Virus record (IMG/VR): IMGVR_UViG_3300050821_007143
Location: 1-49,241 of that record
Source of the DNA: a virus
DNA: 49,241 nt
Strand: one strand, 5' to 3'
Shown here: piece by piece, positions 1 to 49,241 of the stretch
Position numbering within the stretch: position 1 is the first letter of the stretch
Layout: every line of letters starts with the position of its first letter
Translations under genes and position numbers: made by a program
Notes under the pieces: generated by a model
Told to the model about the DNA's origin: nothing
Databases searched by the model: none
The model's input: the letters and a program-made list of their open reading frames with translations, nothing else

Positions 1-107
1 CGGGCAACAGGGCTCCCAGGGCTCCCAGGACGCCCAGGACGGGCAACAGGGCTCCCAGGGCTCCCAGGACGCCCAGGACGGGCAACAGGGCTCCCAGGAC
101 GCCCAGA
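1..107. repeat. 39-bp tandem repeats (two full, one shortened) inside the VWA gene
   Basis: Units occupy 1-39 and 40-78. A third, from 79 to about 107, lacks nine bases (three codons, GSQ). They encode a hydrophilic Gln/Gly/Ser/Asp linker between the HEXXH and VWA domains. The true copy number cannot be known from short-read-type assembly. Confidence 0.9.
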
Positions 108-1078
108 CGGGCAACGGCAGCGGCAGCGGCAGCGGCATCGCGACCGATACCGACCTGTCGAAGACGGTCAACGCGATCGCCGAGCGCAACGGCACGACAA
201 CGGTAAACGGGCACGGGGTTTTTCCGACCAGCCACCTGTCAGCCGTGCGCAACCGCGTCACCAGCACGGCAGAACGCGCCAATGCTCCGGCTACGGAAAA
301 CCTGATGGCAGGACAGGTGCTGACCCAGCTATTGCCGCGCAATGCGGTCTTGCACGGTCAGATCGCGCGGTTGCTGGTCTCCGAGGAAATGCGCCAGACA
401 ACGCACCGCGAGACCAGCGGCCGGTTGGACAGGCGAGCCCTGGCACGCATGCGGACGGGTGCTCTCGATGTCTACACCCGCCGCGAGGAAGCGCCCGGCA
501 TCGATACCGCCGTGTTGATCCTCATCGATGGTTCCTCGTCAATGAACGAGGGCCGATACCCCTACGGCCAGTCGCGCATGGCGATCGCGCAATGCGCCGC
601 ATGGCACATTGCCCGGGCAGCCGAGGCAGCGAACGGCAAGGTGGCTATCGTCGCGTTTCACGCGGGCGATACAGATCCGCGAACCGCGCTGCTCACCGTC
701 GTTAAGCCCTGGGAAGTGCGCACCGACGATCGCGCCGCTGCAATCACCGCGATCGAAGGGAAAAACACGACACCGCTCTCGCCGGCGATCATCGAGTGCT
801 CGCGCATGCTCGCCGCAGTCAACGCGACACGGCACATCCTGCTCTGCCTCACCGATGGCGAGTGCAACTACAGGGCAGCCGGCGTGCGCGCCGCCTGCGC
901 CATCGCGCAGGATCATGGCGTTGAGCCTGTGGGTATCGGCATCAACTGCGATCAGGTCGTAGCAGCGTTTCCGCCGCGCTACAGCGTCAACGTGAAAGAC
1001 CTGGCACAGCTCGCCGCGACCGGGCTCGGCGTGCTGGTCGCCATGCTGGAGGACGCCAACCCGATGGCCGCCGACTGA
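1..1078 (+). CDS. HEXXH-VWA protein (CobT-like), C-terminal part with VWA domain
   Basis: The frame is open from base 2 and continues the gene that starts at 48463; the GTG at 245 is internal. After the GQQGSQGSQDAQD repeats and a GSGSG linker comes a helical stretch, then a von Willebrand A domain from about base 510 onward. Its metal-ion-dependent adhesion site is complete: DGSSS (near base 527), the Thr in NTTPLSP, and the Asp in LTDGE. VWA domains of this kind partner MoxR/CobS AAA+ ATPases, such as the one encoded just upstream at 46771, in complexes that remodel proteins or insert metals. True cobaltochelatase function is unlikely because no other cobalamin genes are present. The substrate is unknown. 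Confidence 0.85.
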   Translation, partial: GQQGSQGSQDAQDGQQGSQGSQDAQDGQQGSQDAQTGNGSGSGSGIATDTDLSKTVNAIAERNGTTTVNGHGVFPTSHLSAVRNRVTSTAERANAPATENLMAGQVLTQLLPRNAVLHGQIARLLVSEEMRQTTHRETSGRLDRRALARMRTGALDVYTRREEAPGIDTAVLILIDGSSSMNEGRYPYGQSRMAIAQCAAWHIARAAEAANGKVAIVAFHAGDTDPRTALLTVVKPWEVRTDDRAAAITAIEGKNTTPLSPAIIECSRMLAAVNATRHILLCLTDGECNYRAAGVRAACAIAQDHGVEPVGIGINCDQVVAAFPPRYSVNVKDLAQLAATGLGVLVAMLEDANPMAAD

Positions 1079-1093
1079 TCGCGCTTTGCCGAA

Positions 1094-1120
1094 ACGCGCG
1101 GTCGGATACCGGCCGCGCGT
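1094..1120 (+). promoter_or_regulatory. GC-rich hairpin between VWA gene and DUF5983-like gene
   Basis: Arms ACGCGCGG and CCGCGCGT pair, and the inner CGG/CCG extends the stem across one mismatch, leaving an ATA loop. No T-run follows, so this is more likely an RNA-processing, stability or attenuation element than a terminator. A similar hairpin, also preceded by CGAAACGCG, lies in the previous intergenic gap of the same operon at 48388-48408. Confidence 0.5.
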
Positions 1121-1188
1121 CCCTGCGGCATTTTGCCGGCCGCGGGCTGATGATGGCAGGCAAGCGACACGATGAAAGGCAACAACTG

Positions 1189-1494
1189 ATGATCACAAAC
1201 CTTCTTACCATCTCGACAGGCCACCTCATGCGTACGGATGTCACAGAGCTAGCCGAAAGTGGCTTCATCATCGCAAACAACAATGAGGGCCCAATGCTTT
1301 TGATATATGTTCCAGAGCGACGCGCTGATGGCTCTTTCGACGAAGATGAAGAACAAGAATTAAACGCATACAGCCTACGTCTTAAAATAGTTTTTGAATA
1401 CGCCAGAAAAAACGACTGCCATTATGTTCTTATCGATGGCTCCGATATCTACGATGTCGACGGCCTAACCTACTATGGTGAGGACGATGAATAG
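1189..1494 (+). CDS. DUF5983-like small protein
   Basis: This is a 101-aa protein if translation starts at the ATG at 1189, which has GAAAGG nine bases upstream; an upstream in-frame ATG at 1150 lacks a clear site. The pattern ISTGHL near the N-terminus, a hydrophobic strand LLIYVPE, an acidic middle, then EYARKNDCHYVLIDG and VDGLTYY matches what I remember of DUF5983, a family of unknown function common on plasmids and genomic islands. The gene is visibly more AT-rich than its neighbours, suggesting separate acquisition. It follows the HEXXH-VWA gene and overlaps the next ORF by eight bases, so it is probably in the same operon. Confidence 0.65.
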   Translation: MITNLLTISTGHLMRTDVTELAESGFIIANNNEGPMLLIYVPERRADGSFDEDEEQELNAYSLRLKIVFEYARKNDCHYVLIDGSDIYDVDGLTYYGEDDE

Positions 1495-1678
1495 TCCCGG
1501 TTCCCGTCGCGTGCACCTCGCACGCGACGGCCGGGGGCTCACCGTGTGCGGCCTTGTCGCCGCGCGCTGTCAGCACCGGCCGCGCTGGTCCGACGCGCCC
1601 GCCACGCCGCGCGCGTGGCGTTGCGGCCGGTGCCGGCGCGTACTGCGGTTAAGGACGCATCCACCGCCGCGCGCTTGA
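1487..1678 (+). CDS. Small Cys/Arg-rich protein, possible zinc ribbon
   Basis: A 63-aa ORF starts at an ATG overlapping the end of the DUF5983-like gene, with GGTGAGG just upstream. It contains CGLVAARC and, further on, WRCGRCRR, four cysteines that could bind zinc, in a very Arg-rich basic protein. No family was recognised. It is the last ORF before the terminator at 1699. It could be spurious in this GC-rich DNA, but the overlap, ribosome-binding site and Cys spacing favour a real gene. Confidence 0.45.
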   Translation: MNSPGSRRVHLARDGRGLTVCGLVAARCQHRPRWSDAPATPRAWRCGRCRRVLRLRTHPPPRA

Positions 1679-1698
1679 TTACCGCCGCTGCATGCTCC

Positions 1699-1729
1699 AA
1701 CGCCCGGGCTCACTGCCCGGGCGTTTTGC
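1699..1729 (+). terminator. Rho-independent terminator of the AAA+/VWA operon
   Basis: A perfect 11-bp inverted repeat (1699-1709 with 1715-1725, arm AACGCCCGGGC) with a five-base loop is followed by a T-rich stretch. The loop also contains the stop codon of the convergent small gene at 1710-1826. Confidence 0.75.
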
Positions 1730-1826
1730 GTTGCGCCACCCGAAGCGCGAGCCAGGTCGCCACGAACCCGAACGCCAGGACCAGGACCGGCACGGCCCAT
1801 GCCCTGGTCCTACGATTTTGCCCCAT
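1710..1826 (-). CDS. 38-aa single-span membrane protein
   Basis: A short leftward ORF begins with ATG at 1826 and ends with TGA at 1712-1710. The product starts MGQNRRTRAW, has one hydrophobic segment at about residues 11-30 with positively charged ends, and finishes KTPGQ. GGA lies six bases before the start. It overlaps the end of the 62-aa ORF upstream by 17 bases, suggesting coupled translation. The positive N-terminus predicts N-in topology. Function is unknown. Confidence 0.5.
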   Translation of the reverse strand: MGQNRRTRAWAVPVLVLAFGFVATWLALRVAQRKTPGQ

Positions 1827-1998
1827 CACGTCCTACGGCGGTTTTGGCACGACTGACCATCCTGATCCGCTCTCGCGCCGCCAGCAGCAGCTTCTTGTAT
1901 CTCTCGCTCTGACCTCGTCCCGCTCGCGCCCAATACGCGTCACTCTCAGGACCATCCCCTTCCTGCAAGTGCCGCGCTTCTTCCACGTCCAATGACAT
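1810..1998 (-). CDS. 62-aa charged hypothetical protein
   Basis: An ATG at 1998 preceded by GGGGA gives a 62-aa, strongly charged, probably helical protein (MSLDVEEARHLQEG...). A longer reading from 2121 would cross the AT-rich repeat region and is unlikely. It is flanked by a 16-bp direct repeat (1829-1844 and 2012-2027), one copy inside its own 3' end and one just before its start. No family was recognised. It may be expressed from the candidate origin region. Confidence 0.45.
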   Translation of the reverse strand: MSLDVEEARHLQEGDGPESDAYWARAGRGQSERYKKLLLAARERIRMVSRAKTAVGRDGAKS

Positions 1999-2011
1999 CT
2001 TGTGGTCCCCT

Positions 2012-2163
2012 CGTCCTACGGCGGTTTCAAAAGCGGTTTCAAAACGAGAGAAACGAGATACGCGCGCGAAATTTTTTTTTTCAAACTTCATCTTGTTATA
2101 TATATATATAAGGCCTTTCAAAAAACCCTTTTACCCTCAAACCTATCTCGTTTCTCTCGTTTT
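2012..2163. other. Candidate replication origin: direct repeats, 20-bp inverted repeat, AT-rich core
   Basis: GCGGTTTCAAAA occurs twice in tandem (2021-2032, 2033-2044). A perfect 20-bp inverted repeat (2041-2060 and 2144-2163, arm AAAACGAGAGAAACGAGATA) bounds 83 bases containing runs of T, an alternating TA tract (about 2097-2110) and A-rich blocks, in an otherwise very GC-rich genome. A further 16-bp direct repeat (CGTCCTACGGCGGTTT) is at 1829-1844 and 2012-2027. The right arm touches the stop codon of the primase gene. Short direct repeats, inverted repeat and AT-rich core beside a primase are typical of plasmid and phage origins. A strong transcription signal is the alternative. Confidence 0.5.
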
Positions 2164-4570
2164 ACAGACCCATCCTGTGTTTTGCTTGTTCATGCTCCAC
2201 ATCTTGTTGTGTCAGTTGTGCCCTGCGCGCGACCAGAAGACGTTCAAGACCCGATCGGACCCGCCATACGTTGTTGCTCGGATAAGGTGTTTCCGGCTTG
2301 ACCCAGCCCCATAGCTCCAGCACGGCCATGATGCCTGGTAGCTCCTTCAACTGACCTTTCCCAATCCGCTTGACCGCGCCGACATCCCGCGCCAGCTGCG
2401 ACGACAGCACTCGGCGTATTTGCGGGCGCTGCAGCAGATAACCCGCAATCGCTTGCGCGACCTGATAGTGCGACCCTGGGAACCCCTCGTAGAAGACCTC
2501 GGCGTGTCCCAGCAGCAGCCTCACATAGCTCCCGGCGCGTGCGACGGTATCCTCGGGGACCACAGCATCAGTCCCACCGTCGATCAGGTGTAGCAGCAAG
2601 GCGGTACGGGCTTGCAATCCGTGCAGCTTGCGAAGAAACCCGCGATACCCGGGGCCGATGCCTGGTGGCTGCACGATCGCCTCGCAGTCTGCCTCGGTCG
2701 CACGGATCAGCGCCTCGCCCGCTGCATCAGTGCGATAGGGGTCGAACGCCCCCAGCTGCAGCAGCCGCCCGATCGTCGTATCGATGGCCGAGACATCGGG
2801 AGGCGTAAGGGTGCTTTGCCCCGCGCCCTGTCCCTTCTGAAGCAGCAGGTAGCCAAACCGGGACAGAAATCCGTCATCGGCGAGGTCTTTGAAGTCAGCG
2901 AGCCGATACGGCTGAATGGTCCCCAGGATCGACAGAGCGCAGTTATCGATAAACGCCGTCCGCGACATCCGTCCGACGGTGTGGCTGCCGCCGTCATAGC
3001 TCTCCAGGAAGAACGCCCGGTCGACCCCGCCTGCCCCGGCGGAATAGCGCCCAAACCCGCCAAACAGCGCCGCCAGTTCGTCCCGCACATAAAGCAAGCC
3101 ACGCGGGTTGGATGCCATCATCTCCTGCAGCTTCTCGATCGTCTGGTCCTGCGCCAGCAGCGCCTGCACATCGGGCTGCGGCAGTTGCTGTCGCTGCGCC
3201 CCCGGCAGCTTGCGCCACACCGCCAGTTCGCGGCCGTACTGCCGCATGCGCTCGTCGTGCTGGTCCCGCAGCACCTTCAACGGGTAATGCAGCAACGGTG
3301 TTTTACGCAGACCGCTCTCGGCGACCAGCATGACCCACTGGTTCGGTCGCACGGTCCAGGCGTCACCGGCATAGGGCTGCAGCAGGACGCGCTTGTCCGC
3401 TGCACCTGATGCCGTCGCCATGAGCGTCGCTCCGAGCGCCGCGTGATCGAGCCTGCCGCGTTGCGCCAGTTCGGCAAGTGTGTCCTCGATGATCGCAGGG
3501 AAGATATTTCCGGGCCAGAGCGGCGGCGCTTTTTCATCCCACGGATCGAGTACCTCGTCAGTGCTGGCGGCAAAGCCGACCAAGCTGGGGCGCCGGACCT
3601 TTGTTGGATCGACATCGTCAAACTCCAGCGTTGCCAGCGTGGTCCCGTGGTCCCGCTTGAGCAGCTCGCTGAGACGTTCCCGCACATCACCCATCGTGCG
3701 GTCCTGGCAGTGCCCATGATGGCAGTGGAACCGCTGATGGACCGGCACGTAGCTGGTCCCATCATGGACGCGCTCGCTGTGCTCCGCGATCCACGGGCAG
3801 TCGACATCAAACCCCCAGCCCATCGTCATGTGGCGGCCAAGGCCCTGCACCGCGCCAAGCATGCGAAAAGCCTGCAAGATCGCGTCGTCCTCGATCTCCA
3901 GAGGATCTGGCATCGTCCGCGAGGACTGGCTCAGTATCTTCGCGATCGGTGTGACCCCGCCGAGGCGCTTCTCGATGGCGATCCAGTCGAGGGTATTAAT
4001 CCGCTGGTCCGGGTTCCACGCCCGCAGCCGGTGTTTAAAACCCCCGGGACCGCATTTCGGTTTGTGATTGGTCCCCACCGGCAAGCGCATCAGCCCGACC
4101 AGGTTCTTGATGTTGTCACCGGCGCCGAGCGCCCGGTAGAGCGCGGTCACCAGGCCCAGCGCCCAGTCGCGTGACGCGATGTCGGTAAACCATCCCGCCT
4201 GGCAGTTTCCAAGGGAGGTCTCCGTGATGTAGCTCGGGTTGGTCCCTAAGAGATCGATCGCTTTCTTGAGGTCGACCTTGACCCCCACGTCGTCCAGCAC
4301 GATCACCCGGATGCGTTCAAACCCGGCGAGCCCGCGGCTTGGTCCCGTCTGCACCCCGACGCTGAAATACGTGTTGAGATGCGCGTGCGGGGCTTTGAGG
4401 TAATCCGCGGCATCGTAGGCGCGCCACGCGTCGGGCTGCTGGTTCTCGGGATTACCGGCGATCAGCACGACCTTGACCCGGCCCCAGTCGGGACCAAAGC
4501 CGGCGCGTAGGAAAATCTCATTGGTAAAGATGCTCGGGACAGCCGCAGGCTGCGGCGCAGGCTGATCCAT
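2162..4570 (-). CDS. Primase/replication protein with DUF3987 helicase-like domain
   Basis: This is an 802-aa protein. Residues about 30-200 resemble RepB/AEP-type primases, with VLDDVG at 91-96 and RLPVGTNHKP at 162-171. Residues about 258-288 hold CPW...H...FHCHHGHC, a Cys/His cluster of zinc-finger type seen in such primases. From about 350 onward is a DUF3987 (YfjI-like) domain found in phage and plasmid replication proteins, with the DUF3987 segment NPRGLLYVRDELAALF. The Walker A region is degenerate (AESGLRKTP, about 417-425), so ATPase activity is uncertain. It probably primes or initiates replication, likely at the adjacent repeat region 2012-2163. It lies on the lysogeny-side strand rather than with the polymerase operon. 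Confidence 0.75.
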   Translation of the reverse strand: MDQPAPQPAAVPSIFTNEIFLRAGFGPDWGRVKVVLIAGNPENQQPDAWRAYDAADYLKAPHAHLNTYFSVGVQTGPSRGLAGFERIRVIVLDDVGVKVDLKKAIDLLGTNPSYITETSLGNCQAGWFTDIASRDWALGLVTALYRALGAGDNIKNLVGLMRLPVGTNHKPKCGPGGFKHRLRAWNPDQRINTLDWIAIEKRLGGVTPIAKILSQSSRTMPDPLEIEDDAILQAFRMLGAVQGLGRHMTMGWGFDVDCPWIAEHSERVHDGTSYVPVHQRFHCHHGHCQDRTMGDVRERLSELLKRDHGTTLATLEFDDVDPTKVRRPSLVGFAASTDEVLDPWDEKAPPLWPGNIFPAIIEDTLAELAQRGRLDHAALGATLMATASGAADKRVLLQPYAGDAWTVRPNQWVMLVAESGLRKTPLLHYPLKVLRDQHDERMRQYGRELAVWRKLPGAQRQQLPQPDVQALLAQDQTIEKLQEMMASNPRGLLYVRDELAALFGGFGRYSAGAGGVDRAFFLESYDGGSHTVGRMSRTAFIDNCALSILGTIQPYRLADFKDLADDGFLSRFGYLLLQKGQGAGQSTLTPPDVSAIDTTIGRLLQLGAFDPYRTDAAGEALIRATEADCEAIVQPPGIGPGYRGFLRKLHGLQARTALLLHLIDGGTDAVVPEDTVARAGSYVRLLLGHAEVFYEGFPGSHYQVAQAIAGYLLQRPQIRRVLSSQLARDVGAVKRIGKGQLKELPGIMAVLELWGWVKPETPYPSNNVWRVRSGLERLLVARRAQLTQQDVEHEQAKHRMGL

Positions 4571-4596
4571 GGTCTTGGGCTCCGGTGGCGTGTCGC

Positions 4597-4628
4597 GTGT
4601 TGTGCGTCACTTTTGTTGCGCACAACAC
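4597..4628. promoter_or_regulatory. Inverted repeat upstream of primase gene, candidate operator
   Basis: GTGTTGTGCG (4597-4606) and its exact reverse complement (4619-4628) flank twelve bases, 27 bases before the primase start. The core GTGTTGTG/CACAACAC also occurs in the repressor control region (about 7570 and 7629), so the phage repressor may bind here. The sequence CGTGTCGCGTG overlaps its left side. The rest of 4629-4784 shows nothing clear. Confidence 0.4.
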
Positions 4629-4784
4629 GGAACCCTGCACCTGTGGGCCGGGGCCGTGCAAGCGGGAAAGCTTGCCAAATGGCTTGGGATTTGCCATATG
4701 TGATCGCGAGCGGGTGGCTCTGTTGCCCGTTCCCTTCCGTTTGGGAGTGGTGTCCCTCTCGGGTAGGCTCGCGGTCGTGTCGCG

Positions 4785-4818
4785 AAAAATGAAAGGGCGC
4801 CCTCGCGGGCGCCCTTTC
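4785..4818 (-). terminator. Terminator of the repressor-integrase operon
   Basis: A 12-bp perfect stem (4791-4802 with 4807-4818, arm GAAAGGGCGCCC) and four-base loop is followed on the minus strand by ATTTTTCGC. It lies just after the stop of the 92-aa gene at 4843 and separates that operon from the primase gene. Confidence 0.75.
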
Positions 4819-4842
4819 GACGTTCAAGGTGCTACGCCAACG

Positions 4843-5121
4843 TTAAACTATTCGGCGCTCCCGCATTTGCGCTTCGAGAGCCGCCAGCAGCTCCGGGTCG
4901 TCCTCTTCCTCCTTTTCGGCGTAGGCTTCGGGGCGGCGATGCCGGTCGATCAACTCCATCATCCAGACGCGCGCCAACTCGTGGTACATCCTGCGCGAGA
5001 CGGAGTATTCGGCCAGGATCGCTTCGGCGGCCTCGTATAGTTTTGGATGTGCGTCGCTGAACCTCGCGACGATCTCGTCTAGATCGCTTTGGTCCCAGCC
5101 CATTGGTAGTCGTTTTTTCAT
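4843..5121 (-). CDS. 92-aa acidic hypothetical protein
   Basis: Starts MKKRLPMGWDQSDLDEI with a GAGGTAGGGG ribosome-binding site upstream. It is predicted mostly helical with a C-terminal acidic run (EKEEEDD). No family was recognised. It is the last gene of the leftward repressor-integrase operon and ends about 24 bases before the terminator. An overlapping ORF in another frame (from 5149) lacks a good start and is rejected. Confidence 0.6.
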   Translation of the reverse strand: MKKRLPMGWDQSDLDEIVARFSDAHPKLYEAAEAILAEYSVSRRMYHELARVWMMELIDRHRRPEAYAEKEEEDDPELLAALEAQMRERRIV

Positions 5122-5136
5122 TGACCCCTACCTCTA

Positions 5137-5346
5137 TCACCGTCGCCACGGCCAGGGCCGCAGCTGTGTCGCCCGTTGTTCGTGCTCAAGATCGTCAAAA
5201 GCTTGCGCCAGCGCCCGCAGGCTACCGATATCCAGGGCGCCCCAGTCGACGTGATACGATCGCCCGGTCAACCGGTGCAGGTCGCTGCGCACGCGCTGGA
5301 TAAACTGCCTCTTGTCGAGGCTCTGGTGTTCTTCCTTGACGGTCAT
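5137..5346 (-). CDS. 69-aa hypothetical protein
   Basis: The ATG at 5346 (MTVKEEHQSLDKRQF) is preceded by GGGAG and starts just after the stop of the membrane protein upstream, so I prefer it to the longer ORF from 5502. The product is charged and helical with WGALDIGSLRALAQAFDDLE in the middle and a basic Trp/Arg C-terminus. Function is unknown. It belongs to the leftward lysogeny operon. Confidence 0.55.
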   Translation of the reverse strand: MTVKEEHQSLDKRQFIQRVRSDLHRLTGRSYHVDWGALDIGSLRALAQAFDDLEHEQRATQLRPWPWRR

Positions 5347-5348
5347 CC

Positions 5349-5516
5349 TCACGGCTCCCTGTCGAGCACGCGTTCCCAAAGGCCGCGTTTTGCGTGCTGT
5401 TTGGTGATGATAAAATAGACAATGGGGAAGACCCACTCGGCGATCCCCATCAGGACAAACAGGGCGATGACAATCCCGATAATGCTGGCGTACGGGCTCC
5501 AAAAAGGCGCGTTCAT
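5349..5516 (-). CDS. 55-aa membrane protein
   Basis: MNAPFWSPYAS begins at an ATG at 5516 with GGAG upstream; the longer ORF from 5714 overlaps integrase and is not credible. Residues about 10-38 are continuously hydrophobic (IIGIVIALFVLMGIAEW then FPIVYFII), enough for one long or two short spans, followed by a basic tail. It sits between integrase and two small soluble proteins. A superinfection-exclusion or lysogenic-conversion role is possible but is not shown by the sequence. Confidence 0.55.
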   Translation of the reverse strand: MNAPFWSPYASIIGIVIALFVLMGIAEWVFPIVYFIITKQHAKRGLWERVLDREP

Positions 5517-5529
5517 GTGCTCCTGGCTC

Positions 5530-6681
5530 CTATCCGACCGCCCGTAGCGTGGGCGCCGGGTGCTTGAAGTTGATCGACTTGCGCAGATGATCAGGGTGCA
5601 GGTGCGCGTAGTGGTCCTCGATCGTCTGCAGCGTGTCGCCCATGATCTTCGAGATATCGAACAACGGCACGGCGGACATCGCCGCGAGCGAGGCCCAGGT
5701 GTGCCGCAGCACATGCGGCGTCACCCACTCCATCCCGATCGCCGCGGTAAAGGTGCGGAACGCCTGCTCGATCCGGCTGGCGTCAAACACCCGCCCGATC
5801 GCCCGCCCGCTGCCATCCTTGGGCGCCTGTTGCCAGGCGCCTTCCAGGATCGGCCGCAGGCGATCGGAGATCGGCATACCCTTGACCCGGCGCTTCTTGG
5901 TCTCGCGGCGGCCAGGGATATTGTAATCGATCAAGCCGAGTACGAGGTCCACCCGGTCCCAGGTCAGCTCCAGGATCGCGCCGCGTCGTGCGGCGGTCTC
6001 CAGCGCCAGGGCGACAAACAACCGCAACCGTGGCGCGCTGGCCCGTAGCATGGGATGGCTGTGCGTCGCGCTGCCCCACGCCATCGCCTGGTCCCAAAAC
6101 CATTGCTCCTGCGCGCGGTCGAGAAACCGGTCCCGCGCCAGTCCCTTGGGCGGTATCACCCCCCGCGTGAACGACGGCAGCTCGGCGAGGTCGATAAGTT
6201 TTTCCTCGACAGCCCAGCGCAGAACGGTCTGCAACGCGCCCACCTCACGTCGCACCGTCCAGTTGCTGAGCCCGCTGCGCTGGCTGTGGTAGCTCCGCAG
6301 CAGGGCCGGGTTGACGACCAGATCGCTCGGCCGATGATGCCCGAGCAGACGCCGCACCGGCCGCAGGACATAGCCATTGCTTTCGTGTTTGCCGATGCGT
6401 GCGGCGTCAGCGAGCCACGCCTCGCACAGCGTGTCGATCGTCGGCTTGGGCTTGGCTATTGGTCCCGACTGGGCTTCGTCCCGCGCGAGGTCGCAGAACG
6501 TCGGGAAATAAGCCTTAGCCTCGTCATAGTCCTTTGTCTTGCAGCTGTGCTTGACCGTGCAGTAGTCCCGGTCCGCGTCGCAGTACCAGATTTCGTAATA
6601 CCCGCGCGCGTTCGGCGTCGGTCTGAGCCTGATCTTGCGGTAGGGTCCGATATCGATCGAATGATGCGTTGTTGTAACCAC
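5530..6681 (-). CDS. int: Tyrosine-type site-specific integrase
   Basis: This is a 383-aa tyrosine recombinase. The N-terminal 75 residues form an arm-type DNA-binding region (RGYYEIWYCDADRDY), then a core-binding domain about 80-170, and a catalytic domain about 185-370. Catalytic residues visible: Arg in ETAARRGAI (about 232), Lys in KKRRVKGMPI (about 267), HVLRH (323-327) and the nucleophile Tyr in EDHYAHLHP (358). It would integrate and excise the prophage or resolve multimers. Its start lies inside the HTH ORF upstream (6456-6818), an unusually long overlap. No attP could be identified with confidence next to the gene. Confidence 0.93.
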   Translation of the reverse strand: MVTTTHHSIDIGPYRKIRLRPTPNARGYYEIWYCDADRDYCTVKHSCKTKDYDEAKAYFPTFCDLARDEAQSGPIAKPKPTIDTLCEAWLADAARIGKHESNGYVLRPVRRLLGHHRPSDLVVNPALLRSYHSQRSGLSNWTVRREVGALQTVLRWAVEEKLIDLAELPSFTRGVIPPKGLARDRFLDRAQEQWFWDQAMAWGSATHSHPMLRASAPRLRLFVALALETAARRGAILELTWDRVDLVLGLIDYNIPGRRETKKRRVKGMPISDRLRPILEGAWQQAPKDGSGRAIGRVFDASRIEQAFRTFTAAIGMEWVTPHVLRHTWASLAAMSAVPLFDISKIMGDTLQTIEDHYAHLHPDHLRKSINFKHPAPTLRAVG

Positions 6682-6818
6682 GCTAAAAACTCCTTTTCGG
6701 GTATCAATACCGGCCGCCCAGGCAACCAGGGCAGCCCGTCAAAACGTCGATGCCGCGCGATGGTGTGAACCGAGCACCGCAGCCGCTGCGCGGCTTCCTG
6801 CTGCGTCAGATATGTCAA
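6456..6818 (-). CDS. MerR-type HTH protein, putative excisionase
   Basis: The first 55 residues form a winged-helix/excisionase-like domain (MTYLTQQEAAQRLRCSVHTI, then RPVLIPEKEFLAWLQQ). The start ATG overlaps the stop of the repressor gene (ATGA), suggesting coupled translation. The remaining 65 residues are Arg/Ser/Thr-rich and lie entirely within the start of int in another frame (about 226 bases of overlap), so the functional part may be only the N-terminal domain. It may act as Xis or as a directionality factor for the integrase. A frameshift or sequencing error shortening the gene cannot be excluded. Confidence 0.65.
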   Translation of the reverse strand: MTYLTQQEAAQRLRCSVHTIARHRRFDGLPWLPGRPVLIPEKEFLAWLQQRIIRSISDPTARSGSDRRRTRAGITKSGTATRTGTTARSSTAARQRTMTRLRLISRRSATSRGTKPSRDQ

Positions 6819-7507
6819 GCGGTCCTGGTCTCCGCCTTGGTCTCGGTATCAGTGCCGCCAACAATCTCGCCGAGAGTTTCGTCGATCGTCACCGCCTCAC
6901 CGATCTCGACTTGTTTGAGCAACCGGTGGATGTGGTCAGCAACTTCCCAGGGGATCACCCGGTCCACCACCAGCCTGATCTTGGTCGGCTGAGCCGGGAG
7001 TGAGGTCATGCTCAGCGTCCCGGTGCTGGCGGCTGTCGTCGACCGTGCCCCGCGCGGCGCCGGGGCTCCCGCCGGGCGCTCGATCGTCAATGTCTCGACG
7101 GGGACACCCAGCGCGCTCGCCAGCTTCTCCAAATTATCCGGCTCGGGATAGCTCGTCCCGGCCAGATAGTGCCCGACGCGGTCCCGGTTGCGTGCGACGG
7201 TGCGGCCGCGGTTGTCGACGGTCGTGCCCCAGATCTGCCGGGCCAGCTCGGACGCGCTCATATCGAGCCGCTCCATGGCTGACCGCAGCGCATCGGCAAA
7301 CGGCTTGTACTCGGGTTTAACAGGGGGTTGCCAGGCAGTCGTGTTACGTCGACTTCTTTTTCTAGTCCGAGGCTCGGCATTGGGGGTCGCCTCCTCCCGT
7401 TCAACGGACACAACTTGTTGTCGTGTCTCTGGTGGAGTGTGGCGGTGTGGTGTGACTTGTGCAACTATTTTTTGTGTGTCCATCGCGGTGTTGTGATCGG
7501 TCATCAT
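6815..7507 (-). CDS. XRE-family HTH transcriptional regulator, probable phage repressor
   Basis: This is a 230-aa protein. The N-terminal 65 residues are basic and low-complexity. Residues about 68-140 are a helix-turn-helix domain (ALRSAMERLDMSASELARQI ... HYLAGTSYPEPDNLEKLASALGV). The C-terminal part has a strand-rich segment (TKIRLVVDRVIPWEVADHIH) and no LexA/S24 peptidase signature. The gene is first in the leftward lysogeny operon and faces a Cro-like gene, the usual arrangement for a lysogeny repressor. Candidate operators overlap its promoter at 7546-7587. Two adjacent ATG codons (7507 and 7504) could start it. Confidence 0.75.
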   Translation of the reverse strand: MMTDHNTAMDTQKIVAQVTPHRHTPPETRQQVVSVEREEATPNAEPRTRKRSRRNTTAWQPPVKPEYKPFADALRSAMERLDMSASELARQIWGTTVDNRGRTVARNRDRVGHYLAGTSYPEPDNLEKLASALGVPVETLTIERPAGAPAPRGARSTTAASTGTLSMTSLPAQPTKIRLVVDRVIPWEVADHIHRLLKQVEIGEAVTIDETLGEIVGGTDTETKAETRTA

Positions 7508-7545
7508 CAGGTCGCCTCCAAACCCTGTGCGCTAGCGTGCTTCGT

Positions 7546-7574
7546 GATATAGTCTCATATGTCGCTAAACACAA
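7546..7574 (-). promoter_or_regulatory. Candidate sigma-70-type promoter of the repressor operon
   Basis: On the minus strand TTGTGT (7574-7569) and TATATC (7551-7546) are separated by 17 bases, about 40 bases before the repressor start. The -35 box is inside the candidate operator at 7570-7587, which would permit autoregulation. Confidence 0.45.
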
Positions 7575-7665
7575 CACCTTGTGGTGTGTAAGCTGTATGT
7601 ACGCTAGGTTTCACTAGGGTTACGCCCCACACAACACCCCCACATGTCAACATCTTGTGGTGTTC
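7570..7665. promoter_or_regulatory. Repeated operator-like sites between repressor and Cro-like gene
   Basis: ACACCTTGTGGTGT (7574-7587) is an inverted repeat, and ACATCTTGTGGTGT (7650-7663) is a near copy. CACACAACACC lies at 7628-7638, and CTGTGGTGCT at about 7765 is a weaker match. The spacing between the two best copies is 76 bases. The rest of the 300-base divergent region (7508-7809) has no credible gene; the 71-aa ORF from 7655 is probably chance. These sites are the likely targets of the XRE repressor and the Cro-like protein. Confidence 0.55.
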
Positions 7666-7809
7666 TCATCACATGATATGGCATAGGTGGGATTTTATGC
7701 GTTCTGGGCGTGCGTCAAAAAATCGCGATCCGCTCTTTCCGAACGGCTCGTTTCACCCTATGTTCTGTGGTGCTAGGGGGACACCGAACATGCACAAGGA
7801 ACACGGATC

Positions 7810-8040
7810 ATGGTTGTCGTTGATGTCTCGCACGTCTTTCGTATGTTTGGGGGACCCAAGGGCCTGCTAGACGCGCTGACATACTACCAGCCGGACCACG
7901 GGTTGAGCTACAACGCCGTCCAAATGTGGTCTCAGCGCACGACAATACCGGCGCGCTGGCTGGGTCTTGTCCTGTACATCATCGCGCAGAAGGGCTGGCA
8001 ATTCGCCGAGTTCCTGACCGACGATGCCGAGTTCGGCTGA
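7810..8040 (+). CDS. Cro/YdaS-like DNA-binding protein
   Basis: A 76-aa protein with AAGGAA eight bases before its ATG. The pattern FGGPKGLLDAL ... AVQMWSQRTTIPARWLGLV matches the small YdaS/Cro-like HTH proteins in which a Trp and IPARW follow the recognition helix. It is the first gene of the rightward operon and diverges from the repressor, so it is probably the Cro-type antirepressor. Its stop overlaps the next start (TGATG). Confidence 0.7.
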   Translation: MVVVDVSHVFRMFGGPKGLLDALTYYQPDHGLSYNAVQMWSQRTTIPARWLGLVLYIIAQKGWQFAEFLTDDAEFG

Positions 8041-8513
8041 TGCGCGTCCTGGGGGTCGACCCCGGCGCGCACGGTGCCTTCGCCCTTTACGACACCGACC
8101 TTGACGCGCTCACCGTCGCCGACATGCCGACCATGCCGGTGCGCGTCGGACGCCTGGTCCGCTATCAGATCAGCGAAGCCGGGATCGCGTTGATCATGCA
8201 GGAGTGGACACCCGACTTCGCCTGGATCGAGCGCGTCCATGCGCGGCCCAAGCAAGGGACCAGCAGCAGCTTCTCGTTTGGCGTCGCCTACGGCTTGGCG
8301 CGCGGCGTGCTGGCCGCGTTCGCGGTCCCGGTAGTCTTGGTCACGCCCCACGAGTGGAAAAAGTATTTCCGCCTGGGGGCCGACAAGCACGAGGCGCGGC
8401 TGGTCGCCTCGCGTATCTTCCCGGCAAATGCCGCTGCTTTTTCACGCGTGCGCGATGACGGCCGCGCCGAGGCGGCGTTGCTGGCTCGGTTTGGCGCTCT
8501 ACAAGGCGTGTAG
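8040..8513 (+). CDS. RuvC-like Holliday-junction resolvase
   Basis: The ATG at 8040 overlaps the stop of the previous gene; the longer ORF from 7926 is in that gene's shadow. The 157-aa product has the RNase H-fold signature of RuvC: GVDPG at 5-9, WIERVHARPKQG with the second acidic residue, SFGVAYGLARGVL, and DDGRAEAALLAR near the end supplying the last acidic residues. It probably resolves branched DNA before packaging or during recombination. The C-terminal part is short compared with cellular RuvC (about 170 aa) but complete. Confidence 0.8.
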   Translation: MRVLGVDPGAHGAFALYDTDLDALTVADMPTMPVRVGRLVRYQISEAGIALIMQEWTPDFAWIERVHARPKQGTSSSFSFGVAYGLARGVLAAFAVPVVLVTPHEWKKYFRLGADKHEARLVASRIFPANAAAFSRVRDDGRAEAALLARFGALQGV

Positions 8514-8627
8514 CGTGTCGCGTGATTTTATTGTCTTGACAGCACGCGCACCGACACCTCACATTAGCCCCTGTTGACCCAAGGTCTGTTCTAAGACACC
8601 TAACATCTTGTTGGGAAAGGGGTTTTC
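8514..8627 (+). promoter_or_regulatory. Gap before SNF2 gene with a consensus -35 box
   Basis: TTGACA occurs at 8536-8541. The hexamer 17 bases later (TCACAT, 8559-8564) is a poor -10 box, so promoter status is uncertain. CGTGTCGCGTG (8514-8524) also occurs upstream of the primase and of the tail-fibre gene. GGGAAAGGGG at 8613-8622 is the ribosome-binding site for the GTG start at 8628. Confidence 0.35.
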
Positions 8628-10118
8628 GTGGGCACGACCACACCACCACTGCGGGACTATCAGCGTAAAGGCGTCGACTGGCTTGTCCGCAGCCTGACAC
8701 AACACCGCGCGGTTCTGCTCGCCGACGAGATGGGTCTCGGTAAGACCCTGCAGGCGCTGCTCGCAGCCGAGCATATCGACGCGAAGCGTGTCCTGATCGT
8801 TTGCCCAGCCGGCGCCCGGCGGGTGTGGCAGCAGGAGATTTTTAAGTGGTTGCCGCGGTGGGAGCCCTTTGTCCGTCTTATTGAACCTGGCCCCGGCTTT
8901 TCTCCCGAGCGGCTTGACCGGGTTGACCTGGGTAATGCACTGCAGCCGCTTATCCTGGTTATTGGGTACGACGACTTCTCCAAGCGCAGCTTCTACTTTG
9001 CACGCCAGCTGGCTAAGCATAGCTGGGACGTGCTGATCTGCGACGAGGCGCACTACCTCAAGAACCCATCAAACCGCACGATCGCGCTCTATGGCCGCCG
9101 TGGACAGGATAAGGGGCTCCAAGCCTACGCCAGGCGGGTGATCCTGCTGACCGGGACCCCGACACCAAATCACGCGGGCGAGCTGTACCAACACTGTCGC
9201 ACTTTCTGGCCTTCATCCCTGCCCGGTAATGGCAGTCTCGCGGCTTTCGAGGACCACTACACCCGCTACCGTGACACCGTGTTCGGGCGCCAGGTCACCG
9301 GCTCGAAGAACCAGGCCAAGCTGCGTGACGCACTAAAGGATGTGGTCCTGCGTCGCCGCAAGAGCGACGTACTGACCGAGCTGCCGCCGCTGCAGCTGCA
9401 GGATATCCCGCTGCTGACGCCGACATCCACCAGCGTTAGCGCGATGGACGCGGTTACGATAGCGCAGCTGTCCCAAAACCTCGCCGGGCTCGACGATGAC
9501 CAGGTCCTGCGCCTGCTGACGCAGCCAGATGCCCGGACGGCGAGCCTGCGTCAGCAGCTGGGCCTGATCAAGACCGGTCCCGCGATCGACTGGATACGCG
9601 AGCGCTTGGATAGCACGAACAAAATCCTCGTCTTCGCCTGGCATCACAGCGTCATCGATCTGCTGCACCGCGGGCTCACCGAGTTCAAGCCCGCGATCAT
9701 CACCGGCAACACACTTCCCAAGGACCGTGCGGCCGCGGTCGAAGCTTTTCAGAACGATCCGCACACAAGGGTCTTCCTGGGACAAATCCTCGCCGCCGGG
9801 ACCGCCATCACCCTGACCGCGGCATCCGAGGTGGCGATCGTCGAACCTAGCTGGGTCCCCGGCGAGAACGTCCAGGCGATCGGGCGTGCCCACCGTTTGG
9901 GACAGCGCGACAGCGTCCTTGCCAGCTTTCTCTATCTGCCAGGCACGCTCGACGAAAAGATTATGCAGGTGTTTCGGCGCAAAGCCGCCGAGATCAGTCA
10001 CTTAACGGGAGACCTTGATGATGACACAGGTACACCTGACCGTCGCGCTCAGCCTGGACACCGGCGTCCCCGCGGATCGCGTGCTGCTGGCGCGGCTGCT
10101 TCAGGTGACGCCGTCTGA
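8628..10118 (+). CDS. SNF2-family DNA helicase/translocase
   Basis: A 496-aa protein starting with GTG behind a strong GGGAAAGGGG site. All helicase superfamily 2 SNF2 motifs are present: DEMGLGKT (33-40), DEAH (139-142), LTGTP (174-178) and, near residue 420, QAIGRAHRLGQ. It resembles short SMARCAL1-like phage enzymes that reanneal or remodel replication forks using ATP. Its last 33 codons overlap the next gene in another frame, and that tail is low in complexity. It is part of the replication operon with DNA polymerase and DUF2800/DUF2815 proteins. Confidence 0.9.
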   Translation: MGTTTPPLRDYQRKGVDWLVRSLTQHRAVLLADEMGLGKTLQALLAAEHIDAKRVLIVCPAGARRVWQQEIFKWLPRWEPFVRLIEPGPGFSPERLDRVDLGNALQPLILVIGYDDFSKRSFYFARQLAKHSWDVLICDEAHYLKNPSNRTIALYGRRGQDKGLQAYARRVILLTGTPTPNHAGELYQHCRTFWPSSLPGNGSLAAFEDHYTRYRDTVFGRQVTGSKNQAKLRDALKDVVLRRRKSDVLTELPPLQLQDIPLLTPTSTSVSAMDAVTIAQLSQNLAGLDDDQVLRLLTQPDARTASLRQQLGLIKTGPAIDWIRERLDSTNKILVFAWHHSVIDLLHRGLTEFKPAIITGNTLPKDRAAAVEAFQNDPHTRVFLGQILAAGTAITLTAASEVAIVEPSWVPGENVQAIGRAHRLGQRDSVLASFLYLPGTLDEKIMQVFRRKAAEISHLTGDLDDDTGTPDRRAQPGHRRPRGSRAAGAAASGDAV

Positions 10119-10563
10119 CCCGCGCGAGCCGAGCGAGGCGCCGCCGCCGGTTGAGGAGCCGCCGGTCAACCAACCGCCGGAGGAGGACGCGCCGCCGCCG
10201 CCGGCCGCGGTCAAGACCAACCGTCAGAAGGCGGCCGAGAACGCGCGTGCCGCCAAGGCCGCCAAAGCTGGTCCTGTATCGACCGGGCTCGCCGACCTTG
10301 CAGGACCAGTCGGGACCAATGGCGCCGCCGAGGACCAGGACGACGATATGGGCCTGGCCGACCCTGCGATGTCGCCCAGCGAAGCCCGTGATCAGGGCCT
10401 CGCCATCGTCCGTGAAATCTACGCCGCCGGCAAAGTCGCCGAGGTCAAGGCGCTGCAGAAGGAATACGGCGTCGCGAAGTTCTACGACGTGCCGGTGGAG
10501 CAGGGTCACGCCTTCCACCAGCGCGTCATGGAAGTCGCGCAGAGCGTGGGGCTGCGCCAATGA
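10018..10563 (+). CDS. Hypothetical replication-operon protein with Pro-rich linker
   Basis: The ATG at 10018 (or 10021) follows CGGGAG by seven bases. The 181-aa product has a short N-terminal strand/helix domain (residues 1-30), a Pro/Glu/Ala-rich linker (about 32-75), and a helical C-terminal domain (ALAIVREIYAAGKVAEVKAL ... GHAFHQRVMEVA). No family name is secure; C-terminal domains of this look occur in phage proteins located with recombination or ssDNA-binding genes. It overlaps the SNF2 gene by 101 bases and the next gene by four. Confidence 0.6.
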   Translation: MMTQVHLTVALSLDTGVPADRVLLARLLQVTPSDPREPSEAPPPVEEPPVNQPPEEDAPPPPAAVKTNRQKAAENARAAKAAKAGPVSTGLADLAGPVGTNGAAEDQDDDMGLADPAMSPSEARDQGLAIVREIYAAGKVAEVKALQKEYGVAKFYDVPVEQGHAFHQRVMEVAQSVGLRQ

Positions 10564-10781
10564 GCAACACCGGTCCTGCTCAGCGCGCGGCTCGTGTGAT
10601 CACGCAGATCGCCACGGCTGCCGGGAGTGAGAGCGCAAACCGGGATGTCCTTTACGCGCTGGCGGATGACGGCACGATTTGGCGGCTGACGGTCAAGATG
10701 GGCTACGGCTGGTTTCAGCTGCCGGCGCTCCCACAGATCGATGCGACGGTGCCCGGCACCTTCCCGTCGGCCGCCTTATGA
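10560..10781 (+). CDS. 73-aa hypothetical protein
   Basis: The ATG overlaps the previous stop (ATGA). The N-terminal half is helical (AQRAARVITQIATAAG), and the C-terminal half reads VLYALADDGTIWRLT ... GWFQLPALPQ, a strand-turn-strand pattern like a single beta-propeller blade motif. It is translationally coupled to its neighbours in the replication operon. Function is unknown. Confidence 0.6.
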   Translation: MSNTGPAQRAARVITQIATAAGSESANRDVLYALADDGTIWRLTVKMGYGWFQLPALPQIDATVPGTFPSAAL

Positions 10782-10966
10782 CCGCAGTGACCCGCGATAT
10801 CGCGTTGACCGAGGACGATGACAGGCCCGGCTACATGCTCGCGCATCGACCGGACTGTCCCGTGGTCCAGGACCATCGCAAGCAAGACCGGCCGATCTGC
10901 ACGATGTTTGGTGTCACCAGGCAGCTGCCGCCGGACCTCAAGCGCCATGAGTGTCTCGTAAAATGA
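10778..10966 (+). CDS. 62-aa hypothetical protein
   Basis: The ATG at 10778 overlaps the previous stop (ATGA) and is preferred to the upstream in-frame start at 10679. The product contains HRPDCPVVQDH, ICTMFG and RHECLV, so three Cys and several His could bind a metal. No family was recognised. Its stop overlaps the start of the DUF2800 gene. Confidence 0.55.
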   Translation: MTAVTRDIALTEDDDRPGYMLAHRPDCPVVQDHRKQDRPICTMFGVTRQLPPDLKRHECLVK

Positions 10967-12117
10967 CCGCGCACTCGCTCCTGGGGGCGTCAGGCGCCCA
11001 TCGCTGGCTGAACTGCCCGGGCTCGTTTGCCCTCAGCCAGCAGCTCCCGCACCGGCCGCCGTCGATCTACGCGGCGACCGGGAGCCTGGCGCACACTCTT
11101 ATTGAAGCCTGCTGGCGACATACGGCAGAGGCCGACGTTTCACAACTCGGCCAATATAACGATCAGGAGACTGGTCACACGATCACTGTCGATCAAGACT
11201 TTATCGACGGTGTCAACATAATGCTGCACTACATCCGCAGCATCGACCGCGGCCTGACCGAGGTTGAGGTCCAGGTCTCGCTCGATCACTACTTCCCTGG
11301 AAGCCCGCCGCCGGTCCCGCTGTTTGGTACGGTCGATGTCAGGGCGATCGACCCTGACACCGACACCCTTGAGATCGTCGATTACAAGAACGGCGCTGGC
11401 GTCCCGGTGAGCCCGGTCGAAAACCCGCAGCTGCTCTACTACGCCGCTGGCTCGATCACCCCGGCGATGTGGGACAAGCTGAAGCTGATCAAGCTGACGA
11501 TTGTCCAACCGCACGCGCCAGGCCCGCCGATCAAGACCTGGGAAATCGCCCCGGTCGACCTTTCGATGTGGATCGGCGATGTCCTAATCCCCGGCGTCGA
11601 CCTCTGCGCTACGCCTGACGCGCCGCTCAACCCCGGCTCCTGGTGCCGGTTCTGCCCGGTCGCGCACGGCTGTCCCCGTCTGCACCAGGACGCGGTCGAG
11701 ATGGCGAAGCGCGACTTCGCTGACATCCCAAACGATGGTGAGAACCTGGCTGTGGCGCTCGATACCGCGGCGCGCGCTGAAATCTGGATCAACGCGCTGC
11801 GCGATCGCGCGCTCGATCAACTCAGGCAAGAAATCCCCATCCCTGGCTGGGAACTGGTCCCGACCCGCCCGACCCGTCAGTGGACCCAGGACGAGGACAC
11901 GATCGAGGACGCACTGGCAAAGCTCGGCGTGACCCGTGCCGCGGTCCTGGAGACCCGGCTGCGGTCCCCAGCCCAGCTTGAAAAGCAGCTGGCGCGCACC
12001 AGCGCGGGGCGTCGGCAATGGACGGATATCACCCGGCAAGGGCTCGTCGCGGCCCGCAGCTCGGGCGTCAAACTTGGCCGTACCACCACTGCTGCCGAGG
12101 AGTTCGCCGATGAATGA
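10963..12117 (+). CDS. DUF2800 family protein (Cas4/RecB-like nuclease fold)
   Basis: The ATG at 10963 overlaps the previous stop and gives the family's usual beginning (MTAHSLLGASGAHRWLNCPG); the GTG at 10951 is less likely. The 384-aa protein shows GTVDVRAID followed by LEIVDYKNG, the D...(D/E)xK core of PD-(D/E)XK nucleases, and a C-terminal WCRFCPVAHGCP that with the N-terminal Cys could hold an Fe-S cluster as in Cas4. Members are common in phage replication cassettes with DUF2815 and polA-type genes, as here. It probably processes DNA ends during replication or recombination. Confidence 0.85.
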   Translation: MTAHSLLGASGAHRWLNCPGSFALSQQLPHRPPSIYAATGSLAHTLIEACWRHTAEADVSQLGQYNDQETGHTITVDQDFIDGVNIMLHYIRSIDRGLTEVEVQVSLDHYFPGSPPPVPLFGTVDVRAIDPDTDTLEIVDYKNGAGVPVSPVENPQLLYYAAGSITPAMWDKLKLIKLTIVQPHAPGPPIKTWEIAPVDLSMWIGDVLIPGVDLCATPDAPLNPGSWCRFCPVAHGCPRLHQDAVEMAKRDFADIPNDGENLAVALDTAARAEIWINALRDRALDQLRQEIPIPGWELVPTRPTRQWTQDEDTIEDALAKLGVTRAAVLETRLRSPAQLEKQLARTSAGRRQWTDITRQGLVAARSSGVKLGRTTTAAEEFADE

Positions 12118-12337
12118 CCGCCAGATCGATCGCTTGTGCTTCACCGCGGATCAGCTTGCGCAGACCCGGTCGATGATGGGCGTCGCTGTGGTTCTCAAGC
12201 TTGTCGAGCTTCGTTTTGAAACCTGCACCGACCTCGAAGGGGTGGCGATGTATCGGTTTCTGCGATCGCTCAACACCGCGATGGAGCGCGGCGCTGACCG
12301 GCTTTTTGAACAAATTTATGATGAGGAGGACGACTAA
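12110..12337 (+). CDS. 75-aa hypothetical protein
   Basis: The ATG at 12110 overlaps the DUF2800 stop by eight bases; the longer ORF from 11936 is in that gene's shadow. The product is helical (MGVAVVLKLVELRFETCTDL) with an acidic tail (YDEEDD). No family was recognised. It is coupled to the DUF2800 and DUF2815 genes. Confidence 0.6.
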   Translation: MNDRQIDRLCFTADQLAQTRSMMGVAVVLKLVELRFETCTDLEGVAMYRFLRSLNTAMERGADRLFEQIYDEEDD

Positions 12338-12338
12338 A

Positions 12339-12911
12339 ATGGCTGTTTCACTTCGCACCCCGATCGGTGTCCTGTCTTTCCCGGTGCTGTTCTCGCCACG
12401 CCCCCGCGCACCGGGTGGCGAGCCGGTCTATCAGTGCAGCCTGTTGTTTGACCAGGCCGCGCAGCGTGATCCGGCTTACGCCGCGTTGCGTCGCGCCGTG
12501 CTCGAAGAGATCGAGGACAAGAACCCTGGCAAGAGCCAGGACAAGCAGTTCCTCGCCAGTCTGCGCTCGCCGTTTCGCCCCTGTAACGAGAAGTCCTACA
12601 AGGGCTACGACATCCCCAACGGCATGTTTATCTCGCCGTGGACCAAGAGCCGCCCCGGGGTGGTCGACGCCAACCGCAACGAGATCATCGTGCCCGAGGA
12701 CATCTGGCCCGGACAGCTGGCGCGGGCGACCGTCTCGCCCTTCTGGTACAGCCAGAGCGGTAACCGCGGTGTCTCGTTTGCGCTGAACAACCTGCAAATC
12801 TGCCGCACCGACGGCGAGCGGCTCGACGGCCGGCGCTCGGCCAAGGCGGATTTCGACGACTACGACGGCCCCGGCGCGGCAGCGCTGGTCGACGACGAAA
12901 TCCCGTTTTGA
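12339..12911 (+). CDS. DUF2815 family ssDNA-binding-like protein
   Basis: The start at 12339 has AGGAGGA ten bases upstream, the best ribosome-binding site in the operon, consistent with a protein needed in quantity. The 190-aa sequence (LRTPIGVLSFPVLFSPRP, ... YQCSLLF, YDIPNGMFISPWTKSRPGVV, FWYSQSGNRGVSFALNNLQI) matches DUF2815, phage proteins thought to bind single-stranded DNA. The C-terminus is acidic and ends DDEIPF, as in single-stranded DNA-binding proteins that recruit partners through a similar tip. Confidence 0.85.
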   Translation: MAVSLRTPIGVLSFPVLFSPRPRAPGGEPVYQCSLLFDQAAQRDPAYAALRRAVLEEIEDKNPGKSQDKQFLASLRSPFRPCNEKSYKGYDIPNGMFISPWTKSRPGVVDANRNEIIVPEDIWPGQLARATVSPFWYSQSGNRGVSFALNNLQICRTDGERLDGRRSAKADFDDYDGPGAAALVDDEIPF

Positions 12912-13069
12912 TGCTGATCTACAACGGCAGGCCACTCTTTTCGCCCGAGAACCCGCGCCCGGACAAATGGTCCTGTCCCGCGCGCCTGGCGTTGCTGGCG
13001 TTGATCGTGACCCTCGCCATTGCCAGCTGGGGGCTGGTCGTCCTGCTGTTTGAAGTGGTGCGAGGGTGA
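12911..13069 (+). CDS. 52-aa single-span membrane protein
   Basis: The ATG overlaps the DUF2815 stop (TGATG). A polar N-terminus (MLIYNGRPLFSPENPRPDKW) is followed by a hydrophobic segment at about residues 26-47 and a short FEVVRG tail. It is coupled to both neighbours. A membrane protein in the middle of a replication operon is odd; tethering of replication or inhibition of a host process are only guesses. Confidence 0.55.
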   Translation: MLIYNGRPLFSPENPRPDKWSCPARLALLALIVTLAIASWGLVVLLFEVVRG

Positions 13070-13070
13070 G

Positions 13071-13274
13071 GTGTTTGTCGTCACCGAGGCCATGCGCCAG
13101 CGGATCAGGCAAGAGGTGCGCAGCATTATGAAAGGTCAGCGTCTTGGGGTGCGGTCGCTGCGTATCCCGGCCTATCTCGGCGGTGATTTTGTCAAACCGG
13201 GGAAAAAGCCGCGCTCGATCGAGACATTGCTGAACCCGATCGATCCGGGGCCTGCATCGGAAGAAGAGGACTAA
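13071..13274 (+). CDS. 67-aa basic hypothetical protein
   Basis: The GTG at 13071 follows the previous stop by one base, with GAGGGTGAG just upstream; an ATG at 13092 is an alternative. The N-terminal half is basic and helical (MRQRIRQEVRSIMKGQRLG), the C-terminus acidic (SEEED). No family was recognised. It lies directly before the DNA polymerase. Confidence 0.5.
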   Translation: MFVVTEAMRQRIRQEVRSIMKGQRLGVRSLRIPAYLGGDFVKPGKKPRSIETLLNPIDPGPASEEED

Positions 13275-13278
13275 TCCC

Positions 13279-15195
13279 TTGCGCCTGGTCCTCGACCTCG
13301 AGACCACCTCGACCGTCGATCTGCGCAAGACCGGGGTTCACGCTTACGCCGAGCACCCCGACACGCGGATCACGGTGCTATGCTTCGCGATCGACGACGC
13401 CCCGGTGAAGACTTGGACTGGCGGCCCGATCCCGTGGGTTTTCGACCGAGTGATGGGCCACCCCGCCGCGGCCACCATTGTTGCGCATAACTATCTTTTC
13501 GAGTTCAACCTCTACCATCAGAAACTGGTCGCCCAAGGCTGGCCCCCGATCCCCTTGTCCCATTGGTCCTGCACCATGGCGCGGGCCTTGGTGGCCGGGT
13601 ATCCCGCTTCGCTCGATCTCGCCGGGCGGGCGCTGCGTCTGCCCATCCAGAAGGACCCCACCGCGCGCGACCTGATGCTGCGCTTTGCCCGGCCGCGCAG
13701 TCACAGCCCGCTGACCTGGTGGCACGAGACCGACCCGGCGCGGTTCCAGCGGCTCTGCGAGTACTGCGCGCAGGATGTCCTGGCCGAGCGCGAACTCGAC
13801 CGCCGGGTCCCTGAGCTGTCGCCGCGCGAGCGGCTGCTCTTTGAGCTGGATCACGCGATCAACCAGCGCGGCATCGGGGTTGACCTGCGTCTTGTCGATG
13901 AACTCTACGCGCTGACCGTTGCGGCCCAGGACCAGTTGCGGGACCAGATCGCCCGGCTGACCCGAGGCCAGGTGCGCTCGCTCAACCAGGTCGCGCAGCT
14001 GCGCGACTGGCTCATGCGAGAGTGCTGCATTGACATGCCGGATTTGCGCCGCGCCACGGTGCGCGCCGAGCTGGCCTCCCCACACCTCTATGGTCCCGCC
14101 AGGGTGGCGCTGCAGGCCCGGCTGGATGCCTCGCGATCGTCAACCGCCAAGCTCACCGCGATCACCGCGGCGCGGTCCTATGACGGCCGGGTGCGCGGGA
14201 CCTTTCAGTATTACGGCGCCAACCGCACCGGGCGCTGGGCCGGCCGGCGGGTGCAGTATCAGAATTTTTTCAAGGGTTCGATCAAGGATGTGCCGGCGGC
14301 CTTGCGGCTGGTCCGCGCCGGGATCTGTCCCGAAGACCTTGACCTCCTGTTTGAGGACAGCGCGCTCGGCGTCGTCGCCTCCTGTCTGCGCTCAACGATT
14401 ATCGCGGGACCGCTGCACCGGCTCGCCATCGCCGATCTCAGCCAGATCGAGGCGCGCGTGCTGGCCTGGCTCGCCGGCCAGGATGACAGCCTCGATGTCT
14501 TCCGCCGCGGCGACGACATCTACGTGGCGACCGCGGCGGGGATCGGCTCGTCCAACCGGCAGCTCGGCAAGGTGCTGGTCCTGGCTTGCGGGTTTGGCAT
14601 GGGGCACGAGCGCTTTCGCGAGACTGCGCTCGGCTATGACGTGGTCCTGTCCGCAGACGAAGCCCATGACGCGGTATCCTCGTGGCGTGCAGTCAATCAC
14701 CGGATCGTGACCTTTTGGTGGGAGACCCACCGCGCGCTGATGCGCTGCGTCCAGGCGGGGCCAGGCGCGGTCGAACGCTCCGGCTATGTCGAGATCAGCC
14801 ATCGCCCTGGCGCTGTCCTGATCCGGCTCCCAAGCGGGAGGCACCTGGTCTACCGCCATCCGCGGATCGAGCAGAACGGCTTTGGCTACGACGAGTTCAC
14901 CTACATGGGCTCGCTCGGCGGCGGCTGGATACGGCTGCGCGCCTGGCCCGGCCGGACCGCCGAGAACATCACCCAGGCGGTTGCCCGCGATGTCCTGGCC
15001 GAGGCGATGCTGAGGCTGCAAGACCTCCCGCTGATCGCCACCGTGCATGACGAACTGATCGCTGAGGTTGCCGAGGATGTGGCCGGCCCAACGCTCGACC
15101 GCATGCTCGCAGCGATGCGGCGGACCCCGGCTTGGGCACCGGGGCTGCCGGTCGACGCCGCCGGGTTTATCACCCGGCGCTATCAAAAGGGATGA
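13279..15195 (+). CDS. Family A DNA polymerase with 3'-5' exonuclease domain
   Basis: A 638-aa polymerase translated from a TTG codon with AAGAAGAGGA eight bases upstream. The exonuclease domain has DLETT at 6-10, AHNYLFEFNLY and YCAQD. Polymerase motif A is ADLSQIEARVLAWLAG (catalytic Asp near 386), motif B contains RQLGKVLVLACGFGMG (Arg about 427, Lys about 431) and motif C is TVHDE (Asp about 591). There is no 5'-3' exonuclease domain, as usual for phage enzymes. It is the replicative polymerase of the phage, working with the SNF2, DUF2800 and DUF2815 proteins of this operon. Confidence 0.95.
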   Translation: MRLVLDLETTSTVDLRKTGVHAYAEHPDTRITVLCFAIDDAPVKTWTGGPIPWVFDRVMGHPAAATIVAHNYLFEFNLYHQKLVAQGWPPIPLSHWSCTMARALVAGYPASLDLAGRALRLPIQKDPTARDLMLRFARPRSHSPLTWWHETDPARFQRLCEYCAQDVLAERELDRRVPELSPRERLLFELDHAINQRGIGVDLRLVDELYALTVAAQDQLRDQIARLTRGQVRSLNQVAQLRDWLMRECCIDMPDLRRATVRAELASPHLYGPARVALQARLDASRSSTAKLTAITAARSYDGRVRGTFQYYGANRTGRWAGRRVQYQNFFKGSIKDVPAALRLVRAGICPEDLDLLFEDSALGVVASCLRSTIIAGPLHRLAIADLSQIEARVLAWLAGQDDSLDVFRRGDDIYVATAAGIGSSNRQLGKVLVLACGFGMGHERFRETALGYDVVLSADEAHDAVSSWRAVNHRIVTFWWETHRALMRCVQAGPGAVERSGYVEISHRPGAVLIRLPSGRHLVYRHPRIEQNGFGYDEFTYMGSLGGGWIRLRAWPGRTAENITQAVARDVLAEAMLRLQDLPLIATVHDELIAEVAEDVAGPTLDRMLAAMRRTPAWAPGLPVDAAGFITRRYQKG

Positions 15196-15464
15196 TGACG
15201 ATGACGCCGCGCGAGAGGGCGGAGGCCGTCGTAGAAAAGATGGGCGGCGAGGTTGGCCCCGATAAGGTCTTTTGGCCTGAGACTTGGCGGCGCACCATCG
15301 AAGCCGCTATCACCGAGCACGTCTGCGCGCTGCTGGCGGATGAAAAAGCGACGGTCGCGGTGATGGCTGACAGCCTTGGAAGCTGGCTGCGGCCCGGTCT
15401 GGACGCTCGATACGTGGCACGCGCCGTTCTCGCCGCCCTCCGTAGAAAGGAACTACGACCATAA
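15192..15464 (+). CDS. About 90-aa hypothetical protein
   Basis: Three ATG codons (15192, 15195, 15201) lie at the polymerase stop, with AAAAGG upstream, so translation is coupled. The sequence starts MTPRERAEAVVEKMGGEVG and contains FWPETWRRTIEAAITEHVCA, predicted helical. No family was recognised. Its stop overlaps the next ATG. Confidence 0.55.
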   Translation: MMTMTPRERAEAVVEKMGGEVGPDKVFWPETWRRTIEAAITEHVCALLADEKATVAVMADSLGSWLRPGLDARYVARAVLAALRRKELRP

Positions 15465-15655
15465 TGCCGCCCCGGATCATCGTCACCGCGCCCCACCCGG
15501 ACAGCGCGATCACCGTGACGATCTACCGCGAAGGTCAGCCCGCGGTGCAGGTCGGGCAGACCCCGCTGCAGGCGCTGATGCTCGCGCAAGACCTCCTCGA
15601 AAAGGCCCTACGCCCGCTCATCGCCGACCCGGAAATCCACAAGCGCCATCTATAG
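15464..15655 (+). CDS. 63-aa hypothetical protein
   Basis: The ATG overlaps the previous stop (TAATG). The product begins with strands (PRIIVTAP, ITVTIYREG) and ends with a helix (PLQALMLAQDLLEKAL). Function is unknown. It is the penultimate gene of the rightward operon. Confidence 0.55.
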   Translation: MPPRIIVTAPHPDSAITVTIYREGQPAVQVGQTPLQALMLAQDLLEKALRPLIADPEIHKRHL

Positions 15656-15670
15656 CGAAAGGAAAACTCT

Positions 15671-16630
15671 ATGCACGGTCATCAGCTCAAGAAGCCGCAG
15701 CCCAAGGACTACCCGGCGCACGCGCCAAAGCGCGTCTATCCCGGCGACCCCGGCTGGAAGACGCCGCCGCTGTCGGCGACACCGCGCGCCGAGCCGCCGG
15801 CGAACATGGTCATCGGGGCCGATTGGCGCATCGTGCTAAACGAGAATTTCAGCACGTCCAACGTCGATATGCAGCGATGGTGGACGCGGTACGTCTACCA
15901 AGATGGCTATTTGGATTACTTGAACGACGAGTGGGAGAGGTTTCGCGAGGACGGCAATCACGTCCTCGACGGCTCGATGCTTCACCTGACCGCGCTGCCG
16001 CATAACGGCGAGTTCTGGCCGAGCGGCATGGTCCGATCGAAGGATTGCTACGACATCGGAAACGGCAGCGAGTGGTATTTCGAGGCGCGCGCCAAGTCTC
16101 CCGCCGGTCTAGGCATATGGCCCGGTTTTTGGCTGGCCGGCTGCGAGCACACACCCGGCGACGACGGGACCGCACTTTGGCCGCCCGAGATCGACATCAT
16201 GGAGATCGTCAATAACGGTAACGCAGGCGAGGACACTTCGAGCCTGCATTGCGGCGGCATTGGATGGGAGGAGTACCAGAACAACACATGGACATGGACC
16301 GACGACACCTTTAACGGCCAGTGGTCCTACTGGGCGGCCCCGTTCGATTTCGCCCAGGGGTTCCATACCTTCAGCCTGTGGTATCGCCGTCCCGATTTTG
16401 TGATCTACTGCGACCGCAAGCCGGTCTTGAGTGGCACCTATAACTGGAACGACTGGCAAGGCCCCAGCCCCGGTTGTTACGTGCTCTGCAACCTCGCGAT
16501 CGGCGGCGGCTGGGCCGGCCGCAACGGGGTCGACGACAGCGCGATGCCGCAGAGCCTCGATGTCGACTACATCCGCGTCTACACGCGCGTCTGCCAGTCG
16601 ACGATCGGGCACGACTTGCTGCCGACGTAA
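15671..16630 (+). CDS. Glycoside hydrolase family 16-like enzyme
   Basis: A 319-aa protein with GAAAGGAAA upstream. Residues about 50-310 have the GH16 jelly-roll signature: ENFSTSNVDMQRWW, YFEARAKSPAGLGIWPGFWL, and the catalytic ExDxxE motif PPEIDIME (Glu173, Asp175, Glu178), then FHTFSLWYRRPDFVIYCDRK and the C-terminal strand DVDYIRVY. GH16 enzymes cleave beta-glucans and galactans. No signal peptide is visible; the first 45 residues are Pro/Lys-rich. Its position at the end of the early/replication operon, not among tail genes, is unusual. It may degrade exopolysaccharide at lysis or inside lysed cells; that is inference. Confidence 0.88.
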   Translation: MHGHQLKKPQPKDYPAHAPKRVYPGDPGWKTPPLSATPRAEPPANMVIGADWRIVLNENFSTSNVDMQRWWTRYVYQDGYLDYLNDEWERFREDGNHVLDGSMLHLTALPHNGEFWPSGMVRSKDCYDIGNGSEWYFEARAKSPAGLGIWPGFWLAGCEHTPGDDGTALWPPEIDIMEIVNNGNAGEDTSSLHCGGIGWEEYQNNTWTWTDDTFNGQWSYWAAPFDFAQGFHTFSLWYRRPDFVIYCDRKPVLSGTYNWNDWQGPSPGCYVLCNLAIGGGWAGRNGVDDSAMPQSLDVDYIRVYTRVCQSTIGHDLLPT

Positions 16631-16646
16631 ACCAATAGACCGCCGC

Positions 16647-16680
16647 AACGCCGCCACGGAAGTACCGCGGCGGCGTTTGC
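16647..16680 (+). terminator. Terminator after the GH16 gene
   Basis: AACGCCGCC (16647-16655) pairs with GGCGGCGTT (16669-16677), with a further CGG/CCG pairing inside, followed by a short T-rich segment. It closes the long rightward operon. Confidence 0.65.
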
Positions 16681-17150
16681 GTGTCTCTCCTACAAAACCC
16701 GTGTCTTGCCGGCAGACACGCCCCTGGTGTGCGAGAGGTGTGCGAGCGGTAAAAACCCTAGGGTTTGCCTTGCTTTCAGAGACTGCCCCAAAGCTCCGTC
16801 AGAGGGTCAAAACTGTGCGATTTCCCCGATTTGGCGCACAACACCGCACTACACGGTTCAGCTCTGTCCACCGACCCCATTGAAAACCTTTGATTTTCTT
16901 GTGTTGTTTGTCTTGCAAAGTCTTCTATGCGGCGGGAAAAACGGCCTCAAGACACCACCATTATATCCTGATAATTCAATGTCTTAAGCGTAAGGTGTTT
17001 TCATGAGGTGTGCGGCTCGCACACCTCACCCTATTTTGGCCTTATTTTCTGCCGTTTTTTGCCCAGAGTGTCTTGTGTAAGGCCAATAAGATCCTGATAA
17101 TAAACGATAGTTATACAAGACACAAGACCCAACCCTAGGTTTTATAGGTT
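16681..17150. promoter_or_regulatory. Gene-free convergent region rich in small repeats
   Basis: No credible gene is seen here; a 93-aa ORF from 16706 is low-complexity. The octamer GTGTCTTG occurs at 16701-16708 and 17068-17075 and as CAAGACAC at 16948-16955 and 17116-17123. ATCCTGATAAT is repeated at about 16967 and 17091. AAACCCTAGGGTTT (16753-16766) is a perfect palindrome, and a related AACCCTAGG stands at about 17131. The region is more AT-rich than its surroundings. It may hold termination signals, protein-binding sites or an attachment site. Confidence 0.5.
17004..17028. terminator. Perfect 11-bp hairpin in the convergent region
   Basis: TGAGGTGTGCG and its exact complement flank a GCT loop. 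CCCTATTTT follows on the plus strand, so it may back up the terminator of the rightward operon. It lies midway between the convergent operons. Confidence 0.5.
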
Positions 17151-20100
17151 TTATTGCTGTCGAGCCGTCGTTTCACGATAAGGTGCGGTCTTGCCAAAAT
17201 AGTCGTTGACGGCGTAGCCGAGCGCCCCGGCCGCGGCGAGCGCCTTGATCGGTCCCGGGACTTTGCTCGCGACGCTCTGCCCGTAGCGCCAGGCCGGGAT
17301 CGCAACATCATCGAGCAGTCCCCACGGCAGCGTCGCCCCGCTATCGCCGGTCGCAGCAGTCTCACCGGGCTGGGGCAGCTTGGGCAGATCAGGCAACGCC
17401 GGCAGCCCGGGGAGGGACGGCAGCTGTCCCGGCTTAGGCTGTGGCGCCGCCTTGGTTCCCGTGGGACCGCCAGCTGCGGTCTCGGCGTATTGGCCGACCG
17501 CGTAAGGCGAGGTCCCGAGCTGCAGTACGCCGCCGGCAGCGAGCTTGGCGAGCGGCCCGCCGACCCCGCCCATCATCGTCAGTCCGATCGCCGCAGCGGG
17601 CACACCGATCAGGTTAAACATCCCCCGCGCCTGGTTGTAATAGATCGTGTTGGTGTTTGGGCTGTCGTTGGTCCGCACGAGCGGCTGGATGATGTCCTGG
17701 GCATTCTTGGCGAGCCAGTTAACCGATGCGCCTTCGAGCAACGCCGAGATGTCGCTGTCGTAGCGCAGATGGCTGTAGAGTTGGATGATCGGATCGAGCG
17801 TGCCGTTCAGCCCGCTGCGCTGGAAGGTGAGATCGAGCAGCCACGAGGCGACATCGTCGTCCGCCTCGTGTTTGGCCCACTGGTCCGGGGCAAAGATTGC
17901 CTGGCGCACCGCATTAACGAGAAGCCCGGTCCCGAGCACTGTCCCGACCATCGCCGCGGCGTGCATCATGCTGCCGCCGGCTGCGGTGTAGCCGCGTATC
18001 CGGGCGCCGACGGGACCAGCGCCGCGCGCTTCGCTCGCCAGTTTGGCCTGGCCGTAAGAGTGCTCGATCGTGTCCCACAGCGGGTTGAGGACATTGTGCT
18101 GGAACGAGTAGTTAAAGCTCATCAGCTGAAATGCCAGCCCGACGACCGGAATGTTGCTCCCCGCCGCGCGATCGATCTTGTAGGGGTCTTGGATGATCCG
18201 GTCGACCAGGCGGCCGACAGCGAGCCCGTAGGCGCTGCCCATCGGGTCGTTCTTTAGCTGGTCGAGGCTCGGCTTGCCGCCGTTGAGGTCGAGCATCCAC
18301 TGGGTAAAGTCGTCGTGGATGCGTTTTGGCAGGCCGAGTTCCCCCATCCAGCGCCCGGCATTCTCACGCGCGCCAGCGTCATTGCTCTTAAAGTCGCGCG
18401 CCAGTTTAGCAAGGAACCAGTTGCTGCCGGCGACCCCGCCGACACGCTGCGAGTTGGTCAGCTGGGTCAGCCCGGTGACCCGGTAATACTGCGTCATCAA
18501 CCGGTTGAGGGCCGGCTGATCGGCATAGTCCGCGCCCATGCGGCTTAGCATGATGCTGTCGTGCATCGCCGAGGTCGTCACGTTGAGGAAGTGCGCGATC
18601 TCGGTCCAGTCCTGGGCGTTGGCACGCCGCATCAGCTGTCCAAATTGCTGGGCGAATATCTTGAACCCGACACTCGCCTTGCCGGTCACCAACGCTGCGT
18701 TCATCGGCTCGGAGAGCCCCGACCACATGGCGCGCGGCATCAAGGCGAGCGAGCCTACTGCGTGTATCATATTGGAGAGGCGCATCAGCGGTGCGTTGCC
18801 CCTAGCGTGGTCCCGGCCGAGCGCCATGTCGACCAGGTTCTCCAGCCGCCGCACGTCCTCGATCCGCATCCCGCCCTGGACGGCGGCATTGAGCAATTTG
18901 TTGAGGTCCTCGCCATTGGCGCCAAACCGCTCGGCAAAAGCCAGCCGCCGCGCCGCGCCCTGGAAGTAGTGCGGCAGCGCGTCGGCCGGCTGGGTGTGCA
19001 TGTAGTCGCGCATGATCTGGTCGGTCTCGGGCGGCAGCACGCGGGCCTTGATGTAGCTGCCGCTGGGACCAGTCCCGTCAAAGTCATGGATGCCGCCGCG
19101 CGCCAGGCGCCCGTACCAGTTATTGGCGGCGAGGGTCGACACATGGCCGCGTAGATCGTCGTGGTTCGCCTGGGCGAGGGCCTCGGCCTGCTGCTTGAGT
19201 TGGGCCAGCTGCGCGGTTTCGGCCGGGGTCGGGTTGGGGTTTTGCTCGATCGCGGCCTGCTGGCGCAGGTTCTTCTGCAGCTCGGCCATGTTGGCGGCGA
19301 GCCCCGGGTCGGCCATCTGACGGTCTTCCTTGGAGAGCCCGGTCCATTGTTCGAGCAGCTTGGCCGGGTCGTCACCCGGCGTTCCGACATTCTGGTCAAA
19401 GATCAAATTGTGCAGTGCCGCGGCGTTGCGCCGGAAACCCTGCGGGTCGGCGGATATCTTTGCCAGGTCGTAGAGCCGCGGGTAGTAGCCCGACTTGGCG
19501 TAGCCGACATCGATCCCGGCGTCGTGCAGGGCTTTCCATATCTCGTCGAGCAGAAAGCGCATCCGGCCGCCGGCCTTCTGGATGTCCTGCGGGATCGCCT
19601 TGTAACCGGCGCTCGGGTCAAGCGGATCGATCGGGTAGGCGATATCGCTGGTGGTCAGGAAATGCCGCAGCATCTCGCCCTGTTCCGGGCTCATCGTGTT
19701 TGGATCGAGCCCGGCGTCTTTCATAATCGCGCCAAACCGCCGGCCCCAGTCGCGGCCATAAAAGCGGTGCGCCTCCTCAAAGGTCCGTCCGGTGTAGCGC
19801 CCGGTTCCGGGGGCCGGGGCGAGCCGGTCGAGGATCGCCTGGGCTGGTTGCTTGGCGGCATCGGGGGCACGCTTGATCACCCGCTCGATCAAGCCTTTGA
19901 GTGAGAAGACCGCCGACGCCATCTCATCGGCCAGCCCGCGTTTAAAGGTGTTGTCGCCGGGCGCCGGGCGGCTCTTGTCGTAGAGAATTTTTGTCATGTT
20001 GCTGTAGCGGTTGTTCTCCCGTTTCATCGCCGCACCCTCCGCGGTCCCGGCGAGATAGGGCGCGGTCACCGACCAGTAGCGTGGGTCGCTGATCCCCAGA

Positions 20101-23100
20101 TTGGAGAACTCCCCCGCCGGCTCGCCACCCGAGAGGACCTGCTCGTTGCGCAGCGCCTGGTGCAGCTCGTCAAACGCCTTGAAGATGGCGGCCGTGTCCT
20201 TGGGGTAGGCCAGCTGAAGCTGACGGTCGACCATGTTGCGGTAGGCGTCGTCCGGCATGACAAACCCGCGCGGGTCGACCCCGGCATTCTGCATAGTCTC
20301 GGCAAGGTAGGCTTCGTGGGCGCGGGCGAGCATCTCCCAGGCGCTTTGCCAGTACCCGCGGTTGCCCGGCTGGACATCGCCGCTGGCTTTGCGGAACTCG
20401 CTCATCGCGATGTGCAGCTGTGACCCGCCGGCTTCCAGCTTCGCCAGCTGGCGCTGCGCTTCGAGCGCGCTCGCTGTCGGCTTGCCATTGCGATCGGTCT
20501 TCGCCGCCAAAGGCTCCAGCATCAGCCGCTTTGCCGCCAGCGCGCCTTGGTCATAAAAGAGCGTGTTGATGACCTTGGCAAAGGCTGCCTGCACCTTGTC
20601 GGTGACCACCAGGTTGCCGTCGCGCGTGTACTGCGAGAGCAGCTTGTTCATCTGCGTCGGGTTGCCGGTCAGGCGCTCGCTCAGCAGGTGGTCGACCGCG
20701 TGGGTCCACTCGTGCCCAAAGGAGTTGGCCCCGCCCATGATCCGTATGGTCCCGCTGCCGGGCTCATAGGCGCCGTAATAGTTGACCTTGCCCTCGGGGT
20801 CGTAGACCAGCTTGAGCCGGCCGTTGAGGCTGGCAGCCTTGTGCGGCAGGCCCAGGCTCGCCATGCCGTCGGTGATCGCGCGCGTTGCATCGAGCATCGC
20901 GTCGCGGGCGATCTTCTGGTCGACCCGGCCGGTGCCGCCGCTGGTCTCCACCTTGACGCTCTGAAAGCCAAACTTGTTGATCATGTGCCGCGTCAGGATG
21001 CCGACCTGCTCGTGGATCGGCATGTTGACCGCGCGATTGTGGTCGATCCCGGCCTCGTCAAAGACCGAGCGGAAGACACTGGTCCCGTCGTTGAACTTGT
21101 AATCGAGGAAGTCCTTGGGTTTGCCGACCTCGGGTGGCCCGCTAAAGGGTAGCTTGCGGCCAGCGCGGCGCTCCTCGACCCCGGCGCCAGCCGTCGTGTC
21201 GGCGAGCGGGTTCTCGACGCCCTGGCTCGCTGCGAGCTTCTCGGCCTGTTGCCGCAGCTTATCCATCTGCCGCTGTAGATAGCGCTGGCGGACCGGGCTC
21301 TGAGACATTGCTGCTTCAGCGCGCAGCCGTTCACGTTCCGCAAGGAGCCTGTCGAGCTGCGGGACACCGGTTGTGGCCGGTTTTTCTGGAGCTGGGGGTT
21401 CCGTGGGTCCGGGGGCAGGTGCTTCCTCAGTGGTCCCGGGACCAGCCCGCTCGGGACCAGCCCGCTCGGGACCAGTTGCCGGCGCCTCGCCCCGTGCATC
21501 AGCCAACGCCAGCTCGGGTGTTGGACCTTTGCCGACGACCTCGCCCTGCGCGTCCTTGGCGACAAATTGGTTGGGGACAACGTGATCCGGCTCGGTGGTC
21601 AAGCCCTCCGAGGCACGGGACATTTCGGGCGTTTGCTGTCCTGTGACCGGTTCCTCTGGGGGCGCAGTCGGCTCGCCACCCGGCGCCGCTTGCTGCGCCC
21701 GGTACGCGGCGTTGTCGCGTTCGAGGGCCAACTTCTGGTTCTTAGAAACCAGGCGGTATTCACGGTTCCAGTCCCGCAGGGCCTGCCTGGCGGCCTCGAC
21801 CTGCTCTGGCGGCGCGGTCTCCGGGTTGCGCCATAGCTTATCGATCGGCCGGGGCTTGTTGGCCTGCAGCTCTGACATCCTTCGTGCATAATCTGCAGCA
21901 GAGATGTTCGGATCGAGCTTGAGATAAGCCTCGGGTGGGCGCGCGGTGGGCGCGGCAGCGGGCTCGCGAGTAGGAGCTGCGGCCTCAGAAGGCTGGTTAC
22001 GGATGCTTTCGCCGAGCGCGCTGTATTCTTTCTCTAACTCTTGTATCCGGGCGCTGATCGCGGCACGTCGCTCGACAGCACCCGCCGGGGGGTCCACCCC
22101 AGCATTTTGAGCCCGGCTAATCTGTCCTCGCGCAGCACTCAGCTGTCGCTGCAGTCCCGAGATTTCCTCGCTTAAGCCCTGTTGATGCGCGCGCTGCTCA
22201 GCAAGGGTCGGCTCTACGGCGGGGGCTGGTTCGCCTGGCCGGGCACCAGGCGTGGGCGCTTCACCCGACGCAACGGCCGGGGCACCCGTTTCTGGCGTGG
22301 CTCGCGCGGTGGGCTCGACGGCGGCAGGTTCGCCTGCAACACCTGGCGCGCGAGCGCCCTGATCTCCTGCGCCCCCAGAAGGTTCTGGTACTCCGGTCGG
22401 CTCCAGTCGCGGAGCAGCCGGCTCGCCCACCGCTGCCTCTCCTGTGGGTCCTCCGGTGGGGGTGGCAGATCGGTCAACACCCGGCTCCATGGGTCGTGCT
22501 TCGGGAGGGGCAGACGGTACTTCCGGCGCAGACAGAGGGGAAGGCGTTGTCTGCGCCGGAGCCCGCTCTCCGGTCGCGGCGGGCGGTTCCACGGCACCCG
22601 CCTCGACCGGTGCCTGCTCTTGTCCCGCTGTCGTCGCTGTCGCCACCGTCGGAGCTGCCGTCGGAGCTGGTTCCGCCGGGGGCGCCTCTCGGGCGATCGG
22701 TGGCGGCGCAGCCGCAGCCGCAGCCGCGGCCTGCTCTTGTCCCGGGACCACGGGGGGCGGTTGTGGCGCACCAACCCGTTCGGTCGGGCTCTCAACCCCG
22801 GCCGGGGACAGGGCCCGCGTCGCGGCGGCTGTCGCTTCCGGCCCTGGTGGGGGACGCGGTGTGGGTGCCGTCGCGTGGCTGTACACCGCATGCGCGCCGG
22901 CAAAGCCGAGCCCGGTCGCGACATCCTGACCGTAGCCCTCGATCAGCTGCTGCGTCGTCGGCAGCGGCTCGCCCATGACCGCCGGCACCCCGACGCGGAC
23001 CGCAGCACCCGCCACCGGCTGCGTCACAAAACCCGCTAAGAGGATGCGGCCGATGACGCTGCGGACAGGGGCCGGGATCAGCGCAGTGGCGCCACTGATG

Positions 23101-23876
23101 ACGCCGGTTGCGGTGCCATGCTCCAGCGCGTAGGTAACCGCCGCGTCGTGATCCATGCCGTTCTGCCGCGCGGCGTCGTAAGCCGGCGCCAAATCCTGCG
23201 CGAGCGACATCGCGCCGACGCCGAGACCGGCGCCGATCAGCCCGCCGCCACCCGCGCCAACGGGACCACCAGCGGCACCGATCGTGCTGCCGGCCGCGCC
23301 ACCGGCCAGCCCTGCCGCAAGGGTTGGCGCCGAGTAGCCGAGACCATAGCCCAGCGAGTTGAAGAACCCCCTTTCGGGCTCGGGCTGCGCCCCTGGCTGG
23401 TCGGTAAAGGCTTGTCCCGAGACCGTGCGCGCGCCTTGCCGCGCCGCTGCGCCCATCCCTGAATACAAGCCGCTAAAGAACCCGCTTTGTGGCTCGGCCG
23501 CGACCGGCGCGCTCGGCGCGCTCGGCACGACCCCCGGCAGGGGCGGGATGACCGAGCTGAGGCTAGGCGCAGCTTGTTGTCCAGTGATCGGCTGATACGT
23601 GTCGACGGTGAAAGCCGGCGCTGTTGACGATGGCGCTGTTGACGATGGCGCTGTTGACGATGGCGCCGGTGCTGGGGCGGGTGGTTGCGCCGGGGCGGGG
23701 GTCGCTGTGCTGCCGACCAAAGGCTGGTAAGTGTCAACCGTAAAACCAAGCGATGTCGGCGCGCTCGGCGCGCTCGGCGTAGCCGACGGCTGCACCGGTG
23801 CCGCTGGCGGCTGCATGCTGCCAGGATTTAGCAGCGGTTGATAGGTGTCGACCGTGAAACCGAGGGTTTCGGCCAT
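17151..23876 (-). CDS. Giant internal virion/polyvalent protein with HEXXH zincin and LPD38-like C-terminus
   Basis: This is a 2241-aa protein. The N-terminus has three copies of FTVDTYQP (residues 7-14, 45-52, 89-96) in Pro/Ala-rich sequence. About 165-225 is Gly-rich and possibly membrane-active. About 340-560 and 660-860 are disordered Pro/Ala/Glu sequence with short coiled coils. HEWTH at 1055-1059 (context SFGHEWTHAVDHL) is an HEXXH zincin motif. The C-terminal third has the look of LPD38, a domain of large phage polyvalent proteins, with hydrophobic stretches and a C-terminal GALGYAVNDYFG. Such giants are packaged in podovirus heads and ejected into the host. It is the last and largest gene of the late operon. 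Exact domain borders and enzymatic activity are inference. Confidence 0.75.
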   Translation of the reverse strand: MAETLGFTVDTYQPLLNPGSMQPPAAPVQPSATPSAPSAPTSLGFTVDTYQPLVGSTATPAPAQPPAPAPAPSSTAPSSTAPSSTAPAFTVDTYQPITGQQAAPSLSSVIPPLPGVVPSAPSAPVAAEPQSGFFSGLYSGMGAAARQGARTVSGQAFTDQPGAQPEPERGFFNSLGYGLGYSAPTLAAGLAGGAAGSTIGAAGGPVGAGGGGLIGAGLGVGAMSLAQDLAPAYDAARQNGMDHDAAVTYALEHGTATGVISGATALIPAPVRSVIGRILLAGFVTQPVAGAAVRVGVPAVMGEPLPTTQQLIEGYGQDVATGLGFAGAHAVYSHATAPTPRPPPGPEATAAATRALSPAGVESPTERVGAPQPPPVVPGQEQAAAAAAAAPPPIAREAPPAEPAPTAAPTVATATTAGQEQAPVEAGAVEPPAATGERAPAQTTPSPLSAPEVPSAPPEARPMEPGVDRSATPTGGPTGEAAVGEPAAPRLEPTGVPEPSGGAGDQGARAPGVAGEPAAVEPTARATPETGAPAVASGEAPTPGARPGEPAPAVEPTLAEQRAHQQGLSEEISGLQRQLSAARGQISRAQNAGVDPPAGAVERRAAISARIQELEKEYSALGESIRNQPSEAAAPTREPAAAPTARPPEAYLKLDPNISAADYARRMSELQANKPRPIDKLWRNPETAPPEQVEAARQALRDWNREYRLVSKNQKLALERDNAAYRAQQAAPGGEPTAPPEEPVTGQQTPEMSRASEGLTTEPDHVVPNQFVAKDAQGEVVGKGPTPELALADARGEAPATGPERAGPERAGPGTTEEAPAPGPTEPPAPEKPATTGVPQLDRLLAERERLRAEAAMSQSPVRQRYLQRQMDKLRQQAEKLAASQGVENPLADTTAGAGVEERRAGRKLPFSGPPEVGKPKDFLDYKFNDGTSVFRSVFDEAGIDHNRAVNMPIHEQVGILTRHMINKFGFQSVKVETSGGTGRVDQKIARDAMLDATRAITDGMASLGLPHKAASLNGRLKLVYDPEGKVNYYGAYEPGSGTIRIMGGANSFGHEWTHAVDHLLSERLTGNPTQMNKLLSQYTRDGNLVVTDKVQAAFAKVINTLFYDQGALAAKRLMLEPLAAKTDRNGKPTASALEAQRQLAKLEAGGSQLHIAMSEFRKASGDVQPGNRGYWQSAWEMLARAHEAYLAETMQNAGVDPRGFVMPDDAYRNMVDRQLQLAYPKDTAAIFKAFDELHQALRNEQVLSGGEPAGEFSNLGISDPRYWSVTAPYLAGTAEGAAMKRENNRYSNMTKILYDKSRPAPGDNTFKRGLADEMASAVFSLKGLIERVIKRAPDAAKQPAQAILDRLAPAPGTGRYTGRTFEEAHRFYGRDWGRRFGAIMKDAGLDPNTMSPEQGEMLRHFLTTSDIAYPIDPLDPSAGYKAIPQDIQKAGGRMRFLLDEIWKALHDAGIDVGYAKSGYYPRLYDLAKISADPQGFRRNAAALHNLIFDQNVGTPGDDPAKLLEQWTGLSKEDRQMADPGLAANMAELQKNLRQQAAIEQNPNPTPAETAQLAQLKQQAEALAQANHDDLRGHVSTLAANNWYGRLARGGIHDFDGTGPSGSYIKARVLPPETDQIMRDYMHTQPADALPHYFQGAARRLAFAERFGANGEDLNKLLNAAVQGGMRIEDVRRLENLVDMALGRDHARGNAPLMRLSNMIHAVGSLALMPRAMWSGLSEPMNAALVTGKASVGFKIFAQQFGQLMRRANAQDWTEIAHFLNVTTSAMHDSIMLSRMGADYADQPALNRLMTQYYRVTGLTQLTNSQRVGGVAGSNWFLAKLARDFKSNDAGARENAGRWMGELGLPKRIHDDFTQWMLDLNGGKPSLDQLKNDPMGSAYGLAVGRLVDRIIQDPYKIDRAAGSNIPVVGLAFQLMSFNYSFQHNVLNPLWDTIEHSYGQAKLASEARGAGPVGARIRGYTAAGGSMMHAAAMVGTVLGTGLLVNAVRQAIFAPDQWAKHEADDDVASWLLDLTFQRSGLNGTLDPIIQLYSHLRYDSDISALLEGASVNWLAKNAQDIIQPLVRTNDSPNTNTIYYNQARGMFNLIGVPAAAIGLTMMGGVGGPLAKLAAGGVLQLGTSPYAVGQYAETAAGGPTGTKAAPQPKPGQLPSLPGLPALPDLPKLPQPGETAATGDSGATLPWGLLDDVAIPAWRYGQSVASKVPGPIKALAAAGALGYAVNDYFGKTAPYRETTARQQ

Positions 23877-23877
23877 G

Positions 23878-24627
23878 TCACGACAACCGGCGGCTCAGCG
23901 AAAGCGGTGCGCCGACCAGCGGCTGCGGCAGTAAAGGTGGGGCGGGCTGGTCCTGTTGCGGCGCCGCCTGGGTGAAGGCACTCCCCAGCGAGGTCGGCAG
24001 CCCCGGGAAAACCCCGCTTTGCAGTGCTAAAGCACCAATGGCGCCCCGGGTACGCCTCTGGGCATCGTTGTAAGCGTCCAGAAAACCCGGTGGCAGGCTG
24101 AGATCGGCTGTCCGCCCCATCCCCGGGTCGAGCTGCTGCTGCCCGGCGACAGGAGGCGCAACCGTGTCGCTAAGCCGCCCGCCGCCAGCCGTGGGAAGAC
24201 CGCTTGCGTACCCGGAAGACGCGGGCACATACGCACTACCGCTTTGCAGCGGTGAACCCGGCTGAGTGGGAAAGCCAAAGGTCGTCTGCGCACCCGGCGT
24301 CGGCAACACCGGAGGGATTGTTTCCGGGCCTGGCGCCATACGGCCGCCGGGGGTGATGGGGGTAGTCACACCCGTTGCTGGGTTGAACTTACCGACGCCT
24401 CCGGGTGTCGGGACAAAAGGCGCGCCCCCCGGCATAGGAGGCACCTGGTCATAGCCTTGTGGCAGTTGATTGGTAAACGGGACCCCGGACTGCGACAGCG
24501 GGTCGGTGCTAGGAAGTGGCGGCGGCGTCTGGGCCGGGGGGTACATTTCGGCCAGGCGCGACTGTCCCGCCGCGTAAAAGCGCTTAACGATGTCGGCGAG
24601 GTCCTGGACCGATGGAGTGTAAGCCAT
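23878..24627 (-). CDS. Pro/Gly-rich virion-associated protein
   Basis: The ATG at 24627 with AGGTGGGGAG upstream is preferred over the GTG at 24636, giving 249 aa. It begins with a helix (MAYTPSVQDLADIVKRFYAAG), followed by a long Pro/Gly/Thr-rich stretch and a short helical segment (PPGFLDAYNDAQRRTRGAIG) before a Pro-rich end. No family was recognised. Position between two internal virion genes suggests an ejection or head-internal protein. Confidence 0.6.
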   Translation of the reverse strand: MAYTPSVQDLADIVKRFYAAGQSRLAEMYPPAQTPPPLPSTDPLSQSGVPFTNQLPQGYDQVPPMPGGAPFVPTPGGVGKFNPATGVTTPITPGGRMAPGPETIPPVLPTPGAQTTFGFPTQPGSPLQSGSAYVPASSGYASGLPTAGGGRLSDTVAPPVAGQQQLDPGMGRTADLSLPPGFLDAYNDAQRRTRGAIGALALQSGVFPGLPTSLGSAFTQAAPQQDQPAPPLLPQPLVGAPLSLSRRLS

Positions 24628-24636
24628 GCTCCCCAC

Positions 24637-26841
24637 CTATCGCCGGTAAGCCCAGCCGCCCTTGACGATGCCCGGTGTTCCATCGCTCAAGGTCACAAAC
24701 GTACCGTCAGGAACACCCTGCGCCGGGGCCAGCGCCCCGGCAGGCGCGGATGTCTGCAAGGGTGCTCTCGTCGGCAACGCAGCGTTCGCCGCCGGTGGGG
24801 CGGGTGTGGGCGCTGCCGCCGCTGCCGCAGCCGGCTGCGGCGTCGCTGCGCTAAACGGCGGCGGTGTCGTCACCGTTGCCCCTAACGACGCGCCAGTCGC
24901 TTCTGGCGTGCGCATCCCTCGCATATGCGGCGGCGAGGGCGCTGCCGGTGCTGCCGGCGGTCGCGGCGGCGGTTGATGCGGGACCATGCGTTGCGCCGGG
25001 ACGACCGAGGGCGGGGTTGCTGGCGCCGGGGGCTGGGTTGCTGGCGCCGGGGGCTGGGTTGCTGGCGCCGGGGCTGCGGGGGCTGCGGAGGCTGCGGAGG
25101 CTGCGGGGGCTGGTCCCGTCGTAGGCGCCCCCGGCTCAGCGTTACCGGTCACCGGGTTGACCGTCGTCGCCCCTGGCTGCGGTGTCGTCACCGTCGCCCC
25201 TAGTGACGGCTGATCGGGGGACGGCTTGAGCAAATGGATCGTCATGTGCGGCTGGACGCCACCCGCAAATGGGTTATTCGCCTGTATCACGCGCGGATCG
25301 CCCGCAAGACCTAGCGTCTTGATGTTGTTCTTGACCTGCTCGCGGGCGTTATTGACCTGGTCCGGGCTCTCGATGACCTTTTCGGCGATCAGCTGATTAA
25401 CCGCCTGCTGATACGCAAGATCGGGTCGGCCCGCATAATACGGGTCTTGAGTGGTGATCTTCTTGATGCGCGCCTGGACCGCGTCCTCGGCTGGTCGCTC
25501 GAAGTAAGCCGGCGAGCTGACTTGCAGGTTGGCACCAACCCAGCCCGTGTTGCGCCGCGCGTAGATGTTTTGCAGCTGTGAGTAGTCAAACGCGTTTTGC
25601 TTTGCCTGCTTGTCGGGATCGTAGGTCTGCGCAGGTGAAAGCGCGCGAAAAGCCGCGATCGCTTGCTGTCTTGCCGGACCAGGGGGCATCGCCGCGATCT
25701 TCGCGACCTGCTGCGCGGTGTTCTGATCCGTCGTCGCCGGCAACGGGGTCACATCCGTCCGGGTGCCGGCCTGCACGGGCGTCAGGTTTTCGATCCCGCC
25801 TTGATCATTGAGGTACGGCTTGCGCTCGACAAGCGTGACCGCCGTCTGCGGGTTGGCCGACGGTACACCAGCCCCGCCCGCCCCCGCAGCCTGCATCCCC
25901 GGGGCATTCATATACGTGCCCTGACTGGGGTCGGTTGGGCTGGGGACAAAGGTAAAGGTCTGCGCACCGGCAAGTTTTTGCCTTTCCAGCTCGCCCGCCA
26001 CGCGCGCGTTTTCGACAGCAAGCGCGCCCGCGTTTGCCATCCCTTGCCGCGTTGTCTGACCCTGCTCCGAAATCGTCGTCTGGTACGGCCCCGGCTCGCC
26101 GACCGAGGCGAGCTGCTGGCGGAACTGCGGCTCTGATATCTGTCCCTGCGCGAAAAGCTGCCCGACATACGCTTTGCCGATTGCCATCGACGACGCCGCG
26201 TCCCGGCCTGCGCGCTGCGACAGATAGACAAACTTCGCCAGATCAAAGGCCGGCGGCGCCATTGAACCATTTGCTGCCGCAGGACCGGCGTAAACGGTGC
26301 CGCCTTGCCCTGGTGTCGGGTTGAGGCTCGCCGGGTGCAGCGCACCCGAGGTCCCATCATCGGACGGCGCCTGGCCGTTCGTCGTCGTCGTATTGGGCGC
26401 TGCCGGTGTTCCCGGCGCCGGGGGCGATGCCGCCGGTGGCGTGCCGGTCGTGTAGGGCGCGACATTGGTGGAGGTGTTGGCGGCTGCGGTGGAGACCTGC
26501 GCCGGGGTCGGCATCGGCGGCGCGACCGTCGCCGCGAGCGATGGTGTTGTTCCCCCGCTGGTCATCGGCAGGTTAGCGGGAGGTGCCAGGATCGGCGCCG
26601 CCCCGGTCTGCCCGGGCTGGGTAAATCCCATCGACGGCACACGCCCGTTCTGAAGACCCAGCGCCAGGTAATTATCAGCGTTCTGCTGATCGATCATCCG
26701 GTTGCCTTCGAGCTGCGCTTTGCGCGCCTCGGAGCCGTAGTAGTATCCCTGCGCGATCTTCGACGGGTCGGGGAAGAGTGCGTTACCCAGCGAGGACAGC
26801 CCCTGGTCCCACGCCGCGTTGCCGGTATCAAAGGTTGGCAT
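24637..26841 (-). CDS. 734-aa internal virion-type protein
   Basis: A helical N-terminus (DTGNAAWDQGLSSLGNALF, KAQLEGNRMIDQQNADNYLA) is followed by Pro/Ala/Thr-rich linkers, a central helical domain (about 210-540, including SQRAGRDAASSMAIGKAYVG and DKQAKQNAFDYSQLQNIYAR), another Pro-rich segment with three PAPATQP repeats, and a conserved-looking end (DGTFVTLSDGTPGIVKGGWA). It lies in the ejection-protein block and is probably a structural or ejected protein. No named family can be given. Confidence 0.6.
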   Translation of the reverse strand: MPTFDTGNAAWDQGLSSLGNALFPDPSKIAQGYYYGSEARKAQLEGNRMIDQQNADNYLALGLQNGRVPSMGFTQPGQTGAAPILAPPANLPMTSGGTTPSLAATVAPPMPTPAQVSTAAANTSTNVAPYTTGTPPAASPPAPGTPAAPNTTTTNGQAPSDDGTSGALHPASLNPTPGQGGTVYAGPAAANGSMAPPAFDLAKFVYLSQRAGRDAASSMAIGKAYVGQLFAQGQISEPQFRQQLASVGEPGPYQTTISEQGQTTRQGMANAGALAVENARVAGELERQKLAGAQTFTFVPSPTDPSQGTYMNAPGMQAAGAGGAGVPSANPQTAVTLVERKPYLNDQGGIENLTPVQAGTRTDVTPLPATTDQNTAQQVAKIAAMPPGPARQQAIAAFRALSPAQTYDPDKQAKQNAFDYSQLQNIYARRNTGWVGANLQVSSPAYFERPAEDAVQARIKKITTQDPYYAGRPDLAYQQAVNQLIAEKVIESPDQVNNAREQVKNNIKTLGLAGDPRVIQANNPFAGGVQPHMTIHLLKPSPDQPSLGATVTTPQPGATTVNPVTGNAEPGAPTTGPAPAASAASAAPAAPAPATQPPAPATQPPAPATPPSVVPAQRMVPHQPPPRPPAAPAAPSPPHMRGMRTPEATGASLGATVTTPPPFSAATPQPAAAAAAAPTPAPPAANAALPTRAPLQTSAPAGALAPAQGVPDGTFVTLSDGTPGIVKGGWAYRR
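25016..25076. repeat. 21-bp tandem repeat (three copies) within the 734-aa gene
   Basis: GTTGCTGGCGCCGGGGGCTG plus G is repeated at 25016-25036 and 25037-25057, with a shortened third copy to about 25076, followed by CTGCGGAGG repeats. They encode in-frame PAPATQP repeats on the minus strand and are likely length-variable. Confidence 0.85.
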
Positions 26842-26852
26842 CGTCTAAATCC

Positions 26853-27956
26853 TCAGAAAATCCGGCTAAGAAACCCACCACCGCCTGGCGCCAAAGGCGG
26901 CCCTCCGGCAGCGATCGATGCATCGGCCGCCGAGCCAAAAAGCGGGCCTTGACTGCCAAACGTACCGCCCGCGCTCAGCGGGTTGCCGCCAAAATACCCG
27001 GCACCGTAGAGACCGAGATTGCCGATCCCCGAGAGAAGTTTGCCTTGTGACGCCTGGTACGCGGCGTCGGCTTCTTTCTGGCGCTCGGTATTCCCGGCGA
27101 TCGTCTGCGTGTTCGACTGCTGCAGGTTGGCGAGATCAACCGCGTTGCCGTAGGACAAGCCGGCGGCGTCGAGCGCGCTCTGACCCTTGGACTGCAGCAG
27201 GGTGTCCTGCGCCCCGCCAAGACCGGTCGCCGCCTGGTAGTTGACTTGGCTCGGCAACAGACGCGTCGGGCTGCCCGAACGCAAAAGCGTCTCGGCTTGC
27301 TGCGCCGGCATGATCCCGTAACCGGTATCGGCGATCGACAAACCGATTTGCTGACCCGGGCCGCCATAGGCGTCCACCGCGGCGATGCGCGAGCCGTAAT
27401 TGCGGATATTGGTCGCCGCCTCAGCCGTGCGCCGGGCCAGCGCACCGCCGGTCGCCAGGTCGTTCTGGACCGCATTGGTGCCGCCGGACGGGTCGCTTGT
27501 CGTCGGCCCCGGCGGCGCGCCTTGCGCGGCCAGCGCCGCCGTCTGCGCCGCACGCTGCTGCTGTGCCTGGTCGAGCTGCTGCGCATTGGTCTTGTCAAGC
27601 AGCTGCTGCGCCGCGGTGTCACCGGTTTGGCGCAAGGTGTCGGCCTGCTGGTTCTCGGCCGAGAGAGTGTCCTGGTACTGCTTTAATGCGCTCATCTGCG
27701 CGTCGCGCATCTGGTTGGCGGCCTGGTTGCGCGCTTGCAGCGTCTGCTGGCTCGCCGCGGTCTGCGCCGCGGTCTGCGCGCTCGCGGCCTGCATACGCTG
27801 GGTAAAGCCCTGGTTCTGCGCCAGGGTGTTGGCGGTGTTCGCGTCGCTGATCGCCTTCTGGTTGGCGCTGGCCGCCTGGCTTTGCACATAAGAACCGGCA
27901 AGCGAGGCCGCCGAGCCAACAGCTGTCGCGATACCGATGGAGACTGGATCGCACAT
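26853..27956 (-). CDS. Internal virion protein, T7 gp14-like
   Basis: This is a 367-aa protein beginning MCDPVSIGIATAVGSAASLA, the short MC(D/E)P start and hydrophobic helix typical of podovirus internal core proteins related to T7 gp14. The middle is Gln/Ala-rich coiled coil (about 25-150), and the end is Gly-rich (GPPLAPGGGGFLSRIF). The start overlaps the upstream stop (TAATG). In T7, gp14 forms the outer-membrane part of the ejection channel. The assignment rests on N-terminal features and gene order. Confidence 0.65.
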   Translation of the reverse strand: MCDPVSIGIATAVGSAASLAGSYVQSQAASANQKAISDANTANTLAQNQGFTQRMQAASAQTAAQTAASQQTLQARNQAANQMRDAQMSALKQYQDTLSAENQQADTLRQTGDTAAQQLLDKTNAQQLDQAQQQRAAQTAALAAQGAPPGPTTSDPSGGTNAVQNDLATGGALARRTAEAATNIRNYGSRIAAVDAYGGPGQQIGLSIADTGYGIMPAQQAETLLRSGSPTRLLPSQVNYQAATGLGGAQDTLLQSKGQSALDAAGLSYGNAVDLANLQQSNTQTIAGNTERQKEADAAYQASQGKLLSGIGNLGLYGAGYFGGNPLSAGGTFGSQGPLFGSAADASIAAGGPPLAPGGGGFLSRIF

Positions 27957-28816
27957 TATGTGACCCTCGCACTGTTCCCGCCCGGGTTGGTCCCGGCGAG
28001 CCCGGCGTTGACGTTTTGCATGATCTGGTTGGATTGGATACCGCCCAGGAGACTGCCCCCCGAGCCAAGGACATTGGCAAAGATGTTGCCCAGCGTGTTG
28101 ACTGTCGGCACGGCTTGCAGGCTGGAGGCGACATCGCCGGCTGTGCTGGTGATCCCCGAGATCGCGTTGCGCTGGGTCTGCAGCGAGTTGTTCACATCAT
28201 CGATCGTACTGCCGGCGATCGGCGCGCCGACGCTCTGGGCCGCGGCGACCTGGTTGCTGAGGTTGGCGCGCGCACTGGCGACATTGTTTTGCAGCTGCGA
28301 TGCCGCCTGCTGCGCGTTGGCCGTCTGTTCGTCGATCGCCCGGCCGCGGGTCTCATCGAGCAGGCCCTGCTGGTCGACCGCGGCCTGGCTCGACGCGATA
28401 CCCTGGCGCGCGGTCGCAAAGTGCAGCTGCTTCTCGGCTTGTTGTTGCTGGTAATCGATCGGATCGGTCGCCCGGGTCATGTAATCCTGGCGATACTGAT
28501 CAAAATATGCTGGCGAAAACCGCGAAAACGCCTGATCGATTTGCTGGGTCGCATCAGTGAGCGCCTGCGCCCGCCCGGTGTCGTAAGTCGACTGCCGGTC
28601 GGCCTGCGCCTGCGCCTGGTCCTGCTGCTGCTGGTACTGCGCCTGCTGCGCGGCATACTGTTGCTGGTTAAACGTCGCCTGCTGATCTGCAATATCCCGC
28701 TGCGCCTGGATTTGCTGATCGCTCAGTGCCTGTTGCTGCTGTTGTTGCGACTGCGCGATGGCAATTTGCTGGCCCGCGGTGAGACCGCCGCCGCCGCCGC
28801 CGCCTCCGAAACACAT
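27956..28816 (-). CDS. Gln-rich coiled-coil virion protein
   Basis: This 286-aa protein starts MCFGGGGGGGGLTAGQQIAI with GAAAGGGGGC upstream. Residues about 15-220 are extremely Gln/Ala-rich coiled coil, and the C-terminus contains a Gly/Ser hydrophobic segment (ANVLGSGGSLLGGIQSNQIM). It looks like a second gp14-like internal protein. The first 94 bases overlap the previous gene in another frame. Confidence 0.6.
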   Translation of the reverse strand: MCFGGGGGGGGLTAGQQIAIAQSQQQQQQALSDQQIQAQRDIADQQATFNQQQYAAQQAQYQQQQDQAQAQADRQSTYDTGRAQALTDATQQIDQAFSRFSPAYFDQYRQDYMTRATDPIDYQQQQAEKQLHFATARQGIASSQAAVDQQGLLDETRGRAIDEQTANAQQAASQLQNNVASARANLSNQVAAAQSVGAPIAGSTIDDVNNSLQTQRNAISGITSTAGDVASSLQAVPTVNTLGNIFANVLGSGGSLLGGIQSNQIMQNVNAGLAGTNPGGNSARVT

Positions 28817-29301
28817 GACTGCCCCCTTTCCCGGGTCAGGTCCCAGGCATAAAGCAAAAAATCCTCACGCTGCCGGCCGTAGCCCCGGAGCAAGGTCTCG
28901 ACCTCGCCACCGAGCAGCTCGATCCACCTGCGGCTGTCGGTGTTTGCCGCCAGGACATAGGCTTCGCCGCGGTGATAGTTGGACGCCTTGAGGCACGGGA
29001 TGACAAAATCCAGGGACCATCGGGTCATCGGCCGGATGATCGAGCGCCATTTATTGGTCCCAAAAGCCCCGGCGATGACCACCCCCGGGCGCACCGGGAC
29101 CACCCCGTTGACCGCGACCGGTTCACCGTCCAGCGTCCACAGCTTCCACAAATCGCCGGCAACCTGGCACAGCTCAAAGACCAGCTGGTCTTCGTCGTCA
29201 TGCCAGCGCAGCGCAAAGATTTCCGCCCGGTCGCGGGGCCGCAGATTGCTGACGATATGTTTGAGCGCGGCAGGGGTGACGGGCTGGCTCTCAACACTCA
29301 C
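28723..29301 (-). CDS. DUF2833-like protein, T7 gp13-type internal virion protein
   Basis: The GTG at 29301 overlaps the stop of the tail tubular protein gene; earlier in-frame starts are in its shadow. The 192-aa sequence contains SNLRPRDRAEIFAL, AVNGVVPVRPGVVIAGAFGT, MTRWSLDFVIPCLKASNYHR and SRRWIELLGG, an acetyltransferase-like fold shared with DUF2833/T7 gp13 assembly proteins. The last 30 residues overlap the next gene in another frame and are low-complexity. It probably assists assembly of the internal core or tail. Confidence 0.7.
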   Translation of the reverse strand: MSVESQPVTPAALKHIVSNLRPRDRAEIFALRWHDDEDQLVFELCQVAGDLWKLWTLDGEPVAVNGVVPVRPGVVIAGAFGTNKWRSIIRPMTRWSLDFVIPCLKASNYHRGEAYVLAANTDSRRWIELLGGEVETLLRGYGRQREDFLLYAWDLTRERGQSCVSEAAAAAAVSPRASKLPSRSRNNSSNRH

Positions 29302-30731
29302 TTCGTCACCCCTTCCTGCAAATTGAGATGCAAGGCCGCCAGGAGTGCTGGTCCCGGCGCCTGGTGCTCCATGTGGACACCGATATGCGTGCCGTAGCCG
29401 GCAAACGGGATCGACTGCAGCCCAAAGGTATTGTCCTGGACCGTGGCGCACAGCTCGAAGGCTTCGGTATTGTTCGGCAGCATGCCGATGTTGACCGTCC
29501 ACTGGCCCTGGCACATCACGTCAATACTCTGGACGCGCTTATTTTCGGTTGGCCGGTCGGCACTCATATGCGGGGTGCGGATCGTCACCTTGCAGCTGTC
29601 GTACTGGTCGTTTGTCGTCCCGCCGTAAAGGTAGATGTTCCCCGCATTATCGAGGACGTAAACACTCTGGTTCGCCACGGCGAGGCACTGCACGGTAAAG
29701 CCGGGATCAAAGGTCGACCAGGCGGTGATGTGTCCCGCCGGGAAGTAGCTCAAGACGTAGATCGTGTCACCGATCGACAGCCAGTAGCGCCCTTGGATCG
29801 GCTGCACGATAGCGTCGGCAGAAGCGACAAGCGTCGGGTTGGCGCGGATCAGCGGGACCAGCAAGAGGTCGATCGCCGAGCCGACATCGGAGACGCCGGC
29901 CGCAAGCGATAGGGTTTGCGCCTTCAGGCTGCGCACCCCGGTCGCCGACAGAAACAGCACGTCCCCAGTACCGAACTGCACGATGCTGCGCGGCGCCACG
30001 ATGCCAATGCGCAAGATCTGCGATGTCGTGTCCTTGGTCGGGTCAGGGTCGAGGTTAAAGATTTGGGTCCCAAGCTCGGCCATGATCGCCATGTTCTGGT
30101 AAAAGATCTCCATGCTTACCAGGTTCTCGCCATCCGGGTCGTTGAGCGCCATGTTGATAAAACCGGCGCCCGGCTCGGTAACCGATGAAGGATCGTTTTG
30201 TGCCGGGTTGTTGACCCCGGAAAAGCGTAAATACTTCCCGTCGACCCGGTACATCTTCGCCTTCCAGGTACGGGCGTAGGAACCGCTGCTTAACGTCGTG
30301 GTGTCAGCCTCGAAAACCAGGTTACCGTCGTAATAACAATAGTTGGTGATACTGGAGCCGCGCGCGCAGACAAAGTATTTGTCGTCAAACGGTTCGACAT
30401 CGAGGATTTGGGTAATTGTATCGCCCGGCGGCGCAACGAGCGGGTGCCAGATAATAGGCACCGGCAGACTGCCGGCGGGGATGTCATCGCCAAAACCCAC
30501 ACCAAAGGCGTGCAGCTCGTGATCGTGACCGATCAAATAGGTCGCCACGCCACGACTTGCTGCGGCCGGGATCGTCGTCATCGGGACAAAAGCGAGGCGC
30601 TTCTCGATCTCGCCGCCCTGATTGAGCACCGCATTTTCGAGGATGCGCAAGCTCCCTCCCGGTGCAGTGAGCGGGGTCTTGCGAACGTCAAGCCCTTCCT
30701 TGAAATCAACAATCGAGAAGACCTTAGCCAT
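29298..30731 (-). CDS. Tail tubular protein B-like (tail nozzle/stabilization protein)
   Basis: This is a 477-aa protein. It opens with FSIVDFKEGLDVRKTPLTAPGG-type sequence followed by a long series of beta-strands (VATYLIGHDHELHAFG, FDDKYFVCARGSSITNYCYY, AHITAW-like turns, SVYVLDNAGNIYLYGG), the beta-propeller pattern of podovirus nozzle proteins. It follows the tail tubular protein A-like gene and precedes the gp13-like gene, the usual podovirus order. It forms the distal tail tube. Confidence 0.75.
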   Translation of the reverse strand: MAKVFSIVDFKEGLDVRKTPLTAPGGSLRILENAVLNQGGEIEKRLAFVPMTTIPAAASRGVATYLIGHDHELHAFGVGFGDDIPAGSLPVPIIWHPLVAPPGDTITQILDVEPFDDKYFVCARGSSITNYCYYDGNLVFEADTTTLSSGSYARTWKAKMYRVDGKYLRFSGVNNPAQNDPSSVTEPGAGFINMALNDPDGENLVSMEIFYQNMAIMAELGTQIFNLDPDPTKDTTSQILRIGIVAPRSIVQFGTGDVLFLSATGVRSLKAQTLSLAAGVSDVGSAIDLLLVPLIRANPTLVASADAIVQPIQGRYWLSIGDTIYVLSYFPAGHITAWSTFDPGFTVQCLAVANQSVYVLDNAGNIYLYGGTTNDQYDSCKVTIRTPHMSADRPTENKRVQSIDVMCQGQWTVNIGMLPNNTEAFELCATVQDNTFGLQSIPFAGYGTHIGVHMEHQAPGPALLAALHLNLQEGVTK

Positions 30732-31477
30732 CAGCGAACCGGGCCGCTGCCATAACCGGGTGGGATGTAATCAAGCCCGAGAACCGGATAGCGGCTCGGC
30801 ATGGACTGTGCGTCACCCCCACCGCCGCCGATGACGACCGGGTGCTTCTTATGGCTAAACTGGCGCACCCGATGCCGCCGCATCGCCTCGTTAGCCTTAG
30901 TAAGCTTCAGGGCGGCGTCCTTGGCATCGTCGCGCTGGAGGATTTCGACCGCGGAAAAGAGCACGATCAGGTTGTCGGGCAGCGTGCTTTCATCAGCGTC
31001 GGCGACCATCTTGGTGACAGTCTTGGTCCCGCGCAGCCGGACCAGGCCGGTCGCTGCGGTCGCGTTGCTGTCCGGGACCGGCCACAGCTCGAACGTGTTG
31101 TCGTCGGCATGGTGCATCCAGCGCTCGGTCGGCCATGCCTTAAACCCGATATCCGAGTTGTAGATCGCAAACTGCTGGGGGCCGATGCCGTAGAGCAGCT
31201 CGGCATAGACCGGAGTAATGTTGTAGAGCAGCCAGATTTTCTCGATATCGTCAAAAGCGAGATCGACCGGGTAAGGGTAGTAACGCTGCCCGTCCGCCAA
31301 ATCTATATCCCGATCGACAATCAGCTGCGGCCAGTCGTAGTCCTGGTAAAGCTGTATCTGCGTCCGGTTGAGGTAATAGATCAGCGTGTCGCGATCGTTA
31401 ATGCCGTGCGCGACATTGGTCGAGTGACCGAGTTCGGCGCGCAAATCCGTCAGCATGTCGCTCAGCTGCTTAGGCAC
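30731..31477 (-). CDS. Tail tubular protein A-like (gatekeeper/adaptor)
   Basis: A 248-aa protein starts MPKQLSDMLTDLRAELGHST and contains LIYYLNRTQIQLYQDYDWPQ, YYPYPVDL and ADESTLPDNLIVLFSAVEIL, features of the helical adaptor proteins that sit below the portal in podoviruses (T7 gp11/P22 gp4 type). The stop overlaps the next start. It is placed directly before the nozzle gene, supporting the call. Confidence 0.75.
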   Translation of the reverse strand: MPKQLSDMLTDLRAELGHSTNVAHGINDRDTLIYYLNRTQIQLYQDYDWPQLIVDRDIDLADGQRYYPYPVDLAFDDIEKIWLLYNITPVYAELLYGIGPQQFAIYNSDIGFKAWPTERWMHHADDNTFELWPVPDSNATAATGLVRLRGTKTVTKMVADADESTLPDNLIVLFSAVEILQRDDAKDAALKLTKANEAMRRHRVRQFSHKKHPVVIGGGGGDAQSMPSRYPVLGLDYIPPGYGSGPVR

Positions 31478-31480
31478 AGC

Positions 31481-32149
31481 TTACCCCCCGTAGTTCTGCA
31501 CATGATCCGGGGGATGACTGCCGCCGGCGTTGACATCCGGCACGGTCGACGGCGCCCGCGCGGCCGACGCCCGGCGTGACGAACCCCGGTTGTGCGTGTC
31601 GCGAACGATGTGCGGCAGGTCCTCGGGGCGCGGCATCACCTGGTCCGGGACCACCGGGGCGACCAGCCCAAAGTCTTCGTCCTCCTCGTCCTGCGCGTGC
31701 GCGGCGATCTCGTCCGCGGTCGGCTCGTCTTCCACCGGAAGCGGCGGGGGGTCGAGCACCGGGGCGCCGGGCGTCGGTGCCATGGTGAACTGATCGAGCG
31801 GGCGCAGCCGCGGGTCCGGGCTGTCGGGGAGCACCGGGCGCGGCTTATAGATCGGCAAGGTGCAAGGCGGGATCGACGGGTCGGATAGGTCTAACCGCGG
31901 GCGGGCGCCGGGATAGACCTGCTGCACGACTTCCGGTGTGTAGATTAGCTGAACGCGCGCCAGAACCTCGTCGTTGGTGGCTTCCCAGCTGCCGACGACA
32001 TGGATATCGGTGATTGCATCCTCGCCGTGGATAAACTGCAGGATCGGCAGCTCGGGGAAGGCGATCGGCCGCGAGCGGTCGCGGTAGACCGTATTGCCCT
32101 GGTCACCCCCAAGGGCGATCATGCAACGCAGAAGATGAAACGCGGGCAT
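31481..32149 (-). CDS. Hypothetical structural protein
   Basis: 222 aa. The N-terminal 75 residues are mixed alpha/beta (MPAFHLLRCMIALGGDQGNT, SWEATNDEVLARVQLIYTPE), and the rest is Pro/Asp/Glu-rich and probably disordered. Its ATG overlaps the stop of the small gene upstream. The position between capsid and tail adaptor suggests a head-completion or decoration role. No family was recognised. Confidence 0.55.
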   Translation of the reverse strand: MPAFHLLRCMIALGGDQGNTVYRDRSRPIAFPELPILQFIHGEDAITDIHVVGSWEATNDEVLARVQLIYTPEVVQQVYPGARPRLDLSDPSIPPCTLPIYKPRPVLPDSPDPRLRPLDQFTMAPTPGAPVLDPPPLPVEDEPTADEIAAHAQDEEDEDFGLVAPVVPDQVMPRPEDLPHIVRDTHNRGSSRRASAARAPSTVPDVNAGGSHPPDHVQNYGG

Positions 32150-32322
32150 CAGTAGCCTCCTCGCCGCGGCGGGGCCTTGCGTTCGGGAAGCTTGGCCTGG
32201 CTGCGTCCCTTATCGGCAGCGACATAGTCCCGGGCGACCGATTTCGGCACATCGGAACCCTTGATGCCGCCCGATGCGACACCGTGCATCAGACGGGACT
32301 GCGCCTTGGATTTTGACGGCAT
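32149..32322 (-). CDS. DUF3008-like small basic phage protein
   Basis: The ATG at 32322 has AAGGGAAAG upstream and gives the typical beginning MPSKSKAQSRLMHGVASGG; the ATG at 32337 is an alternative. The 57-aa protein is basic (SVARDYVAADKGRSQAKLPE). Proteins with this start are widespread among phages near capsid genes, as DUF3008-like, of unknown function. Confidence 0.65.
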   Translation of the reverse strand: MPSKSKAQSRLMHGVASGGIKGSDVPKSVARDYVAADKGRSQAKLPERKAPPRRGGY

Positions 32323-32351
32323 GATCTTTCCCTTCATTGGGTGAGATCGGA

Positions 32352-32386
32352 GGCTGGTCCCGCAGGGTGACTACTCGGGACCAGCC
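32352..32386. promoter_or_regulatory. Hairpin after the capsid gene
   Basis: GGCTGGTCCCG (32352-32362) pairs exactly with CGGGACCAGCC (32376-32386) around a 13-base loop, ten bases after the capsid stop on the minus strand. No U-run follows. The same arm core, CTGGTCCCG/CGGGACCAG, forms the base of the hairpin at 45826-45865. It may partly terminate transcription or stabilise capsid mRNA. Confidence 0.5.
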
Positions 32387-32395
32387 CCCGGCGTT

Positions 32396-33478
32396 TCAGG
32401 CGATCTCGACGACGAGCGCCGAGTTCACCTGCTGCGCAACGATTTGACCCGTGTGGGTCATCGACTTGTACATGACAAACTGATTGAAGGGTCTCGCCGG
32501 CGTGAACCGGTGGTCCCACTCGCCGTCCTGCTTCATCAGGTAGATATGCCGCGGGTCCCACCAGTAGGCCCGCTTGGCAAAACCGAGATCGTCGAGCGTC
32601 GGGTCGTACTCGATCGTCGTGTTCATAAACTTGAGCTGCCCCATCGACCCGTCCTGGGGACCGGTGAAGCCGGTCATCGTGTAGTTGCCGTTGGCGCGCA
32701 GCTCGACTTCCATTGCCGAAATAAAGCTGCTGCCGGCGAGGCACTTTGACGGCCGCCCGCCGTAGCGGATCAGCTGGCGGTACTCCTGCTGCAAAAACTG
32801 CAGCAGCGCGCCGCCATTGGTCGCCGCCGAAGTGATCGCCCCGCGCCCGCCGGCCGTGCCAAAAGCAGCCGTGGCCGCGCGGTTTTGCCACCAGGTATTG
32901 GTCGAGCGGGCCAGGCCCCCGAGGGTCCCGGTGTTGGGGACCGCGGCAATGATCGCCTGCATCCCGGCCAGGGCTTTTGCGTCCCCCGTGCCGTCGCCCC
33001 ACATCAGATTGTTCATGCTGCGGGCGTACTGCTCGCCAAAATCCTCCAGCTTGTCCTGCAGGAGGTTCACCAGGACCGTTACCTCACGGTCCGAGTGGTT
33101 GGAGAGCGTCTCACCGTTACCGCCGTCGTCGGTAACGCTGATGCCGTCGATCTTCAATTCGGTGTGGGTCAGCGTCAAGCCGATATGATGCTCACGCCAG
33201 GGGTAGTTCACCCGTTGAATATTGGCCGGCGTGTAAAACGAGACCGTATCGTTATGGGTGTAGCCAACGACGTGATCGTTGACGCCGCCCGCGCCGTAAG
33301 CCCCCTTTACCGCCAGGCTGATGTTACCCTTGCCGCCGGGGAAGGATTTCGCGCTGCCCTCGAAAAGACGAAGTAAAGGTTTTGCCTGGATCGACTGCTT
33401 AAACGTGTCCCCCTTGTTGTAGTAAAAATCCAGTGATGCGTTAGCGATATTCGCGATTTCGCCTGCCGTGAAGGCCAT
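32396..33478 (-). CDS. Major capsid protein
   Basis: This is a 360-aa protein. The N-terminus MAFTAGEIANIANASLDFYY, AYGAGGVNDHVVGYTHNDTV, the strand-rich WREHHIGLTLTHTELKIDGI, EQYARSMNNLMWGDGTGD and late GFAKRAYWWDPRHIYLMK fit the HK97-fold major capsid proteins of podoviruses. It directly follows a scaffold-like gene and precedes head-tail genes. It forms the icosahedral shell. Confidence 0.85.
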   Translation of the reverse strand: MAFTAGEIANIANASLDFYYNKGDTFKQSIQAKPLLRLFEGSAKSFPGGKGNISLAVKGAYGAGGVNDHVVGYTHNDTVSFYTPANIQRVNYPWREHHIGLTLTHTELKIDGISVTDDGGNGETLSNHSDREVTVLVNLLQDKLEDFGEQYARSMNNLMWGDGTGDAKALAGMQAIIAAVPNTGTLGGLARSTNTWWQNRAATAAFGTAGGRGAITSAATNGGALLQFLQQEYRQLIRYGGRPSKCLAGSSFISAMEVELRANGNYTMTGFTGPQDGSMGQLKFMNTTIEYDPTLDDLGFAKRAYWWDPRHIYLMKQDGEWDHRFTPARPFNQFVMYKSMTHTGQIVAQQVNSALVVEIA

Positions 33479-33493
33479 GGCTGGTCATCCCCG

Positions 33494-34597
33494 TCACGAG
33501 GCACGCCTCATGTTGGCGAGAGCCATCACCGCTGCTTCCTTCATGGTGCGCGGCTCGGCGCCCGGCGTGCCGGTTGCGACATGAATGCTGGACGGGGTGA
33601 GCCGCGTTGGTCTTGGTGCGGGACGCACCTGGACAAACGTCGCTTTGACCTCGTCATACGCCGTCTTTACCAAGGCCACCGCGTCTTCCTGAGAGCGGGG
33701 CAAGCCGCGCTCCTGGAGAAGCCCTTGCGCGTAACGGCGAACAGCACCCGCTATTCGGGCGTAATCGGGGTCCTGTCGCTGGATACCCTGCTCCCAGACA
33801 TCGACCGCGTTGCGGATGGTCTCCGTGTGACGGTTTTGCTGGGTGACAGTCGCTGCCTGGTTGACATTCCGAAGCTCGGCCTCGGCCAGCTGAGCGCGAT
33901 GCCGCGTCCGGGTCAGCTCGCGCGCCGACGCTTCATCGATCAGCCCTTGATCGACCTGCTGCTGCAGATCGGGACTGACGCGAATACCGAGCGCTTCCTG
34001 CGCCGCCAGCACATAAGGCATGACGCCGTTGAGAAACCCTTGGTAGTCGCCGCGGCGCAAAACCGCCCCGACCCCGAGCAGCTGGTTCACGTCTTCCGGC
34101 GCGAGCTGAGCTTGCTGGAGAAAACCCTGCATCTGCCGGTGCTGGGTCAGCTCCGGCTGCAGGCTCTCAACGGTCTGACGGGCTTCATTACGTTGCGCGA
34201 TAAGCTGCTCGATGCGCTGACGCGTCTGCGGACGAAGCTTTTTTAGCTCGGCCTCGGTCGGGTCTTCGGGAGGTGTCTGCCTGGTAGCTTGGGTATCCGG
34301 CTGGGGTTGGTCCCGGCCCGTAGCCGCTGCCTGGTCCCCGGAGCTTTGGTCCTCGGGTTCGGTCTCCGCGTCATCAGAGGGGAGAGCCGTCTCCTCGGAC
34401 CGCGTCTCAACAACCTTCTTGACTGCGGCAAGCAGCCCTTCCCGGTCGGACTGGCGGCTGTCGCCTGACGAGGGCGCATTACGATCAGCGTCTGACGAGG
34501 ACGCGGTATCGTCCGACCCCGCCGGTGGTGGCGGTGTCGTCTCAATGGCGCTGGACGATGGCGCCTCTTGTGCGTCCGGTAATGTGTCGTCGGCCAT
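33494..34597 (-). CDS. Scaffolding protein
   Basis: A 367-aa acidic protein. Residues 1-120 are Ser/Asp/Pro-rich and disordered. About 115-260 is coiled coil (RQRIEQLIAQRNEARQTVES). The C-terminus is basic (TMKEAAVMALANMRRAS), the usual capsid-binding end of scaffolds. Lying immediately before the capsid gene with the same strand supports the call. Confidence 0.75.
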   Translation of the reverse strand: MADDTLPDAQEAPSSSAIETTPPPPAGSDDTASSSDADRNAPSSGDSRQSDREGLLAAVKKVVETRSEETALPSDDAETEPEDQSSGDQAAATGRDQPQPDTQATRQTPPEDPTEAELKKLRPQTRQRIEQLIAQRNEARQTVESLQPELTQHRQMQGFLQQAQLAPEDVNQLLGVGAVLRRGDYQGFLNGVMPYVLAAQEALGIRVSPDLQQQVDQGLIDEASARELTRTRHRAQLAEAELRNVNQAATVTQQNRHTETIRNAVDVWEQGIQRQDPDYARIAGAVRRYAQGLLQERGLPRSQEDAVALVKTAYDEVKATFVQVRPAPRPTRLTPSSIHVATGTPGAEPRTMKEAAVMALANMRRAS

Positions 34598-34648
34598 CCA
34601 GGTCTTGCCGATCCTGTTTGATCCGCAAACCCTTATGCGCCGTGTTGG

Positions 34649-34674
34649 GTGTCTTGTCTAGAAATTGTGTCTTG
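34649..34674 (-). promoter_or_regulatory. Paired CAAGACAC sites upstream of the scaffold-capsid genes
   Basis: GTGTCTTG on the plus strand occurs at 34649-34656 and 34667-34674, that is CAAGACAC twice, 18 bases apart, when read in the direction of the scaffold gene. This 86-base gap is the only clear break in the overlapping late genes between the lysis-like cassette and the capsid. The same octamer is repeated four times at 16701-17123. It is a candidate activator site or phage-specific promoter. Confidence 0.4.
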
Positions 34675-34683
34675 GAGACAAAA

Positions 34684-34968
34684 CTACTGCCCGGTGCTGC
34701 CCCCGAGGATGTACCCGGCGATCGCCGAGAGCGCGGCCAGGGCGGCCTCGCCGCTGATCTTCTCCTGCAGGCAGAGCAGCGCGATCGTCGGCACGATCAG
34801 GAAGAGCACGATCGCTCGCGCGATGATCCGCCCCTCGATCATCTGTCTGACCGTCGCATCACTCCCGGGAGCGAAAAAAATACTCCCAAAAACCAGCAGG
34901 CCGGTGACAGTGACCAAAATGCCCACCATGCCAAACGCCGCCCAGAGCAGGCGATCATGGCTGTCCAT
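34684..34968 (-). CDS. 94-aa multi-span membrane protein, candidate holin
   Basis: The ATG at 34968 overlaps the stop of the tiny gene upstream (TGATG), so it is preferred over the TTG at 34977. Hydrophobic segments lie at about residues 8-30 (LLWAAFGMVGILVTVTGLLV), 46-63 (AIVLFLIVPTIALLCL) and 73-90 (LAALSAIAGYILGG), with charged connecting parts. Three spans and this size fit class I holins. It ends the nested set of four small membrane genes. Confidence 0.6.
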   Translation of the reverse strand: MDSHDRLLWAAFGMVGILVTVTGLLVFGSIFFAPGSDATVRQMIEGRIIARAIVLFLIVPTIALLCLQEKISGEAALAALSAIAGYILGGSTGQ

Positions 34969-35078
34969 CACGGCCAATCCGCATCAAATTCAGCGTCAGG
35001 CAGGGGCTCCGAGCACAACGCCGGTGCTATCAGCACCAGGACTACCATCCAGCCCAGGAGGAAATACACCCACGTCAC
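34968..35078 (-). CDS. 36-aa membrane peptide
   Basis: A GTG at 35078 overlaps the previous stop (GTGA), and its own stop overlaps the next ATG. The product is VTWVYFLLGWMVVLVLIAPA (first residue Met in practice) followed by LCSEPLPDAEFDADWP. One hydrophobic span is followed by a Cys and an acidic Pro-containing tail. The Cys context ALC is only a weak lipobox, so an outer-membrane spanin is possible but unproven. The gene is too short for ordinary gene finders. Confidence 0.55.
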   Translation of the reverse strand: MTWVYFLLGWMVVLVLIAPALCSEPLPDAEFDADWP

Positions 35079-35290
35079 TTAAGCTCCATGCAGCGGGTGA
35101 CGATCTGCGTGACCAGCGCGGTACGCCGGTCGATCTGGTCCGCGAGAAACCACATCACTAAACCGAGGAACATTACGTTCAGGGCGACCAACATTATAAA
35201 AACCGGCGGGAGCGCGCCGACTAGCTTACCCCCCAGGTCGGTCAGCGCGCCGATCGTGCCCTCATGCTTGGGATCGGGAGGCGCGCTCAC
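35075..35290 (-). CDS. 71-aa single-span membrane protein
   Basis: A GTG at 35290 overlaps the stop of the 52-aa gene upstream (GTGA); the longer reading from 35341 runs through that gene. A soluble N-terminus (SAPPDPKHEGTIGALTDLGG) precedes a strongly hydrophobic segment at about residues 27-48 (VFIMLVALNVMFLGLVMWFL) and a charged C-terminus (DQIDRRTALVTQIVTRCMEL). It is a candidate holin/antiholin or inner-membrane spanin. Confidence 0.6.
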   Translation of the reverse strand: MSAPPDPKHEGTIGALTDLGGKLVGALPPVFIMLVALNVMFLGLVMWFLADQIDRRTALVTQIVTRCMELK

Positions 35291-35445
35291 CTCAGTCCCG
35301 GGACAAACAAGAACACCGCCAGCAACACCACCGCGATCCACGCCAGCCAGCTGCTGGCCCAGGTATATCCGCTCACCGGCGCAACCGGCAGCAGGCTAAG
35401 AAACCATAAGAAAAGATCAACGATCAGCAGGATTTCGATGACCAT
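35287..35445 (-). CDS. 52-aa two-span membrane protein
   Basis: The ATG at 35445 overlaps the stop of the gene upstream and has GGAGG upstream. Two hydrophobic segments (about residues 3-20, VIEILLIVDLFLWFLSLL, and 32-50, WLAWIAVVLLAVFLFVPG) are linked by a short polar turn. The size and hairpin topology fit class II holins. It is first in a chain of four membrane proteins, each overlapping the next by 1-4 bases. Confidence 0.6.
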   Translation of the reverse strand: MVIEILLIVDLFLWFLSLLPVAPVSGYTWASSWLAWIAVVLLAVFLFVPGLR

Positions 35446-35918
35446 CACATACCTCCACCACCTGACCGCGTTAAGGCGTTCATATCGCGGTCCCGGTAGA
35501 TCGGCTGACCGGTCTCCGGGCTGTAGTTCTGCATGTTCAAGATGCGCTGGTCCCGGATGAGACGGTCTTGCGGGGCTCCCCCCATGGAGGGATCACTGCT
35601 AAACCAGCTTCGCGGCATGGTGTTCACAAACTCCGGGCGCGGCGGATAGATCACCGTGTCCTGGTTTCCCATAGCTTGCGGCGTCTGACTGTAGATCAAA
35701 GGATCCTGCCCGGCGAAATACACCGGGTTTGTCACGCTACGAGCGGGCGATACCGCCGGCGGGTTAGCCACATAGTCTTCAGCGGACATCGTCCCCGGTG
35801 TTTGAGGCAACATGCTTGCGCCGTAGATGCTACTCAACCACTGCGGCGGTGACGCCGGCGGTACCTGCTGCCGCACATAAGCCTGCATCGCCTGCTGTTC
35901 TTCCATCGGTGTCATCAT
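35445..35918 (-). CDS. 157-aa hypothetical virion-associated protein
   Basis: The ATG overlaps the portal stop (ATGA). A short helical start (MMTPMEEQQAMQAYVRQQVP) is followed by Pro/Ser/Tyr-rich extended sequence and a Gly-rich end (GGGGM). No family was recognised. Its position between portal and the membrane-protein cassette suggests a head-completion or lysis-accessory role. Confidence 0.5.
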   Translation of the reverse strand: MMTPMEEQQAMQAYVRQQVPPASPPQWLSSIYGASMLPQTPGTMSAEDYVANPPAVSPARSVTNPVYFAGQDPLIYSQTPQAMGNQDTVIYPPRPEFVNTMPRSWFSSDPSMGGAPQDRLIRDQRILNMQNYSPETGQPIYRDRDMNALTRSGGGGM

Positions 35919-38260
35919 GGCGTTGGGAACCCTGGATTGCGCATCGCGCCCTTTGGCAGGGCGCCGCCCGTGCCTGGCCGATTGCCGTTGGAACCATAGA
36001 TTTGCATCGGTGGCACTCGCGGCCCGAGCGACCCGGCGGTCCCGGGACCGGTAATCGAGTTGGTCATACCCTGTGCGGCCTGCGCACTAGGGTCCTCATC
36101 CGGCCCCGGCGGTCGCGGCGCCCCCTTGCCGGCGCCGTCCGGTCCACCGGCCGCGTTCGGACCATCAGACGGCGCCGGCGGCGGCCGACCCATCAACTGA
36201 TTAAGCGCCTCCATCGAGGGAATGCCCTCGGCAAAAGCCTCGGTCATATCGACATCGTCGCCCATGCGGCGGATCAGCTGCCGCGCCAACCACTCAGGGC
36301 TGATCCCGGGGATACGCTGCAGAATGGGGACCAGCTGGGTCAGGGTCTGCACATCTTCCTGCCGGTTTGGCGGGCCGTTAGCGCCGACATCGACTTCAAG
36401 CCAGACATTCTCGGCCACCGTCTGCGGGTCGAGACTGGGCCAGACCGCACCTGGACCGACCACCTTTGTCACCGTCTCGGGCTGGACGTTGAGGATCAAA
36501 ATCTGGCTCGACGCGACCGCCATCTCGGTCATCACATCGTTGATGTCGTCGATCGTCGAGGTCGTATCGGTCGACTGCGAGAATTGCGCAACCGAGACCT
36601 CGGTCGCCGTTACCCCGGACGTAGTCCCCTGATCGGCCTGGTCCGACCCGAGGACACGCAACGCGTCCTCGAACACCGGCGCGGTGTCGTAGACCGCGGC
36701 GTCGATCGGCGGCATGTGGACGACCTGCAGCACATCCTCGATCTTCTGCCCCGGCGCGAGCGCGTTGAGTTCGAGGAGCGCGTTGGCCGGGTGGGTGCGC
36801 AGCTTTTCGAGGTCGGGCTCCTCCAGCAAACCGGCCGCGACAGCGATCTTGGGCCGGTTGGCGCGACGGTGCTCGCGCAGCCCCTGCCGGGCCCGGTTGA
36901 GTTCGAGCTGCATGTCGCGCAACAGGTCGATATCGGACTGCGGATAGAGTGTCTTCTCGTCATAGCCCTCGTTGAGGGTAAACGAGAACCACGGCCAGAA
37001 CCGTGTCGTCGGGGTCTCCGGCGGCGCCGGCTCCTGGAGAAAGTCGCAGTAGCCGTCGCAGACGACAAAGACGTTGCCATCCTTGCGATTGTAGATTTCC
37101 CAGACACAGGCGAGGCTGGGGGCGCAGTCATCGTCATCCTCGCCGCCGGCCGCGTAGTGGTTCGCACTGCCGGTCTCGTCGCCGTCCTCGTCATAGGCGG
37201 TATAATCGCCGCCGACATCGATCATGTAGACTTCTTCGATCTCGTCGGGGGTCAGCAGGTATTCCTGCGCCACCCAGTCGGCGCCGAGAAACCCGCGCAG
37301 CGTGCGGCACCGCGGATCGGGGATGATCGCCGTGCTGTCGGGGTAATCAAAGCTCAGCCCCTCGCGCACGATCAGCTGGCTCTCGCCTGTCAGGCCCTGG
37401 ATCGCCAGCTTCAGTTCCTCGGCGTCGGCGCTGTCGTCCTGAAACTCGTCATCGGCCATATCGGCCGCCAGGCGCTCGATATTCGCCAGCCGCTCGCTCA
37501 TATCGGCGATGCGGTGCTCGATCTCCGGGCGCATCTGCATCGCTCGCTGAAACCCGAGCTTGACATAGCCGACACCGGTGACGATCGCGCGCCGGATCGA
37601 CATCTTCATGCCGCCCTTAAACGAGTGATTTTGCTCCTGGATGTTGTAATCATAGAGGATTTCGAGGGTGCGGCCGACCTTTTCGGTCATCTCGGCAAAA
37701 CGCTTGACCATCGCGGCGTCCTGCAGGATCGCCATCGCATTGGGGTCGACAATTCCCCTCTGCTGACCCATCGCGAGGCTCTGCTGCGCCTGCATGAGCT
37801 GCTGCATCGTGCCGTCCCAGGTTTGCGCGATCAGCTTGGGCTTGCTCTTAGCCTTCATCGTCGGGTTGTTGGGGTAAAGCTCGGCCGTGCGCTGCAGGAC
37901 GTGGCGGATGCAGATGTTCGCGACATAACGATCGTCGCGCTTGGCGTTACGATCGAGGCGGGTGCCCTCCCACTGCCGGCCCTCGACAAACTCCATGTTC
38001 GCGCGCATTCGCTTGAAGGGCGCTTCCCAATGCTTTTTGGCCCGCTTGACCCGGTCCTGCCAGCGGGTGACGAGTTTCTTGCGCGGCTCGTCGGGATCGG
38101 GCTTTTCACGGGAGACAAAATCCTGGTCCTGACCCTGTCCCGGGACAAGTCCCGGGGCCGATGACGGGGGAGGTGGTCCGATCACCGGCCCCGGCAGTCC
38201 GCCGACCCCCGTCGGCGGTCCCCCAGGCCCCATTGGAGGCATCATCGGGGAACTCATCAC
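35915..38260 (-). CDS. Portal protein
   Basis: This is a 781-aa protein. After a Pro/Gly-rich start, residues about 55-115 (KKLVTRWQDRVKRAKKHWEA, DRYVANICIRHVLQRTAELY) begin a P22/N4-type portal core. A long central domain contains FDYPDSTAIIPDPRCR and DIDLLRDMQLELNRARQGLR, and the C-terminal wing is helical with a Pro-rich tail. The gene overlaps terL by four bases. The large size is typical of podovirus portals, which form the dodecameric DNA entry channel. Confidence 0.85.
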   Translation of the reverse strand: MMSSPMMPPMGPGGPPTGVGGLPGPVIGPPPPSSAPGLVPGQGQDQDFVSREKPDPDEPRKKLVTRWQDRVKRAKKHWEAPFKRMRANMEFVEGRQWEGTRLDRNAKRDDRYVANICIRHVLQRTAELYPNNPTMKAKSKPKLIAQTWDGTMQQLMQAQQSLAMGQQRGIVDPNAMAILQDAAMVKRFAEMTEKVGRTLEILYDYNIQEQNHSFKGGMKMSIRRAIVTGVGYVKLGFQRAMQMRPEIEHRIADMSERLANIERLAADMADDEFQDDSADAEELKLAIQGLTGESQLIVREGLSFDYPDSTAIIPDPRCRTLRGFLGADWVAQEYLLTPDEIEEVYMIDVGGDYTAYDEDGDETGSANHYAAGGEDDDDCAPSLACVWEIYNRKDGNVFVVCDGYCDFLQEPAPPETPTTRFWPWFSFTLNEGYDEKTLYPQSDIDLLRDMQLELNRARQGLREHRRANRPKIAVAAGLLEEPDLEKLRTHPANALLELNALAPGQKIEDVLQVVHMPPIDAAVYDTAPVFEDALRVLGSDQADQGTTSGVTATEVSVAQFSQSTDTTSTIDDINDVMTEMAVASSQILILNVQPETVTKVVGPGAVWPSLDPQTVAENVWLEVDVGANGPPNRQEDVQTLTQLVPILQRIPGISPEWLARQLIRRMGDDVDMTEAFAEGIPSMEALNQLMGRPPPAPSDGPNAAGGPDGAGKGAPRPPGPDEDPSAQAAQGMTNSITGPGTAGSLGPRVPPMQIYGSNGNRPGTGGALPKGAMRNPGFPTP

Positions 38261-39828
38261 CAGCCCCCGGCGCCGTAACCCAGACGCACACTGCGCTCGG
38301 CCTGGTCACGCTGCAGCTTGAGGTAGGCGAAGGTGTTCTCGGAAGGTTGGTCGGCGTCACTGTCCCGGCGCTCGCCCATCGGCACCTGGAGGGTCAATCC
38401 AAGCCCGATATAGGCCAGCGTATCGACAAAATCGTCGTGCGCATCGTAAGGGAATTTCAGCATCTGATCGCGCGCCGCCGGCCACCATGGCGCGCGCTCG
38501 GGGAACCGCACCTTACCCATCGAAAGACGCCCCTGGATCGACTGCGCCCGGGTCTGCTTGTCAGCGATCGGCTGCATCTCGATGAGACTGCAGAAGGTGT
38601 GCGTCTCCAGCATGCGCTTGCGCAGGAAAGGCCCGATCGATTTGCTGATATGCCCGCGCTCGGCCCACCAAAACAGCGGCCTATGCAGCTTCATCATGCG
38701 CAGCATGCTCTCCGTCGTCTGCTCGGCGGTCATGTGCCGCCAGATCAGGTCCGCGAGCACCCAGATATTGTCCTGGCTGTCGACCCCGATGACCATCAGA
38801 CAGGTCTTGTCGGAGCCCTGCTTGAGCGCGACCGCGTGATCGGACGCCGCGTAATGACGCAGATTATCCGGCAGATCGTTGGGCCGGTACGTGTGCAGCC
38901 AGTCGACGCTAAAAAACGTCCCGCCGGCCGGCGAGGGGCGACCCTGATACAGGGCGCTAAAACCGCGCACGTCCCGCCGCTGCAGGCTCTCCAGATACTC
39001 CTTGCCAAACCGGCTCGGCCACAGCGCATCGCCGACCTGGCGCTTGAGCGGGTCCTTGTCCTCGGCCGCGAGCGCCGGCAGATCGATAATCCGCCAGTCA
39101 TGCGCCTCCATCGGGTCGTAATAGGAGTTATGCGGGTCAGTAAGCCGACCGATGAGGTCATCCTGGTGCCAGCGGGTCTGGATGAGGAGGATGCGGCCGG
39201 TCTCATCCATCAGCCGGCTCGCAATGACCTGGGTAAACCAGGTCCAGAGCGTGTCACGGATCGTCGGACTGTCGGCTTCCATACGATCCTTGATCGGATC
39301 GTCGATCACCAGCAGATCACCGCCGCGCCCGGTGGTGGTCCCGCCGCGACCGACAAAAGCAAGAATACCGCCGGCGGTGGTTTCCAGCCGGTCGGAGGCT
39401 TTACTGTCACTTTTCAGGACTGTATTGGGGAAAACCTGCGCGTAAGGCTGCGACAGCATGATATCGCGCACCGCGCGGCCGATATCCTGGCTGAATTTCT
39501 CGTTATAAGTGCCAAAAATGGTCGATTTTGCCGGGTTTCGTCCGACCACCCAGGCGAGGAATTTCTTACTCGCCAACTCGGTTTTACCGTGCCGGGGCGG
39601 CAAATTGATGATCAAACGGCGAAATTTCTCGCCTTTTTCGAGTTCTTCAAGGGCGACACAGATAACCCGATGAAACCGCTGCGCCTCGTAACGCGAAAAA
39701 TCGGGGTCGTCCGGGTGGGCCGGGACCGGCATCATCAAGCGGGTAAAGGCGAGCATCGAGGTCTCGGCCTCGGTGACCGCGATCAGGCGTTTTAGTACCA
39801 GTTCGTAACGTTCAACGTCAGGCGACAT
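38257..39828 (-). CDS. terL: Terminase large subunit
   Basis: A 523-aa ATPase-nuclease. Walker A is PPRHGKTE (77-84), Walker B LLVIDDP (172-178), with ILLIQTRWHQDDL as the coupling region. The C-terminal RNase H-like nuclease shows YAASDHAVALKQGSDKTCLM with its first Asp and HDDFVDTLAYIGLG with the last. It cuts and translocates DNA into the procapsid through the portal encoded next. It lies far from the candidate small subunit at 45879. Confidence 0.93.
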   Translation of the reverse strand: MSPDVERYELVLKRLIAVTEAETSMLAFTRLMMPVPAHPDDPDFSRYEAQRFHRVICVALEELEKGEKFRRLIINLPPRHGKTELASKKFLAWVVGRNPAKSTIFGTYNEKFSQDIGRAVRDIMLSQPYAQVFPNTVLKSDSKASDRLETTAGGILAFVGRGGTTTGRGGDLLVIDDPIKDRMEADSPTIRDTLWTWFTQVIASRLMDETGRILLIQTRWHQDDLIGRLTDPHNSYYDPMEAHDWRIIDLPALAAEDKDPLKRQVGDALWPSRFGKEYLESLQRRDVRGFSALYQGRPSPAGGTFFSVDWLHTYRPNDLPDNLRHYAASDHAVALKQGSDKTCLMVIGVDSQDNIWVLADLIWRHMTAEQTTESMLRMMKLHRPLFWWAERGHISKSIGPFLRKRMLETHTFCSLIEMQPIADKQTRAQSIQGRLSMGKVRFPERAPWWPAARDQMLKFPYDAHDDFVDTLAYIGLGLTLQVPMGERRDSDADQPSENTFAYLKLQRDQAERSVRLGYGAGGW

Positions 39829-39831
39829 AGC

Positions 39832-40344
39832 TCACGTCAGGGTGAAAGGCGGTGTCGTGGCGGTCTTCAGCGGGACGGTCGACGAGCCCGTCGCGGTCGC
39901 GGCCCCGGCGACGAGAGTGTTAGCCGGAAAGGTCGTCGTATAGGTCCCGGGGCTGCCTGGCGTGACGGGTGCCGCACGGGTCGCGACAACCGCGCCACCT
40001 TGGTTGACGCTCACCGAGACTGTCGGCGGCAAGGTCAGTACCGTCGGGTCGACATCGATGGTCCCGGAGATCGCCAGGGTCGCGGTGTGCGCTTGTCCCG
40101 CAGGCGTCGCCACCGTAAAGGTCGCGCCAGGCCCGCTATGATACTCGCGGAAAGACTGCTTGAGCACCCGAAAGACATTCATCCCCGGGTGCGGCGGCGG
40201 GGCCGAAACCGCCTGCGGGGTCGGCTCGGCCTGGGCTTCCGGGGCGGCTGTATCCTCACGCATCGCGTCGTGATGCGCCGGGACGCGCGGTGAGTGGCGC
40301 ACTGCCGTGTGGTGACTAGTTTTCTCTTTCTCTTTCTTGGGCAT
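39832..40344 (-). CDS. Hypothetical protein with Ig-like beta region
   Basis: The ATG at 40344 (MPKKEKEKTSHH) has GGAG upstream and overlaps the end of the previous gene by 29 bases; the longer ORF from 40410 is less likely. The 170-aa protein has a basic start, a Pro-rich linker, and a C-terminal beta-rich domain (ATFTVATPAGQAHTATLAIS, PTVSVSVNQGGAVVATRAAP) with an Ig-like pattern. It is probably a virion decoration or fibre-associated protein. Confidence 0.5.
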   Translation of the reverse strand: MPKKEKEKTSHHTAVRHSPRVPAHHDAMREDTAAPEAQAEPTPQAVSAPPPHPGMNVFRVLKQSFREYHSGPGATFTVATPAGQAHTATLAISGTIDVDPTVLTLPPTVSVSVNQGGAVVATRAAPVTPGSPGTYTTTFPANTLVAGAATATGSSTVPLKTATTPPFTLT

Positions 40345-40825
40345 GGCTGGTCTCCTGAACCGGGGTCTCGACGACAGCACCGTTCGACGGCGGCGCATCG
40401 GCCGAGCCATTGGCGTTTGTCGCGCTGACGACGCAGGTCATGGTCTTGCCGACATCATCGGGGTCCATGATGTCGTAGCGCGCGTCATCGATGCCGGCAT
40501 CAGCGCCATCGATCTGCCAGAGGTAGTGGTACTCGGTTGGCTCACCAACCCACTCGCCCATGGTGCAGACCATCTGCGCGCCCTCCTGGTAGACGTGAGG
40601 GACAGCGAGGTTGATCGGGGCCGAGTTTGCCGGAATGACGAGAGCGATATCACCGGAAGCCTCGGTGTATTTGGGTGTGCCAAGCCAGAGCCGTGGCGCG
40701 GCAGGCGCGTCGGGCGAGGCAATTTCGATGTAAATCTCGCCCGCGGTAAGACTGCCGGACTTGGGCGGCAGAAACCCGACCCGGTAGGTGCTCATCAAAG
40801 TAACGGTTTCAGGATCGACAGCCAT
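40316..40825 (-). CDS. Hypothetical Ig-like virion protein
   Basis: 169 aa with beta-rich sequence (GSLTAGEIYIEIASPDAPAA, EPTEYHYLWQIDGADAGIDD, GKTMTCVVSATNANGSADAP). The second half resembles Ig-like repeats of phage surface proteins. It lies between the beta-helix protein and TerL, and its charged tail (HAQEREREN) overlaps the next gene. Likely exposed on the particle; function unknown. Confidence 0.55.
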   Translation of the reverse strand: MAVDPETVTLMSTYRVGFLPPKSGSLTAGEIYIEIASPDAPAAPRLWLGTPKYTEASGDIALVIPANSAPINLAVPHVYQEGAQMVCTMGEWVGEPTEYHYLWQIDGADAGIDDARYDIMDPDDVGKTMTCVVSATNANGSADAPPSNGAVVETPVQETSHAQEREREN

Positions 40826-40841
40826 CCTCAGAACTCCCCAA

Positions 40842-42494
40842 TTACAGCGGGCTGCATTGCCAATTGAAGGCGTAGCCGTGCATATCCACCGAGCTGTAAA
40901 GATTTATCCCCTGAATAGTCGACGCGACAGCAACAGTGCCAGGGAACGGTGTCGTCACCGTCGAATTGATGGATGGCGTGAGCGTACACACCGGCGGGGT
41001 GGCAAATACCCGCTGACTGCCGAACAGGACAGTACATTGGGTAACCGTTCCGGTTCCTATCTGCACCGCGCCGCGCGCACTAATCCCGCTGACAACCGGG
41101 GCTGTGCCACAGGCGCCCGCCGTTGCTTGGTCGTAATTCAGGTTTATTATGTTGGGGTATTTGTTGGCATAGGATGTCGCCAGGCCCAGCGACCCGGAGG
41201 TCGGGAACTGGCCCTCGATGACCGTGCCGGTGGTATCCGCGTCAATCGCGTACTGAAAGCGGTTTGCTCCCGCCGGATAATACGATGCCGGGCCAAACGT
41301 GACACCGGTGACCCGGTCGGTGCCGGTCGCGGAACCGCCTTCCTTGACGGTGATCATCGCGTCGTTGATGGTCAGATTGGAGGAATTTAGGATTTTCAGG
41401 CCCTGGACGGTAATGGCGTGGGGAAAGACCCCGGGTACTGACGCGCTGTTCTGATCGATAGTAAGCGCATAGCCGTCGACAAGGTTCTGCACCAGGATGT
41501 TGGAAAGCGTCGCCCCGACAACATTGCCCCAAACGGTAATTCCGCTCTTTTGCCCCCGCCCGCCATAACTTCCATCGACGACAAAATCCGAAACAACGAC
41601 GCCGATTATGGTGCCGCCCGCAAACAAGGGATCGATATCCAGCGCCGTCCCGCAACCGACCGCCTTGTTGCCGACCGACAGGTAATTGACGCCATCCCCT
41701 GGATGCGTCGCGAGCGTGTCGGAGGAATTAAAGTTAAAACCGTACTGACCGGCTTGTGTCGCGCCAGTGCACATTACGGTGTCAAAGGCGACCGTGGCAT
41801 CCAGCGGGCTGTCCCAGAAATCGAACCCGGAGTTCATGTTGTCGATGGCGATACTGTTGGTGACCGTCGTGTACTGGCTGGCGAGCATGGCGGTGCAATC
41901 GGCAAAACCGATACAAGTGATCTTGTCGACGCCGACGTATTGGGCATTACGCAGAAAGATCGCGACGGTCTGGCCGAGGGTCGGCACGGCGACCGCCGAG
42001 CCATCGATCGTAAAACCGCTGAAATAGATGTTCTTATCGACAAAATTATGGACCGCGCCGCCGCAGTTCGGATTGTAGAACACCGGCCGCCAGGTCGCGC
42101 TGTCGCTCGCCGCCGAGCACGGGGTGTGCTGCGTCGCATCCCAGGTCGCCGCGAGCTTGATGACGCTGCCGCTATGCCCAGACACCTGCTGCTTGCCGCC
42201 AGGGCAGAGCGGCAGCGGCTTGCTGATAGTGTAGGTAACGTTTGCCTGCAGCTCCACGGAATGACAGGTGGCAAGCGCCGCGATGATCGAGTTTGTATCG
42301 TCGGGGTCCGCGGCAACTTTGAACTGGGCCGGGGTCACGACATTGTTTGACGGTATCGGCTGGGCGGGCTGCTTTGCTGTCGTGCTGGGATTACCGAGCA
42401 CGGTCCCCGGCGGGATATTGCCAAAATTCTGGGCGCCCGCGGGAACGGCCAACCCCGCCAGAAAAACCAGCAAAATCGCGGCAATGCGGGTCAT
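40842..42494 (-). CDS. Right-handed beta-helix protein with N-terminal signal peptide
   Basis: The ATG at 42494 overlaps the upstream stop (ATGA), giving 550 aa. Residues 1-21 form a classical Sec signal: MTR, a hydrophobic core IAAILLVFLAGLAV, then PAGA before a likely cleavage site. The rest shows repeated strand turns of a pectate-lyase-type parallel beta-helix (NIYFSGFTIDGSAVAV, GVDKITCIGFADC, LVDGYALTIDQNSASV, LKILNSSNLTINDAMITVKE). It sits in the tail-fibre gene cluster, so a tailspike or depolymerase is expected, but phage tail proteins do not normally carry export signals. It has many Cys, consistent with an exported protein. Confidence 0.7.
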   Translation of the reverse strand: MTRIAAILLVFLAGLAVPAGAQNFGNIPPGTVLGNPSTTAKQPAQPIPSNNVVTPAQFKVAADPDDTNSIIAALATCHSVELQANVTYTISKPLPLCPGGKQQVSGHSGSVIKLAATWDATQHTPCSAASDSATWRPVFYNPNCGGAVHNFVDKNIYFSGFTIDGSAVAVPTLGQTVAIFLRNAQYVGVDKITCIGFADCTAMLASQYTTVTNSIAIDNMNSGFDFWDSPLDATVAFDTVMCTGATQAGQYGFNFNSSDTLATHPGDGVNYLSVGNKAVGCGTALDIDPLFAGGTIIGVVVSDFVVDGSYGGRGQKSGITVWGNVVGATLSNILVQNLVDGYALTIDQNSASVPGVFPHAITVQGLKILNSSNLTINDAMITVKEGGSATGTDRVTGVTFGPASYYPAGANRFQYAIDADTTGTVIEGQFPTSGSLGLATSYANKYPNIINLNYDQATAGACGTAPVVSGISARGAVQIGTGTVTQCTVLFGSQRVFATPPVCTLTPSINSTVTTPFPGTVAVASTIQGINLYSSVDMHGYAFNWQCSPL

Positions 42495-43429
42495 ACCGTA
42501 CCCCACAAGGTTCCGAGCCAGATCAGCGTCACCGAGGCAAAATCCGACATCAAGGTGTAGGTCGGGTTGTTATCGATCGTCGCTCCCGCCGCTACGATGA
42601 TCGGGTTGCTGCCGGCACTGCCGAGGGCGTCCTTGATGGTGACCAGCTGACCGACGACGCGACCGTTGCCAAGGGTAATGGTGGCGCCACCCGATGCCTG
42701 GACGAGGAGCAGGTAGTTGGCCCCGGTGGGCGGGGTAAAGCCGCCGGACCCGGTAAAAGGCGGCGGGCTAAAGGCTTGCGGCAGCGTAAAAACAAAGATC
42801 TGCACAATGTCGCCGGATGCGGCCGGCTGGGTGAGCGTGATCTGGTTGGCGACTGTCTCGTTGTAGTCGTCGGTCGGGGTCAGCAGCAGACCGCGGCGAA
42901 AGACCTGGGTGCGCTGCGGAACGGTAGGGTCGAAAGCGAGGGTGCTGGCGTTGCGGTCAGGGCCTTGAAAAACCGTCTGGTTAAGGCTGGCGAGATAGAC
43001 ATAGCGGGCGGTATTGGTTGGCGCCGGAGGCAAGGCATTCTGCCAGTTCGACACCTGCTGGGCCGCCCGGTTGGCCCACCAGCGCGAGGACCAGTGATCA
43101 CCGGTGATGTCCGCCGAGGCCAGGATATTAGGCGGTATGGTGTCCGGCATGTGCTCGGCCCAGGCACCCGCCAGGGTCGCGTAGTCGCTGGCTAGAGCCG
43201 TGCCGTCGGCCCCGGCGACCGGGGTCGGGTCGGATTTCGGGGCAGCCTTGAGCGAGCCATCCGAGTTAAGACTGGTCCCGACCCAGGCGATGACATCCGA
43301 GATCACCTTGGCGGTCTGCGCGTGCTCGCTGTCGAGCTTGTCCCCGGGCGGCGGCGCGGTGGGGTTGCTCACCTGAAAAGAAGTGAACGAATACTGCGGC
43401 TTCGGCGGCTGTGGTTGAGGGGCGCTCAT
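42491..43429 (-). CDS. Tail fibre protein (paralogous N-terminus)
   Basis: This is a 312-aa protein. Residues 12-55 ([32 protein letters not shown]) and about 88-122 ([31 protein letters not shown]) repeat the N-terminal modules of the next fibre gene, so both likely attach to the tail through the same domain. The C-terminal part is beta-rich ([28 protein letters not shown]). It probably binds host surface structures. Confidence 0.65.
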
Positions 43430-45336
43430 AACCGGGCTTCCAGGGCTTCAACACGCGCCATGGCCTCCTGTAAAGCCTTGGCAAGAGACGCCATCACCGC
43501 CATCAGATCGGGCGACTGGATAAGGTTCGGCGCGTCCTTGTGCCCGCTCGCCGCGCTCGGCAGCAGCGTCTCCTGCAGCTCGTGCGCGAGAAAACCCCAG
43601 CGTTCGGTGGGTTCGGCCCGATACAGCTCGCCAAAATCCTTGATCGTGTAGCTGATCGGGCGCAACGCCTTGACTTTGTCCCAGGTCGAGAAGAGCGGCG
43701 CGATGTTGGCCTTGATCCGGTAATCGCAGGTAAAGGCAAAGGTGCCCATATTGGTGCTGTCGATCCACAGATTTGCACCGGGTGCCCAGTCGATACTAAA
43801 GGAGTTCGGGCGAGAAGGTCCGGCCCCGCCTGCGCGGACCTGGAAGCCAAAAGAAGTACCTATTTGTCCAGTAGCGCCAAGTGTACCGACAATGCTGGTC
43901 CCGGTACTGGCGATCGTCAACTGCGAGGCGGCGCCATTGATCGACTGAAAATTATGCTGGGTATTACGGTAGAAATTAGTTCCACTACCTGAAAGAAAAG
44001 ATACGTTACCGGCGCCATCGTAAAGCTGGACACTCCCGCTGGCAGCGGTTATCGCGTTAAAGCCGGCGACAGAAACAATACCGGTGAAGTTCGGGTTGGC
44101 GATCGGCGCAAAGGTCGATGTCGGGATGCTTGAAGTGACCGTATTGGCGCTCGCCGCGATCGGGATCTGCCCGGCGACCATGCCGGTCATGTTGGCCGCG
44201 CCGGTCGCCCCGGTCGCCCCGGTGGTCCCGGTCGGCCCCGCCGGGCCTTGCGGTCCCACCCCGCCGGTCGCCCCGGTGGCCCCGGTCGGCCCCGCCGCGC
44301 CTTGCGGTCCCACCCCGCCGGTCGCCCCGGTGGCCCCGGTCGGCCCCGCCGCGCCTTGCGGTCCCACCCCGCCGGTTGCGCCCGTTGCGCCAGTCGCACC
44401 GCTCGACCCCGTCGGCCCGATCGGTCCCGGCACCGTGCTGGCCGCGCCGGTGGCCCCGGTCGCACCGGCAATTCCCGTAGCGCCGCTTGGGCCCGCCACG
44501 CCCTGCAGCCCCTGCGGGCCGAGCGGACCCTGGGGGCCCGCAGGACCGACAGCGCCGGTGGCGCCGGCAGGACCCTGCGGACCCGCCGGGCCGGTGGCGC
44601 CGCCGCCCGGCCCGATCGGGCCAATCGGCCCCGTGGCACCGGTCGGGCCGGGTGGGCCGACGTGGTTTACGTCAAAGATTTCAGCGGCCTGGTTGGCCCA
44701 CCAGCGCGAGGACCAGTGGTCCCCGGTGAGCCCCATCACCGCCAGGATATTGGGCGGGATCGGGTCCGGCATGTGCTCGGCCCAGGCTTGGGTGACGAGA
44801 CCATAATCCTCGCACAAAGCCTCGACGCCATCGGCATGGTTGGCGGAATTGCCGGCGTCGGTGGCGCTGGCGGCAGCCGCCGCGGCCGATGCCGCGGCAT
44901 CGGCGGCCGAACTCGCCGCGTCCTGCGCCTCGCTCGAAGACCGCGCGGCGGCATCCTGGGCCGAAGCGTTGCCGGCTTCGGCCGCGGCAGCCGCGGCACC
45001 GGCGCCGGCGGCAGCGGCGGCGGTCTGGGCGGACGCCGCCAGGGCGCTCTCGACGAGGCCCTCGACGCGGGTCGAAGCGGTGGTCACGATATCGTCGAAA
45101 AGCCCAGGGATCAGCTGGGTTTTGCCGACTGTGGCGGGGCGCAGGGAACCATCGGAATTGAGGCTGGCGCCGGCCCAGGCGAGGGTTTCGCGCAGGGCTT
45201 TATCGGTGCGGGCGAGTTCACCGTCGAGACGGTCGCCGGGGGGCGGGGAAGACGGGTGATGAAGCTGAAAGTCGGCAAACGAGAACTGCCGCGCGGGGGG
45301 CGCGGGAAGCGGGGCGTGCGTGCCGTTCACCGCCAT
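43426..45336 (-). CDS. Collagen-like tail fibre with S74-type C-terminal chaperone domain
   Basis: The ATG at 45336 makes the N-terminus align with the paralogous fibre (RQFSFADFQ with PQYSFTSFQ) and is preferred to the GTG at 45390, which overlaps the parS-like site. The 636-aa protein has an attachment domain, Ala-rich coiled coil (about residues 85-145), a second attachment module ([16 protein letters not shown]), about 155 residues of Gly-X-Y collagen-like repeats, beta-rich sequence and a C-terminal S74 intramolecular chaperone domain (CDYRIKANI ... [10 protein letters not shown]). The usual catalytic Ser of SDxRxK is Cys here, so self-cleavage is uncertain. Confidence 0.8.
44200..44662. 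repeat. Collagen-like repeat-coding region
   Basis: Gly-X-Y codons, with a 54-bp unit (18 residues, [18 protein letters not shown]) repeated three times at about 44240-44390. In-frame length variation is expected. The long plus-strand ORFs here are mirror images of the repeat. Confidence 0.85.
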
Positions 45337-45363
45337 TTCAGGCCCGTGCGCCCCCGTGTCGCG

Positions 45364-45379
45364 TGTTTCACGTGAAACA
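45364..45379. promoter_or_regulatory. Perfect 16-bp parS-like palindrome (ParB binding site)
   Basis: TGTTTCACGTGAAACA is a perfect 16-bp palindrome and equals the chromosomal parS consensus bound by ParB in many bacteria, including alphaproteobacteria. It lies 28 bases before the tail-fibre start. A chance exact hit of one 16-mer in 49 kb is of order 1 in 100,000. No parA or parB gene is visible in the window, so host ParB would be the ligand. Function is inferred. Confidence 0.7.
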
Positions 45380-45541
45380 ACACTACGCACGACACGCTAC
45401 AAAAGACAAGAAGTGCGGTATAAAGCGCGGGTAAGCGTGCAAAATCGCCCGACCGCGCCGGGAGTACGGGTGCCGACCGAAACCGCCGCGCCAGACGCCA
45501 ACCGGCCGGAGCGGGGGCCGCCCGAGCCCCTAGAATAGACC

Positions 45542-45559
45542 GGTGGATAGCGGGGATAA
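45542..45559 (-). promoter_or_regulatory. Two adjacent DnaA-box-like sequences
   Basis: On the minus strand TTATCCCCG (45559-45551) and CTATCCACC (45550-45542) each match seven of nine bases of TTATCCACA and are directly adjacent. Such weak matches arise by chance fairly often; the neighbouring iterons make them worth noting. The rest of 45380-45541 shows nothing clear. Confidence 0.3.
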
Positions 45560-45659
45560 GTGCCCCCGCCGGGCCGAAAAATATGCGGGCCTCGCGCGCG
45601 CGTATAGTGGGCAGATATGGCGGAAATCCGGGGCCTAAAACGCTACGGTCCCGGTTACC

Positions 45660-45724
45660 GAAGATAGCCGACCCGACCCGAAGATAGCCGACCCGAAGAT
45701 AGCCGACCCGAAGATAGCCAAACC
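45660..45724. repeat. Four 15-bp iteron-like direct repeats
   Basis: GAAGATAGCCGACCC occurs exactly at 45660-45674, 45680-45694 and 45695-45709, with a diverged copy (GAAGATAGCCAAACC) at 45710-45724; a GACCC insert separates copies one and two. Direct repeats of this size in a gene-free region are typical of plasmid iterons or regulator-binding arrays. On the minus strand they would read as GYLRV repeats, but that ORF is not credible. Confidence 0.8.
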
Positions 45725-45825
45725 GCGACTTGGTGGGAAAAGCAGTCACGGGTTCAACGGCCGCGGCCGGGGACCCCCCAGGGGGGCGGAAGCCCTGGGG
45801 CCGTGCCGGTCCCGGACCGGTCGGA

Positions 45826-45865
45826 CTGGTCCCGTGCTTCCTTGGACAGGAAGACGCGGGACCAG
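45826..45865. terminator. Compound hairpin after the small terminase-like gene
   Basis: CTGGTCCCG (45826-45834) pairs with CGGGACCAG (45857-45865), and inside it CTTCC pairs with GGAAG around a seven-base loop. An A/T pair extends the base. It lies 13 bases after the stop of the gene at 45879 on the minus strand. Its arms equal those of the hairpin after the capsid gene. Further GC-rich palindromes fill 45765-45825. Confidence 0.5.
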
Positions 45866-45878
45866 TGATAACAAGGGC

Positions 45879-46241
45879 TTAGGACACGATGCCGAGGTCG
45901 ACAGCCGTGCGCAACCGTTCGAGTTCGGCTATCAGCTCATCACGCGACAGCGTGGCGAGCGATGGCGTGTCCCGCTCCGGGACAATCTGGTGACGGCCAA
46001 TCTGACCATCCATTTCAGCTAAGGTCCTGGCAGCATTGACCCTTGCTGCGGCGGGTGCTTTGGGGTCGGAGACTATCGATTTTAGGTACTCTGATACCCC
46101 ATAACCCATTGATTTTCCACTGTCCTCCGACAATGACGAGGACAAACCTGTGGTGTTGGTTTTTCTCTGGTCCCGGACCAACGGCTTGTTGGTCCTCGTT
46201 GGTCCCCTGGTCCTGGTCCTGGTCCTGGCGCGCGCTTTCAT
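45879..46241 (-). CDS. Candidate small terminase subunit
   Basis: The ATG at 46241 overlaps the stop of the upstream gene (TGATG), giving 120 aa; the longer ORF from 46619 runs through that gene. The N-terminus is basic with RTRTRTR, coded by a GGTCCT microsatellite at about 46199-46228. The core YLKSIVSDPKAPAAARVNAA followed by RTLAEMDGQIG resembles the HTH region of several phage small terminases, and the C-terminus is helical (SRDELIAELERLRTAV). It would recognise the packaging site. TerL is 6 kb away, so the call is tentative. Confidence 0.55.
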   Translation of the reverse strand: MKARARTRTRTRGPTRTNKPLVRDQRKTNTTGLSSSLSEDSGKSMGYGVSEYLKSIVSDPKAPAAARVNAARTLAEMDGQIGRHQIVPERDTPSLATLSRDELIAELERLRTAVDLGIVS

Positions 46242-46663
46242 CACACGTTCACCAGGTACCATGCCCAACGTCGCGGCCGGCCGTCCCCCGGCTCGGGGAC
46301 CATTGCCAGCGCTTGTCGCTGTACTCGCGCCCAATACAACGGTTCGGCCTGGCGCTTGTCCCATGCCTGTAGCAGCGCCAACCGCATAGGCGATCGTTGT
46401 GGCGTGGGAAAATCGGTAAGGCGTCGCCAGCACGGCAGCGCGAGAAGCTCCAACGGCAGCAACCCGCGATATTCCAGCCGGTAAAGATATCGCCGCTCGC
46501 CACGTCCGAAACCCTCGCCAGCAACCTGCCGGCCGTGACGCCACGGCACGCGCGGTTGCTCGGGGTACCGCACCTGGTAGCGCTCTAGCGCGGCGATGCT
46601 GTTCGGCGAGCCACGCCACCCACCGACGCGCGATACCTCACCGATTTGTTGTGTGCGTGCCAT
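46241..46663 (-). CDS. 140-aa hypothetical protein
   Basis: The ATG at 46663 (MARTQQIGEVSRVGG) has AGAGGGA upstream. The sequence is basic and aromatic (RYQVRYPEQPRVPWRHGRQV, YLYRLEYRGLLPLELLALPC, RRWAWYLVNV). No family was recognised. It is coupled to the terminase-like gene downstream and diverges from the AAA+ operon. Confidence 0.55.
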   Translation of the reverse strand: MARTQQIGEVSRVGGWRGSPNSIAALERYQVRYPEQPRVPWRHGRQVAGEGFGRGERRYLYRLEYRGLLPLELLALPCWRRLTDFPTPQRSPMRLALLQAWDKRQAEPLYWARVQRQALAMVPEPGDGRPRRWAWYLVNV

Positions 46664-46770
46664 TGGTCCCTCTGGTGTTTGTTGCGTGTCTAGTCTATAT
46701 CCGTGTTGGGCCAATGCCCAAACGACACGACACCACGTAGCCTACACACCGAGAAAAGGACACCTGATCA
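46664..46770. promoter_or_regulatory. Divergent promoter region with palindrome
   Basis: TTGGGCCAATGCCCAA (46706-46721) is a perfect inverted repeat with a four-base loop, placed between the leftward terminase-like pair and the rightward AAA+ operon. It is a candidate operator. CTATAT at about 46695 could be a -10 box but has no convincing -35 partner. Confidence 0.4.
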
Positions 46771-48381
46771 ATGGCTTATCCCTCCCACGTAGCGCGCAAC
46801 GCGCTGCGCCGTGCCTTGCGGGACCATCCGCAGGCGTCGACCGTGCTCAACGGCCGGCTCGTCAACTCATTATCCCTGGACAACCTCTATAAAGCCTTGG
46901 AAACGCTAGGGGAAAACCCCGACGCCATCTATCAGGGCGCAATTGCCGCCGCAAACAATAAAGCCCCACCAAGCCCCTGCGGCATCACGCCACAATCACG
47001 CGAGGATGAGAGTTTCTGCGCCTTGGGTTTCGGCACGCGTCAAAAGTGCCCGAACATGTGCAAAGGCACCTGCGGATATTCCAAGCCTGCCGAGGAAATC
47101 GAGCCCCCCATGCCCATTGAGCCCCTTGACGAGACCGAGACCATCGCGCCCGACGCGATCGAAACCGAAGTGCAAGTGATCCGGGGTTTGATCATCACCG
47201 GCGGGTTTGCCGCGCTCGATGACCGGCTCCGGGAACTGGTCCGCGAAGCGCACAAGCCACCCGTTGAAGTGCGCGTTGAAGTGCCGGTTGAAGTCCCGGT
47301 GGCTGGTCCCGTTTCAGGACAAGCGGTCCCCCACGCCAAACCGACCGGCAAGCAAGGCACCTGGCACGGCTTGTTTGGGGTTTCCGGCGCCATGGGCAAG
47401 CGCGAGACCCAACTGTGGGATGGCGCGCATCCCGACACGCCAAAGGTCAACGATCGCTACCTCTGGCCGCATCCCCAAACCGAGACCGCGTTGGTCCAGC
47501 TGTCCCGGGGGCGCAACGTCATGCTTTATGGTCCCGCAGGCACCGGTAAGACCGAGTTTGCGCAACAGCTGGCCGCCAAGACCGGCCGGCCGTTCGCCTT
47601 GATCAGCTGCGATGCCGGCACCGATGCCGCGACACTGGTCGGGATGACAGTGCCGGCGAGCGATGGTGGCGTGACCTGGCAAGACGGGCAGCTGACCAGG
47701 GCGATTAAAACGCCCGGTTGCGTGATTTGCCTTGATGAGCCCTCGATTGCCCGGGCCGGCGCATTGTTCGTCATGCAGAACGTCCTGGCGAACAGGATGC
47801 TGTTCATTGCCGAGACCGGGCAAAGAGTATGCGTTGCTTCGGGCGTAATCTTCATCGCAACCGACAACACCAACGGGACCGGTGGCGGCGCACGGCGAGG
47901 CTATACCGACACGAACAGGCTCAATGCCGCGTTTTTAGATCGCTTTGGCGTGCGCGTGAAGGTCGATTACATGGCGCCCGATGCCGAAGCCGACGTGATC
48001 GTGGGCTACACCGGCTGCACCAGGGAATTGGCTACGTTGCTGGTCTCGGCTGCCAGCGTGACCAGGGCTGCGGCCGATAGCCAGACGTTGAGCCATGGGA
48101 TCGGTCTTAGGCGGTTGCTCTCATGGGCGGAATTGCTCACCGATGGCATTGACGCCGAAGAGGCGTTTCAAGCTGCCGTGCTGAACTGTGCCGCCGAACA
48201 GGATGTCGAAGCACTGCGCGAACAGTGCCTGCTCGCTTACGACAAGGCACAGGTAAAGGCCGCTTTAAACCCGAGCACGCCAGCCCCGGCCGATCCGGCG
48301 ATCGTCAACCCGACACCGGCCGGGCGTTCGGCAGCGGACGATTTCTCCGATAACCCGCACCCCGCTTTCCGGCGCTACTAA
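46771..48381 (+). CDS. MoxR/CobS-like AAA+ ATPase
   Basis: This is a 536-aa protein with AAAAGGA about eleven bases before its ATG. Residues about 70-103 hold a Cys cluster (CGI...SFCALGFGTRQKCPNMCKGT...CGY) that could bind zinc. A Val/Glu/Pro-rich linker (about 180-196, VEVRVEVPVEVPV) precedes the AAA+ domain: Walker A GPAGTGKTE, Walker B VICLDE, sensor 1 FIATDNT and the arginine-finger region AFLDRFG. The C-terminal 200 residues are helical with a Pro-rich end. Its partner is the HEXXH-VWA protein encoded next. MoxR-VWA pairs act as chaperones or metal-insertion machines. Confidence 0.88.
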   Translation: MAYPSHVARNALRRALRDHPQASTVLNGRLVNSLSLDNLYKALETLGENPDAIYQGAIAAANNKAPPSPCGITPQSREDESFCALGFGTRQKCPNMCKGTCGYSKPAEEIEPPMPIEPLDETETIAPDAIETEVQVIRGLIITGGFAALDDRLRELVREAHKPPVEVRVEVPVEVPVAGPVSGQAVPHAKPTGKQGTWHGLFGVSGAMGKRETQLWDGAHPDTPKVNDRYLWPHPQTETALVQLSRGRNVMLYGPAGTGKTEFAQQLAAKTGRPFALISCDAGTDAATLVGMTVPASDGGVTWQDGQLTRAIKTPGCVICLDEPSIARAGALFVMQNVLANRMLFIAETGQRVCVASGVIFIATDNTNGTGGGARRGYTDTNRLNAAFLDRFGVRVKVDYMAPDAEADVIVGYTGCTRELATLLVSAASVTRAAADSQTLSHGIGLRRLLSWAELLTDGIDAEEAFQAAVLNCAAEQDVEALREQCLLAYDKAQVKAALNPSTPAPADPAIVNPTPAGRSAADDFSDNPHPAFRRY

Positions 48382-48387
48382 GGCGAA

Positions 48388-48408
48388 ACGCGGGCCGTGC
48401 GCCCGCGT
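48388..48408 (+). promoter_or_regulatory. Hairpin between AAA+ and HEXXH-VWA genes
   Basis: ACGCGGGC (48388-48395) pairs with GCCCGCGT (48401-48408) around CGTGC. It begins with CGAAACGCG like the hairpin at 1094-1120. It could moderate read-through or protect the mRNA. Confidence 0.45.
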
Positions 48409-48462
48409 CTACCGGTGAGTGCCGGTACTGAAGAGCCTAGACACGATCGGAGACACCAAATC

Positions 48463-49241
48463 ATGCCTCGCTACATCGAAGTTTTCTCAGCGGCACGCGA
48501 GACCGCAGAAAAGATCCTCGCATTGCGCGGCGGCCGCATGCGCCGTCGCATCCAAGTGACTACGCAAGGCGGTACGACCGCTGCCGTCACTTGGACCAGC
48601 GATACCCGCGAAGTGCGGCTAGACATGCCGTCACTGCCACCCGACGCCATGCTGACCCGGGTAGAGGCGGATCGTTTGGTGGCCTTTATCGCGCATGAAT
48701 GCTGCCATGTCCTGCATACCGACCGCGACGCCTGGTCCCGCGCCTGTGCCGATGGACCGCGCGTGCAGGCTTGGACCAACGCGTTGGAAGATGTCCGCAT
48801 TGAGGCGCGCGAGATTAAAGCCGGCGCCTTTCCCGCATTGCGCACCGTGTTGGGCAATATGGCTAATCACCTGCACTTTGAAGCTTTGGCCGATAGCCAT
48901 GGCGCCGCGATCGGTGCCGACTTGCTCAACGCGCCTTACGTGGCGTGCATCCTGGGACGCGTCGCCAACGGCTATTCGATCCCGACCGCAGGGGCATTGC
49001 GCGCTTCGCTGTCGGTCGACGTGGCGCAGCTGATTGATGTCGCGCTAGCGGGTTTGCCAGGCTGCAAGTCCACTGCAGAGGTGCATTTACTCGCGAACCG
49101 ACTGGTCGCGATGGAAAGCATGCTGGCACCCAAGGCACCCCCGCAGGACGCCCAGGACGGGCAACAGGGCTCCCAGGGCTCCCAGGACGCCCAGGACGGG
49201 CAACAGGGCTCCCAGGGCTCCCAGGACGCCCAGGACGGGCA
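48463..49241 (+). CDS. HEXXH-VWA protein (CobT-like), N-terminal part, runs off the window end
   Basis: This is the first 259 codons of a protein that continues at position 2 of the window. The start ATG has a GGAG ribosome-binding site about 11 bases upstream. Near residues 71-75 there is an HECCH sequence (context AHECCHVLHTD), which fits the HEXXH zinc-metallopeptidase pattern, and the following helical region is rich in E/D/R. The segment then runs into Gly/Gln/Ser/Asp repeats at the window edge. Proteins that pair an HEXXH putative metallopeptidase region with a C-terminal VWA domain and lie next to a MoxR-type AAA+ ATPase are known in bacteria (DUF2201-like and CobT-like groups). That placement is from family knowledge. 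Peptidase activity is inference. Joined across the ends, the full protein would be about 590 aa. Confidence 0.8.
   Translation, partial: MPRYIEVFSAARETAEKILALRGGRMRRRIQVTTQGGTTAAVTWTSDTREVRLDMPSLPPDAMLTRVEADRLVAFIAHECCHVLHTDRDAWSRACADGPRVQAWTNALEDVRIEAREIKAGAFPALRTVLGNMANHLHFEALADSHGAAIGADLLNAPYVACILGRVANGYSIPTAGALRASLSVDVAQLIDVALAGLPGCKSTAEVHLLANRLVAMESMLAPKAPPQDAQDGQQGSQGSQDAQDGQQGSQGSQDAQDG
49158..49241. repeat. Terminal copy of 39-bp tandem repeat; identical to bases 1-84
   Basis: Two full 39-bp units (49158-49196 and 49197-49235) plus six bases match bases 1-84 exactly. Each unit encodes 13 residues, GQQGSQGSQDAQD, so copy-number change keeps the frame. The match of the two window ends shows the molecule is circular or circularly permuted, or that the assembly broke inside the repeat. 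Confidence 0.9.

Follow-up and report, generated by a model that had tools for sequence, protein, structure and literature searches.

Why would a temperate phage that encodes no partition proteins carry the centromere of a bacterial chromosome? The 49,241-base virus record analysed here (IMG/VR IMGVR_UViG_3300050821_007143, in its entirety called the window) contains the 16-base palindrome TGTTTCACGTGAAACA precisely at 45364-45379. An earlier note on this DNA had described the site as a perfect 16-bp chromosomal parS consensus, and the match is indeed exact: the 16-mer is identical to the idealised consensus parS of structural work on Caulobacter ParB (PMC7383237) and, judged by consensus match, is a parS of chromosomal type. 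No other site was found in the window at one or two mismatches, as the note had proposed to check, or even at three, at which shuffled windows gave a mean of 0.07 matches. Under iid models and Markov models of order 1-3, an exact match was expected 1.5e-6 to 3.7e-6 times. The observation of an exact parS in this phage is confirmed. A chance match or an assembly artefact is very improbable. The site is found in a minority of relatives and the contig end repeat is built of low-complexity 39-bp coding units, both of which would suit such an origin, but the expectation is minute, related genomes carry the site independently, and the flanking genes are collinear with those of the Microcystis phage Mae-Yong1326-1 (OP028995). 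A DNA search of INPHARED with the palindrome region returned collagen-repeat matches and nothing else.

The virus is a temperate podovirus from soil. Its record encodes a tyrosine integrase (5530-6681, minus strand), an HTH repressor-like protein (6815-7507, minus strand), a polymerase, an SNF2 helicase, an exonuclease, TerL and a collagen/S74 tail fibre; the prophage lifestyle that had been proposed is borne out by the integrase and the repressor. An operator of the phage repressor was ruled out as an identity for the palindrome because no second copy lies near 7507. A six-frame search of the full 49,241-base record matched neither ParB_N (PF02195) nor a ParA-type ATPase (AAA_31/ParA, PF13614), in agreement with the claim that ParA and ParB homologues are missing from the genome, and the record thus holds neither of the two proteins of a phage-encoded parABS. 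Nor does it appear to be a phage-plasmid, defined by plasmid replication genes and no integrase, since the integrase is present. Four iteron-like direct repeats of GAAGATAGCCGACCC (45658-45720, spacing 15-20 bp; like the palindrome, not assigned to a strand) lie 280 bases from the palindrome within its gene-free region. They are at most suggestive of phage-plasmid status and may represent an origin or packaging site; the equivalent region in relatives contains other short repeats. A CobS-like AAA ATPase (46771-48381) and a CobT/VWA-like protein (245-1078) form a pair straddling the contig ends, as in OP028995, an arrangement that argues for a genome that is circular or permuted. Immediately 3' of the CobT/VWA-like ORF, a type II hammerhead ribozyme (RF02276; 1087-1165, plus strand) scored 40.5 bits, above the gathering score, with its core elements CUGAUGA, GUC and CGAAAC intact.

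Does the likely host use the same centromere? By TerL, the nearest prophage is in a Devosia MAG (L212, 56%), and a related capsid protein is encoded in 5 of 398 Hyphomicrobiales genomes, from which we infer that the host is a Hyphomicrobiales bacterium. In all five capsid-bearing genomes, GTTTCACGTGAAAC-type sites are tightly clustered (3-8 per genome), and in Devosia the cluster is on the contig of the best ParB match, within about 1-8 kb. The lineage of the predicted host therefore uses the same sequence, and calling the phage site host-type is justified by identical chromosomal clusters in that order, beside parB in Devosia.

The exact sequence, the lack of phage ParA and ParB, the host-lineage clusters and the recurrence of single copies at three late intergenic places (described below) are the observed basis of the reading that we favour, tentatively and with slightly less than even confidence: a host-type parS has been acquired and kept by some phages of this group, where it would nucleate host ParB and tie the phage genome to ParABS/SMC. 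ParB nucleates on parS and needs CTP for spreading to neighbouring DNA (PMC7053999, PMC8367383). In an infected cell, host chromosomal ParB would nucleate on the single phage parS, clamp and then slide onto phage DNA; a circular or replicating phage genome would thereby be tied to the host ParABS/SMC machinery, with positioning, segregation or condensation of phage DNA as the outcome. On this reading, the palindrome would give host ParB one place at which to nucleate, and its use would probably be the tethering, segregation or condensation of phage DNA; ParB binding, ParB spreading and a benefit to the phage are all predictions. An integrase is present in nearly all relatives, which leaves no obvious need for stable segregation as an episome and counts against this reading. 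If it is true, a host centromere alone would be a minimal route to borrowing chromosome segregation or condensation machinery, and limits on prophage integration positions would be predicted, ectopic parS being harmful in Caulobacter.

The earlier note had proposed that the phage loads host ParB either to be segregated like a plasmid or to disturb host segregation, an interpretation that is overall plausible and partly supported. Its second option amounts to a decoy or attack, in which the many parS copies of a replicating phage titrate or misdirect host ParB and so disturb segregation and division. Extra parS can be toxic or costly, as in Caulobacter, where two strong parS sites on a plasmid are lethal and fitness falls with an ectopic chromosomal parS (PMC5815017). 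The phage, however, has one site per genome and is temperate, so that a toxic site would harm its own lysogen, and no sequence evidence separates a decoy from tethering; we consider such an attack quite improbable.

The immediate setting of the palindrome raises a different possibility. The tail-fibre gene (collagen repeats, S74 chaperone; 43426-45336, minus strand) starts at an ATG at 45336, its N-terminus is conserved in relatives, and homologous tail-fibre N-termini begin at or near this ATG. Between it and the palindrome we counted 27 bases, where 28 had been given. The description of the surroundings as gene-free holds for about 45337-45878 but fails if an alternative, longer tail-fibre ORF is read from GTG 45390, which would span the palindrome. 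On the minus strand, a promoter-like element, TTGTCT-N18-TAGTGT (45380-45409), is followed by the palindrome, the 27 bases and the tail-fibre ATG, such that the putative -10 abuts the palindrome. A strict sigma-70 consensus scan did not detect this element; the same arrangement is found before the tail fibre in many relatives, including many that have no palindrome, and is consistent with promoter activity. The overlap with this candidate promoter may keep transcription control in play.

About 200 loci of relatives were gathered by TerL, capsid and tail-fibre searches. Among the near-complete relatives (records of at least 46 kb, window counted), 6/23 have exactly one strict parS (GTTNCACGTGNAAC, 0 mismatches) and 0/23 have two, although this one-per-genome exclusivity is not significant with so few genomes. 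When one mismatch to GTTNCACGTGNAAC was allowed, 8 of the 30 records searched matched, versus 2 for the reversed control. The strict sites of the six genomes are not all at one homologous position: strict or near-strict parS is spread over three late intergenic places, which rules out ortholog-position conservation as the sole explanation. The first is the tail-fibre promoter, occupied in the window and in L134, L137 and L153, where TGTTTCACGTGTAACG overlaps the spacer and the -10. The second is directly ahead of the -35 of the scaffold/capsid promoter, with the exact 16-mer in L312 and TGTTACACGTGAAACA in L326-L328; the element there had been considered an antisense promoter of the tail-fibre type but was reassigned, from the sequences, as a sense promoter, TAGACA-N17-CATAAS. 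The third is behind the capsid gene (L141, L168, L281 and L282). At the promoter-linked sites the CACGTG centre is constant and changes are confined to positions 1, 5, 12 or 16, the positions at which chromosomal parS likewise varies. Across about 2.3 Mb of relatives, no other non-coding AT-rich palindrome of 14 bp recurred as often as GTTTCACGTGAAAC; GATCATCGATGATC was as frequent and was judged coding from its recurring position within TerL. The most frequent 14-bp palindromes of the phage group are of the GGTCCCGGGACC type (L122-L396; positions 21431 and 36037 of the window).

Strict parS is missing from most near-complete relatives (17/23 records of at least 46 kb) and was not found in the Devosia prophage, in Mae-Yong1326-1 or in the prophage regions of the other sampled host genomes; the element is therefore optional in the group. 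Conservation among close relatives, which the note had made a test of its proposal, thus came out divided, with near-identical sites in several relatives and none in most near-complete genomes and sampled prophages. On a capsid tree, the parS label needs about four gains or losses and is limited to one large clade. Conservation is patchy but not random, and the near-identical sites suggest that such viruses may borrow host ParB. One relative (G050, the record of L181/L333) encodes a 416-aa ParB_N protein of its own at 12630-12890 and has no strict parS.

The positions of these sites bear on the main functional rival, in which host ParB binds the phage parS but controls local transcription, repressing or timing late genes from the tail-fibre or scaffold promoter, as it might in the lysogen. 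In the window the site abuts the -10, the sites of L134, L137 and L153 overlap the spacer and the -10, and those of L312 and L326 are just upstream of the -35; there is also a precedent in P. aeruginosa, where chromosomal ParB bound to intergenic parS ahead of PA0011 and PA0013 represses both genes (PMC7022226). The placement of site relative to promoter nevertheless differs among lineages, a terminator and not a promoter precedes several of the sites, and the same promoters lack parS in most relatives. We regard promoter control as rather unlikely. That the copies are single and change position mildly favours a role for the whole genome over that of an operator for one gene.

It is equally necessary to consider whether the palindrome matters as a structure that matches parS by coincidence, be it an RNA hairpin in the 5' leader or beside a terminator, or a generic dyad. 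Behind the capsid gene, a GTTTC-N4-GAAAC stem is kept with the centres ACGT, ACCT, ATGT, ACAT, ATTT and TTTT; these dyads adjoin a GC-rich terminator-like hairpin in many relatives, and the 14-mer of L282 is itself the apex of such a hairpin. The scaffold promoters of other relatives bear unrelated perfect palindromes, for example TGTCCTGCGCAGGACA and GTTTTGTCCCGCGGGACAAAAC. The slots at the scaffold promoter and behind the capsid gene therefore tolerate dyads generally, and the broken-centre variants behind the capsid gene count against loading of host ParB. A CACATG-centre variant, however, is also located inside the chromosomal parS cluster of a host genome (G230), so centre variants alone do not exclude ParB. 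Folding of the leader was no better than that of shuffles (z -0.54), the promoter-linked sites hold CACGTG, GTTTCACGTGAAAC leads the non-coding AT-rich palindromes of the group, and independent exact parS at several places would be improbable for hairpins of free sequence. We regard a structural coincidence as rather unlikely, though a serious alternative.

Across IMG/VR, the exact 16-mer was present in at least 120 contigs and the mirrored palindrome in 1; same-stem and single-substitution controls gave raw counts of 33, 109 and at least 120. The raw parS count was dropped as evidence of enrichment because these controls are also frequent. It is the intergenic fraction, not the raw count, that separates parS from the controls. 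With genes called by a greedy ORF rule, which makes all these fractions approximate, exact parS was intergenic in 66/144 unique contexts (46%) against a background of 10%, the core-preserving variant in 18/90, the core-broken control in 7/79 (9%; P = 6e-9 versus parS) and the same-stem palindrome with an AGCT centre in 0/25 (0%; P = 2e-6 versus parS). The last comparison speaks against a structural role.

ParB_N was absent from 46 of 50 long IMG/VR contigs with exact parS, some of which may be mis-binned host DNA. Of 19 intergenic parS contigs without ParB that were tested, 6 matched phrog_2, which we take to be a terminase family; as the window's own TerL was missed by this search, the phage nature of the other contigs is neither confirmed nor denied by it. 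Four unrelated contigs without ParB_N (L010, L069, L097 and L113) each have at least two intergenic parS or parS-like sites, some in close pairs and some at repeated promoters. We offer as a possibility, somewhat more doubtful than host ParB loading in the present group, that carrying a host-type parS but no par genes is a strategy that recurs among temperate and other tailed phages, which would load the host ParB clamp to hitchhike on or perturb host ParABS/SMC; the window would then exemplify a group found widely in IMG/VR.

We found no report of parS in phages without ParB in the open literature that was searched, and the note's suggestion that such a system is undescribed stands within that scope. 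Known phage partition systems supply their own ParA, ParB and parS. The phage 16-mer equals the idealised consensus of bacterial chromosomal ParABS (ParB/Spo0J-parS), and its 14-mer is clustered in chromosomes of the host order; unlike the chromosomal sites, it is single, late-gene intergenic and without adjacent parA or parB. P1 and the mycobacteriophages RedRock and Miko are likewise temperate phages with a centromere, but with their own ParA/ParB and their own sites, whereas the present phage encodes an integrase and lacks Par proteins. RedRock has parABS in place of an integrase, and its centromere consists of an 8-bp motif repeated eight times (PMC7157519). Mae-Yong1326-1 is collinear in CobS/CobT, the RecA-like ATPase, integrase, repressor, RuvC, SNF2, exonuclease and polymerase, with TerL at 57%, but has no parS-like site at up to three mismatches. 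Prophage CGP3, with its actin-like AlpC, also offers a parallel, as a phage reported to place its DNA by a cytoskeletal or segregation-type system (PMC4446434); there, however, the filament is phage-encoded and no parS is reported to be involved.
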